NCBI GenBank assembly: GCA_009869945.1
Contig: WIXG01000001.1
Span: 868,001-932,000, forward strand
Direction: 5' to 3'
Origin: Mesaphorura yosii
Taxonomy: Eukaryota > Arthropoda > Collembola > Poduromorpha > Tullbergiidae
DNA length: 64,000 nucleotides
This document shows positions 1 to 64,000 of the stretch, piece after piece. Under the pieces are notes generated by a model. That model had not been told where the DNA came from and searched no databases. It worked only from the letters and a program-made list of their open reading frames with translations. Position 1 is the first letter of the stretch; every line of letters starts with the position of its first letter. Made by a program: the position numbers and the translations under genes.

Positions 1-888
1 TAATGTTGAGCCGGCCGAACTTGACGTTTCATCTTCTGTCATCAAGTACTGAGGAAAGTCTGCCAAAAGAACGAACAGCAAGTTAAACGACAGCCATACA
101 TCATGCATTTTCTTCACCAGTCAAATACCTGAGGTTTGGATTGGGTGCTGTGCAATTCGGGATGATCTCCGGCGTTGAATTGGTTCGACATCGTCATCGA
201 AGAATAACCGCGTGCGAATGCGCTCTATGAAAGCACATGACGGCAATGGTGGCGAGGAACCACCTGGACACGTTACATAGCTCTCATCTGTTGTCGCTGT
301 AGTATTTGTTTGGAAATCAGATAAGATTCCATTCTGAGGACTCTTATTTCGAACTGTAAAGTCAGGCAGATCCTCGTCCATTGTGATCTTTTTCGGACTT
401 GGAGTGCCGAAATTTCTAAACGGGACTGGCGAGAGTACAAGTGCTTCCTTCTCAGGCACTGCTCCTGCAAGTTGAAGATGAGGCAACAGGTGGTTGAGTT
501 CACGATTCTTGTGAATTATATCATAGCACGAATTTTTGTCGGCATCCAGAATTAAGGGATTTCCTCCAGCGCGAATTAGTAGTTTCACGATGTCTTCGTA
601 ATCATAGAGAATGCTTAAATGAAGAGGTGAAACACGGTCCACACAATTCAAGCTGTTTGGATTAGATCCGTATTTTAGCAACAGCTTACAAATGGCAACA
701 GAACTCAGACCAACTGCCAAATGCAGGGCAGTCATTTCACAATGTGGCGTTAATCTTTCATTTAAGATGTATAGGTTGGAGGATGATCTTAGCAGACTCT
801 TCACGGCATCGGTGTCTTCATTGTCAAGTGCTTCGTACAATTCTTTCTTGAACTGTGATCTTCCCCACAACACATTGCCGAGTTCCAT
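1..888 (-). CDS. ANKLE1: ANKLE1-like ankyrin/LEM endonuclease, 5' part (runs off the left edge)
   Basis: The start codon is at 888-886. Exon 1 is 129-888 and exon 2 begins at 59 and continues past position 1; the intron 60-128 has GT-AG ends and the phase closes. Residues about 15-130 form ankyrin repeats (TALHLAVG, SPLHLSILYDYEDIVKLLIRAGGNP), followed by a low-complexity linker. Exon 2 encodes LMTEDETSSSAGS, which matches the LTEDEASSTGG-type segment just before the LEM domain of vertebrate ANKLE1. Family knowledge: ANKLE1 is a GIY-YIG endonuclease with N-terminal ankyrin repeats and a LEM domain (LEM-3 in C. elegans) that processes DNA bridges and branched DNA. The LEM and GIY-YIG parts would lie beyond the left edge, so nuclease function is inferred from the N-terminal half and the diagnostic linker only. 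Confidence 0.7.
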
Positions 889-1944
889 TTTTCGACACAG
901 AATGCTTTACGTCAGTAGGTATAGAGTTTGGTCGACATCCGAGATTTCAACTTTATCGAACACGGTGGAGCGATTGTGGCAAGGGCAAGACTTTATGAAT
1001 TGATGACTGAGAAGGCTGCAGGCACCAGTCTGCCGATGCATCCGCATCTGTATGAGAGATAACACTGTGAAAACATCAGTGGCTGATCAGTAATCTCATT
1101 CTGCATGATAGAATAAATGAATGAATGCGATTTATCCGTTACCTTATTCCGGGAGAGAATAAACTACCGTGGATGACTGTGGCTGTTTCAATCCAGTTCA
1201 ACTGCTACTGATCCTTTTCACGGAATAGCAATAACTGAAAATGCCATCACCTTACTCTGATGTTGTAGTCGTGAGACTTCGCAAAATCACTGCAACTATT
1301 AAAATATTGGTTGGTTCCGGTTCAGGAGGAGAAAATTTTGCCACTTTCTCCACACAAATCAGCACAAAATATTTCCAGTAACAGGTGCCAAGAACTTGAC
1401 ACACTTTATGACGCCAACGGATGAATTCTGTTTTGCTCCACAAACCGTTCAAACCGACTCTCACTTTCCTTTGTAAACATCTCTTTGTTCGTCCGGGAAT
1501 GGACATTGGTCGACCAGAAATTCGCGAAATTATGCACGATGTACCGTTTTATTTTAGTTTATGAGTATCATTATGAATTAACATTGGCGAGGCGAAGCTG
1601 TACACACCTCAATCATGTAACAGTTAAACATCACCGAACATAATTATGAGATGAAATCAAGGTTGTAAGCTTGATGGCCCCGTGTGTGCGAGCCTTGCTT
1701 CTCATTGAGTCAGATGTTGAGCATCAAAACTGAGCGAATAACCTTCTACCAGAGAGTGTACAAACGTCTGTAATACAAAATTAAAAATCTGCACATGAAA
1801 ATATAAATACACACAAGAAGGTTATTAACATTTGTCCAGCGTAGCTCAACAATTTCGCATCAAAATCGTTACTCAACGTGTGCATTACATTTAACTTCAG
1901 TGCCTTTTTGAAAGCATACTGATTCAGATAAAACCAGTCACAAA
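889..1944. other. Intergenic region between divergent ANKLE1-like and ACAD genes
   Basis: This holds no coding region I can support. It must contain the promoters of the leftward ANKLE1-like gene and the rightward ACAD gene. Short open frames here have no start context, splice partners or recognisable motifs. Confidence 0.5.
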
Positions 1945-3514
1945 ATGGCATCGGTGTTTCGTCGAATACCCAAATTACCAAATCCTGGGATTCCCGGCTA
2001 TGTTCATCTTTTTGGAGCGCCTAACCGGAGTCGGAACACGCCAAGATTTTCCTCGACATACACTTCGCCGTTACCTGACACATTTTATAATGCTGAACAG
2101 AAAGAAATGGCCGCTACATTTGCAAAGGTAAGCAATTCATATTTAAGACTATTGGTGACTAATCTTTGTATACCATAATTTGATGACTATAGATAATAGA
2201 AACAGACATTAATCCTCATGTAGACGCTTGGGAAGAAGCAGAGCAATTCGATTCGCATACAGTTTTTAAGAAGTTAGGAAACGCTGGACTGCTTGGCGTG
2301 AACAAGCCCGTTGGTGAGTGAATTCATGCATATGTAATTAGCTGACTTGGCTTAAATACTTGAACAACATTTCGATCGTTGCATGATTTAGAGTACGGCG
2401 GACTGGGTCTTGGCTTTAAGTACCAGGCAGCAATTTTGGAAGAATCTGGGCTTATCAACTGCGGTTCCATTCCAATGGCTTTCTGTGTACAAACAGACAT
2501 TTCTCTGCCCGCGCTCACGAAGTTCGGGACCGAAGAGCTTAAGAAACTGTTCCTAGAGCCTTCAATTAAGGGAGACTATGTAGCCTGTCTTGGGGTGAGC
2601 GAACCTGGCGCCGGATCAGATGTTGCAAATATTACAGTAAGCTCGCCAGAAAATTGCATCGTAAAATAGAATTATTTTAATAAGATTTGCTGTTGCTCTC
2701 AGACAAATGCCGTGCGTAAAGGCAATGACTTAATCATAAACGGCCAGAAAATGTGGATCACGAACGGGCTGAAGGCCGACTGGATTTGTTTGCTGGCAAA
2801 CACGTCGCAAGGGAACAAACACACAAACAAGTCACTCATTTGCGTCCCGATGAACAGCCCAGGAATCACTCGCACTAAAATCCACAAGCTGGGCATGAAT
2901 TCTTCGGACACAGCTCAAATCTTCTTCGAGGACGTACGAGTTCCGGCCAAGAATATAATTGGTGATGAGGGGAAGGGCTTTATGTACCAAATGATGCAGT
3001 TTCAAGACGAGCGGCTAGGTGCTATACTAATTGTCTTGAAGAAATTCGACCGAGTCATTTCCGAAACGATTGACTACACGCGTCAGCGACATACATTCGG
3101 ACAGCCAATCATCGACAATCAGTACGTACACTTTCGACTTGCCGAGTTAGCTACAGAAGTGGAGGCGTTACGAGCCTTGACCTACCTCGCTGTTGGTAAG
3201 ATCAGGATTGAAGTCATTTTGACTTGAGTCTGGATCAAGCTCTAATTTGCAGTTTGTTTCCAGACACTGCCTGTGAAGGAAAGGACGTGACGCGATTGGC
3301 TTCGATGGGCAAATTGAAAGTGGCAAGGCTCTCCCGTGAAATTGGGGACACTTGCTTGCAATTTTATGGTGGGATGGGATACACGCGTGAGATGCTGGTG
3401 TCAAGATTTTTCCGAGACGGCAGACTAGCCTCCATTGGCGGAGGGTCGGATGAGATTATTCTCGGTATCATTTGTAAGCTCATGGGCACACTTCCAAAGA
3501 AGGCCAAGAAATGA
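1945..3514 (+). CDS. Mitochondrial acyl-CoA dehydrogenase, long-chain/IVD-type, copy A
   Basis: Five exons: 1945-2127, 2193-2313, 2392-2636, 2703-3195, 3264-3514 (430 aa). The N-terminus is basic and free of acidic residues for about 40 residues, as expected for mitochondrial import. ACAD signatures are visible: GVSEPGAGSDVANIT (FAD-binding region), GQKMWITNG and a C-terminal GGMGYTREM. The glutamate in QDERL (about residue 286) aligns with the helix-G catalytic base of long-chain and isovaleryl-CoA dehydrogenases, while the medium-chain position reads GGGSDEI without glutamate, so the enzyme is LCAD/IVD-like in its active site. It should catalyse FAD-dependent alpha,beta-dehydrogenation of an acyl-CoA and pass electrons to ETF. 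The substrate chain length cannot be read from the sequence. It is the upstream member of a tandem pair. An AATAAA lies about 35 nt past the stop. Confidence 0.88.
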
Positions 3515-4263
3515 CACCTGCGCCCTCACGGCCATCACTTCGATCAGGGAAATGCTAATAAATATGTTACTGTTTCCGTATGCATTAGCGAAAGTCCATC
3601 AGAACTGAAATTATGTGAAATGGTAATATTGAAGCTTGATATTATTGTAAACGTCGTCTTTGGTGTAGCATTCTGGTATGCTATTAATGCTATGCTACAA
3701 AGTGATTGTGAATCTAATCAAAGGCAAGTGAAATTGAATAGAGCGATGACCTATTTTTATTGATTTATTTATAAATGAGAATAAAGTTCATAGACATAAC
3801 TGGATACTCGCGAATACTCGGATAATTCTCAGTTTTTAACTCATTTGATTTGGTAGTATCGTCACAAGACATTCACACATGGTTCAAAGTATTCGATTAA
3901 CCTCGAACTTTGCACTTTTTACATAATGCTCCACTTGTTACTCGATAAAGTTCAACATTAAAAGTTAAACGCAGCCAACACAGCACATGCAATGTTGCGA
4001 AAGGGCCAGCCAGGCATCGAGTATCGAGGTCGAGCCACGAGACACACTTGAAGACTGGTTGTTGGGTTGGTTGAATGCTTGGAACTTGAGATTTTTGAAG
4101 AGGTTTTGTCGCATTGTACGGCAATTGCTAGCTATCAAGCACCAAAACAGCTGCCCTTGAACCACGAAAGCATTTCAAGTATGAAAGTTAAATAAAATTG
4201 ACAATCATAGTCCAAGTCTTTTCGTTTCTTTCTGTTTGCGTATTCAGTGATTCTCGTGTCAAA

Positions 4264-5972
4264 ATGGCATCCGCCAGACTCTGCTGTCTTTTGAACACCA
4301 GCAGAATTCATGTAAGGAATACATTTCCAGCAGCGAAGGCCGTCAGATATTCATCCAGTTATGAGTCACCATTGCCGGAGAAATTCTACAATGATGAGCA
4401 GAAGGAGATGCAGGCGACGTTCCGCAAGGTAAGTTGTCAGATCCACAAATTCCACGGTGAATCTGCCATCCTTATTCTGAACCTGTTCTAACTGGTATCA
4501 GTCATGCTTGAAAATCAGATTCTTTTAACGGCGTCTTTGTCGCTATGTTTAGATAATTGACAGTGATATTAATCCGCACGTCGAAGAATGGGAAGCCAAA
4601 GAGCAGTTTCCGTCCAAGCAAATATTTAAGAAACTGGGAGATGCGGGCTTGCTGGGTGTCGACAAGCCAGTTGGTAAGAGATTAGAGCAGAATAGTGGAG
4701 GCAAATTATATCAAGCATTGCAGCTTGCAAGCGGTGTTTTTATGCTTTTACTCAGAGTATGGAGGACTCGGTTTAGACTACAAATACCAGGCAGCTCTGT
4801 TGGAGGAGTCTGGGCACATGGACTGCGGCGGCATTCCAATGGCTTACATGGTACAAACTGTCATTAGTCTTCCGGCTCTCACACGATTTGGCAGCGATAG
4901 ACTGAAGAAGGAATTTCTTGAGCCATCCATTAAGGGAGATTATGTAGCGTGCCTTGGTGTCAGTGAGCCCGGTGCCGGCTCGGATGTTGCAAATATAACA
5001 GTAAGCGTCAACTTCCAGTTCCAACTCCTGGAAACAGAAGCGCTCACATAATTACCTGATTGAATTTCCTTAGACAAATGCGGTTCGGAAGGGAGACGAC
5101 TTGATCATTAACGGTCAAAAGATGTGGATCACGAACGGGCTCCAGTCTGACTGGATCTGCTTGCTTGCAAACACGTCACAAGGAAATCGACACGCAAATA
5201 AGTCGCTAATCTGCGTGCCAATGAATTCCAAAGGTATCACGCGGTCAAAGATTCACAAAATTGGAATGCATTCGTCCGATACGGCTCAAATATTCTTTGA
5301 GGATGTGCGCGTACCGGCCTCCAACATAATTGGGGACGAAGGGAACGGGTTCATGTACCAAATGCTGCAGGTTTGTGAAGACGGCCTGAACTGACACAAT
5401 AAGCAACCAAAGCGACGTGAGCAACATGTTAAATGGCAATGCATATTGCAGTTTCAAGACGAAAGACTTGGAGGCGTGCTGGGCGTCCTGAAAGGATGTG
5501 ACAAAGCCATTTCCCACACAATCGATTACACACGCCAGAGACACACGTTCGGGATGCCAATCATTGACAATCAGTACGTACACTTCAGGCTGGCGGAACT
5601 GGCGACGGAAGTGGAAACATTACGGGCGTTGACTTATAATGGCGTCGGTAAGACGATTCAGGCAGGCGGTTTAGGTTGGCTCCGAACGATGGACTCTAAA
5701 CTGAATCCATGCCACCAACAGATTCTGTTGTCGCCGGCGAAGACGTGACCCGACTGGCAAGCATGGCAAAACTCAAAGCGGGGCGGCTCCTTCGTGAAAT
5801 TGCAGATACGTGCCTCCAGTTTTGGGGTGGAATGGGCTACTCGCGTGAGACACATATTTCCAGGTTCTTCCGGGACACGAGACTGTTCTCAATTGGAGCC
5901 GGGGCTGATGAAATCATGCTCGGCATCATTTGTAAGCTGATGGGCACGCTTCCCGGCAAGAAGAAGAAATGA
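4264..5972 (+). CDS. Mitochondrial acyl-CoA dehydrogenase, long-chain/IVD-type, copy B
   Basis: Six exons: 4264-4428, 4553-4673, 4756-5000, 5074-5370, 5452-5647, 5722-5972 (424 aa). Exons 2, 3 and the last have exactly the lengths found in copy A (121, 245, 251 nt). Exons 4 and 5 (297+196) sum to copy A's undivided 493-nt exon, so B carries one extra phase-0 intron (5371-5451). The catalytic glutamate in QDERL (about residue 280) and the GVSEPGAGSD and GQKMWITNG motifs are kept. I chose the start at 4264 because it gives a presequence starting MASA, parallel to MASV of copy A; an in-frame ATG at 4198 would add 22 residues. The same FAD-dependent acyl-CoA oxidation as copy A is expected; the divergence suggests different substrate or expression. 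Confidence 0.88.
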
Positions 5973-6030
5973 GACGAGCTTTCACCGATATTTTCAGAAC
6001 TAGAACTATGAACTGTCAAGTTCGTTTTTC

Positions 6031-6051
6031 TTTATTCAAGAGATTATTAAA
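6031..6051. terminator. Interleaved poly(A) signals of a convergent gene pair
   Basis: AATAAA on the minus strand (6031-6036) is about 80 nt past the stop of the leftward four-helix gene. ATTAAA on the plus strand (6046-6051) is about 74 nt past the stop of ACAD copy B. Each signal lies past the other, so the two mRNAs should overlap tail to tail. Confidence 0.5.
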
Positions 6052-6115
6052 CGGAATCCTATTTTGAATGCCATTGTTATTGGTTTGGCACGTGAAATAA
6101 GGCATTACATTTAGT

Positions 6116-6956
6116 TTACACAGAACTCGCCAGCGGGGCACTCAACGATGGAGTACCAATCACAGCTTCGCCATCCGTTTCCACTATCGCAATCGCGTCG
6201 TCTTCCGGTCCCGCTTTTTTCAGCTTGGTCAGCTTCAGCTTCTCTATCAGTCCGTACACGAACGCGATGTGATGAATTTTGTAGATCAGCACACAAACGT
6301 ACAGAAGCATCAGCTCGAAGAAGTGAAAGCCGACCGCCGTGGCGTTGCAGCATTTTAGAACCGCTATATAATTGATGAAAGTGGGTAAAGGTGAACTAAC
6401 CTTTGACATGTTTCATATTGATATTTGCCATATTTGTCATATTACCAATGGTAAACAGGAACAGGACAACCATTTGTAGTGTAACCCAAATCCGGCACTG
6501 TTTGTGGTCACTCTGCTTGACACCACCGTACAGGAAGTTCGCGACTGCGAGATCCAGCACGGAGTAAATCATGACGACCCCGAGGTTAATAATCCATTTT
6601 TCTTCATCGAAAAGACAAGAGCATTAATCAAAGTGGTAAACTAGTTACTTTCCCGCTTTCTTTCTGCTCGGTCTACAACGACAAGAATTAGAGAGCTTAC
6701 TTTCGACGGAATCCTGGCCAGAAAACAATTTCCCCAGCCGTATCAGCTTGCACGTGAGGACAATAGTCGTCATTCCTAGTACGACGATCAAGATGGCCGG
6801 CATCATCTATTCACAATACAAAGTGAGCGAGAGCGTTAATATTTTATTGACGGACAAGCCAAAGGCGAAGCGTAACTGCAGACGTCAACGTACAATCTCA
6901 GAAACGGCGATTCTTCTGGCCTTCCTCCGAATCTTCGGTTTTAGCATGGTCTTCAT
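6116..6956 (-). CDS. Four-helix membrane protein 1 (DUF4728/pasiflora-like architecture)
   Basis: Four exons read leftward: 6894-6956, 6701-6806, 6446-6601, 6116-6363 (190 aa). A short basic N-terminus (KPKIRRKARRIAV) leads into a hydrophobic segment beginning MMPAILIVVLGM, then further segments around WIINLGVVMIYSVLDLAVA, WVTLQMVVLFLFTIAVL and FFELMLLYVCVLIY, with an acidic cytosolic tail. Four predicted membrane helices in a protein of this size resemble arthropod tetraspan families such as DUF4728, but I cannot place it firmly and infer no function. The first intron falls right after Glu-Ile with donor GTACGT, the same position as in the neighbouring gene 7496-8228, so the two are paralogues. 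It converges on ACAD copy B, with 143 bp between stop codons. Confidence 0.65.
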
Positions 6957-7495
6957 TTTGTTCACAGGTCACAATTTACTAGCTCAACGTAATCGTGGCG
7001 AACCTTTGGCACTTTGCACTTAATTCCTGACCTAAAGGCTTACCAAACGACCCGTCTTATTCAGCGTCCGCCCATCATCACTCAGGATATGGACACACTA
7101 GCGTGTGTTGTGATGGTTGATTGCACGATAGGAATTCGCAATTGTCGTAGGCAATAAAAATTTGCACATCAATCGAGTTTCATAGCACACAATGCAAGAT
7201 CTATCCACGCTTCAATGAAGATTAATTAAGAGTAGTTGATAGAATGTGCATGTCTTTTATCGCCCTTTGCACTATCTGCTGGCGGCAATATAAATATTCC
7301 ACAGCAAACTGTATGGAACGTGATTTTACGTCAATTGGGCATAGTCATTGTCAAAGCTATAGTATATCCATAAATCCATAGCCAGACGTTGCAGATCTTT
7401 CTCGTTGATTCATCTTCCAGAAACCTGTTTCGAAACACGTTGTCACGAACTATAGATGATAGGTCTCAAATGCTTCAAGTAATTAAAGTTTATTG
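6957..7495. other. Intergenic spacer, probable promoter of four-helix gene 1
   Basis: No supportable coding region. The sequence is AT-rich and should contain the promoter of the leftward gene at 6116-6956 and the 3' end of the leftward gene at 7496-8228. Confidence 0.4.
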
Positions 7496-8228
7496 CTATT
7501 CGTAAATTGGTCTCTCTTTCCATACGACCCCTTCTCGGCGGATTTCTAACCTCAGAAAATGGACAACATAAATGCGATACAATTTGTAGAAAGTTAATAT
7601 TACGAAACAGCATATTAATTCCCAAAACATGTACGCTAAACTAATTGCAAAGTACGGAAACAGAAACACGACGCAGACGAGAGTATTGAGCAGGATCAAT
7701 TGACAAAATCCCCACACTAGACATATTGTTGGGTTCAGCTGAAAACAGAGTAAGATTGCGATTGCGTTAGTTGTCCAGATGCATATAAATTGCATCATTC
7801 AATATCGTATTTCGTCGACTTACCCTCGTAACCCCAGAGCACAGGAAAACGCCCAGCGCTAAGTCAAGCAGTTCGTAAATTAGGATCAGGCATGTCAGAA
7901 TCATTAAATGGTCCGCATCTACAATAATTAGTTTGTACTTATGGCATAGGCTTGAAGTTGAAGAGAATTCCTCACGTTTCTTGAAAATTTTACCGTGCAA
8001 ATCGAAGATGTTTGGTAATGGTTTCTTCAATACGAGCACCCAGGAGAGCGCGTAGGCTCCGCCGACGAGGATAAGGAGGACCGGGAAGATCTGCGAGTGG
8101 CGTATGTCAACTTATCATTCGAATTTCGAAGTATGCGTAAGAAAGAGAAGGTTCTTACGTACGATTTCGACAGTGACGATATTCCTGCCAGCACTTCTCA
8201 GATCCGAATTATCCCCGTAATAAGACAT
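7496..8228 (-). CDS. Four-helix membrane protein 2
   Basis: Four exons read leftward: 8163-8228, 7976-8090, 7824-7918, 7496-7738 (172 aa); all phases close. It begins MSYYGDNSDLRSAGRN and enters a first hydrophobic helix (IFPVLLILVGGAYALSWVLV), then LMILTCLILIYELLDLALGVFL, CLVWGFCQLILLNTLVCVVFLF and LICCFVILTFYKLYRIYVV, ending in a charged tail. Layout and first-intron position (after Glu-Ile, donor GTACGT) match four-helix gene 1, which supports tandem duplication. The role is unknown; it is probably at the plasma membrane or in an endomembrane. An in-frame upstream extension exists, but the downstream ATG gives the N-terminus that aligns with the paralogue. Confidence 0.65.
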
Positions 8229-8791
8229 GCCGGTGATATGTTGTCCGGATGGCAGTCTAGTCGCTAGACTAGTTTTATGAACGCACTGCTGAATTCTGTA
8301 CCACGCACACCCAACAGAAGTTGACCTCAAATCCAGATCCAAATCGCAGCTGCAAATGCAGAACAGAGAACGAGAGAAGCGAATACAGAAAGCTGCAAGT
8401 TTCCTGTTCATATTTAAGTTCATACAATTAGCATAGTTGATGAACTTGATGTTGATATTAATGTATATTAACTGCGACAAGATCTACATAACGCACATGT
8501 CTGGAGTGACTTCTCTTAAGTTCATCAGTGATTATAAATGTCTCTTGAACTGTACTGCGAGTGTGAGTTCGAGTACTCAAATGTCTCACATTCTCTGTGC
8601 AGTAACGCTCACTTTGGTAAACAGAGACCGGGAACGTATGAGACTAGAAAGTTCGATTTGTTTACAGCGTACAAACTAAACAGATCGAAACATTTATTGA
8701 CTAATTTCTGACTTCATTCATCGACTCGCGCTTGCATTAATTGCCAATTAATTGGTTAGTTTCAAGACAAGAGTAACTTAAATCGTTCATC
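8229..8791. promoter_or_regulatory. Divergent intergenic region between four-helix gene 2 and TXNL4A
   Basis: These 563 bp separate two start codons facing away from each other, so both promoters lie here. I see no clear TATA box. No coding region is supported. Confidence 0.4.
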
Positions 8792-9383
8792 ATGTCGTAC
8801 ATGTTACCTCATCTCCACAATGGCTGGCAAGTTGACCAGGCCATTCTCAGCGAGGAAGATCGAGTTGTGGTAAGTTCTATTATCTGTAAAATTGCTACCA
8901 TTTTGTTAGCATCATGTCATCCCATACAACTTTAAGCACGCTTTCACTAATTTGCAGGTAATACGATTTGGACACGATTGGGACCCAACATGCATGAAGA
9001 TGGACGAAGTGCTGTATGGAATCGCAGAAAAGGTCAAGAATTATGCAGTGATTTATGTGGTGGACATTTCAGAAGTTCCTGATTTCAATAAAATGTAAGC
9101 ATTCCATTTTCAAACCGCTTGCTTTTGGTCTTTTTGTTAATTATTAACTGGTCTCTGGTCGGATTGTAGGTATGAATTGTACGACCCGTGCACGGTAATG
9201 TTCTTCTTTCGCAATAAGCATATCATGATCGATCTGGGAACGGGTAACAATAACAAGATCAACTGGGCGCTGGAGGATAAACAAGAAATGATTGACATTT
9301 TGGAAACGGTATACCGCGGAGCTCGCAAAGGACGGGGTTTAGTAGTTTCACCAAAGGACTACTCAACAAAATACCGATATTAA
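8792..9383 (+). CDS. TXNL4A: U5 snRNP 15 kDa protein, thioredoxin-like 4A (Dim1/Dib1)
   Basis: Three exons: 8792-8869, 8958-9094, 9170-9383 (142 aa, exactly the length of the human protein). The sequence is nearly identical to animal TXNL4A throughout: MSYMLPHLHNGWQVDQAI, VIRFGHDWDPTCMKMDE, FFFRNKHIMIDLGTGNNNK and the ending KDYSTKYRY. Family knowledge: Dim1/Dib1 is a thioredoxin-fold component of the U4/U6.U5 tri-snRNP that must leave before spliceosome activation. The family lacks the redox CxxC, and none is seen here. It sits between members of the four-helix family with no functional link. A plausible AATAAA is at 9523-9528. Confidence 0.98.
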
Positions 9384-10701
9384 ACATATATTCTTTAAGT
9401 TTAAATGTAAATTGCTTATAAGTACATCGTCTTCTTATTTTATATAAAATTTAATAGACCTAATTACAGTATTTAATTTTACTGAGTCTTTACTTTAAGA
9501 TTTTCCTTAAATCAAACCATTAAATAAAAGTCAAATCGTTCCTTCTATCGTGACCCGAGAGAATCAACGTATCTGAAACTTTCGATCTTACGGTGTGCCA
9601 TAGATCGTAATCAGCAATGAAATAAGGCTAATACCCGACCTGAATTCATGTTTCTGTTAGACTGGCTTGGAATGACGTTCGCTCATACTCCACACAATTA
9701 AGGGCAACGGAGTTCGATCTGACTGATAACGTCAAGACTTTTATGAATGCAACTTGCCGTGCGTGGTGTTCCCTGACTCGATTATTCGCTAAGCCCTAAT
9801 TTGATAACCTGCATGGGCGACTGGCGCGTGTCAGCGCAGTCAGGCAATAAATTAACCAATGAGCACAAAACACACAGGAAGGAAGTAAAAACGAGCCCGG
9901 AGTAAGAATTTGCATGTCTGGAATGAGTTTCGACTTTCTTTTATTCTTTCTCGGGTTTTACTCGTTTACTACCCAATTACTCGAATAGGCATTCATGGTA
10001 CGATAATGCAGGAAACTTCACAAGAACTTGGAAAGTCTTCGTGCTTCGTTTGTTTGCCAGTTTGCTACTCTCGGGTGAGCTTTCTTCTTTCGCAGGAGTA
10101 ACCCCTTGCCATTTAGCAGTGGAGGAATGCCTTTAGTTGTCTTTGCTGCCTGGTCGACTCTTCATTATCGCATATCCGGTTGCTAGTTGACTGACTACTT
10201 TGGCGTTTGGCCATGAATTATGCACACTAAACCGGCGCCCGGGTCCATTCATCCATTCCTTCATACCTTTGCGTGAGAGTTGCCATTGTCGGACGACGAA
10301 GGAAACGACGACACTGTGTTTGCACGAGAGGAACAGACAGCACCGACAATGGACGACCCATTAACTCGCCGTCGCCATTTACCTGACAGGTCAAGAAAGT
10401 AATTTCCGGATTGTTTTTGTTGGTTCGTAAAAGTTTCCATTACCGCTTTGTTTCTTTAGCCAGTGACATTGTGAGTGTGAGAAAAATTAGAAATCAATAG
10501 CCAACACTGCATGGGTCAAGCCAAGCATTACGTGTGCCGTGTCCACACAAAAGTTTTGATTGTTTCTCGGGCTTTTGTACCCCACGCCACCAACACCATG
10601 GGTCGTGGGTCCCACTAACCCAATTTCGGAAACCAGTGCTCTAGGAGCAGTTCAGGTGACAAGTTCCTACTCGATTCATCCAAGATTTCTCGTGTTCCAC
10701 G
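9384..10701. other. Intergenic region, 1.3 kb
   Basis: Apart from the TXNL4A 3' UTR and its poly(A) signal (about 9523) I see no gene, RNA or repeat. The right end should contain the promoter of the four-helix gene at 10702. Confidence 0.4.
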
Positions 10702-11397
10702 ATGCCTGAAGTGGTCTGCGGCCTCCCGATTCGGAAGAGTCTCCGCGTCGCTGCCATTGTAGGAATCGTACGTGAGCCTTTCTGAGACTTCTTACGTAAA
10801 TCTCGTGAGAATGCTGTGAACAAGCAAGCAAATTCACAAGGCATTTATCGCATTTTTCTGCTTACGTTTGCAGTGCCTTTCAATAGTCTACATTGTGCTG
10901 GGCACAATTATCTTCACGAGTATTCTGCAGCCACCAACATTCAACCAGAATGACAGCATCAATGAGATTTATTACAAGATTATGATTTATCGCGGAAATG
11001 ACATTCTACTCAGGTCCCTCACCGTGATCTTACTAACAGTCAATCTGGTGCAAATTGTGTCAGATATTTTGGTAATTGACGGAACTTTGAAGGTGTGTTA
11101 AGCCTTTCTCAAAATTGTGTATGAACAGTCCCGGTCTCAAATTGACTTGATGCTCGGATCTTAATGTTTCAGGGCCGGAATGGGAAGCATTACTGGATTT
11201 GCTTCTCCGTTGACATTCTCCTATGGCTAATCAGCCTCATCTGCTTCGTGATGATGTTTTACGGAAGTGGATTCCTGCTCCTAATCATCGTGCTTTTTGG
11301 AACGGCTATACGTGGTTTTATTCTTTACCTTTTACACGAATTCATTACCTACTTAAGGAAATCGAATGACTCTTCTGAGATTCTTGTGATTACATAA
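10702..11397 (+). CDS. Four-helix membrane protein 3
   Basis: Three exons: 10702-10767, 10874-11092, 11173-11397 (169 aa). The first exon encodes MPEVVCGLPIRKSLRVAAIV and ends Gly-Ile with donor GTACGTGAG, the same position and donor class as in four-helix genes 1 and 2. Hydrophobic segments: CLSIVYIVLGTIIF, LTVILLTVNLVQIVSDILVI, WICFSVDILLWLISLICFVMM and FLLLIIVLFGTAIRGFILYLL. The intron that splits the first extracellular loop in the other two paralogues is absent here. It is on the opposite strand and beyond TXNL4A, so the array was rearranged or inverted. Function is unknown; I infer a membrane protein of the same family. Confidence 0.62.
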
Positions 11398-12397
11398 GTC
11401 GTGAATGCAGAAATTAACTGAAATAAACCGTCCGTCCTATATTTTAATTAATCAAGGTGTCTCAGAACTTGTTGGGAAACGCAAAAGGTTAACAGAGCGT
11501 CACGTCTTCGCATTGCATCTTGTATAACACCTGTAAATGAAAGTGACAAAAATAGCACTTCACGGGATACACATTTTAAGCAAGTCTTGCGCAATCAATT
11601 AGCAAGGCCCACTTTTTTAATGAAGTCAGTAGGTGTATTAGGCCATGGCCTGTGTCGTTCACACGATCATGCCATTGTAATGTGGTACTTATATACGACG
11701 ACAATCCCAAACATCCTAAACATCGGTCCTAAACAGGGAGACACCGTGAGAGCGGAGAAGCCGGAGTCGTCGAGAGAATGTGATGAGCTTTCATTATCCT
11801 CTCATGGAACCGCCAAAGTCAAGTCATGAATATTCAGCAATCAACTCGGCAAGTAGGAATAGGTATGAAATAATTGCAACTCGTATAGTCAGTGATTGCA
11901 GAATCAACATGAACTCGGCCATGAAGTACGACTTGAAGCTACAGGAGGAAGGAGGAAAAGGAAGTAGTTAAGCAAGTTGAGTGCATTGCAGAGATGAGAT
12001 CATTATTGTCATACAGCAGAACAAAATCACAATTCGTGTATCATTACGTGACCTTGTAACTATTTACCTATCTTGTGTCTACCTGTCTACGAGCAACGTA
12101 AGAGCTCAGTTTGAGCCAAACTGTGGTCAAGTTTGGTGAGCTGCGTACTTGCGCACATGTCATCGAACGCACTTCAGCACTATCAACACTTCTCCAATCA
12201 ACGGAAATCAACGTTGAACGTCCTGACCTTGCCACTGACTGACTGACCTGCATGTGAGACTGGACTTTCAAGACCAAGATCTTCGTAGTCGGGAGGTCGA
12301 ATTGGAAAGAAGGTAAGGCTGAAGGTTTTTGTATACAACCTTTTTATTGACGGATGGATTTTGTTTTGAATTTCTCACAGGACCAACGCACAGGAAT
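11398..12397. other. Intergenic region and 5' leader of PDSS2
   Basis: Mostly without recognisable content. A likely 5' UTR intron of the downstream PDSS2 gene runs from about 12312 (donor GTAAGG after GAAAGAAG) to the acceptor TTTCTCACAG ending at 12380, placing the untranslated first exon just before 12312. Confidence 0.4.
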
Positions 12398-13806
12398 ATG
12401 AATTTACTACGGAATGTCAGCGAATTGTCGAAGAGTACAAGACTTCTGAAAAGTCTGAAACGAGCGGAAGGGTACCTTTTCTCCGCAAAAGAGTTAGAAA
12501 GAAGTGACAACACCGATAATGGTCAAACACAGTTATCACCGATCCCGTCCTTCAAATCGTTGTTTCAACAGGAAGCGAAATTGCTGCCTTCCTACCTGAG
12601 TCAACTTAATGTAGCTAGTCATCACCCTGTTATGGGCATTGCTAGGTAAGCCCCGGCGGTCTCAGTTAGTTCATACAGACTGCCAAATTGCATTGAAATA
12701 TAATTTGGATACTTGGTTTTAGGGACTTCTACGGACAAAACCCAAGCATGCCTTCGCTGTCGCCTGCACTCCAACTCCGCGCCATGTTTGTGTTGCTGAT
12801 TGCCAAGTCGATAGATTTACAGCGATCACGAACGAAAGAGAATTTGGAAAATGGTGTACTTGTAGATTTAAAGTAAGTTCAAATGCATTTTTCACGTGAA
12901 GGCTCTTGCCGAAAATCTTTGGTTATTTCTTGCAGGCAAAAAGCACTGTCTCAAATCACTGAACTCCTTTTTGCCGGCCATTTGCTGCATCGGTCCATCG
13001 TGGATATTACTGACAAACGCTCTGATTTAGGACTTCAACAGGGAAACAAAGTGGCGACGCTGATGGGAGATTTACTCCTGGCAAAAACTAGTCGTCGGCT
13101 CAGTGACCTTAAGAATCACACCGTGACCGAGATTATGAGTGATACGATCAGCGAGTTTAGTGAGAGTGGATTCATTGGTGAAAGTATAACGCCTATGCAA
13201 GCTACAGTAACTCCTCAACCAGAAAGTGGAACTAGTCCGAATTCTGATTCTCAACTTAGAAGTAATAGTAATGAAGAACCGAAAGGAAGTGATATAATTG
13301 TTCCTGAAGCAAGGACAAGCGCTCGACCACAGTTAACGTACGACAACTGGGTTGTAAGGTCCAATCATGGCCTCGGTGCAATTGTGGGCAATTCCTGCAT
13401 CTCTTGCATGGTACTCGCCGGGGAAGAAGACATAAATGCGAAACGATTCGTGTCGGAGTTGGGGCGATGCGTCGGAATTCTGTTGCAGGCCTATCGAGAT
13501 ATCACTATTTTTGAAGGCGAAGACGAAATGAAGCAAGACTTTCCCGAATTCATTGACCACTGGACACTTCCTGTGATAGTCGCTGCGGAACAAAACCCTG
13601 GTCTTATTCCAGATGACATCACACGGCTGGATCATATGACAGTATTCGATAAGGTGCAGGCTAGTCGGCCAGCAATGCAGAAGTCCAAGCGAGTGCTGGC
13701 GAATTTCCAGAAACAGACAATTAATTTTTTGAACAAAGTGCAGCCATCAGAAGCAGTCGAGATTATGCTGGAAATTGTCGCAGCGATGAACATGAAGACA
13801 TCCTAG
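12398..13806 (+). CDS. PDSS2: All-trans-polyprenyl-diphosphate synthase subunit 2
   Basis: Three coding exons: 12398-12645, 12723-12872, 12936-13806 (422 aa). It is a trans-prenyltransferase fold with PDSS2 hallmarks: HPVMGIAR, QITELLFAGHLLHRSIVD and QQGNKVATLMGDLLLA. In the catalytic partner PDSS1 the corresponding helix carries DDxxD; here it reads HRSIVD, so the aspartate-rich motif is absent, as in other PDSS2 proteins. Family knowledge: PDSS2 forms a heterotetramer with PDSS1 in mitochondria and makes the isoprenoid tail of ubiquinone. A Ser/Asn-rich insert of about 50 residues near residue 230 is lineage-specific. The C-terminus keeps ALxxL-like helices. It is convergent with the lebercilin gene; AATAAA at 13990-13995. 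Confidence 0.9.
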
Positions 13807-14147
13807 CGCCATACACCGCATCGGCTTGGTTTACGTAAAAAGACAAACGCTCACGCTGACAACTTCGACAGGCGATATTCCGCTGTTTGTAGTCAAACGA
13901 ACTAAATCCATTAGTCTAGATACCGAGTTAGTCAACGTGGTACTTGAAATAATAATTGTCTATTTCGCAAAATATTATGCTAAGTATTGAATAAAATTCA
14001 TTGTCATTATCACACTTAAATTGAGAGTTGAGAATAGAATAAACAATTCTTTCCATACGTCATTCGTTTTTTCGAGGAAGATTTGGATTTGGTCTTGGAT
14101 GATCATGGCCGTCTTTTCTGGAGGGTCCCTGGTGGATATTCCTTGGC

Positions 14148-17100
14148 CTACTGGGCGCTGTACCGTGCGGATGCAGAGTTTTGGCTTTGGGCTTTTGTGA
14201 ACTTTCGGCTATTGGTGGCTGGACTGACTTTGAATTTCTCTTCACTTCTGCTTGTAATTCCACAGGTCGGCCGTCTTGAAATCGAAAACGAAGGCAAAAT
14301 TGATTGGATTGAGTCTTGGGCAGGAATCCCGTGCTTATGTAAGTTAAGAACGCGCTCCAGTTTGGAGGCGTGTACTTCAGCATATTTCTGATCACCTTCA
14401 TGTTTCCTAGGGTTTACAGCGGTCTCGCTTACATCAGGAGTGGAAGCTTTCACTCGGAAGTCACAGAGTATGTTGCCTTTGTCTGTTACTTTGTTGCTCT
14501 TTGGCTTTTCTGGGGAACCTTCCCCTTGTCGGGACTTCACTTCTCCAAGTTTTAAGTTCTTCAATGACTGGTGGGACTCATCTTGACCATTCTGTTCGCA
14601 ACTGCCAACCGTTGCACCTAGATCAAATTTAGTGTTCCTGAAGAATTCCTGAATCGAAGAAGTTAGCTCAGATTTTAATGTACCCTGTGGTGCCCATCTT
14701 TCTGAAATTGGAATGGACATTCTTGGCGTTGACTTGCCGTCTGCACTGATGTCCTTGAACTTAATGAAATCTGAAGGATCTCCGGCGCCACCTTGCATGG
14801 CCGAATTGTGCAGAGCTTCATTGGTGTTGAATGGTGTAAATGAGAGGTCAGGGACTTGGAAACCTTGTGTGTGGTTCCAATCCATATTTGTGGACTTCTT
14901 TTGAACTCCGCCGTTGGGTGACGGACTGAGATTCGAATTCAAGTGCCCGGATAGCCGTGGACTGATATCAAGTGAGCTGACGTTGCAAGAACTTTCCAAT
15001 GCCTCCAAAAATATACTTTTACGGGACGAACCGAAGGAGCAGCCCGACATCAGTGACAGTTGGCCACTGTTGGGGTCTTGTTGTTGTTGTTTAAATTTTT
15101 CTCGTTTCTGTAAACGGTGTGGATTGCCACCTGATTCCTGCTCACCTTTCTTTAGATCTTCACTTTCTTCATATCTGTAACTCGATTCCATATCAAGCTG
15201 ACTTCGTGGAGTGTCCAACTCCAAATCGAGATCCAGTTCATTCGAAGTTTGCTGCTGTGATGACTTGAACCCACTTCCGCTTGACAAGTACGTCTCTTGG
15301 CTTTGGTCATTCTGACCTGCTGATCCCTGCACTGAACTTGTCACCCCAGACGTTTGGCGTCTGTAAGACTTAGAGATTTTCGGCTTTATTTCCTGTCTTG
15401 GTCTTGGGTGATGTTCATGGCTTTGTCCCTGACGCGGATTAAAATGCCCTGATTCGCCTGATTGAACATCCCGATCGAGTTTGCAAGACGGGACCTGCTG
15501 TTGGATTCGAACCTCCTCGCATTGACTTAAAAAATAAACCGAAAAGGCATTCAGCGTTTAACATTTTAATTAATTAGTGAGCTGGCTGCCTACCGCGCCA
15601 ATGCTTCATCCTGCATTTGCTCGTACATCTTCTTGACCATTGGTGCCTCCGACTCCTCGTCTCTCCCGCATCTCATGCGCAAGTAATTAATGATTCGATC
15701 CTTTTGCTGAATGAGAAATGGAAATTATATGAAAGTCAGAATGCTAGAAAGCAACTGCATACAGACCCGAGTCTAAGCTTACGTGACCCGCTTCGGCCAT
15801 TATTTCAACCTCTTTCCTCACGTCAAACACCTTTTTGTTCAATGCTCGAATTTTCCCATGCTCGACTTCAATCTGGTGAAAATGATTCTTTTCCAGTACG
15901 TCGACGTGCCGTTCATACTCTATTAACCGCGCCTTAAGCGCTTCGGCGTGCTGCGTCACTCCTTTCAATTGTTCGGCCAGCGCGTGACGTTTGTCCAAGT
16001 TCTGCTGCTTGACGAGATCCCGAAGTTGTCGCCGCTCTTCTTCCAGCTGGTTCATCTTGTGAGTCATAGAACGAATTTGCTCTTCGTGGTCGCGGCAGAT
16101 ACCATGTACCTGTAAAACGGGTGTGCAGGGTCAAGTGCAAGTATCAGCATTGTAAAGCGCGGGAACAGACAAACCTTTCGCAAATTGGACTGCAAGTAGT
16201 GAACTTCGTTCTTGTGCTGGGTTACCATTTTGGTCAAATCCGATTCAGCTCCCTCGTACTTCTTTAACGCTGCGTTTTGACGAAAGTGTACCGTCTTCAA
16301 ACTTCGGTTTTCATATTTCAGACCCTAGAAAGTTAAGGTAGCATTTATTCCTACGAAATCTATCAAATCACAGTGAGTTCACCTCGACAAGTCCCTCAAG
16401 ATCGTGAATTCTGCTTGTCAAGTCCTTGACTTGAATCCGCTTAGCCGACGCCACACACCTCTGAACGAAGCCAACTGGAGCCGGAGTTTTATGGTGGTTC
16501 AGCATTCTTCTAGTTGCAATCTGGTGCTGAAGTCTGTTGCAAGCTGTTGACTTCACCTTACTGAATTTTTGTAGTGGACCACCACAGCGTTTGATTTGCA
16601 CCGTCAGACTTGCCGTGGCGGTTTCCGTTGTGTGCAACCGTCCGCATTCGAATTCTTGCTCCTGGATAGATTGGTCTTGACTGTCGCCATTAAGGAATTT
16701 GACTTGTTGTTGACGACCCGATTTCCCACAGGCCCAGAGCTTTTGTCCAGAGGTGCGTCTCATTGTGTGCGTCGTACACATTTTCTTTGAAAATGGCTGC
16801 ACGGCATTAGCCTCATGTTGTAAGACAACGCCCGAGTGAGTGTGATCAGGATAATGCTGCCGAAGGGAAATGATCCTGTCGTAATCACCACAGGATTGAC
16901 TTGACATTGGTCCTGACAATTTGACTGGAATCTTTGACATGACCGCCAAAGAGCGCGCTTGCCGCGGACCCTGACGACGATTTGTCAATTTAGGTTTCGT
17001 AGCTGGACCTGGATCATCGTCTTCATTCTCATCGTTAGACTCAGTGTCGGTTTCTTCACTCCTACTCTCTTCCTCGTCGAAATCTTCAGTGTACTCCACG

Positions 17101-17330
17101 ACTGGCGTTCTCGCTACGGATTGGGCGGACTCAAAACTTGCATTCGATTCGGGGCCTTCCTTCCGTGGGCCCGGTGAACCCGCTACTGCTCTCAAACTCT
17201 CTGCGTCTGCACCTTCTGCTTCACTGGAGTGATTTAAAGACGCATCCATCTCGAATAAACGATGAAAAATTTTGAGCTTATCTTCTTTACTAATTAAGTA
17301 TGGGATTTTACAGTGCGAATTGGTGCTCAT
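14148..17330 (-). CDS. LCA5: Lebercilin (LCA5/LCA5L) family ciliary protein
   Basis: Five exons read leftward: 16383-17330, 16175-16324, 15783-16109, 15594-15706, 14148-15525 (971 aa). The start ATG at 17330 encodes MSTNSHCKIPYLISKEDK. Residues about 305-475 are the lebercilin domain: RIHDLEGLVE then LKYENRSLKTVHFRQNAAL and KYEGAESDLTKMV, continuing as a coiled coil. This block is closely similar to vertebrate LCA5. The N-terminal 300 residues are Ser/acidic-rich and the C-terminal 500 residues are low complexity. Family knowledge: lebercilin is a ciliary/centrosomal protein tied to intraflagellar transport, mutated in Leber congenital amaurosis. In an arthropod it would act in sensory cilia and sperm. 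Vertebrates have two forms (LCA5 and LCA5L), and I cannot assign it to one. Confidence 0.85.
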
Positions 17331-17932
17331 GGAGGAATTGCTCACAGTGTTGAGACTTCAAATTGCAAGATCCTTTGATCACCATTGATAGAACTCAATT
17401 GAAGAGTCTATTTTAGTGAAGAATTTTATGATTTTAGAAACGGCACTACCGAGCGAGGAAATAATTTGTTTGGGTTTAAGTTAGAGCTAAAACGGACGTG
17501 CGTTCTGACAACGAATAATAGCAAGGTCAGTGGCCAATCAATTTGCGAACGTGCATTTCCGATGATGTGCAAGTCTCTCAAGTATGAAAAATATCATTTT
17601 TTATTCGATGGCAAATCGTATTGTCCAGAAGCAGTATTGCTAAGAAATAAAACAGAAACCGAGTCCGATTTAGTCTATTTAAGATGCAACTCGCATTGCA
17701 TTCTGGAGGACATCTCCTAAAATGTACGCTGGTGCATACAGATTAGGAAGCATTCTTCCAAACGTTGTCCTTTCTTGTCTAGGCGGTGAAGGCCACAAAG
17801 AGTGGAGAAAACAAGGAAGAATGGAAGATATGGCAATGGCAAGAAATGAGCGGGTTCAGTCTCGTAAGTTCGTCATGGCGGAAACGGAAGTCAGTCGATT
17901 GAGTGGCTGTGGATCTTGAATCGTCGAAATGT
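17331..17932. other. Intergenic spacer between lebercilin and cuticle genes
   Basis: No gene supported. An open frame at 17466-17720 begins at TTG and has no recognisable family features. The region should contain the lebercilin promoter and the cuticle gene 3' end. Confidence 0.4.
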
Positions 17933-18632
17933 TTATGCCCGGGCGCGTGCTTCAGCATGGGCGGCGAAGTGTTGAGCCTTAGCCAGAGCGACTTCCGGAG
18001 TATCTGCCGGTGGAAGAGGCAGAGCAGCAGCATGCACTACTGGTCCAGAGGCAGCGGCGTAAGTGGCAAACGGAGCGGGAGCAGCAGCGACAACTGGAGC
18101 GGCTGCGGCAAGTGGGATGGCAGCGGGCACTGCAGCCGGTCCGACTGGCAGGTTGGTGGCAGCAACACGGAAACCGTTCACTGGGTCAGAAACGTAATTG
18201 ACGCTCTGCACGAGTCCGTTGGCATCGATGTAAGAGTAAGCACCACGTGTAATACCTGTTGACAACAATTAAACATGAGACTCAAGCATAATGGTCTAAA
18301 TAGGCAGCAGCATGCCCTCCGCTTGGAATCTTACGTACCATCGGCTGTCTTGGTCTCGGTCTTGCTCGATGGACCACCGGCGTAGCCGTAAGAGTATTGT
18401 CCAAGTTCATCCTGAGAGTGGTATTGAGATGAGGTCAAGCCTGGTGCAACCGCGGCGTATGTCAGTGGAGCAAGGCCAGGAGCCAGAATGCCGCCTGGTG
18501 CAGCCAAAGCCACTCCGAGGCACATAGCGAAGACAACCTGCGAACAACATCATGAGTTACACAAGGCTACGAAGTTCCGTGTCTGATCAGTAGTCGGTTG
18601 GTCAGTAAACTCTAACTTACGAGGGATTGCAT
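17933..18632 (-). CDS. RR-type chitin-binding cuticle protein (CPR family)
   Basis: Three exons read leftward: 18621-18632, 18339-18537, 17933-18255 (177 aa). A 12-nt first exon encodes only MQSL, an architecture common in arthropod cuticle genes, and the signal peptide continues VVFAMCLGVALA. The extended Rebers-Riddiford block reads QDELGQYSYGY, ETKTADG, GAYSYIDANGLVQSVNYV and NGFRV. The G-x8-G-x6-Y spacing fits the chitin_bind_4 consensus, with a Ser in the usual Ala position after Tyr. The tail is Ala/Pro-rich (AAPVVAAAPAPF). It should be secreted and bind chitin in the procuticle. A TATA box about 90 bp upstream (18721-18728) fits a strongly and stage-specifically expressed gene. Confidence 0.92.
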
Positions 18633-18720
18633 AGTGAGTCGAAGGATTTCGCGTGGAAGCAAACTTCTAGCAAACGACTTGCAAAAAGATACTAAAACGG
18701 CCACGTTGCGAGTTGACCCA

Positions 18721-18728
18721 TTTTTATA
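18721..18728 (-). promoter_or_regulatory. TATA box of the cuticle protein gene
   Basis: On the minus strand the sequence reads TATAAAAA, about 96 nt before the start codon. A TTAGT initiator-like element lies about 30-35 nt downstream (18691-18695). Confidence 0.6.
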
Positions 18729-18739
18729 TGGACAAGGAG

Positions 18740-20116
18740 TAAAAAACGGCGGCCTTGATTTTCACGTTACAATTCCATGCATGCATATGTTGCATAGTCA
18801 AACAAAAGCCAAGCACTAACAGCACGAATATTCGATCAGCAATAATTTGGCGAATGGCGATTTTTATTAGAAAACGTCAATACAAAAAATTAATTACCAT
18901 ATTAAGACACGTACGCGTACAAATTAATGACTGAGGGTGGACCGGGAAGAAGACGAAAAGGCGCTCGCTGTGTGCGTTGATTGAGATGATGACAAATCAG
19001 TTTCTTTATTCTTCGTCCTGTGCTGCGTTGAGCATGAATTCGTGACGATTAATTTTAATGATGGATGTCTTACATGAAGGGTAATTAGTGCTTTGCCTAA
19101 TTTATATGCGCTCGTGTGAATTTTGCTTCGTGGAAGGAAAATGTTTAGAAGTTCAATATTCTGGCTTGAGTTTAATGTGCAGCAGCTTGAATTGTTATTG
19201 ACAAATGACAAGTCACATTCTTATTAAGGAAATTGTAATTGACAGTTGACTAAATCAAAATTTTACGACGCACAGAATAGAGACAGCCGTGACGTAAAAT
19301 CTTTATTTAAAAGCGTTCGACAACTGCGTGGCGCACTTCGTTTCACTTCCATTTTTGGAAGAATTTATCATGCAGCAGCCGCAACGTCGGAGCAGACAAT
19401 CGAAGATGACAAATGATCGCATCACCAATCGCTTGCCTCGAAGGTAAGGAAACGAAAGCCGACTCGCCGTCGCGTCGCTCAAGGAGGCGCGACCTTGACA
19501 TTGAACTTCATTCTGCTTCTTTTTCCGTGTGGATGATGAAAGGTGAAGCAAATATTTCAACTTTTCAATTCAGCACGTGAATAAGCGCGTGATTCCTTTA
19601 TTATTGAATTAATTGTAGCAGATTGGAGATTGGTTCGTTGTATGCTTGTGGCTTGCAGCAAGAAGCACTCGATCTCGCAGTCTCAGCACGGCATAGCATG
19701 GCGTGCTTAGACATACAACACTGCTGAGTACTTTTTATGATCTGTGCATGCTCAAAGATCAGATTACATAACAATAAAATTAAAACCTTAGGCGACCACA
19801 CCCAATAATGCCTCAATGCTGGTGATGATTTGCAGAGACAGGAACATGATCAAAATAGGCGACGAGTGGACTGAGCTAACAAACTGAATCGGTTTAATCT
19901 ATTGCGAATGAAGAATGACTCCGGACCACCAGATCTTTATTACAAAGTCAAGTGCAGACATAACTCAATCAGAGATGATATAAAATGTATTTCTCAGTAA
20001 ATTCTTGGCGTAAATTACGCAATAAATTGTTCTTCCACACGCACGTAAATCACAGACAAGGGCTTATAAATTAAATTTCGTCTTGACTTCAGCGGCTATA
20101 TAAAAATTTAGCATGA
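18740..20116. other. Intergenic region, 1.4 kb
   Basis: No gene, RNA or repeat family that I can support. It holds cuticle gene upstream sequence on the left and the TMF1 3' flank on the right. Confidence 0.4.
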
Positions 20117-23100
20117 TCACTTCTTGACCAATTGCTCGATCTGCGTCTTGTACATTTCCTTCACATCCGCCAAGTCCATTCTGAGCTCCTCGACCTCTTC
20201 AACCTTTTCCCCGTACAACTGCAGTACCGCGTTATAATTCTTCTCGACTTCTGATAACCTGTTCTGGACATCAGTCAATTGCTCCAACTTCGCGTCCAGC
20301 TGCTGGTTCTCGACAGTCAGCTTCGCAATTTCGTCGTTCAACGTCTTTCGTATCTTTTCGTTCTTCCCTGAATCCGTTTGAAGTTGAATTAATTCATTTT
20401 CGCGTTGTCGTAATTGTGCGTAAAGCGTTTCGAAGTATGGCGAACCGGACGCCTGATTGTAGATCGGAAGGGAGTCGAAGATCGACGATGACTTGGGCGT
20501 GAGAGTTCCTGTATGATTGTGCAGCGAATGGTGGCTCGTATTGCCAATGTTATTGTTCATATGACTTGATTCGAACACTTCTTCCAAATAAGAAGCTTCG
20601 GACATTGTCGGGGAACGATTCGCTCGAAGTGTCGTCTGAGTCGGGCTCGTGCTTCCTGACTCGTTGGCCCCTGACGCTGATTGTTCATTTTGTTGATACT
20701 GCCTCAACTGCTCCAGCAAATGACTACATTTCTTCTTTTCTACTTCGTAGAGCGTTGTCTGCGTCTTCACGTCGGCCTCCAACTTTTCTATGATGAACTT
20801 GGATTTGTTGAGCTCATTTTTCTGATCAAGAAGCTGAGCTTCTACCTCTTCGCGAGTTTTCTCTCTGGCCACATTCTCATCCTTCAAATTCCTAATTTCT
20901 AAGCTCAACGCATTGTTATCACTTTCCAACCTCTCGACTTGGGTCTCCAATTTTCGGATACTACTCTTGTAATCCGTCTGGTAATCTTGACTCGACTTCT
21001 CACGCTCCAGTGCTTGCTTTCGTTTTAAGTTCATTTCCAGAAGTTGATCATTCAACTGCCTCTCACGCTTCTGAAATTGCAACTCATTAGCTTTCAGTTC
21101 GCTCTGTAATTTCTCGATCTCAATCGACAACGGCATTGTTGCATCTGCGATTTCGTTTGTCATGTCGCCCAGTTGTGTTTCTAGACTCTGAATCGCCTGT
21201 GCCTGTTCCACGATCTGCGCCTTCAATTCTTGCTCGCGTGCAGACGATTTTGCTTGCACAGTGCTGAGGGAAGATCGAAGTTGCTCAAGCTCCCGTTTGA
21301 ATGACTGATTTTGCTGAGACAAATCCGACTTTTCTCGCGTCAAAGTATCGATTTGAGTCGTGTCGTGCTGGGCAGATGCGATTGTGTTTTGCAGTTCGAG
21401 GATTTCACTATAAAATAATTACGATTAGAAAATGGAAAATGGAAATCGTTCTGAGGACTTACATGGAAGCATCCTCAAGTGAAGCCTTCATGCTCGCACA
21501 ATTCTCCGTCGAGTCCTCGAGCTTTGACTTCAATTCGCCAATCGTGTCCTCCAACATCGCCTTCTCGTTGTTCAGTTTAGCGATTGTCTGAACTTGCTTC
21601 TGTTCGATTGACTCCTTTTGCAAGAAAGTCTTTGTAACTCTTTCCACTTCGATACTTTTTGTATCAATTTCATTCTTCAATCCTTTGATGATTCCTTCAG
21701 TCTCTTTCTCCTTTGCCCGTAGTTTTTTTATGATGGTCGTTAGGTCAAATTGCTTCTTGGAGAGTTTCTCACCTTCTTCCCGCAGCTGTGCGATTTCGGC
21801 CTCTTTCTCCGTTAGGAGGGCGGACATCTTCGTGTGAATCGCAGGTGAGGGGGTATCAACAGCGTCAGTTTGAGTTTCAACTTCCGCAAAACTTGGTCTA
21901 CGTGCGGCAGCATGGTACATTGACGAATCTAAGGAAATAACTTCAATGTCGGACGAGGAGGCTGATGAGAGGGGAAAGTTCGCGACAATCCGTCCTCCCT
22001 GTGAATGAATATGGTTCTGCTGCAGCGGAACGTGAGACCGCATGGTCTGCGACATGTGAGACTGTCCATGATGCTGCTGGTCAATACTGGACGACGTGCT
22101 GTTTGAATTGGATCGCGAGTGGCCCCTTTCCGGTGTGGATGATGATGACTTTTGAGGGTTGAGGTGTGGAAGTGGATGACCATTGGCAAGAGCTGACTGC
22201 TTAATAGAAATTAGAATTTGAGAATCAGTCCCATGATCAGGATTTGGTGACGAAGGCCCGCTGTTGTTGCTATTTGTTGGAGAACGGGAGTCAAATTCGG
22301 ACTGTGAGTGCTTCTCCGACATCTCAGAAACTGAGCTCATTGCTCGACTAGATGGTGACAGCAGTGTTGGAGACGCGTCTCGGTCAATGCCTCCGTTCTC
22401 AACATCCGGATTTTGCTCTATTTCCGGAGAAAATTCCGTAGGATTGTTTTCGTCTGAATTATCACGAGAGTCCTGCATGATCGTTGTTGCAGACGATGAC
22501 TCTAAATCTGTAACTGTCAGCGTGTTAGTGTCGGACTCAGAATTCATACGCTGGCGATTGGTATCGTCATCTTCTGACGTGCTTGATTCTGTGACGGCTG
22601 GTGGCGCTGATTCAGGAATGTTCAGCATTTGATCCATGATTTCCGGTAGTTTGTCGTTATTGTCAGCATCAGCATCAGTATCGATTAGCATTCCCGTGGG
22701 CACTTCTATCTCCACACTAGGTGCTTCTTCTAAATCTGTGGTATCACTTTGCTTTACTTCGGCATGGCTAGTGCTGCCTTGCTCAAACGGATGAGCAAAA
22801 TCGCCGGCAGGTAGAAGCACATTTGGCTCTGTGGTCAATGACATTATATCTGACGAGGAGACGTTCGGCTGGTCTTGGTCTTCAACATCAAGCCATAGAG
22901 GTTGAAAATTAAAGCTCGCTGGAGGGTCGGGTCTGTTTATATCCTTTTTCTGAATGTTCGTTTCATTTTCAACTGTATGTTCCCCATCCGATAGCGACAA
23001 CTCAGTAAATGCTGCTATTCCTGTGTCTTCGACCGCCATCGTCGTTCGAGAACTATTCGATGATTTTCTCCTGACTCGCGTTCTTGGTTTCTTTCCGGTA

Positions 23101-23504
23101 AGGGACTTAGAACTGGCGTTTGGCGGCGCGGTGACCACGATTTCTTTGGACTTCGTATTATCTGATTGTGGCGCATTTTGAGCGTCGTGAGCTTGTTTCT
23201 CTTTCAGTATTCCGGACACACCCCAAGTGCTGAAAAAATCCGTTGCTGCACCTAAGAATATGGCTAAGATTTACATCTGCAGTTTAAATAAAGATGATGA
23301 ACAAGAATCGTTACCTGTCACTGTGTTTGTTAAATCACTGAGGTGGTTGACTTGGTTGTGATTATGGGTTGAAGTTGACACAGGCTCATCCTCACTGGAG
23401 TGTTCTTGATTAATGTCAAGTGCCTTATCAATGGTCTTTTGTGCTTCCTTCAGTGCATTCTTGGCTAGGCTGGCGATGTTCGTACTTTGGAACCATGAAC
23501 TCAT
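20117..23504 (-). CDS. TMF1: TATA element modulatory factor 1 (golgin TMF/ARA160)
   Basis: Three exons read leftward: 23315-23504, 21463-23251, 20117-21407 (1089 aa). The N-terminus MSSWFQSTNIASLAKNAL with ALKEAQKTIDKALDI matches the conserved start of TMF1. The middle is Ser/acidic low complexity (residues about 65-480). From about residue 500 to the end it is nearly continuous coiled coil. The C-terminus (LYGEKVEEVEELRMDLADV then KEMYKTQIEQL) is the Rab6-binding TMF_TATA_bd domain. Family knowledge: TMF1 is a Golgi-tethering golgin that captures vesicles through its N-terminus and binds Rab6 and TRNP proteins; the original DNA-binding name is historical. Start, length and both termini fit the family. 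Confidence 0.92.
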
Positions 23505-24609
23505 GTTGATTGGAAAAGTGAACTGGTGGATAAACCATTAAAGAGTGTCTCATTTGCACGCGATCGGCGATCACTGGCACCAGACTGGCTGAGACATCAG
23601 TCGTGGGGCGAGTGGTGTTTGTAACAAATATGCAAGTGAACTCCTAGCGAAATGTTGAAACGTACACCTGTACAAATCCAATTGGCTTAGTATGGCGTAT
23701 GGCATCATGTTTGAAGGGTCCAATTGACATAAATGTACAACTTACCTTAACGGCTAGAATGAACGAATTTTCTTCTGACTACTACTCTTTTTAATTGCAC
23801 AGTTGTCCAATCGGTGTTCCTTATTCTGCGCAAAACAAGCTATGCTTTTGTAGTCTTGCATTGGATCAATTGCGTGATTAAGCCTAAATACTCATAAAAA
23901 TCCAACTATCCAATGCGAATCAGGAATTCATACAATATTTGAATAAGTTAACACAGCCCGAAATCTGCAAACTAAAACTGCAATTCACAAATCACAACAC
24001 AGCAGCAAGAATGTCAATTCAATCAATTAACTACGTGGAAGTAGAATGCGATGCAGCGAAGCAAGGGTGGCTTGAATGTTGAATCAGAATCAGATGGTAC
24101 GACAGTAAACAGTACGAGTACGGGATGAGTAAAAAAAAGTACCTTCTTTGCATTACGCGAGATGCGACTCATTCCCAAGTTACTGTGGCAAAAGCTGGAG
24201 ACGGGCAAGAATAGACTGACGTAATGACGATGACGAAAAATCATCGAATCAATCACTTTAATCTTTTCATTGTTTTCTTAGCTTATTCAATTTCATAAAA
24301 CAAAGGACACTGAAACTGAAGCGATTCAATGCGAGTTTTGTTAATTAGAACCGTTCGATTTCGATCATTACCTAATTTTGCTTTCCGCAGATTCTTCGAA
24401 AACAACCTTGTGACTTACCTTAACAGTAGTTGTGTTTAAATTAAATTAGCGTATTAATTACGTGCAATTCAAGACTGATATTAGATGTAGTATTCCTCAT
24501 CATTCATGAGCATAACCACATAAAGGTTTTTACTTGTTACTAAAATACTTTGATACCGGTTTTCGGGTTTAAATTGTAAAATCAGCTGAACGTTCACCGA
24601 TTCTTAACC
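23505..24609. other. Intergenic region, 1.1 kb
   Basis: AT-rich, with no supportable gene. It holds the TMF1 promoter and the MARCH5 3' flank. Confidence 0.4.
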
Positions 24610-26389
24610 TTATGCACTGCTCGTTGCTTCTTCAGCGGTGACTGCGGATGTCTCGTTGCTTATACTTGTCCCAGTTGTGCTTGTGCTCGAACTTGGTGCA
24701 GGCCCACCGCCATTACGGTCGGCTGCTGATTCCGGCGTGATCGCGGGTTCCCGAAAATCCATGATTTTGCGTTCCGTCTGTCTAACATACTGTTGTTGTT
24801 TATGATATATCCTCAGCATACCTTTGATCGTAATAAATGCCACTCCACCCTTTTTGGAATAGAAACGATCTCATTGATTTATCACCTCAAGCAAATGCTC
24901 TATCGCTTACCAAAAGTGATCTCTTCAAATTCGACGTAACATTTTCAAATAAGGCCTTTCCTAACAAAGTTGCGACAGTGGGTAGAAGAAGCGCACCACA
25001 AAGGATCCTTGTTGCAGAAACTGGGTCTGAGAGGGGAGGTAAATCTTGGCTAACAATTTGTTCAACTGAAGTTGGTTGACTAGAAATCGAAATTCGTACG
25101 AAATGCATAAATATTGATTCCTTTTGTGTTAAAGTTAGTGAACATAAATCAGTTTATCAACGACTTACTGTGGACTAGGTAAAAGATGTCTGAGAAGAGG
25201 AATTTTCCATGAGTGGTTTCTGATGAAACCAAGAACATAGTTCTCCCATCGAACCATCTTGCCAAGAATTAGCATTATAGGAATTGTGGGTAGCCCAACT
25301 AACAAAATGAGTGGATCTGCCCGCTCCATCACTGCCAGTCCTTCTTTGTGCCCAGCAATCTAATTAGTTATACGTTTTATTTAAACTCGCCTTTTACGTA
25401 ATTAAGAATGAGGCGAGTTAAACTCTTCTGATCTTGCGAAAAGACGAAAAGTGCTTCACTTAATTCACCTGCATCAATGTAACAGCGCCATAAGTGACGG
25501 CGGTCCAATAAATTGAACCGACAACGATTCCAGCGGCCACAAATGGGCATACTCTTGAGATGAGGGTATCAACAGAGTCCATTATCACCACCAAAGTTCC
25601 TGTGGATCAGTGGGGCGAAGAAACAACTTAGTATTCTGATTTGATGTTCTTTTTGTTCATGAAAAGCTTACCTTGCGCCGGATAATAAATGTAGTACTCT
25701 GTATTGCATTGGGGGCACGACACCTTCATGGTCGCATTTCCCTTCTGCTTCTCATCAATCCATCTTTGGATACACGCCTGATGAACCCACTTTGTAGTCC
25801 CTCTGCACCTGCAGGGCTTCACCCAAGCGGCAGTAAGGTCGTCTTCGTCAGTGGCGAAGCAGACCCAGCAATAACGTTTACTGGAAAACCAAAAATTATA
25901 TCGCAACCACAAAACTCATGGGAGGGAGATTTTATTTGTAGCTTACCTATCATCTTCCACTTGTTGCATTAGACTTCTACTAATATTATCACCATCCCCA
26001 ACGCCGCCATTGCCTCTACCGTTGTTGTCACCGCTCTCGCCGCCATTACGGATTTCAGCATCTCCTCCACCATTCCCCGTACTGCTCCGATAAGGAATTA
26101 CAATCTCCGTGGGCGCAACGATGGCGGTCGGTAACTGCTGTCTGCTTGAAGGATGATGGCCTGAAGACAACCCGGAGGTCTGTGGTGGTACTTGTTCATC
26201 TGCGGGCGCAGTGCCTGCATGTGGTTGTGATTGGGGCCGAGAGCCCTGAATTACACTTGGTTCAGTATTTTCCGTTGTGTTACTACTGCTGCTGAGGCTG
26301 TTATCACTTGTGATGCTATTGTTCGTGGAAGACGATAAAACCGAGCTGATGGATGCTGTTTCGCGATCGTGATCACCAGGTGCTGACAT
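24610..26389 (-). CDS. MARCHF5: Mitochondrial E3 ubiquitin ligase MARCH5 (MITOL)
   Basis: Six exons read leftward: 25947-26389, 25672-25880, 25469-25599, 25169-25359, 24911-25079, 24610-24849 (460 aa). The RING-CH finger starts near residue 152: CWVCFATDEDD, CRCRGTTKWVHQACIQRW and CPQC (C4HC3). Four hydrophobic segments follow, with near-identical family motifs (ACPF-like VCPFVAAGIVVGSIYWTAVT, GHKEGLAVMERADPLILL, VSATRILCGALLLPTVAT). Family knowledge: MARCH5 is an outer mitochondrial membrane ligase that controls Drp1, Mfn and Mcl-1 turnover. Unlike the vertebrate protein, whose RING begins about 14 residues in, this one has a roughly 147-residue Ser/Asn/Gly-rich N-terminal extension, plus an Ala/Ser/Thr-rich tail. 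The last acceptor (CCAAAAAG) is weak but is supported by the protein alignment. Confidence 0.93.
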
Positions 26390-26786
26390 TTTGGAATTTA
26401 CAGATAGCCACTCAGACCTTAGAAGAATCTACTACACTGTCTGCTAAGCTAAGCTGAGGGAATGTGACGTAACAATGACAGACAGAAACCAGAGATTTAA
26501 TTGTACGATTATGAATTTGTGGTGAAGATTGTTCTTCGAAAACTTCGAATCACGCGCTGAGCTGACTATACTCATTTGAAATCTTTTAGCGTTTTCTGCG
26601 TTCTCTCGCCCTTAATTTTGCAGCGTATCCGTGGACTGCGGTCGACTCTCGTAAACGCGCAGTCCCATACGCCAGACAGCGATTGAGATTGACTGTTTAC
26701 GAAACACGAACAATGAGAACAATAATGAAATGATAAATGATGTTCTTGGACATTCTTCGCTCATTGACCAACTGTTCCAAATCATC

Positions 26787-26819
26787 TTTAAAAAAACAAG
26801 CAACAAATCCTGGGTCAGT
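26787..26819 (+). promoter_or_regulatory. Core promoter of the small peptide gene
   Basis: TTTAAAAAAA (26787-26796) and TCAGT initiator (26815-26819) are 30 bp apart, the spacing of an arthropod TATA-Inr core promoter, about 65 bp before the ATG at 26879. Confidence 0.45.
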
Positions 26820-26878
26820 TCGGAGGTTGCATTGCTGGCGTCCAGCCCTAGTCCAGCGTTCCAGTATTTTCATTCGCT

Positions 26879-27088
26879 ATGAATTCTGCTAGCACTCGGG
26901 TTGTAGCCAAGTTAATGCTGATACTTGTTCTTAGCATTAGCATTAACATTAAGATGTGCTCTTGGGCTACACACGCATATGTGACAGAAGGCACAAAACA
27001 GCCGGATGCTCAAAAGAGAAGCGACATTAATCAGAATCTTGTCAAACTGAGCCTTGTTGAATTCGGACCATTTGGAAAGTTTGAATAA
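26879..27088 (+). CDS. Small secreted peptide, possible neuropeptide precursor
   Basis: A 69-codon frame encodes a basic start and hydrophobic core (LMLILVLSISINI) typical of a signal peptide, then about 15 residues, a Lys-Arg dibasic site (DAQKR), and a final segment ending LVEFGPFGKFE. Phe-Gly-Lys after an FGPF stretch resembles an amidation signal. A TATA-like box and TCAGT initiator lie upstream with proper spacing. I recognise no family. A splice from within the last Lys codon to the acceptor ending at about 27151 would turn FGK into FGKR followed by a short tail and stop, a classic amidation cassette, but that donor (GTTTGA) is poor, so this is speculation. It could also be a random frame. 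Confidence 0.35.
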   Translation: MNSASTRVVAKLMLILVLSISINIKMCSWATHAYVTEGTKQPDAQKRSDINQNLVKLSLVEFGPFGKFE

Positions 27089-27507
27089 GTACGTTTTGCC
27101 ATTATGGGCTTTCATTTTCCATCATAGATCAACAGTGTATATTTGCTCAGGAGGAATCTTTGGCTGTGAAATCTGGAGGACGCCTCACATTCTGGTTTCC
27201 GACATCAGTTTCCATTTATAACTACGCAAGTAATGTCTAATTTCGGAATACTGACGTGCAATACTCAATGCAAACTGCGCAAAACCCGAAACCGACGTGC
27301 TTCTTTTTGTACTTTCTGTTTCAGCATCCTCAAAGATCATAACTAGCGTTCTATTCATTTCCTACGCGACGATGCTTCAGGTGACGCGTGTTAAATCAAT
27401 AAAGAAATTCGACGACATGACTTCTTCATTCATTTCATGCAATCCATACACACAACGATTCAACGATTAGCAATCACTAGAATTTGGGATCCCAAATTCA
27501 ATTAACA
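27089..27507. other. Spacer before CFAP100
   Basis: It contains a good splice acceptor (TATTTGCTCAG ending about 27151) and an AATAAA near 27401, consistent with a second exon and 3' end of the small peptide gene. No other content is recognised. Confidence 0.3.
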
Positions 27508-30500
27508 ATGGCTTCGAACGCGTCAAGCGCTGCCAAAACTAGTGTGAAGCATGTGCCAAAGCAAGTTCACCTTTCCCAGCTCAAGGTACCAATAAGCGCC
27601 AAACCGTCCGTCACGGTCACCGCAAAGGAGTCTGCAGGCAGCAATCGACAAGAGAGTAAAACTCGCGTTAATGCCTTGGCAGGAGTTACGCCGGAGCAAC
27701 TCGTCGAACTCGCGCGACAATCACTCGCAAAAAGAGCAAGCAGCAGCCACCAGCTCTACCATGACTATGAGGAGGCAGGTGAACTTACTGATGAAGATTA
27801 CGAAAATGAATCCGAAGAAACGGGGCGGAAGTCAGCTCTAAAGTTCCATGATTTCCTTGATCCAGAGCGGGTCGAATTGCTTCGATCAGCATTGAAACCA
27901 CGGGCGTACACAAAAGAAGCGCTTCGATCACCCCCGCCACCTCGAACACTGAAATATTTCGACCTGCACCTGCCACCAAAGACAAAAGAGAAGCTAAAGC
28001 AAGTATTCGAGCCTAAGCTAGTTGAGAGGCTTGACAAAGCGCCACCAGCTGTCCCCGTCGAAGTTGTACCAGATCCGAGCGTCAAATTGCCGGATGTAGG
28101 AGCTGTCAGGAAGGGGCACCGGCAAACGGTCGAAGAACTTCGCACTCGACTGAAGAGCACCTCTAGCACGCCACAAGTCGAAGTGGAGATGATCAATGAA
28201 GAGAAAGTCAAGAACCCTTTCTATTATCCACGAGATATCCCAGGGTTCATGCTACACGAAGAAAAAGAACGAGTGAAGGTCGGCACCGCTTTATTCGTGT
28301 TGATTCTAAATTTATGTAGTTCACTGTTAACAGTTGAGTCTTGATTTTCTTCAGAAACGTCTTGCTGACCTGGAGGTCTCCACAAAAGAGAAGCTAAACG
28401 GTGTCTCTTTAATTCAGAAGATTGTGACGGCTAGAGTGAAGCCTTATCAGACGGAACGGATTCTGACGGGTATGGCAAGGGTCGGTTATCAAAATAAACC
28501 ATTGACCTCATTAAATTACAAATACAATTTGCAGATGAGCCTGCTGTCTACAACAAAATCGTCTGGGAAGCCAATCACGGACTGAATATAACGCGACTGC
28601 AACAAGTGGCTCGGAAGACTCACGCCAACTACATCAATTACCGGAAGCAGATATTCTATCTGGAGGCAAGTCTAAAATTTTCCCTTCTAATTTCAGGATC
28701 ATTGAAATTGTGATATGTGTTTCCTTTCATTTTAGTATGGAATTCACGCCAGAAATGAAACCATCAAGCAAATGCGTCAGACTGAAGCGGATGAAGAAAT
28801 GGCACTCAAGAACTACGAGTACTTGAGCAATTATACACAACAGTCATTGGACACATTCTTGAGGGAAAACGAAGAAAGCGTTAATCTGGCCGGCAAAATG
28901 TAAGTCAATGCAACACGCAATTTGATCCTTTTTCTAGCTCCTAGCCTTTTATTTGCTGGCAGTGCTGAAGAGAAAGTGAAAACTGTGGTTCAGCTGGGCC
29001 AAGAAGTTCGTAATCTGAAACAGGAAACGTCTGCAATGAAGGTGGAAATCACAAGCCAGAACGAAAGTTTGCGGGAGTGCAAGTTTTACATGAAGTTTCT
29101 GGACGGAGTTGCGAGAGAACTTATGAGGCTGGATGATGAGGAAAAATTCCGAGCCGAGAGAGTTAGCAATTATGGCTATACATTTTTGGCCTTTCTCTTT
29201 CACTATTGTCTTAACAGAGGGAACAACAAATTAAAGAAGAAATTGCAGAGTTCATGAAACAAGGAATGACTCTGAAGCAGGCTGAGAAAGCTCAGATGGA
29301 GAAAAATAAGAAATTCGCGTCTCAATTGCAAAGGGCGAAAGACATGAGTAAGATTTTGTGCTTCATAGTCTATGGGTTCGGGTAAATTATGTTCATGAAA
29401 ATTGTTTACAGCGGAAACCGAAAGTGGCGAATTTATCAAGAAATTGGCTGAAGAAGCAAAGGCACAGGCTGAACGGTCACCGATTGCATCTCGAATTAAT
29501 TCCATCATTCAAATAATCGCTAACGAAGGTAAGCAGCATGGCGGATCGGTCAGAATTCGGAGTCATTATGCTGAACTCTCCTAGCCGGAAACGAGAAGCT
29601 GAACGAGGAACTCTTCAAAGAACTCGGAGTTGTCGAAGGGACCCAGGTGGAGGATCGGGAAGAATTGGCCAGTACGCACTGGTGTTTATCTTACAATTGG
29701 TGCATGCTCGATCTCGATAAGTTGATATTTTCAGATCTCATATTCACGAAACCGTCCCAGCTCTTGAGTATCTTGACAGATGCGGAGGAGAAAAACGTGT
29801 CATTGGAGCGACACGCACAAATTAATGAAGAGGCGCTCGAGGAAGTTGAAAAGAAGCTTGAAGAAAGTCGGGTTCGTCCTGTGTCTGCTGTAATTCCGTT
29901 TCTGAATCTTTGTTTTTAGCAATCTTTGCTCTTTCTTTCATATTCAACTAGAAATCCACCGAAGCCACATCGAGGAAGCTTCAAGACCGGATAAGTGGGC
30001 TGGAGGAACAACTCATGGACACAGCGGGCAAGATTAGCACCTTGCAGCTGCTTATTGAGTGAGATTATCACGGTTCATGAGTCTGTTCGAGATTGTAGAA
30101 AGCATGTGAGATTATTTTCCTTATCAGTATGTACACTGGAGGCTACTACGACGTTAAGAGCCAGGAGACAATGATGTGGCTTCTCCGACACCATGTGGAC
30201 AAATTGTACAAGTCGGTGGTAGGCGTGAACGACGCCCATCTGGACTCTGTCCTGATGCTGAAGTCCATCGAAAAGAACTTTGAGAAACTTGTGCGTGGAC
30301 TGGATAGCATGCCGCCAGAAGTTATTGCCAAGATCTCCAGAGTAAGAATCCGAATTTGCAGGTTGCATTTATGCTGCAAGTGTCCACAGTTGCGGAATTG
30401 ACATGACATATCGTATTTTGTGCAATAGGATTTAGAAAAGGAGCGCCGTGAAGACGAAAGACTTGAAAATGATCGTGAGCGCAAGGCTCTCAATGACAAA

Positions 30501-30796
30501 CGCTTTGCACGGAATTTGGAGAGAACGACGGGACCTACAAAAGTAAAGGTGAAGGTTCGTAGGATTTTTCGGTTGCGTGCAATCCAAATGTAACTTGAAA
30601 CTTGATTGAACTTTAATTCACTCAATTGCAGAGAGGACGAAGTGTGGCCTTTCGATCTCAGCCGCCTCGGGTCGCCATTTCGCTGACTCAAAAGGAATTG
30701 GACACGAAAGCCGAAGAAGAAGAGTACAACTACTTTTTCGGCGAGGATAAGTTGGACACACTTTTCGCGAAAGAACCCTCCGCCTCCACTAACTAA
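27508..30796 (+). CDS. CFAP100: Cilia- and flagella-associated protein 100 (CCDC37/MIA1)
   Basis: Thirteen exons, about 820 aa: 27508-28278 (or 28272), 28355-28469, 28535-28665, 28736-28899, 28963-29161, 29218-29347, 29412-29528, 29585-29671, 29735-29871, 29952-30058, 30128-30341, 30429-30554 (or 30548), 30632-30796. All phases close. Diagnostic similarity to vertebrate CFAP100: NPFYYPRDIPGF, FYLEYGIHARNETI, LIFTKPSQLLSILTDAEEKN, and the C-terminal RGRSVAFRSQPP with EEEYNYFF. The middle and C-terminal parts are coiled coil; the N-terminal 250 residues are lineage-specific. Family knowledge: CFAP100 with CFAP73 forms the MIA complex, which regulates the I1 (f) inner-arm dynein of motile axonemes. 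The third intron uses a GC donor. AATAAA occurs 9 nt past the stop. Confidence 0.88.
28666..28735 (+). other. GC-AG intron in CFAP100
   Basis: The exon end CTGGAG is followed by GCAAGT and the intron ends CATTTTAG. Only this junction yields the conserved family block FYLE-YGIHARNET. Confidence 0.75.
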
Positions 30797-31272
30797 CCCT
30801 GTCGAATAAACTTTGCCATTAACTCAATTACGTCAATCATTACTCAACTTTCAACCGTCACACGGACAAAGAGTTTATTTCTTATCCGTCATCTCAAATT
30901 CGAGATGGATAGTTTTTTTCAATTATTATAAGAGAGCCTCTAGTTCACGCATATGAAGTGAAATCCATGCTGAATAGAGCTGAATGAAACTTATAAGTTG
31001 GCATTTTGGCATTTAACTTCTATGTGCACTTCGTAAAAGTTTTGGTCACATTTAATATTTGTAAAAGCCTAAAGAAGCACAGCATAATTGACAGGTATTT
31101 GAATACTTGAACCAGCTCGTCGTTCTTCAAAGAAAAGAGAAAATGGACAGCCGCAGTCGTGAAAATCGTTCCGATTTCTCACTTCTGATTTGGTTTGGCG
31201 CTTTCACTTCTTCGTCCGTCGTCGTTCCCGTCTTACCAGTTTTCACCCACTGACACACGTGCCACAAATGAA

Positions 31273-32784
31273 ATGTCGTTACATTGGCTTTTGATTGTTG
31301 CAATATCGGGCACCCTTCTGAGTACTCATGGGTAAATATTTGGCATCGTGCTCATTCACTTGGGGGTTTTGATTTTGATTGTCACTGCTTTCAGGCATGC
31401 ACTGCAAACACGATTCCTCACCGCGACACTAAATACTACCTCCCTAAGTGCCCTGAATGGTCGCCATCTCATCGCGGCAGTTTCGGAGCACCCTCCGCAT
31501 ATTTACTCTGAGCACTACGAAGATCATAGTGTAAAACGTCGAGGTGGGAGTCACATCAAAGCACTGGAGGCAGCATCACAGGCCTTTAACTTCACGTTCA
31601 CCACCGTGGACACCGGATTCAACGACTGGAATTATGGGACGTACTTCGCTGAGAATGGCACATGGACGGGGATGGTGGGGAAAATTCTTGGTCCAAATCC
31701 AGAAGCCCATTTCATGCTTCATTGTCCATACGATCTTCAGTTTAGCTTCTTGCCTAAAGCATGGCCAATGAGCACGTCGGATCTGATTTTCTTCACGAGG
31801 CCGGGGATGCAGTTCTTGAACTGGTACTCAATCTTTCGTACGTTCGACGCGATGGTATGGAGTCTCTTTTTCCTACAGATGTTGGTGATTGGGTTAATGC
31901 AGGCTCTCCTTGGCCGTGTTTATTCCGAGGACGGGCGAAGACCAGAAATATTTAACGACGCAATATTTCGACCTCTCAGTTTGGCTTTGGAACAACAGGA
32001 TCCAAATCCGAGCAAGCGGCACAGTCGACGGATGGCGTCCCTTCTCATTGTGTACGGGAGCCTGATAATGGGGGCTGCGTACAGGGGCGATTTGCGTCAG
32101 AAACTGCTGTTTCCGACAACGGAACCACGGCCACAGACATTTGAGCAGCTCGTCGATCATATGCCCGATTTTACCATCAAACTCACAATCATGGGCGGTA
32201 TTGAGAAACGTCTTTTTGAAAACCCTCAAAGCAAACTTCTTAGTAAATTAAAATCGAGGCTCATCTACGACGCAAATTTTTTCCCATGCTTCGCCGATGC
32301 TTTCGGATCCGAGAAGACTGTTTGCATTGTCTGGAGTGCTATTGTTGAAGAAGGATCCTGGGCTACGGACCAGTCCAGGGAACTGCTCGACCCCTTCTAC
32401 CAATCAAAGAACGCAGTTTACAGCGTCTACAATTCGTGGGCTTTTCCACCGGGCTCTGAGCTAGTTGAGCCGTTCAAGTGGGTCACCAGCGCGCTGTACG
32501 AGGCCGGATTCTTCTCGCGATGGGACCGAGAAGTTGAGCTCATCTACAAGCAAAAGCAGCGAGACTTGTTCCAGATGATTGACCCGGACATGTACAGCAA
32601 GCTGGAGACAAATCTCGTGCAGCCAGTGGCCCTGAACAAACAACTGAAATTCGAGAATGTGTGGATCATGTTTTTGATGACGGGCGTCTTTCTTGGGACT
32701 GCAAGCCTCGTTTTTTGCATTGAAATAATATTGCATCAATTTGCAAAGAAAAACGAAGCTCGGGTTTTAAAGTTTACGTCTTAA
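31273..32784 (+). CDS. Divergent ionotropic receptor (IR)
   Basis: Two exons: 31273-31331 and 31395-32784 (482 aa). A signal peptide (MSLHWLLIVAISGTLLS) is split by the only intron, and the protein begins almost directly with the ligand-binding lobe, with no amino-terminal domain. Membrane segments: M1 about residues 170-194 (FDAMVWSLFFLQMLVIGLM), M2 about 233-255 (MASLLIVYGSLIMGAAY after a pore region with little conservation) and M3 about 442-468 (VWIMFLMTGVFLGTASLVF). This topology is that of iGluR-derived chemosensory receptors. I do not see the Arg, Thr and Asp/Glu signature for glutamate binding, as in divergent IRs. It is probably a chemosensory neuron subunit that needs a co-receptor; the ligand is unknown. 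Confidence 0.82.
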
Positions 32785-32792
32785 TCTCTCAA

Positions 32793-32819
32793 TTTATTAA
32801 TGACTTAGGCTGAAATAAA
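32793..32819. terminator. Interleaved poly(A) signals, IR / ketohexokinase
   Basis: AATAAA on the minus strand (32793-32798) serves ketohexokinase, 67 nt past its stop. AATAAA on the plus strand (32814-32819) serves the IR, 30 nt past its stop. The predicted ketohexokinase cleavage site falls at or inside the IR stop region. Confidence 0.55.
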
Positions 32820-32864
32820 AGTAAAGCTCTCAGCACAGATAGAAATATGCAAATTGCATTGCAA

Positions 32865-34209
32865 TTATTGAACAAATTCCGGTTCGTTTTTTACCAATGT
32901 CCCAATTCCTTTGAATCCGCGAATCGTCAGTTTCATTGAAGCGACTTTGCACCCAAATCGAACGCTTGTCTCAATATCCAGTCTCTTCCTCAGCGCATAA
33001 ACCACTGCTGCCACAAATGTGTCGCCAGCTCCTTTGGAATTTCGATAGATAGATTTGACTTCAAATTAGATCGAATAACTGAATTTGATTCTCCCTACAA
33101 AAGGCTCATCTACATTTTACCTATTGAGTCCACAATTTTGCCAGGTGGAAACGCGTCAACTTTTCTTATCGGAGAATGGTTTTCGACGTCTGTGACACAA
33201 AAACTTGCTCCATCCGCGCCCCACGCACAAATAAGCAAAACTCTGTTCAATACGATTCATTTGACTTGTGTAAATTCCACGAAGCTTGAATGGCAAAGAA
33301 AGATTTTCAAAACTAATTACCCTTTTGGAATCAGTTTAGAAATTATATCTGCCGCTTGAATACAATCAGCTGCCCCTTTCAACTCGGCGAATTCCTTGCC
33401 GACAAAAACGACGTCCGCGTGTGGAAGCAATTCTGTCAGCGCGTCGCGAGATTTTTCCACCTGCAAATGTCAGCAAAACATCGAGCTATAAACAGTAAAG
33501 AAATGTAAGCTTAGAAAAATAGAAGAAGTATGACCTCAATGCTAATTGGCAGCAGTTTTTTCAGATAATTTGCACCAGCTTCTGAAGAATGCAATCGGGA
33601 ATTGTGTTGCTCATTGTATTGCTGCATGTAAATCAGGATTTTCTTCAATTCCATGACGTTTCTCCCTTCAAAATGCATCCAATCGTAATTTTTCAGGTTC
33701 AGTTTCTCTTGGAATTGTTCCAGGGTCAACTCAGGAAGGCCACCATTGTGATGCACAATGGTTCTGGACCCAGAGTCCTCAGAACAAATTATCACAGAAG
33801 TCGGAGCCTTATACCCATCAATGATTATGCAATTGTCGCATTTGATTCCTCTAGCTGTCATGTCGTTCATGAAGAAACTGGCGACCACGAAAGCTGCATT
33901 AACTCATGTATTTGCATTGGTCCTAGAGCATTTACCTCAAAAGCATGTCGTTGGCCAAAGTCCCAAAGTATTCAACTGGGATTCCGAATTCAGCCAGCAC
34001 TGAAGCATTGTTGGAGGCATTTCCACCACGCTCCCAGCTTTGGGTAAGACATCTGCACAAAAATTATCCAATTTAATGTTATTCAACTTATGCAATCGTC
34101 TCTCAATAGCTGACCTTTGGTCACTATCTTCCAACGGATACGAAGGCACAAAATTGACAATATCGCAACAGTTCAGTCCCACCATGCAAAATCCCCTACT
34201 CCTACTCAT
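32865..34209 (-). CDS. KHK: Ketohexokinase (fructokinase), PfkB family
   Basis: Six exons read leftward: 34115-34209, 33936-34052, 33535-33877, 33321-33460, 33121-33242, 32865-33031 (327 aa). It begins MSRSRGFCMVGLNCCDIVNF, then WERGGNASNNASVL (PfkB signature 1 region), WMHFEGRN, VEKSRDALTELLPHADVVFV, LLICAWGADGA, and the ATP-site signature DSIGAGDTF with catalytic Asp at about residue 276. These blocks align along the whole length of vertebrate ketohexokinase. It should phosphorylate fructose to fructose-1-phosphate with ATP in the cytosol. The third exon must start at 33877; the nearer AG at 33889 would break the frame, and the chosen site gives the conserved SFFMNDMTARG. Confidence 0.92.
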
Positions 34210-35058
34210 GATGCCGGTTACACTTTTGTTGTGCTAGGCACGTAAGAACTTCTCCAATAAAGTTTCGGAGATGAAGTGTTGCTTTTGTTGGGCACACTAA
34301 ATTTTGCTGGCAAAGTTCGATTTAATATGTTAAGTTAACCTGTTGTGAGTAGTATTTGAACCAACAGCCGAGTCTTCTTCGGGATATTTCCTCACAACGT
34401 AAACATCATCAACACAACAGTGACCGACCGCCAGCAACATTCTTGCTACTGCTCCTGATGGCTTGTATGACCCGCAGCCTTGTACCCTCGTCGTGAAACT
34501 CTGTAGCTGAGATGAGTCTTATCAGTCCCGTATTTGTTTACAATTGACAAGAAATTGAACTTTCACCCCACGTGTCCGCACGAATTCAGTTATTCCTTGC
34601 ATCTTGCATGTACCAGCCGGTTGTCGAGTCCCTTGTGGTTTTTACGAGCTTTTTAAATTGAAGGAGTGCATAACGTGGGCGCAACGCTCACTCGATCCGA
34701 GCAAAGCGAACACATGTCGACAGGAGGAAGGAAAGAAAGCATCAGTATTAACAATCGAATATTGATTCGTCACACATTCTACCGAGAAAGCAAGTGCGAG
34801 GTGAGACAGTAACTTGTCCAACCTGCAGCAACAGCTCATTCGTGGTTTTTAGTTGGTTAGTTAATTATTTACGACGCAAAATCAATATTTATGACTGGCG
34901 CGTGGGTAGCGGCGCAAACGACTCAAGTACTCAAGTTAACTAACGAAACTTGTAGGCACCTTTTTTTTTATTATTAATTTGTAATTTATTGGTATTCAGC
35001 CTGAAATTGTTTGTGTTAGTGGTAGAATTGGAACGAACGCATCCAGTTGTGAATAAAG
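34210..35058. promoter_or_regulatory. Divergent intergenic region between KHK and SMYD5
   Basis: Start codons face outward across 849 bp, so both promoters lie here. No coding region or obvious TATA box is seen. Confidence 0.4.
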
Positions 35059-36917
35059 ATGGAAAATAATGGTGACGAGCACATGTTCGATGCTGCTGCA
35101 GGTGCCTCCGCCAGCAGCAGCCGTGTTCCGTGTCCGGGTGCCACTGCAACTGCTCCCTCCAAGTCCTGTCCCCAGAAGAAGCTTGAAGAAAACTACAATC
35201 CAAATGATATAGAAGTCCGCTTGGTCGATGACTCAATTGTAAGTTCTTGTGCGCTATTAAAAGGACCTGGAGGCATCGCTAATGACATGACCCCTCTTCT
35301 TTCAGGGTCATGGAATATTTGCTAAGAGAAAGTTCCTGAAGGGCGAAACAGTGATGATGGACAGTCCGATTATCGCCGCCCAATTCGCTTGGAATTACAA
35401 ATATGCATACAAAGCCTGTGAATACTGTTTGCGGTCAGTTATTGTACTCTATGGCTAGATACTTCGACTACACTACTTGATGTCTCTTCATAATGCCAAC
35501 ATCTGATCTTAATTTCAGACCACTGGAAACTGCTGAAGAAAATTGCAGAAGACTTACAGGACTGTCAACCTTTGATTTACCATATCCTGAATGTTGTGAA
35601 ACACGAAAAGAGTTGCACGTGTCTTGTGATGCTTGTGAGGTATGCGATGTTTCATTCTCAAGTATTATTATTCAGGTTGCCTCTGATGCTAATGCTAACT
35701 TTGCTTAAAATTAGGCTGAGTATTGCACTGTGGAGTGTCGACAAAAGGCTTATGAAGAATATCACTGTATTTTGTGTTTTCGAGAAAAGGAACCGCCGGA
35801 GTCACACCCTTTAAAGGCTCTAGACTTGTTTTGGAGGTAAGAGTAAAACATCTAAAGCCGTGTTTTTCCAGGCGCTTGGCTGTACTAACTCTCTCGTTTC
35901 CTAATAGACTGATGCATTACCCGCCAGAAACAAGCAACATTTTGCTGATGGTTAAGCTCTTGGCCAAGTTGCATCTGGATAAAACAGGGACCATTCGAGA
36001 AAGATTAGCACTGGTAATATATTCTTTATCGAAATCCATACAGCTTGGCTCAGACAAGTAATATGCAGTAATCTGTATTCTTAGTCTTGCCAGTCTTCGA
36101 CATCAGCGAATGCGGAATTAGCTCACAAGATTTTAGGAGAGGAATACGAAGATCGAATTGAGAAGCTGCGAGGCTTGGTCGCGGCGGTTATCAGTTACGA
36201 CGAGATCCAAGAAGTACGAAATTCCCATACTTATCAATTATTATAGCTTCAGTTCTTAAGGGACATTTTTTTGATTCGCAACGTTTTAGTACTTGACAAA
36301 AGATGGATTCCTGAAACTATTCGTGCTAATTGGGCGAAATGGGCAAGGCGTTGGCACCAGCGCATTCGCCTACTGGGTCGAGAATGCGGAGAAATTAGAA
36401 CTCGACGATTCCATGAAGACTTTGCTTTCTGCAAACATCAACGAAATGTATAGTGCCATGGAGGATCGTAAGTTTTCCTAATGCGACATTCTCTGATTGA
36501 CTGTCGTGAGTGTCAAGCATTCTTTACTGTGTGGCAGACGTCGGGCACTTTTTGGACAACGAGGGCAGCGCCCTATATCCTCTCCAAAGTTGGGTGAACC
36601 ACAGCTGCGTTCCTAACACGGAAGTGAAATTCCCCTACCGGAACTGTGTGCTCGGACTGGTTGCAACGCGAGACATCGAACAAGGCGAGGAAATTAAAAT
36701 TTCATATCTGGACTTGGAAGACTTGAATCGATCGAGATACACAAGGAACAAATATCTCAAAGAACACTACCTTTTCGTATGCACGTGCGAGAAGTGCATT
36801 GAACAAGCGGACCAAGAAGATATTAGCAGCTCAGAAGATGAAGACGAGGAAATGGACGAAGATGACGACGACGAGGATCTGAGTGACGACGATATCATCG
36901 TGCAGCATCAACCTTGA
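35059..36917 (+). CDS. SMYD5: SET and MYND-type zinc finger protein SMYD5
   Basis: Eight exons: 35059-35238, 35306-35433, 35519-35639, 35715-35836, 35908-36013, 36085-36213, 36290-36467, 36538-36917 (447 aa). The N-terminal SET strand (GHGIFAKRKFLKGE) is followed by the zinc finger (CEYCL, CDACEAEYCTVECRQKA, YHCILC), the linker block HYPPETSNILLM, TKDGFLKLFVLIGRNGQGVG, then SET motifs NHSCVPN and GEEIKISYLD, the post-SET FVCTCEKC and a polyacidic tail. This order and the acidic C-terminus are specific to SMYD5. Family knowledge: SMYD5 methylates lysines, with reported targets H4K20 and the ribosomal protein RPL40. The SAM-binding NHS motif is intact, so it is probably active. Confidence 0.93.
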
Positions 36918-37251
36918 ACTTCAACCAGTTTATAACCCTGAACCACGTCTTATCAGTCTCATGTGTCTGTGCTTTCATTCTTTGTTGTAATTTTGAAATT
37001 AATTCACATTGCTACACTTGACCACAATAAATGGAATCCCTCATGAGTTTGAGAAAGGCCGTAGCAACTGCCCATGTTATTGACGAAACTTTTACGAACT
37101 CTGCCGGCGCGGCGACGCTTTGAATGGAGTCACTACTGTCTTGATCATTGATTAAATATCACGCCGCACGTATGCACGTCAAAGACAAGCACTCATATTA
37201 AAGTGAGGCGTTCTGGAATCTCAAGCTTGTAGAAAGACATTTTAACGCACG

Positions 37252-40200
37252 ATGGACCGGAAGCGGAAGAAGAAGGATGTCAAGGGTCAAGCTGAAGCAG
37301 GAAAGCTTCGGCAGGAGGCGGCTACAGCATTGGCTGTTGGCATAACGGAGTCAAGAGTTGGACCGGACAAGGGAGTACAACCACTGACGCAGATTGCCAT
37401 CTTAAGACAGCAGAGAGCCGAACGAAAGAAAGAACGGGAATTACAACTAAAGCAAGAAGAGCAGCGCCTTACTGAGCTTGCAATTGCGGAAGCGGAATTG
37501 GAAGAGGGGGGAGAAGAGGAGTACGCAGAGAAAGAAGTAGAACCTGAACAAATGAGACCGAGCGTGCAACCAGCCGAGCCAGTGCCGAGTGAAGTCCAAG
37601 TTCAAGGCGTAATTGCGTCTGAATCTGAGGCTGAAGTTGAAGAGACCGAAGCAGATATTCTAGAATTATTGGGAAGTGATGAGGAAGGAGTGGAAGGTTT
37701 TGGGTGGAGTGAATGGCGAGGAGAAGGGGAGTGGGCTGGAGAGGGAGAAGAGAGACCCCTGGAGGAACTCGAAGTAGAGGAGGAAGAAGAAGAAATGTTG
37801 GTCATTTATTTATTATCAGAGCATTGAAACTTCGAATGGTGGCTATGTGTCGTGAATGTTTCAGGGAGGTTGAACTCGAAGCCGAAGAGGAGGTGGGAGA
37901 AGAAGTGGAGGAGCCAACTGGAGAAGCCAAAATCTCCGAGTCTGAGGAGTTCCTGAGCCTGCTGAATCGGGAAGTTCCTGAGGAAGATGAACTGAAGCTA
38001 ATATTCATGGATCGGTCTTCAATTGAAGAAGAACCTGAACAAAGTTAGTTCAAAATGGAGCCCGGCGTTCATGAGCCTGTGAAACTAATCATTTACTCGT
38101 TTCAGCGGTGGCAGACTACCCTGGGGTTGTCGGCCTCGATCTTTCCAAAGAGACACTCGCATTCTTTGAATTAGAAAAGCTTTCTGAACGAGACCCACCG
38201 TACGCGTACATCAGTGTCAAACGGATAAAACTCCATATTTATACTTACCGTGAAAAGTCGGAGTTTTCCGCAATTCAGGAGCTGTTTAAAGTGAGACTAG
38301 CCTATCACTGGGAAGCGCACTGCATGAGAACCAGCCATACGAAGTTTTACTTTTGTTGGTTCTAGAATTATCCTGACCAGACAATGCTGTTGGGGCTTGA
38401 CTTCGGCCAAGCAACTGGACACCCGTACTATTTTTGCACAACTATTGAAGCCAGAAACTTGGTAATAAATCCTCCGAGGAAGAAACGTAAGATTGCAATT
38501 GACGCGAAGCAGAAGGAAGAGGTGATTCACCTTATGTTAATCAGTCATATGCAAAGTGAATGAATCTTATGAGAGATGTCGAATGCTTAGGAAGCATGGG
38601 ACAAACTTTCTTCGATCGTGCCGCGGAAATGGAAGAGTTTGGGAAGCGAAGTCGAGGTTGACGAGCAAATTGTAAAGAACAGCCGACCATTGGTAAATAA
38701 GATTTCCTTCCTAATCTGTTGAGAAATCGAAACTCTTCTTGCAATTACCTTCCAGCTTACCGTATTCGCGTACCGATTCCTCGAACATTTTGGCCGTCCT
38801 GTCGAATTTGCTGACTGGACTGAGGAAAACAATAAGAACGTATACGTCGAATTCCGGTCAATGCCACAGGCTGAGTTTCCGTACATTGAATCGCTTGAAG
38901 TTGACGTTGGAGTTCAAGTAGTTCAGGAAAAAACTACGTCCAGTTCTCAAACCGGATACTCATTCAAGCGGAACAAAATAGTCCAGTACGAGAACCAGTT
39001 TCTGGATCTCGAAAAAGCGCAGGTACTGGTTGACCTGCCTGTTGAGAAAATTACAAAGGTAATTTGTATTTTTGTTCTTGTCTAAAATCTTTCTCAAACT
39101 TTTGTATTACCAACAGAGAACGAAAGCTCTTCAACGTGCCTTGATTCAAAATGAGGCGTTGAATGCCACGCCTTACGACTGCCAGAAACTAAAGGCCTCA
39201 AAGGGCCAAGAGGTCGAGGCCAACGAACCGAATCTGCTTCAAGAGTACCAAGCATACAACCATCTCAAGCATTCAAAGAACCGTTGTGTGACGAAACTAA
39301 GCTTTCATCCGACTCTGGAAGGTGCGGGCCAAATAATTCTAGCAAAAGTTCAGACCAGCAACCATGCATGCTTGACTCGTTGCAGATATCGTCATTACCT
39401 CAATCTGTGAGGACGCCACCTTTGACGCACGCATCGATCTCCACTCAAAAACACTCATGGAGCCCAACTTTGTCCTTTTCTGGAATTTGAGGGAACCTGT
39501 CCACCCGCATCTTATGCTTGATGCACCCAGCGACGTATTTTCATTTCAAGTCAGCCCTACCGATCCACAAATTATTTGCGGCGGCTGTGCCAATGGTCAG
39601 GTCGCCCTCTGGGATTTGGGACGACTTTACAATGAATTGAAAGCGCATATTCAAGACCGAAAGACGCAAAATTCGAAGGATGTTGAGAAGAAAGCTGGAG
39701 GCTTTCTGGAGAAGCTGAAGGACAAAACCGAGAAGTACGAGTGCCCGCTCTTGGCGCCCGTCGCCCTGTCAAACTTGGATCACACTCACAAGAAGGCGGT
39801 TACTTCGATCTGCTGGCTACCGACGCACGTCGAACTTGGGAAGAATGGAACTCTGTACGAGAATACGATCGGAGGGAAAAGTGTGCAGTTCCTTAGCACT
39901 GCGGCGGATGGAACAATATTAGTGTGGGACCTCCGCGCACCAAAAGCTGGACAAGAAGAGTACGAAGTCGATGCGAGCAAAGATATCATCAAAGGCAATC
40001 CGTGGGTGCATCTACAGAATAATTTGTGGAAGTATTCTATAAAGGTAAGTAATCACGGCTCCAAATCCACAAAGATGCATCGATGTATGAACTATAAAGG
40101 AATTATGATTCAGTTTCTTCTCGACGATGGGAGTGGCACAATGTTTGCGTCAATTCTGTCATTGTCGGAGCCAAACAAAGGTAACAACTGATAAGACCCA

Positions 40201-41570
40201 CGTGTCATTCGAGCAGCGTTGAATCGTTTGTGGTACAGGTGAATTGGCTTCAACGGACGCTCGACCATCCTTCGCGCTGAGCACAAGTGAAAACACCAGT
40301 GTCTCATTGCAGTCTAACAAAGGTCTCATTGCTGGGGCCGGATCTTCGGGCGAGGTCAGACCTTCCATTTTGTCAACGTCATCGAAACACTCTGCCACGA
40401 GCGCTGCGAGTGCCGGAGAGCCACGCGAGAGTGTCGAAGGCGAGGAACACAGGCCGAACATTGCGATGACTGTGACAGACGACGGTGAACAAGGTGGAAG
40501 TTTACGGGTTTCGAATGCGCTGACCTCAATTTTTATTGGGACGGAGAACGGGCAGGTGGGATTGGTGGACTGGCTGAAGGATAAAGATGGATCGATTGTT
40601 CAGTCGGCGACTATTACGCGAAGTGAGCCCAATGCACTCTGCCACAAAGTATACGAATATTAAATGATCGTCTGATTTCCTGCAGCCTGTCAAAATATGT
40701 ACCTGGACTTGGCGCATGACGGCTCAATCACTTGCATTGCCAGATCACCGTTTTATAATAGTTTGATTCTTGTCGTTGGTGGAGGTACAATCTCGATATG
40801 GAAAGAAAACTCAGGAGTAAGTTTACAGAAGGAGAATGAACAAATGATAATGAGCCTGACCATGTATTGGAGGATTGTTGTAATCTAGCACCCGCTCGTG
40901 GCCACAGGCGGTAGCGAATATTTTCCATGGGTGGGCTGCTTCTCAAACACGCGACCAGCTGTTTTCTTTATCGGTACCAGAGAAGGCGCCGTCCAAGTGT
41001 GGGATTTAACACAGAAGAGCCACGCTCCTGTTCTAATCCAGCATATTTCTCCCGGAAGAATTACTTCTTGCGCGCTGCCCAAAGTGGGAATTGGAAAGAA
41101 ACCATTTATTGCGTTCGGGGACTCGGTTGGGAATGTTTTCGCAATGATTCTCCCGAGAGTTTACCACAACCCGACCCAGCAAGAGAATCTCATGATGCTG
41201 GAGCTGATGAACAGGGAGGAGAAGAGGCTGACGAGCTGGACGGCCGAAGCGGAAGTATGTGACCCAAAAATCAAGGCGATTCACGCCGCGTGGAAGGAAG
41301 CACGAAAAACAGTAAGACATTTTCCAGCCGTAAAGGTATCAATGCAATGCAGAGAGATACCTCACCTAGTTATAACGATTTTAGAGCACAGAGACCGAAC
41401 AGCTGATGACCGAGTTGAAGTTGGAAGATCGACTGGGAAAGGAGTACGCGCAATTCTTGGAATTTGAAGCCGGGTTAGTCTCCGCACTTAAGAACACTGA
41501 ACCGGCCTTTGAGCAAGACCGAGAGAGAGATGTGGAAGAGGAACTTGAGGAGCTGGTCAAAGAACGATAA
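37252..41570 (+). CDS. DNAI3: Axonemal dynein intermediate chain 3 (WDR63, IC140 orthologue)
   Basis: Thirteen exons (1174 aa): 37252-37796, 37865-38043, 38106-38290, 38366-38521, 38591-38692, 38756-39058, 39117-39321, 39386-40044, 40114-40180, 40239-40622, 40686-40816, 40889-41311, 41385-41570; all phases close. Matches to vertebrate WDR63 include KSLGSEVEVDEQ, FVLFWNLREPVHPHLMLDAP, IICGGCANGQVALWDL, GHKKVIT-like DHTHKKAVTSICWL, ADGTILVWDLR, SPFYNSLILVVGGG and GTREGAVQVWDL (WD40 repeats in the C-terminal two thirds). A coiled coil closes the protein. The first 250 residues are unusually Lys- then Glu-rich compared with the vertebrate protein. Family knowledge: it is an intermediate chain of the I1/f inner-arm dynein. 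CFAP100, 6.5 kb upstream, regulates the same motor. Confidence 0.9.
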
Positions 41571-41606
41571 TGGCCTCGCGCCTCGGCGTAGCAACTAGAT
41601 ATTATT

Positions 41607-41651
41607 TTTATTGCCGATAAAAATAATCTGGCCCTAATTTAGTGCAATAAA
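41607..41651. terminator. Interleaved poly(A) signals, DNAI3 / GNL3
   Basis: AATAAA on the minus strand (41607-41612) for GNL3 and AATAAA on the plus strand (41646-41651) for DNAI3 lie past one another between stop codons only 107 bp apart, so the 3' UTRs overlap. Confidence 0.55.
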
Positions 41652-41677
41652 TGATAACTAACAATTGTATATAATAA

Positions 41678-43799
41678 TTAGAAAGTGAAGTCATCCACCA
41701 TTTTTGCTAACGCCTCCGCCTTCTTGGTTGATTTTTTCTTAGACTTCCGGATCTTTTTGTTGAATTGCTTCTTTGTAGCGACAACGCCAACTGTGCTGGG
41801 TTTCTTTACCAAATGAGGATGCGTATCATTAAATTCTTGCTTCAGCTTCTTCCTTTCCTTGGCATCAAGAACTTCGGTATTCACAGCAAAAGACACCTTC
41901 TTCTTTGCGGTTTTGCTGCGAGAGCCACGCTGTGTGCTCGCTTCATCGTCATCCGATTCCATAACTTCATCATGGTCGGAATCTGACTCGGCGTCATCTT
42001 CCATTTCGATATCTTGACCGGACGTAAAATTGTCAAGTGAAAATTCTTTCGATAAAGACGTAAGAATGGCAGAATCCTGCACTGGATCAGGCACGTAGTT
42101 GAATTCAGGAGTTTCGGTGAAAAACCTTATCGTGCCACTGAAAACAACGAAGTTTATTAATTAATTGTTGTTTCGTCAATAGTATCAAATAATGGGGAAC
42201 AGAAGGACTTACATATGCCAGTCGTGGATGATTTTCTGCTCGGCTGCCGCCACATTTGGCAGCCCACCCTTTTTTATCTGACCGAACTTGGAAGCGACCT
42301 GTGACAAAAATTCGTCAACATTTTGGAATTCCGGTATCCCATACTGGAGCATCAGAGTCGTTCTTGGAACTCGGGCAACAATAGTTTCTATTGATATTCC
42401 ATCTTTTCCTTTGTCTTTGTCAAAGCACACGCCGGGTGAATCGATAAGCCGTAGCTTCGAATCCAAATGAACAACTTGGCAAGCCCTGCAGCAAAAATCA
42501 ATTGAACGTTTTTCTTTTTCCTTCTAAACCTTGCAACTTGTAATACTTGCCTTGTAACTCCTGGTTTGGCACCTACATTACAAGCCTTGGATCTTTTTAA
42601 TGAATTTATCAGTGAACTTTTCCCAACGTTGGGCGTGCCGATTACCCCAACAGTGAGACCGCCAGCAGAATCCCTCGCCCATGCGCCAAGCAACCCCATC
42701 AAATCAGAGACGCCGACACTCTTCTTGGTTTCCATTGCATCTTGATTTGTGACGGTTGCGATCGAACCAAATCTGTCCTTTTGTTTCTGTGTATTTGATT
42801 TGAACGGAAGAACACTGCAACCGACCCTGGAAGATATAAATACAATTGGCTTTCGTGGGTCGCAATCTCGCAAAATTGGGGAATATTTCGATAAGTTGAG
42901 CTCGTACGTTTGTTTTAAATACGCTATCCATTTCTGAAGATTATCCAGCGGCACCAAATCACATTTGTTTAGAACAATCATTAATTTCTTGTCGGTGGAA
43001 TTGCGGACAAGTTCTTCGGCTTCATCGCTACGAGTGCCCAAGGGGTCACGAGAGTCTAGTACTTGTATAATTACATCGGACTCGGCGATAACCTGTTAAA
43101 AACCCAACACCGTTCTTCATTCTGAGCAAAGGTTAGGTTTGGAATTATGTTAAAAGTCAAAGCGAACCTGTTGAAATTCTCGGTAAAAGGCCTTCAGACT
43201 GGAATCACTTTGTCCATTCTTTTTCGCCTTTTGCTGCTGTTGCTCGAATTTCTCAAACTGATATCCGCGTTCTTCAGCCTTCTTCCGCAAGTCTTCAAAA
43301 CTTGTTACAGCTTTCTTCTCCTTCACATCTCCAGCATTTAGCTTAACTGCACTACTCTTTGTGAGCGCAGTTGAGTCCGCCTGAGCTCCTCCTGTAGCTG
43401 CTGCCGCCTTCTGAGCTTCCTTCTTAGCCTTGCGTATCTCACGTACCTCCTCCTTCCTTGCTTCCTTCTGAGCCTTGATTTTATCGCGTAAATCCTTCGC
43501 CTCGGTCAGAATCTGGAGCTTGAATGGACAATCACTGGGCACGGTAATTGTCTTATTCTTCCGGTGCTTGGCTTTTAGTTTAGTCTTTTCAATCTTCTTC
43601 AACTTCTTATTGTGCTCGCGTATTTTCTTTTCAATCTTGTACCGCCTTGCGGCTGGAACCCGCTTCGATTTGCTTTCTGAAAACAGCAACGATAATAATA
43701 TTAATCTGATCAACCACCAGGTGTCCACGAATCCCTTCAAACCACACGGCACACGGGCCATGTAATATGCTCTGACTTACTCAAGAATTTCTTCACCAT
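41678..43799 (-). CDS. GNL3: Nucleostemin / GNL3-type nucleolar GTPase
   Basis: Five exons read leftward: 43781-43799 (19 nt), 43168-43676, 42551-43092, 42213-42485, 41678-42137 (600 aa). A Lys-rich basic N-terminus (KSKSKRVPAARRYKIEKKI) serves nucleolar targeting. It is followed by a circularly permuted G domain: NKCD at about residues 218-221 (G4), GTPNVGKSS near 328 (G1), PGVTR (G2) and DSPGV (G3). This G4-G1-G2-G3 order is the YlqF/YawG family hallmark. The C-terminus is acidic then basic. Family knowledge: GNL3/GNL3L and NS1 act in 60S ribosome assembly and cell proliferation. Whether this is GNL3 or GNL3L in the vertebrate sense cannot be decided here. The intron 42486-42550 has a GC donor. 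Confidence 0.9.
42486..42550 (-). other. GC-AG intron in GNL3
   Basis: On the minus strand the exon ends ACAAG and the intron begins GCAAGTATT and ends TTTGCTGCAG. This junction alone gives the conserved GVTR-ACQVVHLDSKL sequence across the switch region. Confidence 0.75.
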
Positions 43800-44371
43800 A
43801 TTGTCTGGCTCTCGTACTGGATTCCTTTACCTCGTTAGTAGTCTTCTGTTACTCGCGCACGTGTTATCACGCGTGTCGCCAATTAGTTAATTCAATACTG
43901 CTGAAGAATTTCTAACTGAATTTAATGCCGTGTTGTACGTCAGTCTTTTTGTGACTCTGTGCTGCACACACATCAACTATTCAAAAGCCGCACGAGGTTT
44001 GCGAATCTCATTCATAAACGAACCACTCAAATGAGGCTGAATGCAAGGATGAACAGGCAAGAAGGTAAGATGCATTGGAACGTTCATTATTTATCCGTTG
44101 GAACAGGAATATCTATTTTTTAATTTTCAGAACTGATTCTAATTTTTCGAATGCTCTGTGTTATTTTGATAATATTGCATCGTACATAAACTTGATTTCT
44201 TCGATTTCGGTTATTGATTTCAGATTGCTTGGGCATATAAAGGCCACAATGTCCAAATACCGTGATTGGAGCTTTTGCATATTGCACTTGCTACTGATTG
44301 ATTTGGTTAGAGTGCTTGTTTGGTTATTGGTGCAACAGGCATAGAAGTAACTTGCACAATGGCCAAATTCT
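43800..44371. other. Intergenic spacer, GNL3 promoter and 3' flank of the OTC-like gene
   Basis: No coding region supported. An ATTAAA on the minus strand near 44116-44121 may end the OTC-like transcript. Confidence 0.35.
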
Positions 44372-46002
44372 CTATTCCACCCCTTGAAATCTTGGTCTCT
44401 CTACGCTTGGAGTAAAGTTTGAAGTATTCGCAACCATTATAGCCTGTTCGGGATCACAAACATTAATTAAATCAATAATGATTATCAAGCAATTAGCAAT
44501 GCACTTGCACTAAGTAACAAATACCTTGATGATCCACTCGAAATTGGCAATTGCAGTCCACACGAGAGATTGCTTCGAATGAATTAGCTCAGGTGCAATT
44601 TTTGTTGGACTCTTGTACACATCGTGATGAAATAACGTCCAGTCCAAATCGGCTTCTTTCACGTCCTGTTATTCATATTGGAGATTTTTATTAATTTACA
44701 GTCAGCCGAGAACAACGTGATTCGTGAACGACTGTAAAAAGGTCATTCACTCAGCCGACTCAGCTGATTACCTTCACAGTAAGATAAACTTCAGATAAAT
44801 TGTGAAAACACGTCGAAATCGTGTTTGACCGAAAAATTGCATCTGCCATGTTATCACACTGATGAAATTCAGTATTGTACTCTCTGGCGAGCTTCAAGCC
44901 ATTCTCCAGAGTCAATTCAGGCAATTTCTGCACAAAATACGCAAATTCTCATTACGAATAATATCGCAACATATGACTCAATTGCCACTCACTCCATCAC
45001 AAACATATCGAAAGTGAATGCCTAACTTCGGAAGTAGAGTTGCGTACGTATTGAGCAAGGGATTGTTATCTGAAACAAAAAGGGACACGTATAAGCTTTC
45101 GTTATTACATTCCGCAAGCCAGAAGGACGAACCTGGTCCGATGTAAGAGAAAGTTAGCCTTCGAAGAAAACCGTAGTACTCTTGCAGAGAAAGACACTCA
45201 GCCAGGGCTACGCCCAGCGCCGTTTCGTTCGACCGCAGGTTCACAACAGGCACCGTGCTCCCACGAGCAATCTTCTCATAGTCTTCTTGTGTCCACCTTG
45301 GCGCCTCAATGAAAATTATGTCTGCCGCTGCGGAAAGAGATCTGGAATTTCCAAATGTAACGATTGAGTTAATGATCAATCAGAGTTCTCAGATTTCATG
45401 TCAGCGTCTCACCTTCCGAAAAACTCCAAATCTAACAACGGATTAATATCACTGTCATGCAGGCATGTGGCGACAGCACCAACTCTTCGAGTCGCATTGA
45501 GGATCGACAGTTTTGTGATTGGATCTTCGAAGATACAAAAGGCACTTTTCCCCTCACAGATCTGACTCACGCCTTTCTGCATTTAGAAAGGAATTTTAAG
45601 TGTGTAATGCCCTGCAAGGGTGGTACCTGGTAAGCTACTGATTTTGGGGTACTTTTGTCGCTTTCAAGTCCAAGGCCGTCCAGAGCAGAGTCAAGATGTC
45701 ATTTGTGGAGTAAGTGTCGAAACCAAGCAAGTCCCTCCCTTTCAACTCACTGAGAAAGTTTCCAAATTAACTTTCAAACTTCTTTCATTCGCAGTTAATG
45801 TCTTGTTGAAGTACCTGGGAAGTTGGGGCGTCATTGCCGCCGTCAGTTGAGCACTTGCATAGCGAATAGAGGAGGTGCATGAGCAAATTCCACTACGAGC
45901 CCTGAGCCGGGAGTTTTCTCTTAGCGTGTGATGTGCACACATAGCGTTGAACGCTGTGGCAGAATTTATCTTTGTCATCTTCCTCAAATTTTGGAGCATC
46001 AT
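44372..46002 (-). CDS. Ornithine carbamoyltransferase-like protein lacking catalytic residues
   Basis: Eight exons read leftward: 45815-46002, 45653-45749, 45413-45576, 45133-45341, 44993-45069, 44772-44927, 44525-44665, 44372-44443 (367 aa). The first 60 residues are basic, a probable mitochondrial presequence. Homology to animal OTC is clear from end to end: LKGRDLL, ILTLLWTALDLK, GKSAFCIFE, LSLQEYYGFLRRLTFSYIG, DWTLFH and a C-terminal AIMVANTSNFTPSVERP. Yet the carbamoyl-phosphate motif STRTR reads ITKLS (115-119), HPIQ reads ALGV (191-194), the ornithine loop DxxxSMG is missing with about 14 residues deleted, and HCLP reads HHDV (310-313). All eight exons are open and well spliced, so it looks like an expressed pseudoenzyme with unknown binding role. 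An ordinary pseudogene is unlikely. The start at 46002 is chosen because translation from there gives the presequence. Confidence 0.78.
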
Positions 46003-46483
46003 CTTCCCTCCTGAGAAGTATGAATAAAAATCGGCATTAGGAAATATCAGGCATTCATGTGATTTTTGATGACAGGAACAGGTCAACCAGTAAAATGCGC
46101 ATCGCGTGGGTTCTCCTTGTGCCCAATTTCCAGTTAAATCGTTAATTGGATTGCTCAAGGCTGGGTATTCCATTTTCAGTTTGCTACTGTCAAGTGGCCA
46201 ACAACCGAGTGATAAAGTAATTGGTGTTTTCCCATCAAGTAATCAAAATTTAAATACTCAAGTGCTCTTGTACTAGATATTAAAGGCCGAACCAGAGGAC
46301 AACGGGCACTCAATGAAGTACATGATTCGAGTAATTACAGAGGAACAAAGGGTCGAGTGGGTTGTGGCGTGGTACGGTGCCTTCGCATTAAAACACCCTC
46401 GCCACCGAGTCGTAGACCTTCAGTAGTGAATGCTCAGTCACTTGTCACTTCAATACAGTGAGTTGTCAATCAGGAAATTACAA
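46003..46483. promoter_or_regulatory. Divergent promoter region, OTC-like gene / G12 gene
   Basis: 481 bp between outward-facing start codons. Toward the G12 side: a TGATAA GATA-type site (46210-46215), a TATA-like ATTAAAA (46387-46393) and a TTCAGT initiator (46419-46424), about 60 bp before the G12 start. Confidence 0.45.
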
Positions 46484-48020
46484 ATGAAGCTGGCGGTGGG
46501 GCTCCTTTTTGTCACCCTCGTCTCATTGGGAGCCGCTTTACCGCCACATTTCTCTCGCACACGCCCTAAAGCGAGTCTGCGAAATCAACACTCGGCAGCC
46601 TGCTCGTACGTTGCCGAAGATGGAACTCAACCCGCAGCCGTCAATTTGAAACCTCTTCTGGACAAGTACTATGCACTCCTCGATTTTGATGACATGGAAG
46701 ATTTCATCCGAGAAAAATTGGAGTCAGATGACCCGGACAGCCGAAAACTGTTGGAATACTTTTTTAGCGATGGAGCGAAGAGAATTGTCGACTATCTTTG
46801 GGAGGATCCAGAGTTTCCTGCCGTAAGATAACAAATGAAACACACTCTGCATGAAAATTCTGACGAGCTAAAACGAAATTCTGTTATCTGTAGTTAATTA
46901 AATGGGGCTACGATAATGGACTGACAAACATCTACAACGAACTGAAAAAACTGCACGAGATATTTGGCTGGAGACAAATCGGTCTGCAGAATGAGATCCA
47001 GATTCAACATGTTGAGAAAGAAACACACAAAAGACGCCCGCGCTCAATCGGAGACCTCGTCGATGAGTTTGGAGAGTTAATTCCAATGGACCAGATGATC
47101 AATCTAACCCTGGAGCTGCTCGCAATGGGGGACGAGACACTAATTGCGCTGATCACAAGATTGAGTTGCACAGAATTGGGATCGCTGTGGTTCCGCGTGA
47201 AAGAGTTGCATGAAGTGCAAGACTATTTCAGCTTATTACGGGAGGAAGGAGTTTCCATCGATCACTTCATCACTTTCTTAGAATCTATATTTGGATGGAG
47301 AGAATTTCCTCAATATCCCAAAACTCACGTCAAACACGACGCCGCGTACAATCTGGCTGCAGCATGGGAGAGAATTCTTGCAGTGGTTGACGTCGCAGGA
47401 CTGAAGGAATACTGGAGGGAATTCCAGACCTTACATTGCGGACAGAATGCGCTGGACTACGTGCGAGGTCAGGACTTTGGTCAACTGATAACAGATTTCT
47501 ACAAGGAGAAACATTTCATAAATGTACGCAAGAAACGCATTTGAACTGCTGATACTGACCAAAATGCATATGCATTCAACGCGATTCTTACTTGCAATTG
47601 CAGATTATGGACTGGACACAATCGCACGGCCTGGACCACCTTTACGAGTTTATCGCCTCGGTTCATACTGAGCTTAGTATTGCGAAACCGCCTTACCCAA
47701 GACAAGGCGAAGGTGCAGCCCAACAGTGCGCTTCAGAAGAATGGGTCAACATCAGATCCATTCTGAATACACTCATCCCGCAAGAAAAATTAAGCGATAC
47801 GATTTACGAACTGATAAAGCGAGACGAGTCGGTTCAGAAACTGCTAGAATTGCTTGCGGCCAACCAAGTAGACTCTGCCTATCACCACTTCATTAAGCAG
47901 AAACCTTATCAGATTTTTATGCAAAAGCTACGTGATGCTGGCTTCAAAATCGATGATTTCATCACCATTGTTGAAGCGCTAATGGGATGGGACAATCGAC
48001 CAAGACATAACCTTTTATAA
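46484..48020 (+). CDS. Secreted insect-allergen-repeat (G12/nitrile-specifier-like) protein
   Basis: Three exons: 46484-46822, 46894-47523, 47604-48020 (461 aa). A signal peptide (KLAVGLLFVTLVSLGAAL) precedes four all-helical units of roughly 100 residues. Units 2 and 4 end alike (VSIDHFITFLESIFGW and FKIDDFITIVEALMGW), and units 1 and 3 each carry a phase-0 intron at the corresponding place (before LIKW and IMDW). This is the Ins_allergen_rp family (PF06757), which includes cockroach Bla g 1, mosquito G12 and Pieris nitrile-specifier proteins. These are secreted into the midgut, bind lipids and appear after feeding. A gut role is inferred from the family. A dibasic-rich linker (KRRPRS) between units 1 and 2 may be cut. 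Confidence 0.85.
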
Positions 48021-48840
48021 AACGGAAACGGATCCCCGATGCAACGCTGAGAATAAGTTTTGACATACCTGCAACCATTTAAAATGCCCTTGCTACAAAA
48101 TTAAATTCACGAATCAAATTGACTAAATGATCATTTACTGTACCTGCATTCATTGTCGTAGATGATGCTCGCCACGTCCCCACCGGTTCTGGTGTGTGAT
48201 ATTAGATCTCTTGTACGCAGTAAGTTTGAATCTTCACATTTCTTACATATCACATTTTCGTGGAACATTAAACATTACACTTAACAGTCTAGCAGTGCAG
48301 CAAATTAAATTGCAATTAAATCGAATTGTGAATGCGTAGAATTTGTTTACTTCCTTCGCTATTGTTTATTTACACTCTCGATTTCGAACTCATTCGTTTT
48401 TTGCGCATAATTTCATGAATCACAATGCACGCGTAAACAAAGTATTTGTGTTGACTACGACGACAGCAAAAAGTTGAGATTCTTGCAATTCAGCCTATTC
48501 AGCGTTGTTAATTTAATGTTGGAATTCAAACCAGTGCGTATGGTTTGGCACATATTATAAATTCGTATTTGCATCACAAACATTGCACGTCAACCGAATG
48601 ATTCACAACTGGGTGGGCGATAGACTCATACTTTCTGATAAGATAAAGAACTCATTTAACGAATCGTGACACGAACGTAAAGTGTGAAGGGCAGGTGGTA
48701 GCGGTGAGTGTGAATGCTGATAGTGTTGAAGAAGTACATAGTCAATTAGTCAGATAAGTCAGATTCCATTCATTTTGTCATTGTATGAAATACTTCGCAA
48801 GAACGCCCAGTATTGAGTTGACACTGACACGTAACACCTC
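48021..48840. promoter_or_regulatory. Spacer with a GATA-site cluster upstream of the S8-propeptide gene
   Basis: Four WGATAR sites lie within 125 bp: TGATAA and AGATAA overlapping at 48636-48647, TGATAG at 48718-48723 and AGATAA at 48752-48757, about 85-205 bp before the start codon. GATA factors drive midgut genes in arthropods, so gut expression is suggested. No coding region is seen. Confidence 0.4.
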
Positions 48841-49450
48841 ATGTCTAAATACGTTGGAATTCTCTTCACTCGCCTCTGTCTCTCACTTCTAATTGGAATT
48901 CTGGCAATAAAGTCGACAGTGATTTGCGATAATTGTTTCACTCCGGAAAAGTCTTGTCAACCACACTCTACAGGTAAGAACACTCATACTAAAGTCACTG
49001 TGTAGGGTAATGACGATTTTGACGATCTTAATTCTAATGATTTTAGACGACAGACTCACGAACTTCATGGCCAATAGCAACAAAATCAGCCCCGTCGTTT
49101 TGGAGGAGCTTGCATCAGCTCCCCACACCGAGATTCTCGTCAGCTTGAAGTCCGACACGTCAGCCGTCCTGGACAAACTTGCATCGACAGAGTTTGCAAC
49201 CCGAGGCGAGAGAGCCACTGCTGTGTCCAATGCCCTGAAGGAGCACGCCGAAAGAGAGCAAAAGCCACTGCTCGATCACCTGAAGACTCGTGGCTTGGAG
49301 GTGCAGTCAATGTGGATCAACAATCAGATTTTTGTTAAGGGAGCCAAGAAAGAGGACGTGGAGTGGCTGGCAGCGCGAGACGAGGTGAAGGAAGTGAAGG
49401 AGAACGGCAGAATCGTGTTGGATGATCCTATCGTGCCTGACCCTCAATGA
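48841..49450 (+). CDS. Stand-alone S8 (bacillopeptidase F-type) propeptide, probable secreted protease inhibitor
   Basis: Two exons: 48841-48973 and 49047-49450 (178 aa). A signal peptide (CLSLLIGILAI) is followed by a Cys-containing stretch (CDNCFTPEKSC). The second exon encodes an Inhibitor_I9/S8-prodomain fold: EILVSLKSDTSAVLDKL, AVSNALKEHAEREQKPLL, MWINNQIFVKGA and VEWLAARDEVKEV. The AL..HAE..Q.PLL and FWI-N-I.V patterns are those of bacillopeptidase F-type propeptides. The frame stops right after the propeptide (DDPIVPDPQ) and a poly(A) signal follows at about 49467, so no protease domain is attached. Such propeptides fold their protease and inhibit it, so a free one may be an inhibitor. 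The target is unknown. Confidence 0.72.
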
Positions 49451-50892
49451 ATTAATTAAGCAATGCAAATAAATGCAAATGCACAAGTAAGTGAGTTTGC
49501 TCGGAGCTAAACACTAATCACAGTCATAATCAAAATGGGATTACAATCCACAGTGTGTATTCAATCAGCGTGCGTATTGTTGCGTGAACTATTGTAACGT
49601 ATTAAACCATTCTCGCCTGTCAGTTTAAGAATACCATTTATGGACTAGAGCTTTTTTTCAATAAACTCATTAAAATCTGCACCGTTTGTGACAACCTCCG
49701 AATTCTTTTACCGTCTGCTCATTCATTTGAACGTGATGGACCCAAAGTTAAATCAGTCCAAACTTTGATCCCAAGCTTGGGTTTCACCAGTCATCTGGTG
49801 TAAAACCTAACACGCAAAATTGGGATTTTGTTCAATTGTACGGAAAACTCTTACGACTTTTAAACTTGTGACATAACTGCAGCTTTCTTCCAACTCTTAT
49901 CAACTTGGAATTGATCATTGGTTTTGCGGATCGTCAGTCATTCAAGTAGAGTCCTATCGAAATAAATGTCTAGGTACTTTTAACTGGATCAGAGCAAAAT
50001 TCGTCGACTGTTCCTGTCATTGCTTAAGATTGCCTAAGAGTCGCCAAATCAATCGCCTTTCGGCATTCTTTAGTTAGACCCCATCAAATTGCTTGACCAG
50101 CACAATGCAACAATGACAAACAAAAACAGAATTAATTTCGTCCATTGTTACATATTGGCCAAATCGTAATGAACATGTGCTAGCACAATTGGCATAAGTC
50201 AAATGAATGAGCGAATTTTTGTCGCGTGAGCTTTACTCGCGACCCTAACAAACGTAAACGGAACGAGTTATGAACTTTCTTGGGCTCGAATGTATTCTGC
50301 TCTGGCACTAACCGGAACCACGTACCGGCGTACGAAAATTATGAAGTTGGTTGTTGGCAATTGGGAACAATTCCCGACACACGAGACTACGAACTCCTTT
50401 TATCCACTCCTCTTTCTCAGTGTGAGTTCAGCCTTTCTTTCATTGCGTTGGCTCGGAGTCTGTCATTGTGAATGTGAATGGATGCGCCGCGCTGAGCAAA
50501 CGACCCAGCACAGAATCTTGGTACTACCAAGCAGAAGAAAATTACTACTCTCGAGTCTCGAATCGGTCTTGAAAGTTGAAAGTCTCACTCACACAACTTT
50601 CTCATTCATATTTTAGACTCACAGTCGCTCTTTTCCCTTCTCGAGTTTCGACTCGCACCCGGTTAAGTGTTCCAGACTGTGCTTGTGTTTGGTAAACTGC
50701 TTTTCGTGTCAAGTAGGCGAAATGGCGAATTTAACGTGAGCGTGAGCGGTAATTACGCTTGTGATGAATAAAGCGAAAGGCTAACACGAACAAATTGTGA
50801 GTTAATCGAGGCTCATTGCCAAGAAAGCGGGCAGGAGTGAAAAGTGAGTTTTGTTGTTTGAGGGAAATTCAGTTAATTCAAACTCAATCAAA
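49451..50892. other. Intergenic region and 5' leader of the transporter exon
   Basis: It holds the 3' UTR of the S8-propeptide gene (AATAAA near 49467) and presumably the upstream promoter and 5' UTR of the SLC16-like exon. Nothing else is recognised. Confidence 0.4.
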
Positions 50893-52102
50893 ATGCTTCA
50901 TTATAAACTCAATCGGAGGCACACTTGGCCAGTAGAGCTGTACGACATTTCGGAAGAAGAAACCTCCACGAACAACGGCAATGAGGCTGGAAATGGGAAA
51001 AACGAAAAAGCCCAAAGCCATTTCATAAACATGGTGGATCTCGACCCAAGTAAAGGACCAGGACCTGGAGAAGTTCGTGCAGGAGTGCGTGAGAGTGACC
51101 ATAAATCAAACGCAGTGCGGACAAACGGGCCATCGTCGTGCTGTTGTCATCATTATAAAATTGAGCCTGGTCCGACTCCGGCTACGGTGGAAGTGTTGGC
51201 TGACTTGCTCACGTTGTCCCCGGTGCTGTCGAGTACCAGTCGCTCGAGTGCGAGTAGATTTGCGAGCCGGACATGCCCTTGTTCGTGTACATGTGCTTGT
51301 AATTCTTCGCCAAAGCTAAAGTCCAATAATAATAGTAATTCGCTGAATTCGCTCTCGAAACGACTTTGGGGAAGCAGAAGCAAACCCGTGTCCGTTTCTG
51401 AAGCGGTTCTAATGAATAAATCATCGTCTTCGTCGTCCTCTTCATCTTTCACACGTCCATTTCACAATAAATTCAACTTCCTTCGTCGAAAACTGAGATC
51501 TAATGACAATGTTTCGGAAAAAACGTCCGCACCCACGCCTTCTGAACCCGAACCAAGCGCGAGTCCGATTTGCGTATCTGGAAAAAGCATCGAGGATGAC
51601 TCCACGACAAGGAGTGACACTCCTTGCAATTATTGCGCGTGCCAATCTTCTTATAGTGCAAATACGAATAGCAATAGTAATTCGACGTCCTCTGATCATC
51701 ATACCGACCACTGCAAAATGCATTGCCCTGCTAAACGAGCGACGGTCATGGCCACAGTCCTGAGCAATTCCAGTGCCAGTCCCCGACCACCTTACCGGAC
51801 CCGCCCAGTGACGAATAATGTGAACACAGTGTCCGGCACGAGAAAACGCGGCACGGCCACCACACCGCTGGAACTGCAGGTTCAAAGCACGGATCCAAAC
51901 GGAGAGAACGTAAAGAAGATCATCACTCTATGGCAGAATTATTACCCGGAGGGTCACTGGGGCTGGATCGTCCTGTGCTGCGCTGTCCTCTGTCAGACGC
52001 TGCACCACGGCCTGCAGTTGGGCTTCACAGCCCTGAGTCTGGAGATTGAAAACAAATTTCGCAACACCGGATCAACAGCCGCGGCAGATCCAGCGTTTGT
52101 GG
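50893..52102 (+). CDS. SLC16/monocarboxylate-transporter-like first coding exon, variant 1
   Basis: The ATG at 50893 opens a 403-codon exon ending with donor GTAAGTG in phase 1. The first 350 residues are a Ser/Asn/Cys-rich cytosolic leader with no domain I recognise (CSCTCACNSSPKLKSNNNS, FHNKFNFLRRKLRS). Then YYPEGHWGWIVLCCAVLCQT forms the first MFS membrane helix with the MCT signature (E-G-x-W-G-W). No further transporter exon follows on the plus strand in the next 9 kb. The next related exon, at 62391, encodes the same first helix again, so this exon probably splices to shared exons beyond 64000. The MFS monocarboxylate transporter family is clear from the motif; the substrate cannot be stated. 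Confidence 0.7.
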
Positions 52103-55100
52103 GTAAGTGATAAACTTTGAAGTACTTCATAACACTTGTCCCATAAACATGCAGCATACACAACAAAAACGAGTTTTGGTTTCATTCCACACCAAGTAAA
52201 GGTGGTGGAGCATTCTTCCGCTCAATTTGCTGCGGATGTGAATTGTATGAAGTAGGAAGTGAGAAAATGCGCTATCTTTGACGTCTAATGAGCTTACATG
52301 GAAAGATATCCTACTCGGAGGCCATTGCTAATCATATACGGGTATGTTACACCGTGAAATAATCCGCAATAGTAACTTACATTCTTATGGATGAAACAGC
52401 CCTTTTGTACTTATTAGATTATTAGTTATTAGATGGCTTTTTTTGCATCGGATTTCAAAATTTTCAACGGGATCAAACGCATTTACATTCTTACATTCTG
52501 AATTCTCTGGTTCTACCGTCGTATATGCACGGAAACTTTATCCGGCTTATTAACTACGTGTGCTAAGTTAACTTTTCCCGAGTTTTCGGATTTTTGAAGA
52601 CAGGCCAACAATTGTATGTCTCAGTTTATTGTCCCTGATTCCTGCAAAATGCGCTGGTCAGGGATTGGTCAATGCTGGATTAACAATTTATTGAATCTAA
52701 TCCAAGTTTACAACTTGTCCAGACGAGCGTCTCGAGCTTTTGAATCCACGCATAAAATCGTATAACATTTGATTTCACGGATTTTGCGAACCAATAAAAA
52801 GCAGACCAGACAAGAATCCGGTCGAGATGATGACGGATGACAATGACAAGCCAAAATCCCTGCAACGCAGCATATGCGCTGTGTTTACTTTACTTTACGC
52901 ATTATTTAAGCTTTAAAGTCTTACGAATTTGCGAGAGCGAGACTATTTTCCTTTCTCGTTCGCATCGGCGTTTTCGTATCATTAAGCCATATCATGCCAT
53001 AAATGGAGTGGGCACAAAGCGTTGAAGAACGAAACTTGTACCTTTAGCCGATGACGCTGCTGTTGATTGAATACGAAGATAATCATTTTTGACAGACGAC
53101 GCGGCCAAACCCAGAAGTAGTCGTTAGTCGTATTAACTCTGCAGGCCGTCGCTTCTGGTGATGGGAAAGATTGCCACATACGATAAAGACACTCAACAAG
53201 ACGACGACGACTAAGTTGAAGACAAATAACTAATTATTATTGCTTAAAAAATTACGCCTGCATAAATCTTATTCGCTAATCCGAATCTGTTGCGTTCAAT
53301 TCTTGTTCGTGCGTCGTCTTTGTGAGACGTTCGGCGAGTCATTTCTTCCACAATATTTTTTGCACTGCAGCTTCCAATTTAGTATTCCAAATGCGACGCG
53401 GAGTGTACGTGCTGCTTTTTCTGGCTCGGCCCAGAACGTCTTAATACGATAAATATGGTCATAGCCGTAGCCCTTAGTAAGCACAGCGTGGATTGAAAGT
53501 TTTAAGCTAGTCAAATGCTTTCTTTCTCCCTCATCTACTGGCTGCGGCGTTTCCTTTGAGTATTTCGTTAACGACACGCCAAAATCGGCTTTGTCTCCCG
53601 TAATTAACGGATTAAGTGCCCAGTTTGCCTACCGGGCTAAAATTTAGCCATGAAATACAATTCGTGCGCAGATCCATAGCGAGGGCTTAAAAGCCTTACT
53701 CGACTAACTCGGCGCAATAATAGCTTGCGTTTATTATAACTAAACTTTACCCGACTGTAAAACACTTCACTTAAGACCGAATTTCCGGCCAGCAGCTAAA
53801 TGACTACGCTCTTCGCCTGACCCGGATCGTCCAGACGGAAGCTTTCGAGTTTAGAGAGCAATAAAATGTCGAGTTCAGCGCACTGTACTGTTTGTCTCGA
53901 CTCTGCAGCCTGGAACTCGGAACTCAGAGACAGAAATTGGGTCATTATGAGCATGGAGTGTAAAATCCGTCCTGAAAATTCAAGCCAAGCGTAATAATTT
54001 AGCATAGAATTTGTTTTAGGTTTAAAGAACCATTCTCAATGAGAAAGTGTAGCTCAAGTGGTGGGTGGCAAAAGCTACAACATAAATAATTCACCAGAAA
54101 TAATTCGACAGCGACAACCAAAAATTCCTGAAGTAGGTTCTGACAGCCATAAATTGTTGCGAAAGTATCTTAAAATAATTTTGTCAACTTTTTAGTTTTA
54201 ATTTTTGACATCTGCAGACGCGAACTGGCGAACTTCAACTTAACCCTGTCATAAAAACTCTTCTTTGTGGCCGCAAAGTTATTTTAGACGTGTACGTGTG
54301 CCGGCCCGAAGCCTCGACTCGAACTCGTACTCGAACTTTCTGCGTGCGTAATAAAAATACACAGCCTGGCACAAGATTTTCCGCACAGATAACATTCAGC
54401 ATGATGTTCGCATAACGCCATAACCATTAGTTTTATTTTACAACATCGCGTTCAGTTCTTGGAGCCGGTCTGAGTTCTATGCGCAGTGAGTGTCATTCAG
54501 TTTCCAGTCGAGCGAGAAGAGCTGAAAAGATCTTGCTGATCCCTCAAATATTGTACTCGCACGCGTAATAATCTGGCGTCCCGCGTACCAGTTAAACGGT
54601 TCATGACCGCGTGTAAATAAGGTTTGCTGACATTATAATGAGGTATTCAAAAACTATGGCTTCAAATCATGAGTCATCTATCATGAAGAAGGAGTCATGC
54701 GAGAACTATGGACTTTATCGTGTGCCCGGATCTTGCATAGCAAAAGATCCGATTTCCTGCTGCGAGCTTATCTCATCGACCAACTGAGCACTTCCGCAAA
54801 AGACAAGAACAGAATGTCCTAATTTTATCACACGCACGTGCCACCACGCCACGTGCCACGGAATTAATATTACTCGAAGTTTCAAAACTTAAAACGTACA
54901 ATTCTGGAGACAGAAGACAAAAAAGCCCAGAAGACTCGCCCATTGTCGATCTGAAATTCACAAGATGTCAATATTCGAAAAGCAAAACGACAAATCACAT
55001 TACTTCTTCATTCGGGTTGATGTTGATGCAAACTTGTCATGACGCATGTCAGAGCTACCGACCACAAAATAATGATTGCTGTTGATGCGATGCACCGAAA

Positions 55101-58100
55101 TGCAGCAGCTTCTTTCATCTTGCATCGAAACAGATTAGACATCTCAAACTCGATCATACTCTAGCCCAGCTCATGATGTGGGTGTCAATTTTCATTTTTG
55201 TGCTCATCATTTTCTTCTAGCATGTGTGTGTTGCGTGCTGCGAAAGAGAAGGCTCACTGCATTCGCCAACTTGTTCTCTGCGCAATATTTCTATAACATG
55301 GCGAATAATGTACTATCGAATTTATGGACCAACTTCATTGTACGTATTTTAAGCAGCAAGTGTGTTTGACTTGAATTATGAATTGCGCGACGCAGGCGGG
55401 TGGATGCGAGTGGCCCCGAGAAATGACATTTAATGCATCGCTCGTCGTTTAAGGGCCATGCCGCGGTGATAAATTGTGTTGTGGGTTCAAGCCTCGAGAA
55501 AATTCCCACATGCGATTCCTGAACTGGTTGTGTCCCCATTTTGGTCGAAAGTGATACAGAAGAGGGAAACCAGGTCAGGCTTATGATAAATTGAATTATC
55601 ATTTGTAGAGAATTTTGAACTCATTTCATCATTTTGTGTCGTCGCATTCGTACGATTCCGATTTCTGATTTTAGGTTGCCGGGCTGCAAAAATAAACTAA
55701 ACGCTGAATGCCGAGTCTCAATACGCTTCGTTCCAGGAATTTATTGTTTGCCTCAGACGCCAAGCTCAATACGCTTGAGCAACAACAAGAGCAAGGTACA
55801 CAAAACACTAAAAACACACACATGGTGAAGAGCTCGGAGCTCTTGCGAAGGAAATGACAGCATAGGAATAGGAATCGTCTCATCTTTTCCTCAGAAAAGT
55901 ATTGGCTATCAGTAAGTATGTAAGAGAACGCGAAAGTCTTTCTTGAAATTGAAACCATAATGGAATATTTATGTTTATATTGAACTCTTTTGTTCCAAAT
56001 CCGATTACAAGATCGGATCTGTAAGGATGTAGTGTAGTCAGTAGTTGAGCGGAGAAATGTGCCAATGTGCGTGTGCGGGAAGGAAAATTGAGCGTTTAGA
56101 CAAAAGACGAGTGCTAAGTGACGAACAGAAGCCCATGTTTAGGAAGACGACTTTTCAGATTTTCCTGTACTTGCTCAATTCTCCAAGTCACCTAGTCTTC
56201 ATTGTTCCATATTTGGTGCCTTCGACTTTCACATGAGGACGCAAATTACTTGTCGCGTCATCGCGCTTTTTACGACAAGAGTGAAATTCGGATCGTTTTT
56301 GCTAGTAAAAATCATTTTTTGGCAATCTTACACTTACAATCACACGGACTTACGGTCTCAAAACCCAGCCGTTCAGCCAGCCTGCCTGTCGAAACGTTTT
56401 TACTACTCTTTCAGTTACCCCATCGTAGACAGCGTGGAAATAGAAGAAGTGTTTTCGTGCGATATGAATAAATATGGGAGCAGTTACATGAATTATGACA
56501 ACTTTTAGTGAAACTGGCTCCCGAATCTCCCCAAACCACATCATATTCTCGAGTAATAAACACTTTTACGGTTGACGGATTTAATAGGCGCATGAACACG
56601 AAAAATGTTTTACGGGTGATTGTGTTTTGAAGCGCGTCGCGTGGTTCGTGCGTCATGCATGGAGTCAACAAGCCCGTAAAACGCAAAATCTGGCCGTAAA
56701 GCCGTAAACTAATTTTCTCGTCATTGTGTGGTGCAGCGAGCTCACTCGATTCATGCCTTGACACTTTTGACTGAAACGAAGTGTCACGCGTTTTGGAGTA
56801 ACCTAAGCCATTAATTAGTTCCAGCACAGATTTTGCTGGAGTTGGCGAAAATTGTAAATTAGTTCAAGCAAAATGTCAAAAATGTCACTTTTGAGAAGCC
56901 CTCACTGCAAAACAAGTTCCATACATTAGCCTTTCTGAGCCACAAACACTGTTCGTCGCTAAATATCAATGCTAAATTGCTTTTCCGATAATTTCATCGT
57001 AGCAGAAATCTGACTTCACATTCCCCGAAATGTAGCCACACACCACACTACATAATAAATCATTCTCATAATAGCAACCGGAATAATAGCAAGACGAATG
57101 CACGATAAGGTAATAAATAATGACATGAAGCCCGTTCACTTTGCCCTTAGCAGAGAAAATCAGTGACAGCTTCAAAATACCTTGGAAAATAGCAGAGTAT
57201 TCAACTTTTGCTGTTCCCGATTCGCTATTGCAGTTCGATTCCCCGCATTACGAGAAAGGGTTTAGTACTGAACTCTGGCAGCGCTGGCGAAAATCTCTAC
57301 GTGCTGCAGGACAAAGATTCAGAGGTCTCGTGGCTCTAGGCTGATCCTTCTTTTAGTGTAAAGACAAATCCTGTGATGGCGCGCGGTTCTTTTACGTGAA
57401 TTCGCGATTCGTGCATGTTGTACTTGTGAAACTCGTAAGCGTACTTGAAATTTAACCCTAATTGGACCTACCCAGCACCGAAAGTTTCAATTTTCATACA
57501 AAAATGAACGGGACATGGATTGCCATTCTTCCATTTTAGCATAGTTTCATTTAATATTCACTTTGATTAAGTTTTAAAGTACACGCTTCGCATGCACCAG
57601 GAGATTGGTTCGTATTATTGACTCAAGACGACACTCAATTTGTCCTAAGCGAATAAATATCGTTATTGTTGTTTATTCACTGGTGCTGGCACTGGTCCAC
57701 GTTCCATCATGGAATTATGTGTCTACATGTTTTGTCAAATGCCTTTCATCAGTTACTTTTTTTTTAGTGCCGAGCTGTCCGCGACTTGTTAATTATGTTA
57801 GCACAAATTATGAGTTAATTTGGAGCTTGGCAACTGCAACTTCCATTATGTTGTCCGCAGGAATCTGAGTCAAAAATTATTACAAATGCATCGAAAGATT
57901 TCAATAAGCCCAACGAAATAAACATATTTTAGTTGATGCTCTTTCTTGTGACTTCTTTCCCTTCTTCAAGCACCGAATGCCAAATACGCCTCGAGAATCC
58001 TAACGAAGACGAATGCTCTGATTCACGTCATTCTTCTGTCTGTTCATACGAATGAATTTATCAACGCCATACAATGTCCCGCGTTGACTTGTTATTGGTT

Positions 58101-58270
58101 TACAATTCTGTCGCATTGTCCTGCACTTTGATTCATTTCTGTTTACTTGTCTCATTAAACTCCTGAATGCAACAAAATTCGTTTCGATTTTATTGGCAAT
58201 CTTATTTCATTCACATATTTCATGTCACTGATTGTTTTGAACCGAAGCTACTCGTCATGATTTGTACTCT
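52103..58270. other. Long intronic/intergenic stretch, 6.2 kb
   Basis: This is probably the intron of transporter variant 1. I see no exon, RNA gene or repeat family I can support. It is AT-rich with scattered short open frames on both strands that lack family features. The right end is the 3' flank of the Kazal gene. Confidence 0.45.
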
Positions 58271-58762
58271 TTACCCACTGCGTCTAGATCCTCCTCGATA
58301 GTCGCTCAGCGAAGCTGTGCTGCAATCTCCTCTCTTGACCAGTCGAAGTCCTATTGAATTGCAAAAACAAGGGTAAGACAAGTTTCTGCGAACCAGGGCA
58401 AGGCAGAGGTCAAAGGTTGCTTGCTGTTATAAATTCCAGCTCCCAAAGTCAAGTACATGACTTACGTTTATTCCGCTGCTTTGCGCAGTCAAATCTGCAT
58501 TGATTCTTGTATGTGACTCCATTGCTGGCGCAAATTTTCTCGTCCCCGCTGGGACAGGAAAGGGCGCAACTGGGGGCTCGGGGTGGGAGCGTGGCCGTCA
58601 GTTGCTGTCCAATAGACACCAACAAATGCATTAAGGTTAAGACACTTCTGTTAAATCATTGCCTGTGAATTGGCTAACCTGTGACTCGGCTGGTCGGGAC
58701 CCTACGCACAGAATCACGGCGACAGCGATGAGAAGAGAACAGATTAATTTCACGTCGGCCAT
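58271..58762 (-). CDS. Secreted single-domain Kazal-type protease inhibitor
   Basis: Three exons read leftward: 58679-58762, 58466-58604, 58271-58350 (100 aa). A signal peptide (VKLICSLLIAVAVILCVG) is followed by a short Pro-rich linker and one Kazal domain with six cysteines: C-ALS-C-PSGDEKI-C-ASNGVTYKNQ-C-RFD-C-14 residues-C. The CASNGVTYKNQC core is the family signature. The P1 position (second after Cys II) is Ser, which argues against trypsin as the main target and fits elastase- or subtilisin-like proteases; that is a rule-of-thumb inference. It lies on the opposite strand inside the putative long intron of transporter variant 1. Confidence 0.85.
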
Positions 58763-61530
58763 CACGACGATTCTTAGCTAAAGGTCCGAAAGGTTTTCAA
58801 CTAGAGGAGAGTCGAGTCGAAGTAGTACGAGTTGTAAAGAAGGACGAAGACGAATGACGAATGACGCGACGATTCCTGATGTGATCTTGCAAGAGTAGGG
58901 CCAAAGATATTCATAACAGACAAGTCACGATTTCTTACACAATACCGTCCGTGTACGTTATTAATTTCAAAAGTACCTAAAAGATCTCGTACAGATCTTA
59001 ATGAGTGTAATTAGCATTTTGTGCATAGTTATGCTCTGGTCGTGCTTGGCACTTCATTCCTCCGAGACGCAAAACGCGACTTAAATTGATTTTAATGAAA
59101 TGCGGTTTTGTATTGGACTTTGCCGACTTCGCGCTTGAGAGTAACAACAAAAACCTACAAACGAATGCCGTCATGTTTTGGGCGATGTGTCCAGCAATTG
59201 ACTAACCGCACGACGGTCTTGCGCGAACGAAGATTTAAATGCTTTCCATAAACAAGTGATTAATTTCCTTCAAATCTTGGTTTAGACAAAGTATGCAAGT
59301 GCAAAGTCAAGTTTGTGTAACGTCGGGGTTCATACATTGCGAATTACGAGTCAAAGAACTTTCAAAATTGTACCAAATCAATTCAGGTCCTTTCATCCTC
59401 GCCTGGGAAGAGCAAAGCATCAAACTCATAACTTCCAACCTCGTAACTGTCCTTTCACAAAATTGGGACCAAGTTTCTTATTTTATTGCAAAGTTTATTC
59501 TTGTCGTGGCTGGCCATCGAGTTGTTCTCGTGCTCTCGTCTCATGTGAATTTATCAAAGAGAGTTCTTGTCAACATCACGACGAACGAGCAGAACACACC
59601 GAGCCGCAGACTATGATAGCTGGCGAACAATTGAATTTCTTTCTGCAGCTCTGACTCTGATTCTGCTGGGAATAATAACAGCAAAGTTTTTAATAACTTG
59701 TCGTATAACCATAATAGGAATATTATTATGATTATTACATGTCCAATAAACTAATAAACTTACAATCATAAGAATGTCAAGAAATGATGATGTGCATTGC
59801 ACTCTGAAAGCAGACGCACAAAAGATGCGGACGGATTGGATTGCGGTGCTTTCCTCTTGTGAATGAAAGTCTTTTATTATTGTGGCGCTGGCTGCGGCCT
59901 GTCTGGCCTGCTACAAAGATGAGATTCAGAACTTTTAATCAAGCATGAATCCGTCCTTCTTCAGTCTTCTTCGTCTGCCGTCCTGGGAGCCCGAGCCTGA
60001 GATCAAACTGACGCTGAGTTGAGCTACCTTACTTTTTCAATTCCCGCAAGATTCTACCTCTTCGCCGGATCGAGAATCTCGATTCCCTTCACTGACTACT
60101 GGCAGCGTCCTTAGCGGTTCTGTTGCATAATTTCAGCACTAATCGAACGGATTTAAAGCACGCCAAGAGTGATTCATGGCGTTTTTTCAAGTGATACATT
60201 TCTCACCCAGCCACACACTTGCGTAATAATTTCTCAAGACGCGCAGAATTGCCACGAAATAATCTTGTCGAATCCAAAGCAAATATCAACAACACGACGG
60301 CTCAGCAGACGGTTAACACCAACATTTGTGAATTCAGTCAAAGTCTCGTGTGTGTTTGCCCAAAGCTGACAAAACATTTATAAATTATTGTTGAATCTGA
60401 ATTGGAAGCGAAAATGTTGAAACTTGCGTACACATTCCGGGCGTAAATGCAAACATAAGGAAAAAAGTTGCGCCGGGGTAATATATTACGTACGAACCGA
60501 TAAAAAACATACACGAGAAGCTGTAGTGAAAGGATTTGTGGAAAAAGTATCAAAATATTTGCCACACGCGTCCGCGTCAGAGCCCAAGTGCCGAGCAAAG
60601 TGTGGAAGTGGCTCTAAAAGCGTCTCTTCTCAGTCTCTGATCGTCTTCACTTCCTCTCGGAGGAAAAAAGTGCGTGAATTATTATATCGGGAAGTAATAA
60701 AAATAATCAGACAAGTTACCAGGCTGGATTAGTCGAGATTCAGAACCCGAGCGTGAGCATGCGTGCCGCTTTAGGCTTTGGACTTGGCTCAGTTCAGACG
60801 GCGTAGTGCGTTTTGTGAATCTGAAGTGAATTTAGCAATTTGGGTTGACTATTTGATCAAGTCGGTCATTGTAATTTGAAATTGGCACTAGCATTAACAT
60901 TGGTTAGTATCTTCGTGGTAATCAAAGCAACGAGTATGTGTGATGCAAAAGGAAGCATGAAGAGAAGATCGAAGAAGGAACGTCTGAAGAATAAAACATG
61001 CGTGAATAATCTCTTGACTTGACTTGACGCATCTCATCTTGAATCTGTATTCGCATCTGCATCTGCATGTATGGAAGTTAATCGAATTCTCCTTACACAC
61101 TATATACACGAAGATGCCTTAACTGTTAAGACCCGACTCAGCTTGTTTTAAGAAGACGGACGGAGCGAAAAATGAAGAGATGATGCGACTTTGAGATTAC
61201 AAGAAAAGAAGTTGTTGAGACGAGAGGAAACAATTGTTTGAGAAAAATAAAGGGTAAACCAGCCGAACTGCCGAATTTTGTCAAGTCATCCTGAAAAACA
61301 ATGCATCATGGTGAGTGCAACCACTCAAGAGTGCAGTGCAGTGTAGGACATGTGTACGGCGAACAGGGACGGTCGAGACGCTGACGGGATGAATAATACG
61401 CGAGAAACTGTGATCTTTCACTTCGCAGGTTCCAATTGTGAACTCCTAAAGATATCGTTGCTGCCGCGTCCTGAATGTAAATTGAGAATGGCAATGAATA
61501 GACTGGAGTTGATTTAGTGTGGAATTCATT
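58763..61530. other. Intergenic/intronic stretch, 2.8 kb
   Basis: No supported gene. It contains the Kazal gene promoter (leftward) and, at its right end, the likely promoter and 5' UTR of transporter variant 2. Confidence 0.4.
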
Positions 61531-62559
61531 ATGGAAAGCACTCCTAACGAAGATGAAGCAAAAGCTAAGAATGCCAACGTGGCCACCCTGACCGCTCAGT
61601 CAAGACTTGAAATTCCGTTTCCTGAAATGGACACGGATGAAGATGAGTCGGTCGTCGACCAAATTCCTGATACCGACTTGGAACGGCAAAGGCGGCGAGA
61701 AGTGCAACAACTCCACAAGCAAATGATGATCAAGTACTGGCGATCCAAATCGCTGCCGGTGGCCACGTACCCACCGCACGTTCACTGTCAGCGACCACTG
61801 CCCGACACAGACGCGGACATCGACCTTAAGAATCTTCTCCGAAACATTTCCAAGGAAGATTCAGACCCAGAGCATCGAAATCTGGAGTTGAGTACAAGTA
61901 ACACAAGCAAATCAAGTCACACTCTGAGTACAGGCACTGGAATCGGTGGCGGTGTAAAGAAGGCGAAGGAAATTAAAGCCGGTGCTGGAGTTACACGAGA
62001 ACAGGTTGAAAACTAGCTTAAAAAAAGTGCCAGGCTTTTATTTCTGTGGGCAAAGGAACAAGCTTCGCTTACAGATAATTATTTCCACCAGATATCAGAT
62101 CATTTTCATAAGCAATTTCAATCCGACAATCACGCCATTTTCTCAGAATACTGTTTCTAGTTCATGCGCTTGTACGTGTTGCCCATTTTCAGACGAACCA
62201 TAGAGTCAAGAAGTGATTCAAACCGAATCTTCTGATACTTTATGCTAAAGTTGGATTTTCTTACATCAAATAAATGGCGTGAGGTATTCAGCCCGTGATT
62301 GAATTTGCTCACAGAATAAATGCCTAATTAGCTTCCGCCGGCCGTAACTACGACGTGCCAGAAGAGTAATTGAGTTATCTACGGTTTAAGGACGCCAACG
62401 ACGCCAAGAAGAAATCCGACTGGCGAACTCTGCAACAGCATTACTATCCGGAAGGAGGCTGGGGATGGGTCGTCACTTTCTGTGCCGTCATTTCGCACGC
62501 ACTCTGCCTGGGCATTCAGCTCTCCCTCTCCAACGTGGTCGTTCAGCAGTTCCACAAAG
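61531..62559 (+). CDS. SLC16/monocarboxylate-transporter-like 5' exons, variant 2
   Basis: Exon 1 is 61531-62004 and exon 2 is 62391-62559, which ends in phase 1 with donor GTTCGAG (214 codons plus one base). The leader (MESTPNEDEAKAKNANVAT, acidic DTDEDESVVDQIPDTD, basic RQRRREVQQLHKQMMIKYW) is unrelated to that of variant 1. Exon 2 encodes WRTLQQHYYPEGGWGWVVTF and CAVISHALCLGIQLSLSNVV, the MCT signature and first membrane helix. It ends in the same splice phase as the variant 1 exon, so both could join one set of downstream exons beyond the right edge. The exon 1 to exon 2 junction (CAG|GTTGAA; TACGGTTTAAG|GAC) is reasonable but not proven. Confidence 0.65.
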
Positions 62560-64000
62560 GTTCGAGTTCCAGCTTGCCATTCGCACTTCGTACTCTTTTC
62601 CGGTAGCCAGAGCATAAAGAAGCAGTTTTAGTCAATTATGATAAGAAATATGATTTCCGATTGAGTCCGCAGGCTTCAGATAAAAATGAAACTTTTGTGC
62701 TGTGTCGGGTCAGAAATAATGACAAACGGACTCGCCTCGTGCTCATCAATAAGAAAAGTTTCAGAGGTTCAATCTTCCGAGCAATTTAACTCTTTCCTGC
62801 GTTTTATTGACCTCTCACAGTGTGGTCACTTGTTCTGGGCAAAAGAGGCCGATTTATATTCAGAGTGCGGTTGTGGTGGTGCGGTGCGGTGTCAGATTCT
62901 AAAACGGTACACATGCTTGCTACATTTATGGAACACATCGATTGAAGCGAAAGCCTTTTGAGCAAATTAATTCTTGGCAACTTTCCCCAAATAACAAAAA
63001 GTATCAATTTCTTTCATCAGATAATTCTTTTCTGAGATCGCATTCCGGAATGATGCAAATATTTTCACTAATTTTGTAACTTGTCAAATCTGACTATGAC
63101 GCATGGTGCTGATTTGGGCAAGTTTACTTCAGTTCTGCAAGAGAAAATCGTGCTTGTGGTGGGACGTATTAATTTCTTGCTCATGAACATTTTTGTCGTG
63201 TGTTCCTTCCTAATTTTCTACATGCGATGGTTTCGACTACAGACAAGACAAAACCATGAGGCCTTCCATGACCAAATAAGACATCATTAGTAGTCCATTT
63301 TGTAAGTGAACTCTGATGTTGGCAGTCTATCTGAAAATACAACGTGTCAATTATCTGTCAATCATAAAAGGGAAACTACTTAATCTTCTTACCTGCATTG
63401 AGTCGGTCAAAGATCATGCCAATGAATGCCACGACTTGGTTGGCTGGCAGGCGCATCAGAATTGATTTTGCTAATGCTATTCACTATTTAGGATTTGTAT
63501 TTGCGGTTGATTACTGCATCGTGCAAGAACAAAACACTTTCTACATATTGGCAAGCGTTCAGTTACTCAAGACAATTCAATCTCGAGTTTTTACAATTCT
63601 CGTATTCAGTAACGTTTATACGTGGTCCTATTTTAATTTAGTAAATTCGCCCGAGCCGTATTTCTGAATACAAAACAAAATATTAGCATATATATTTGAC
63701 AACACAATCCCACCAAAATGAGACATATTCCCGCAATTGCCGCCACAATATAAAAACGTTTACTTTGAAATGTAGCGAAACTTGTCGAGTTATTGAAAAC
63801 GATTGCGACACAATGCACGGCCCACGGCGGTCTACGGCGTAGTAAGCCAGTTTTATGACTATCTTTATTGCAGCTATTAACTCATCTTACGCGGGCGGGC
63901 GTCGGATGAATGGAGTACGGGCCTTAGGCAAATCATAAAAATGTGGCACATCAAAATCGTAAAGTCTTACCACATGTAACCCAAATATTGCTCATCCACC
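62560..64000. other. Intronic sequence to the right edge
   Basis: Probably intron of the transporter gene. A minus-strand frame at 63633-63818 contains one hydrophobic stretch (YIVAAIAGICLILVGLCC) but has no splice partners or family match. Nothing else is supported. Confidence 0.4.

Follow-up and report, generated by a model that had tools for sequence, protein, structure and literature searches.

The closest described relatives of the gene reported here are the homologues of ornithine carbamoyltransferase (OTC) found in arthropods. According to the sections of a 2025 account in Insect Mol Biol that bear on this point (PMC12419136), OTC homologues, members of KEGG K00611, occur in 40 arthropod species, namely 25 Lepidoptera, 6 Coleoptera, 3 Hemiptera, 2 Thysanoptera and one each of Phthiraptera, Odonata, Collembola and Thecostraca. 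D263 and C303 are absent from all 40 in that account, and R141, H168, Q171, L304, R330 and substrate-binding residues are described as absent as well. An AlphaFold2 model of the Helicoverpa homologue is presented there as suggestive of an ancestry in common with OTC, and the same sections call for further studies on a possible other role of the arthropod homologues. A retained OTC pseudoenzyme is well supported here but already known from arthropods through the sections of PMC12419136 cited, and the gene described below fits that description. No literature on a function for arthropod OTC pseudoenzymes was found, and PMC12419136, as far as its cited sections go, is the only direct prior art that was found.

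Other reports touch on the subject, each in the excerpts used here. A silkworm gene named “ornithine carbamoyltransferase-like” is listed in a table of expression and methylation (PMC7013401) and is known to us by name, not by sequence. The monarch butterfly was still counted in 2019 as having a complete arginine pathway (PMC6444547), which is disputed in the cited sections of PMC12419136. Transcripts of OTC, argininosuccinate synthase (ASS) and argininosuccinate lyase (ASL), of either host or symbiont origin, appear in a whitefly study (PMC4441466). Compared by description, the protein analysed here lacks the same seven residues as the homologues in the cited sections of PMC12419136 and shares the OTC fold by prediction. 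Conversely, it differs from that account by adding intron homology to vertebrate OTC and a genome in which ASS and ASL were not detected.

The OTC-like gene occupies positions 46002–44372 on the minus strand of the window, i.e. the whole 64,000-nucleotide stretch of DNA that was analysed. Eight exons join into 1104 nt encoding 367 amino acids; all seven introns are of the GT...AG type and there are no internal stops, in full agreement with the original prediction of an eight-exon, phase-consistent open reading at 44372–46002. The chance of a stop-free run of 367 codons at the given base composition is approximately 8e-10. Codon usage favors the assigned frame as a whole (+0.091 log units per codon, as compared to −0.322 and −0.233 for the other two frames), and 12 other open reading frames of the window, on which the codon table was itself trained, score between +0.069 and +0.253, thus bracketing the OTC-like gene. 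The signal is uneven along the gene, being close to zero in exons 1 and 8 and slightly negative in exon 5; in exon 1 another frame even scores slightly above the coding frame (+0.031 versus +0.012). A search of the genome with the protein itself (E up to 1) gave eight matches, all of them its own exons, which identifies the gene as single copy.

Homology to OTC extends over the full length of the mature region. The top match of the 367-residue protein among PDB chains in phmmer is human OTC (E 3.6e-26, residues 64–363), followed by sheep OTC (E 2.6e-24), while the best prokaryote chain, from Pyrococcus, reached E 2.3e-10. Alignment to human OTC (1oth, 1c9y) is collinear, with 90 of 293 aligned residues identical. 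The N-terminal Pfam domain PF02729 scored 40.6 bits, above its cut-off of 29.9. The C-terminal domain PF00185, located where expected and following the N-terminal one, remained below cut-off (19.3 bits against 29.4, E 0.0012); as the phmmer match to human OTC is full-length, it spans this region too. The score for the NCBIfam OTC equivalog TIGR00658 was 59 bits, far below the cut-off of 280.85. An AlphaFold2 model, computed with 29 of the 73 extracted prokaryote (bacterial and archaeal) OTCs as input rows, showed a pLDDT of 84.2 and a pTM of 0.81, with high values across most of residues 61–350. Its top Foldseek match was again human OTC (1oth, E 7.5e-27, TM 0.87 by target length). As a single-sequence control gave no usable model (pLDDT 31.9), the evidence for the fold leans on homology and the prokaryote rows. 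The postulated collinearity with animal OTC is confirmed by the alignment.

Ahead of the OTC-like domain, exon 1 (45815–46002, minus strand) encodes a presequence. The first 62 residues contain six R, two K, one E and no D, consistent with the basic presequence that had been predicted. In a scan for amphipathicity no strong stretch stood out, and one segment of 14 residues reached the threshold. An IRY/AS stretch in exon 1 resembles a mitochondrial presequence cleavage site. Judged by composition, the presequence would direct import of the OTC-like protein into mitochondria. The OTC-like domain begins in exon 2 (45653–45749, minus strand) with the motif ELKGRDLL, which aligns to human OTC.

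Intron positions provide evidence of descent. The first of the seven introns sits in the presequence, which cannot be aligned, and was excluded from the comparison with human OTC. Two of the human sites used, c.216 and c.1005, are presumed positions. Further human splice sites were taken from excerpts of published reports, comprising c.77/78, 298, 540, 664, 718 and 868 (PMC7712605), c.663 and c.867 (PMC12351844) and c.386, the boundary used for the comparison of exon 3 (PMC8670272). The excerpt of PMC12351844 also prints “Intron 5 c.514-35”, at odds with c.540, and the window gene has no intron at the site matching c.514-35. Three of the six remaining introns share codon and phase with human OTC (human codons 129, 289 and 335). 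Like human exon 4, exon 3 ends in phase 2 within the codon matching human R129; exon 6 ends exactly at human intron 8, and exon 7 exactly at what we take to be the position of human intron 9. A fourth intron, at the end of exon 5, is offset by one codon from human intron 6 (codon 221) in identical phase, and a fifth lies four codons from human codon 72, also in the same phase. No human intron matches the one at human codon 196, and the window gene in turn lacks introns where human OTC has them at codons 100, 180 and 239. In simulations with fixed phases and random codons, the chance of three exact matches in six was 2e-5, and that of four within one codon 5e-5. Without the two presumed human sites, two exact matches (P 1.1e-3) and three within one codon (P 2.1e-4) were left. 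The introns in common thus point to an animal OTC gene as the ancestor of the window gene. This links the gene to animal OTC through inheritance, whereas the cited sections of PMC12419136 propose a possible common ancestry from a predicted fold.

The state of the active site was examined at 21 positions picked as known active-site residues, in part from published lists. The reference set consisted of human OTC and 72 prokaryote OTCs; the best 80 of the matches listed had yielded 73 reading frames (seven gave none, and some starts are uncertain), one of which was dropped as over-long. As the prokaryote sequences were retrieved with a pattern of STRTR type and then selected for RTR and HxLP motifs, conservation at those motifs is partly by construction; the conservation of R141, HPxQ, D263, SMG and R330 is free of that selection. 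Only T93, N198 and H302 are kept in the OTC-like protein (3 of 21), T93 by one gap placement only, whereas 18 positions differ from human OTC. Among the carbamoyl-phosphate residues S90, T91, R92, T93, R94, R141, H168, P169 and Q171, T93 is the single survivor, as is H302 among the ornithine and catalytic residues D263, SMG, HCLP and R330. All seven of D263, C303, R141, H168, Q171, L304 and R330 are changed or missing.

The losses are distributed over several exons, all on the minus strand. The carbamoyl-phosphate loop region falls into exon 3 (45413–45576), in which STRTR is lost. The letters opposite this motif vary with gap placement (ITKLS if ungapped), whereas the predicted loss holds regardless. 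Near the H117 loop, the window protein differs from human OTC by a five-residue gap followed by a three-residue insertion. In exon 4 (45133–45341), R141 is replaced by E162 and HPIQ by ALGV. Exon 5 (44993–45069) begins the ornithine-binding domain, which continues in exon 6 (44772–44927). Here, D263 and the SMG loop are lost, the loop region being 13 residues shorter than in human OTC, in accordance with the shortened and lost SMG loop described previously. Exon 7 (44525–44665) carries HHDV at the position of HCLP and F339 at that of R330, and exon 8 (44372–44443) encodes the end of the C-terminal helix and a SNFTPSVERPRF tail, collinear with the human C-terminus. Both anticipated replacements, HPIQ by ALGV and HCLP by HHDV, are thus borne out by the alignment. 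The statement that every catalytic motif has been replaced holds at the level of motifs, but not for single residues, given the survival of T93, N198 and H302.

Beyond the active site, the protein keeps 31 of the 97 columns that are at least 90% conserved in the OTC set. Retention amounts to 3 of 21 at the active site and 28 of 76 at the other conserved columns (two-sided P 0.065); hence the protein is broadly diverged, and it is not certain that the active site has been hit harder than the rest. The reverse pattern would be expected of an enzyme under ordinary constraint. The net charge over the 21 pocket positions is −2, as compared to +4 in human OTC, so that, judging from the residues, carbamoyl phosphate and other anions should no longer be bound.

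The genomic context was investigated by domain searches of the 93-Mb genome, read exon by exon. The check for a separate active OTC, raised together with the original prediction, was run and none was detected: two OTC/ATC Pfam models matched only the aspartate carbamoyltransferase (ATCase) domain of CAD on contig C19. Both models were also silent at the window gene and would miss an equally diverged copy, but not an ordinary OTC. The CAD domain belongs to the same superfamily and genome as the window gene and served as a control; it keeps STRT, HPTQ and HPLPR, in contrast to the window gene. ASS gave no match in the genome with two domain models that succeeded in 14 of 14 control genomes, and ASL gave none with ASL_C2 (13 of 14 controls, above cut-off in 11), although these controls, being intronless prokaryotes, are no proof that the models detect genes interrupted by introns. 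Exons of CAD and of the arginase family were detected in the same genome by the same exon-by-exon approach. The arginase-family pieces present include one on contig C179, a second (C948:330-671) that is a possible duplicate or haplotype copy of the former, and a third, weaker piece on C206.

The ATP-binding domain of carbamoyl-phosphate synthase (CPSase_L_D2) was found at no fewer than five loci, a lower bound given that ten candidates were scored. Four of these have acetyl-CoA carboxylase (C184), methylcrotonyl-CoA carboxylase (C335), pyruvate carboxylase (C51) and propionyl-CoA carboxylase (C63) as their best PDB match. The fifth is a carbamoyl-phosphate synthase (CPS), the sole CPS among the matches listed, located on the same strand as the ATCase at a distance of 11 kb. 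Among PDB chains it matches human CPS1 best, a result that leaves both CPS1 and CAD open; from its place beside the ATCase, the locus is most likely CAD. With the only CPS found likely to be CAD, and with ASS and ASL undetected, an active OTC would have neither a known dedicated substrate supply nor an outlet in this organism.

We therefore favor, with a probability of roughly three in four, the assignment of the window gene as a vertically inherited animal OTC gene that lost catalysis, turned into a probably mitochondrial pseudoenzyme and was kept after loss of the urea cycle, as reported for other arthropods. Four alternatives were weighed against it. A corrected gene model could in principle restore the missing motifs, but the motif sites are flanked, within their exons, by sequence alignable to human OTC, and four of the six mature-region introns fall within one codon of human introns. 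Mis-splicing is rejected on these grounds as extremely improbable. Bacterial origin by horizontal transfer with later inactivation would suit an enzyme common in bacteria and archaea. It is hardly credible in view of the introns in common with human OTC and the ranking of PDB matches (3.6e-26 for human OTC versus 2.3e-10 for Pyrococcus), and it is rejected on that ranking and those introns.

More attention is due to the two readings that accept the gene and its ancestry. Decay in a frame that happens to be unbroken would account for the weak coding signal in exons 1, 5 and 8 and for an active-site loss not significantly above that of other conserved columns (P 0.065). However, identity to human OTC at 90 of 293 positions, the absence of stops and frameshifts and seven intact introns are hard to reconcile with a lack of constraint. 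The loss is, moreover, common to homologues in several arthropod orders in the cited sections of PMC12419136 and hence probably old, and the silkworm gene listed by name in the excerpt of PMC7013401 also speaks against decay, which is considered very unlikely. Alternatively, the protein may have been neofunctionalised as an enzyme or binding protein whose old pocket binds another ligand and possibly catalyses another reaction. The reversal of pocket charge from +4 to −2, the new HHD run at HCLP, the glutamate at R141 and the predicted retention of the OTC fold are in line with this proposal. Against it, the alignment from which the pocket charges derive is gapped in the loops. We regard neofunctionalisation as unlikely, if worth consideration. 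In a specific version, somewhat more doubtful still, the anion pocket has been rebuilt as acidic and histidine-rich (E162 at R141, D113 at K88, HHD at HCLP) and binds, probably within mitochondria, a cation, metal or amine. If true, arthropods would have a ligand-binding protein of OTC fold with new chemistry; a cationic ligand or metal as the replacement ligand is speculation.

Returning to the retained pseudoenzyme, both substrate sites, for carbamoyl phosphate and for ornithine, have lost their ligand residues while the frame is intact, and we infer retention by selection. The OTC-like domain probably still assembles into the trimer typical of OTC, and its role would rely on ligand binding or structure rather than on carbamoyl transfer; our preferred guess is that the protein serves in mitochondria, either structurally or by binding a ligand. 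Partnering in heteromers with active OTC appears unlikely because no active OTC was detected in the genome. The proposal of a pseudoenzyme kept after the loss of catalysis is thus supported in part, by an intact single-copy gene, by OTC ancestry and predicted fold, by the lack of matches to another OTC, ASS or ASL in the genome and by a sole listed CPS beside the CAD ATCase. The gene adds another case in which an OTC homologue has kept an intact frame but not the enzyme's chemistry, and the genome that carries it is one in which other steps of the cycle went undetected. If such retention is general, arthropods possess an unrecognised, probably mitochondrial protein.

Further observations concern the genome and the neighborhood of the gene. 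A COX1 search of the genome gave no match, and neither did an insect odorant receptor model, the latter run without a positive control. Within the window, a long receptor-like open reading frame at 31336–32784 (plus strand) showed a weak match to a glutamate-receptor ligand-binding domain (E 5.1e-5, below the Pfam cut-off) and is possibly an ionotropic receptor. At 42388–43776 (minus strand), a GTPase open reading frame (Pfam MMR_HSR1), which presumably resembles nucleostemin/GNL3, is preceded by a basic, lysine-rich one. Adjoining the OTC-like gene in divergent orientation, a gene at 46430–48020 (plus strand) contains insect-allergen related repeats (PF06757) above the Pfam cut-off in two open reading frames, which fits a host that is probably an arthropod.
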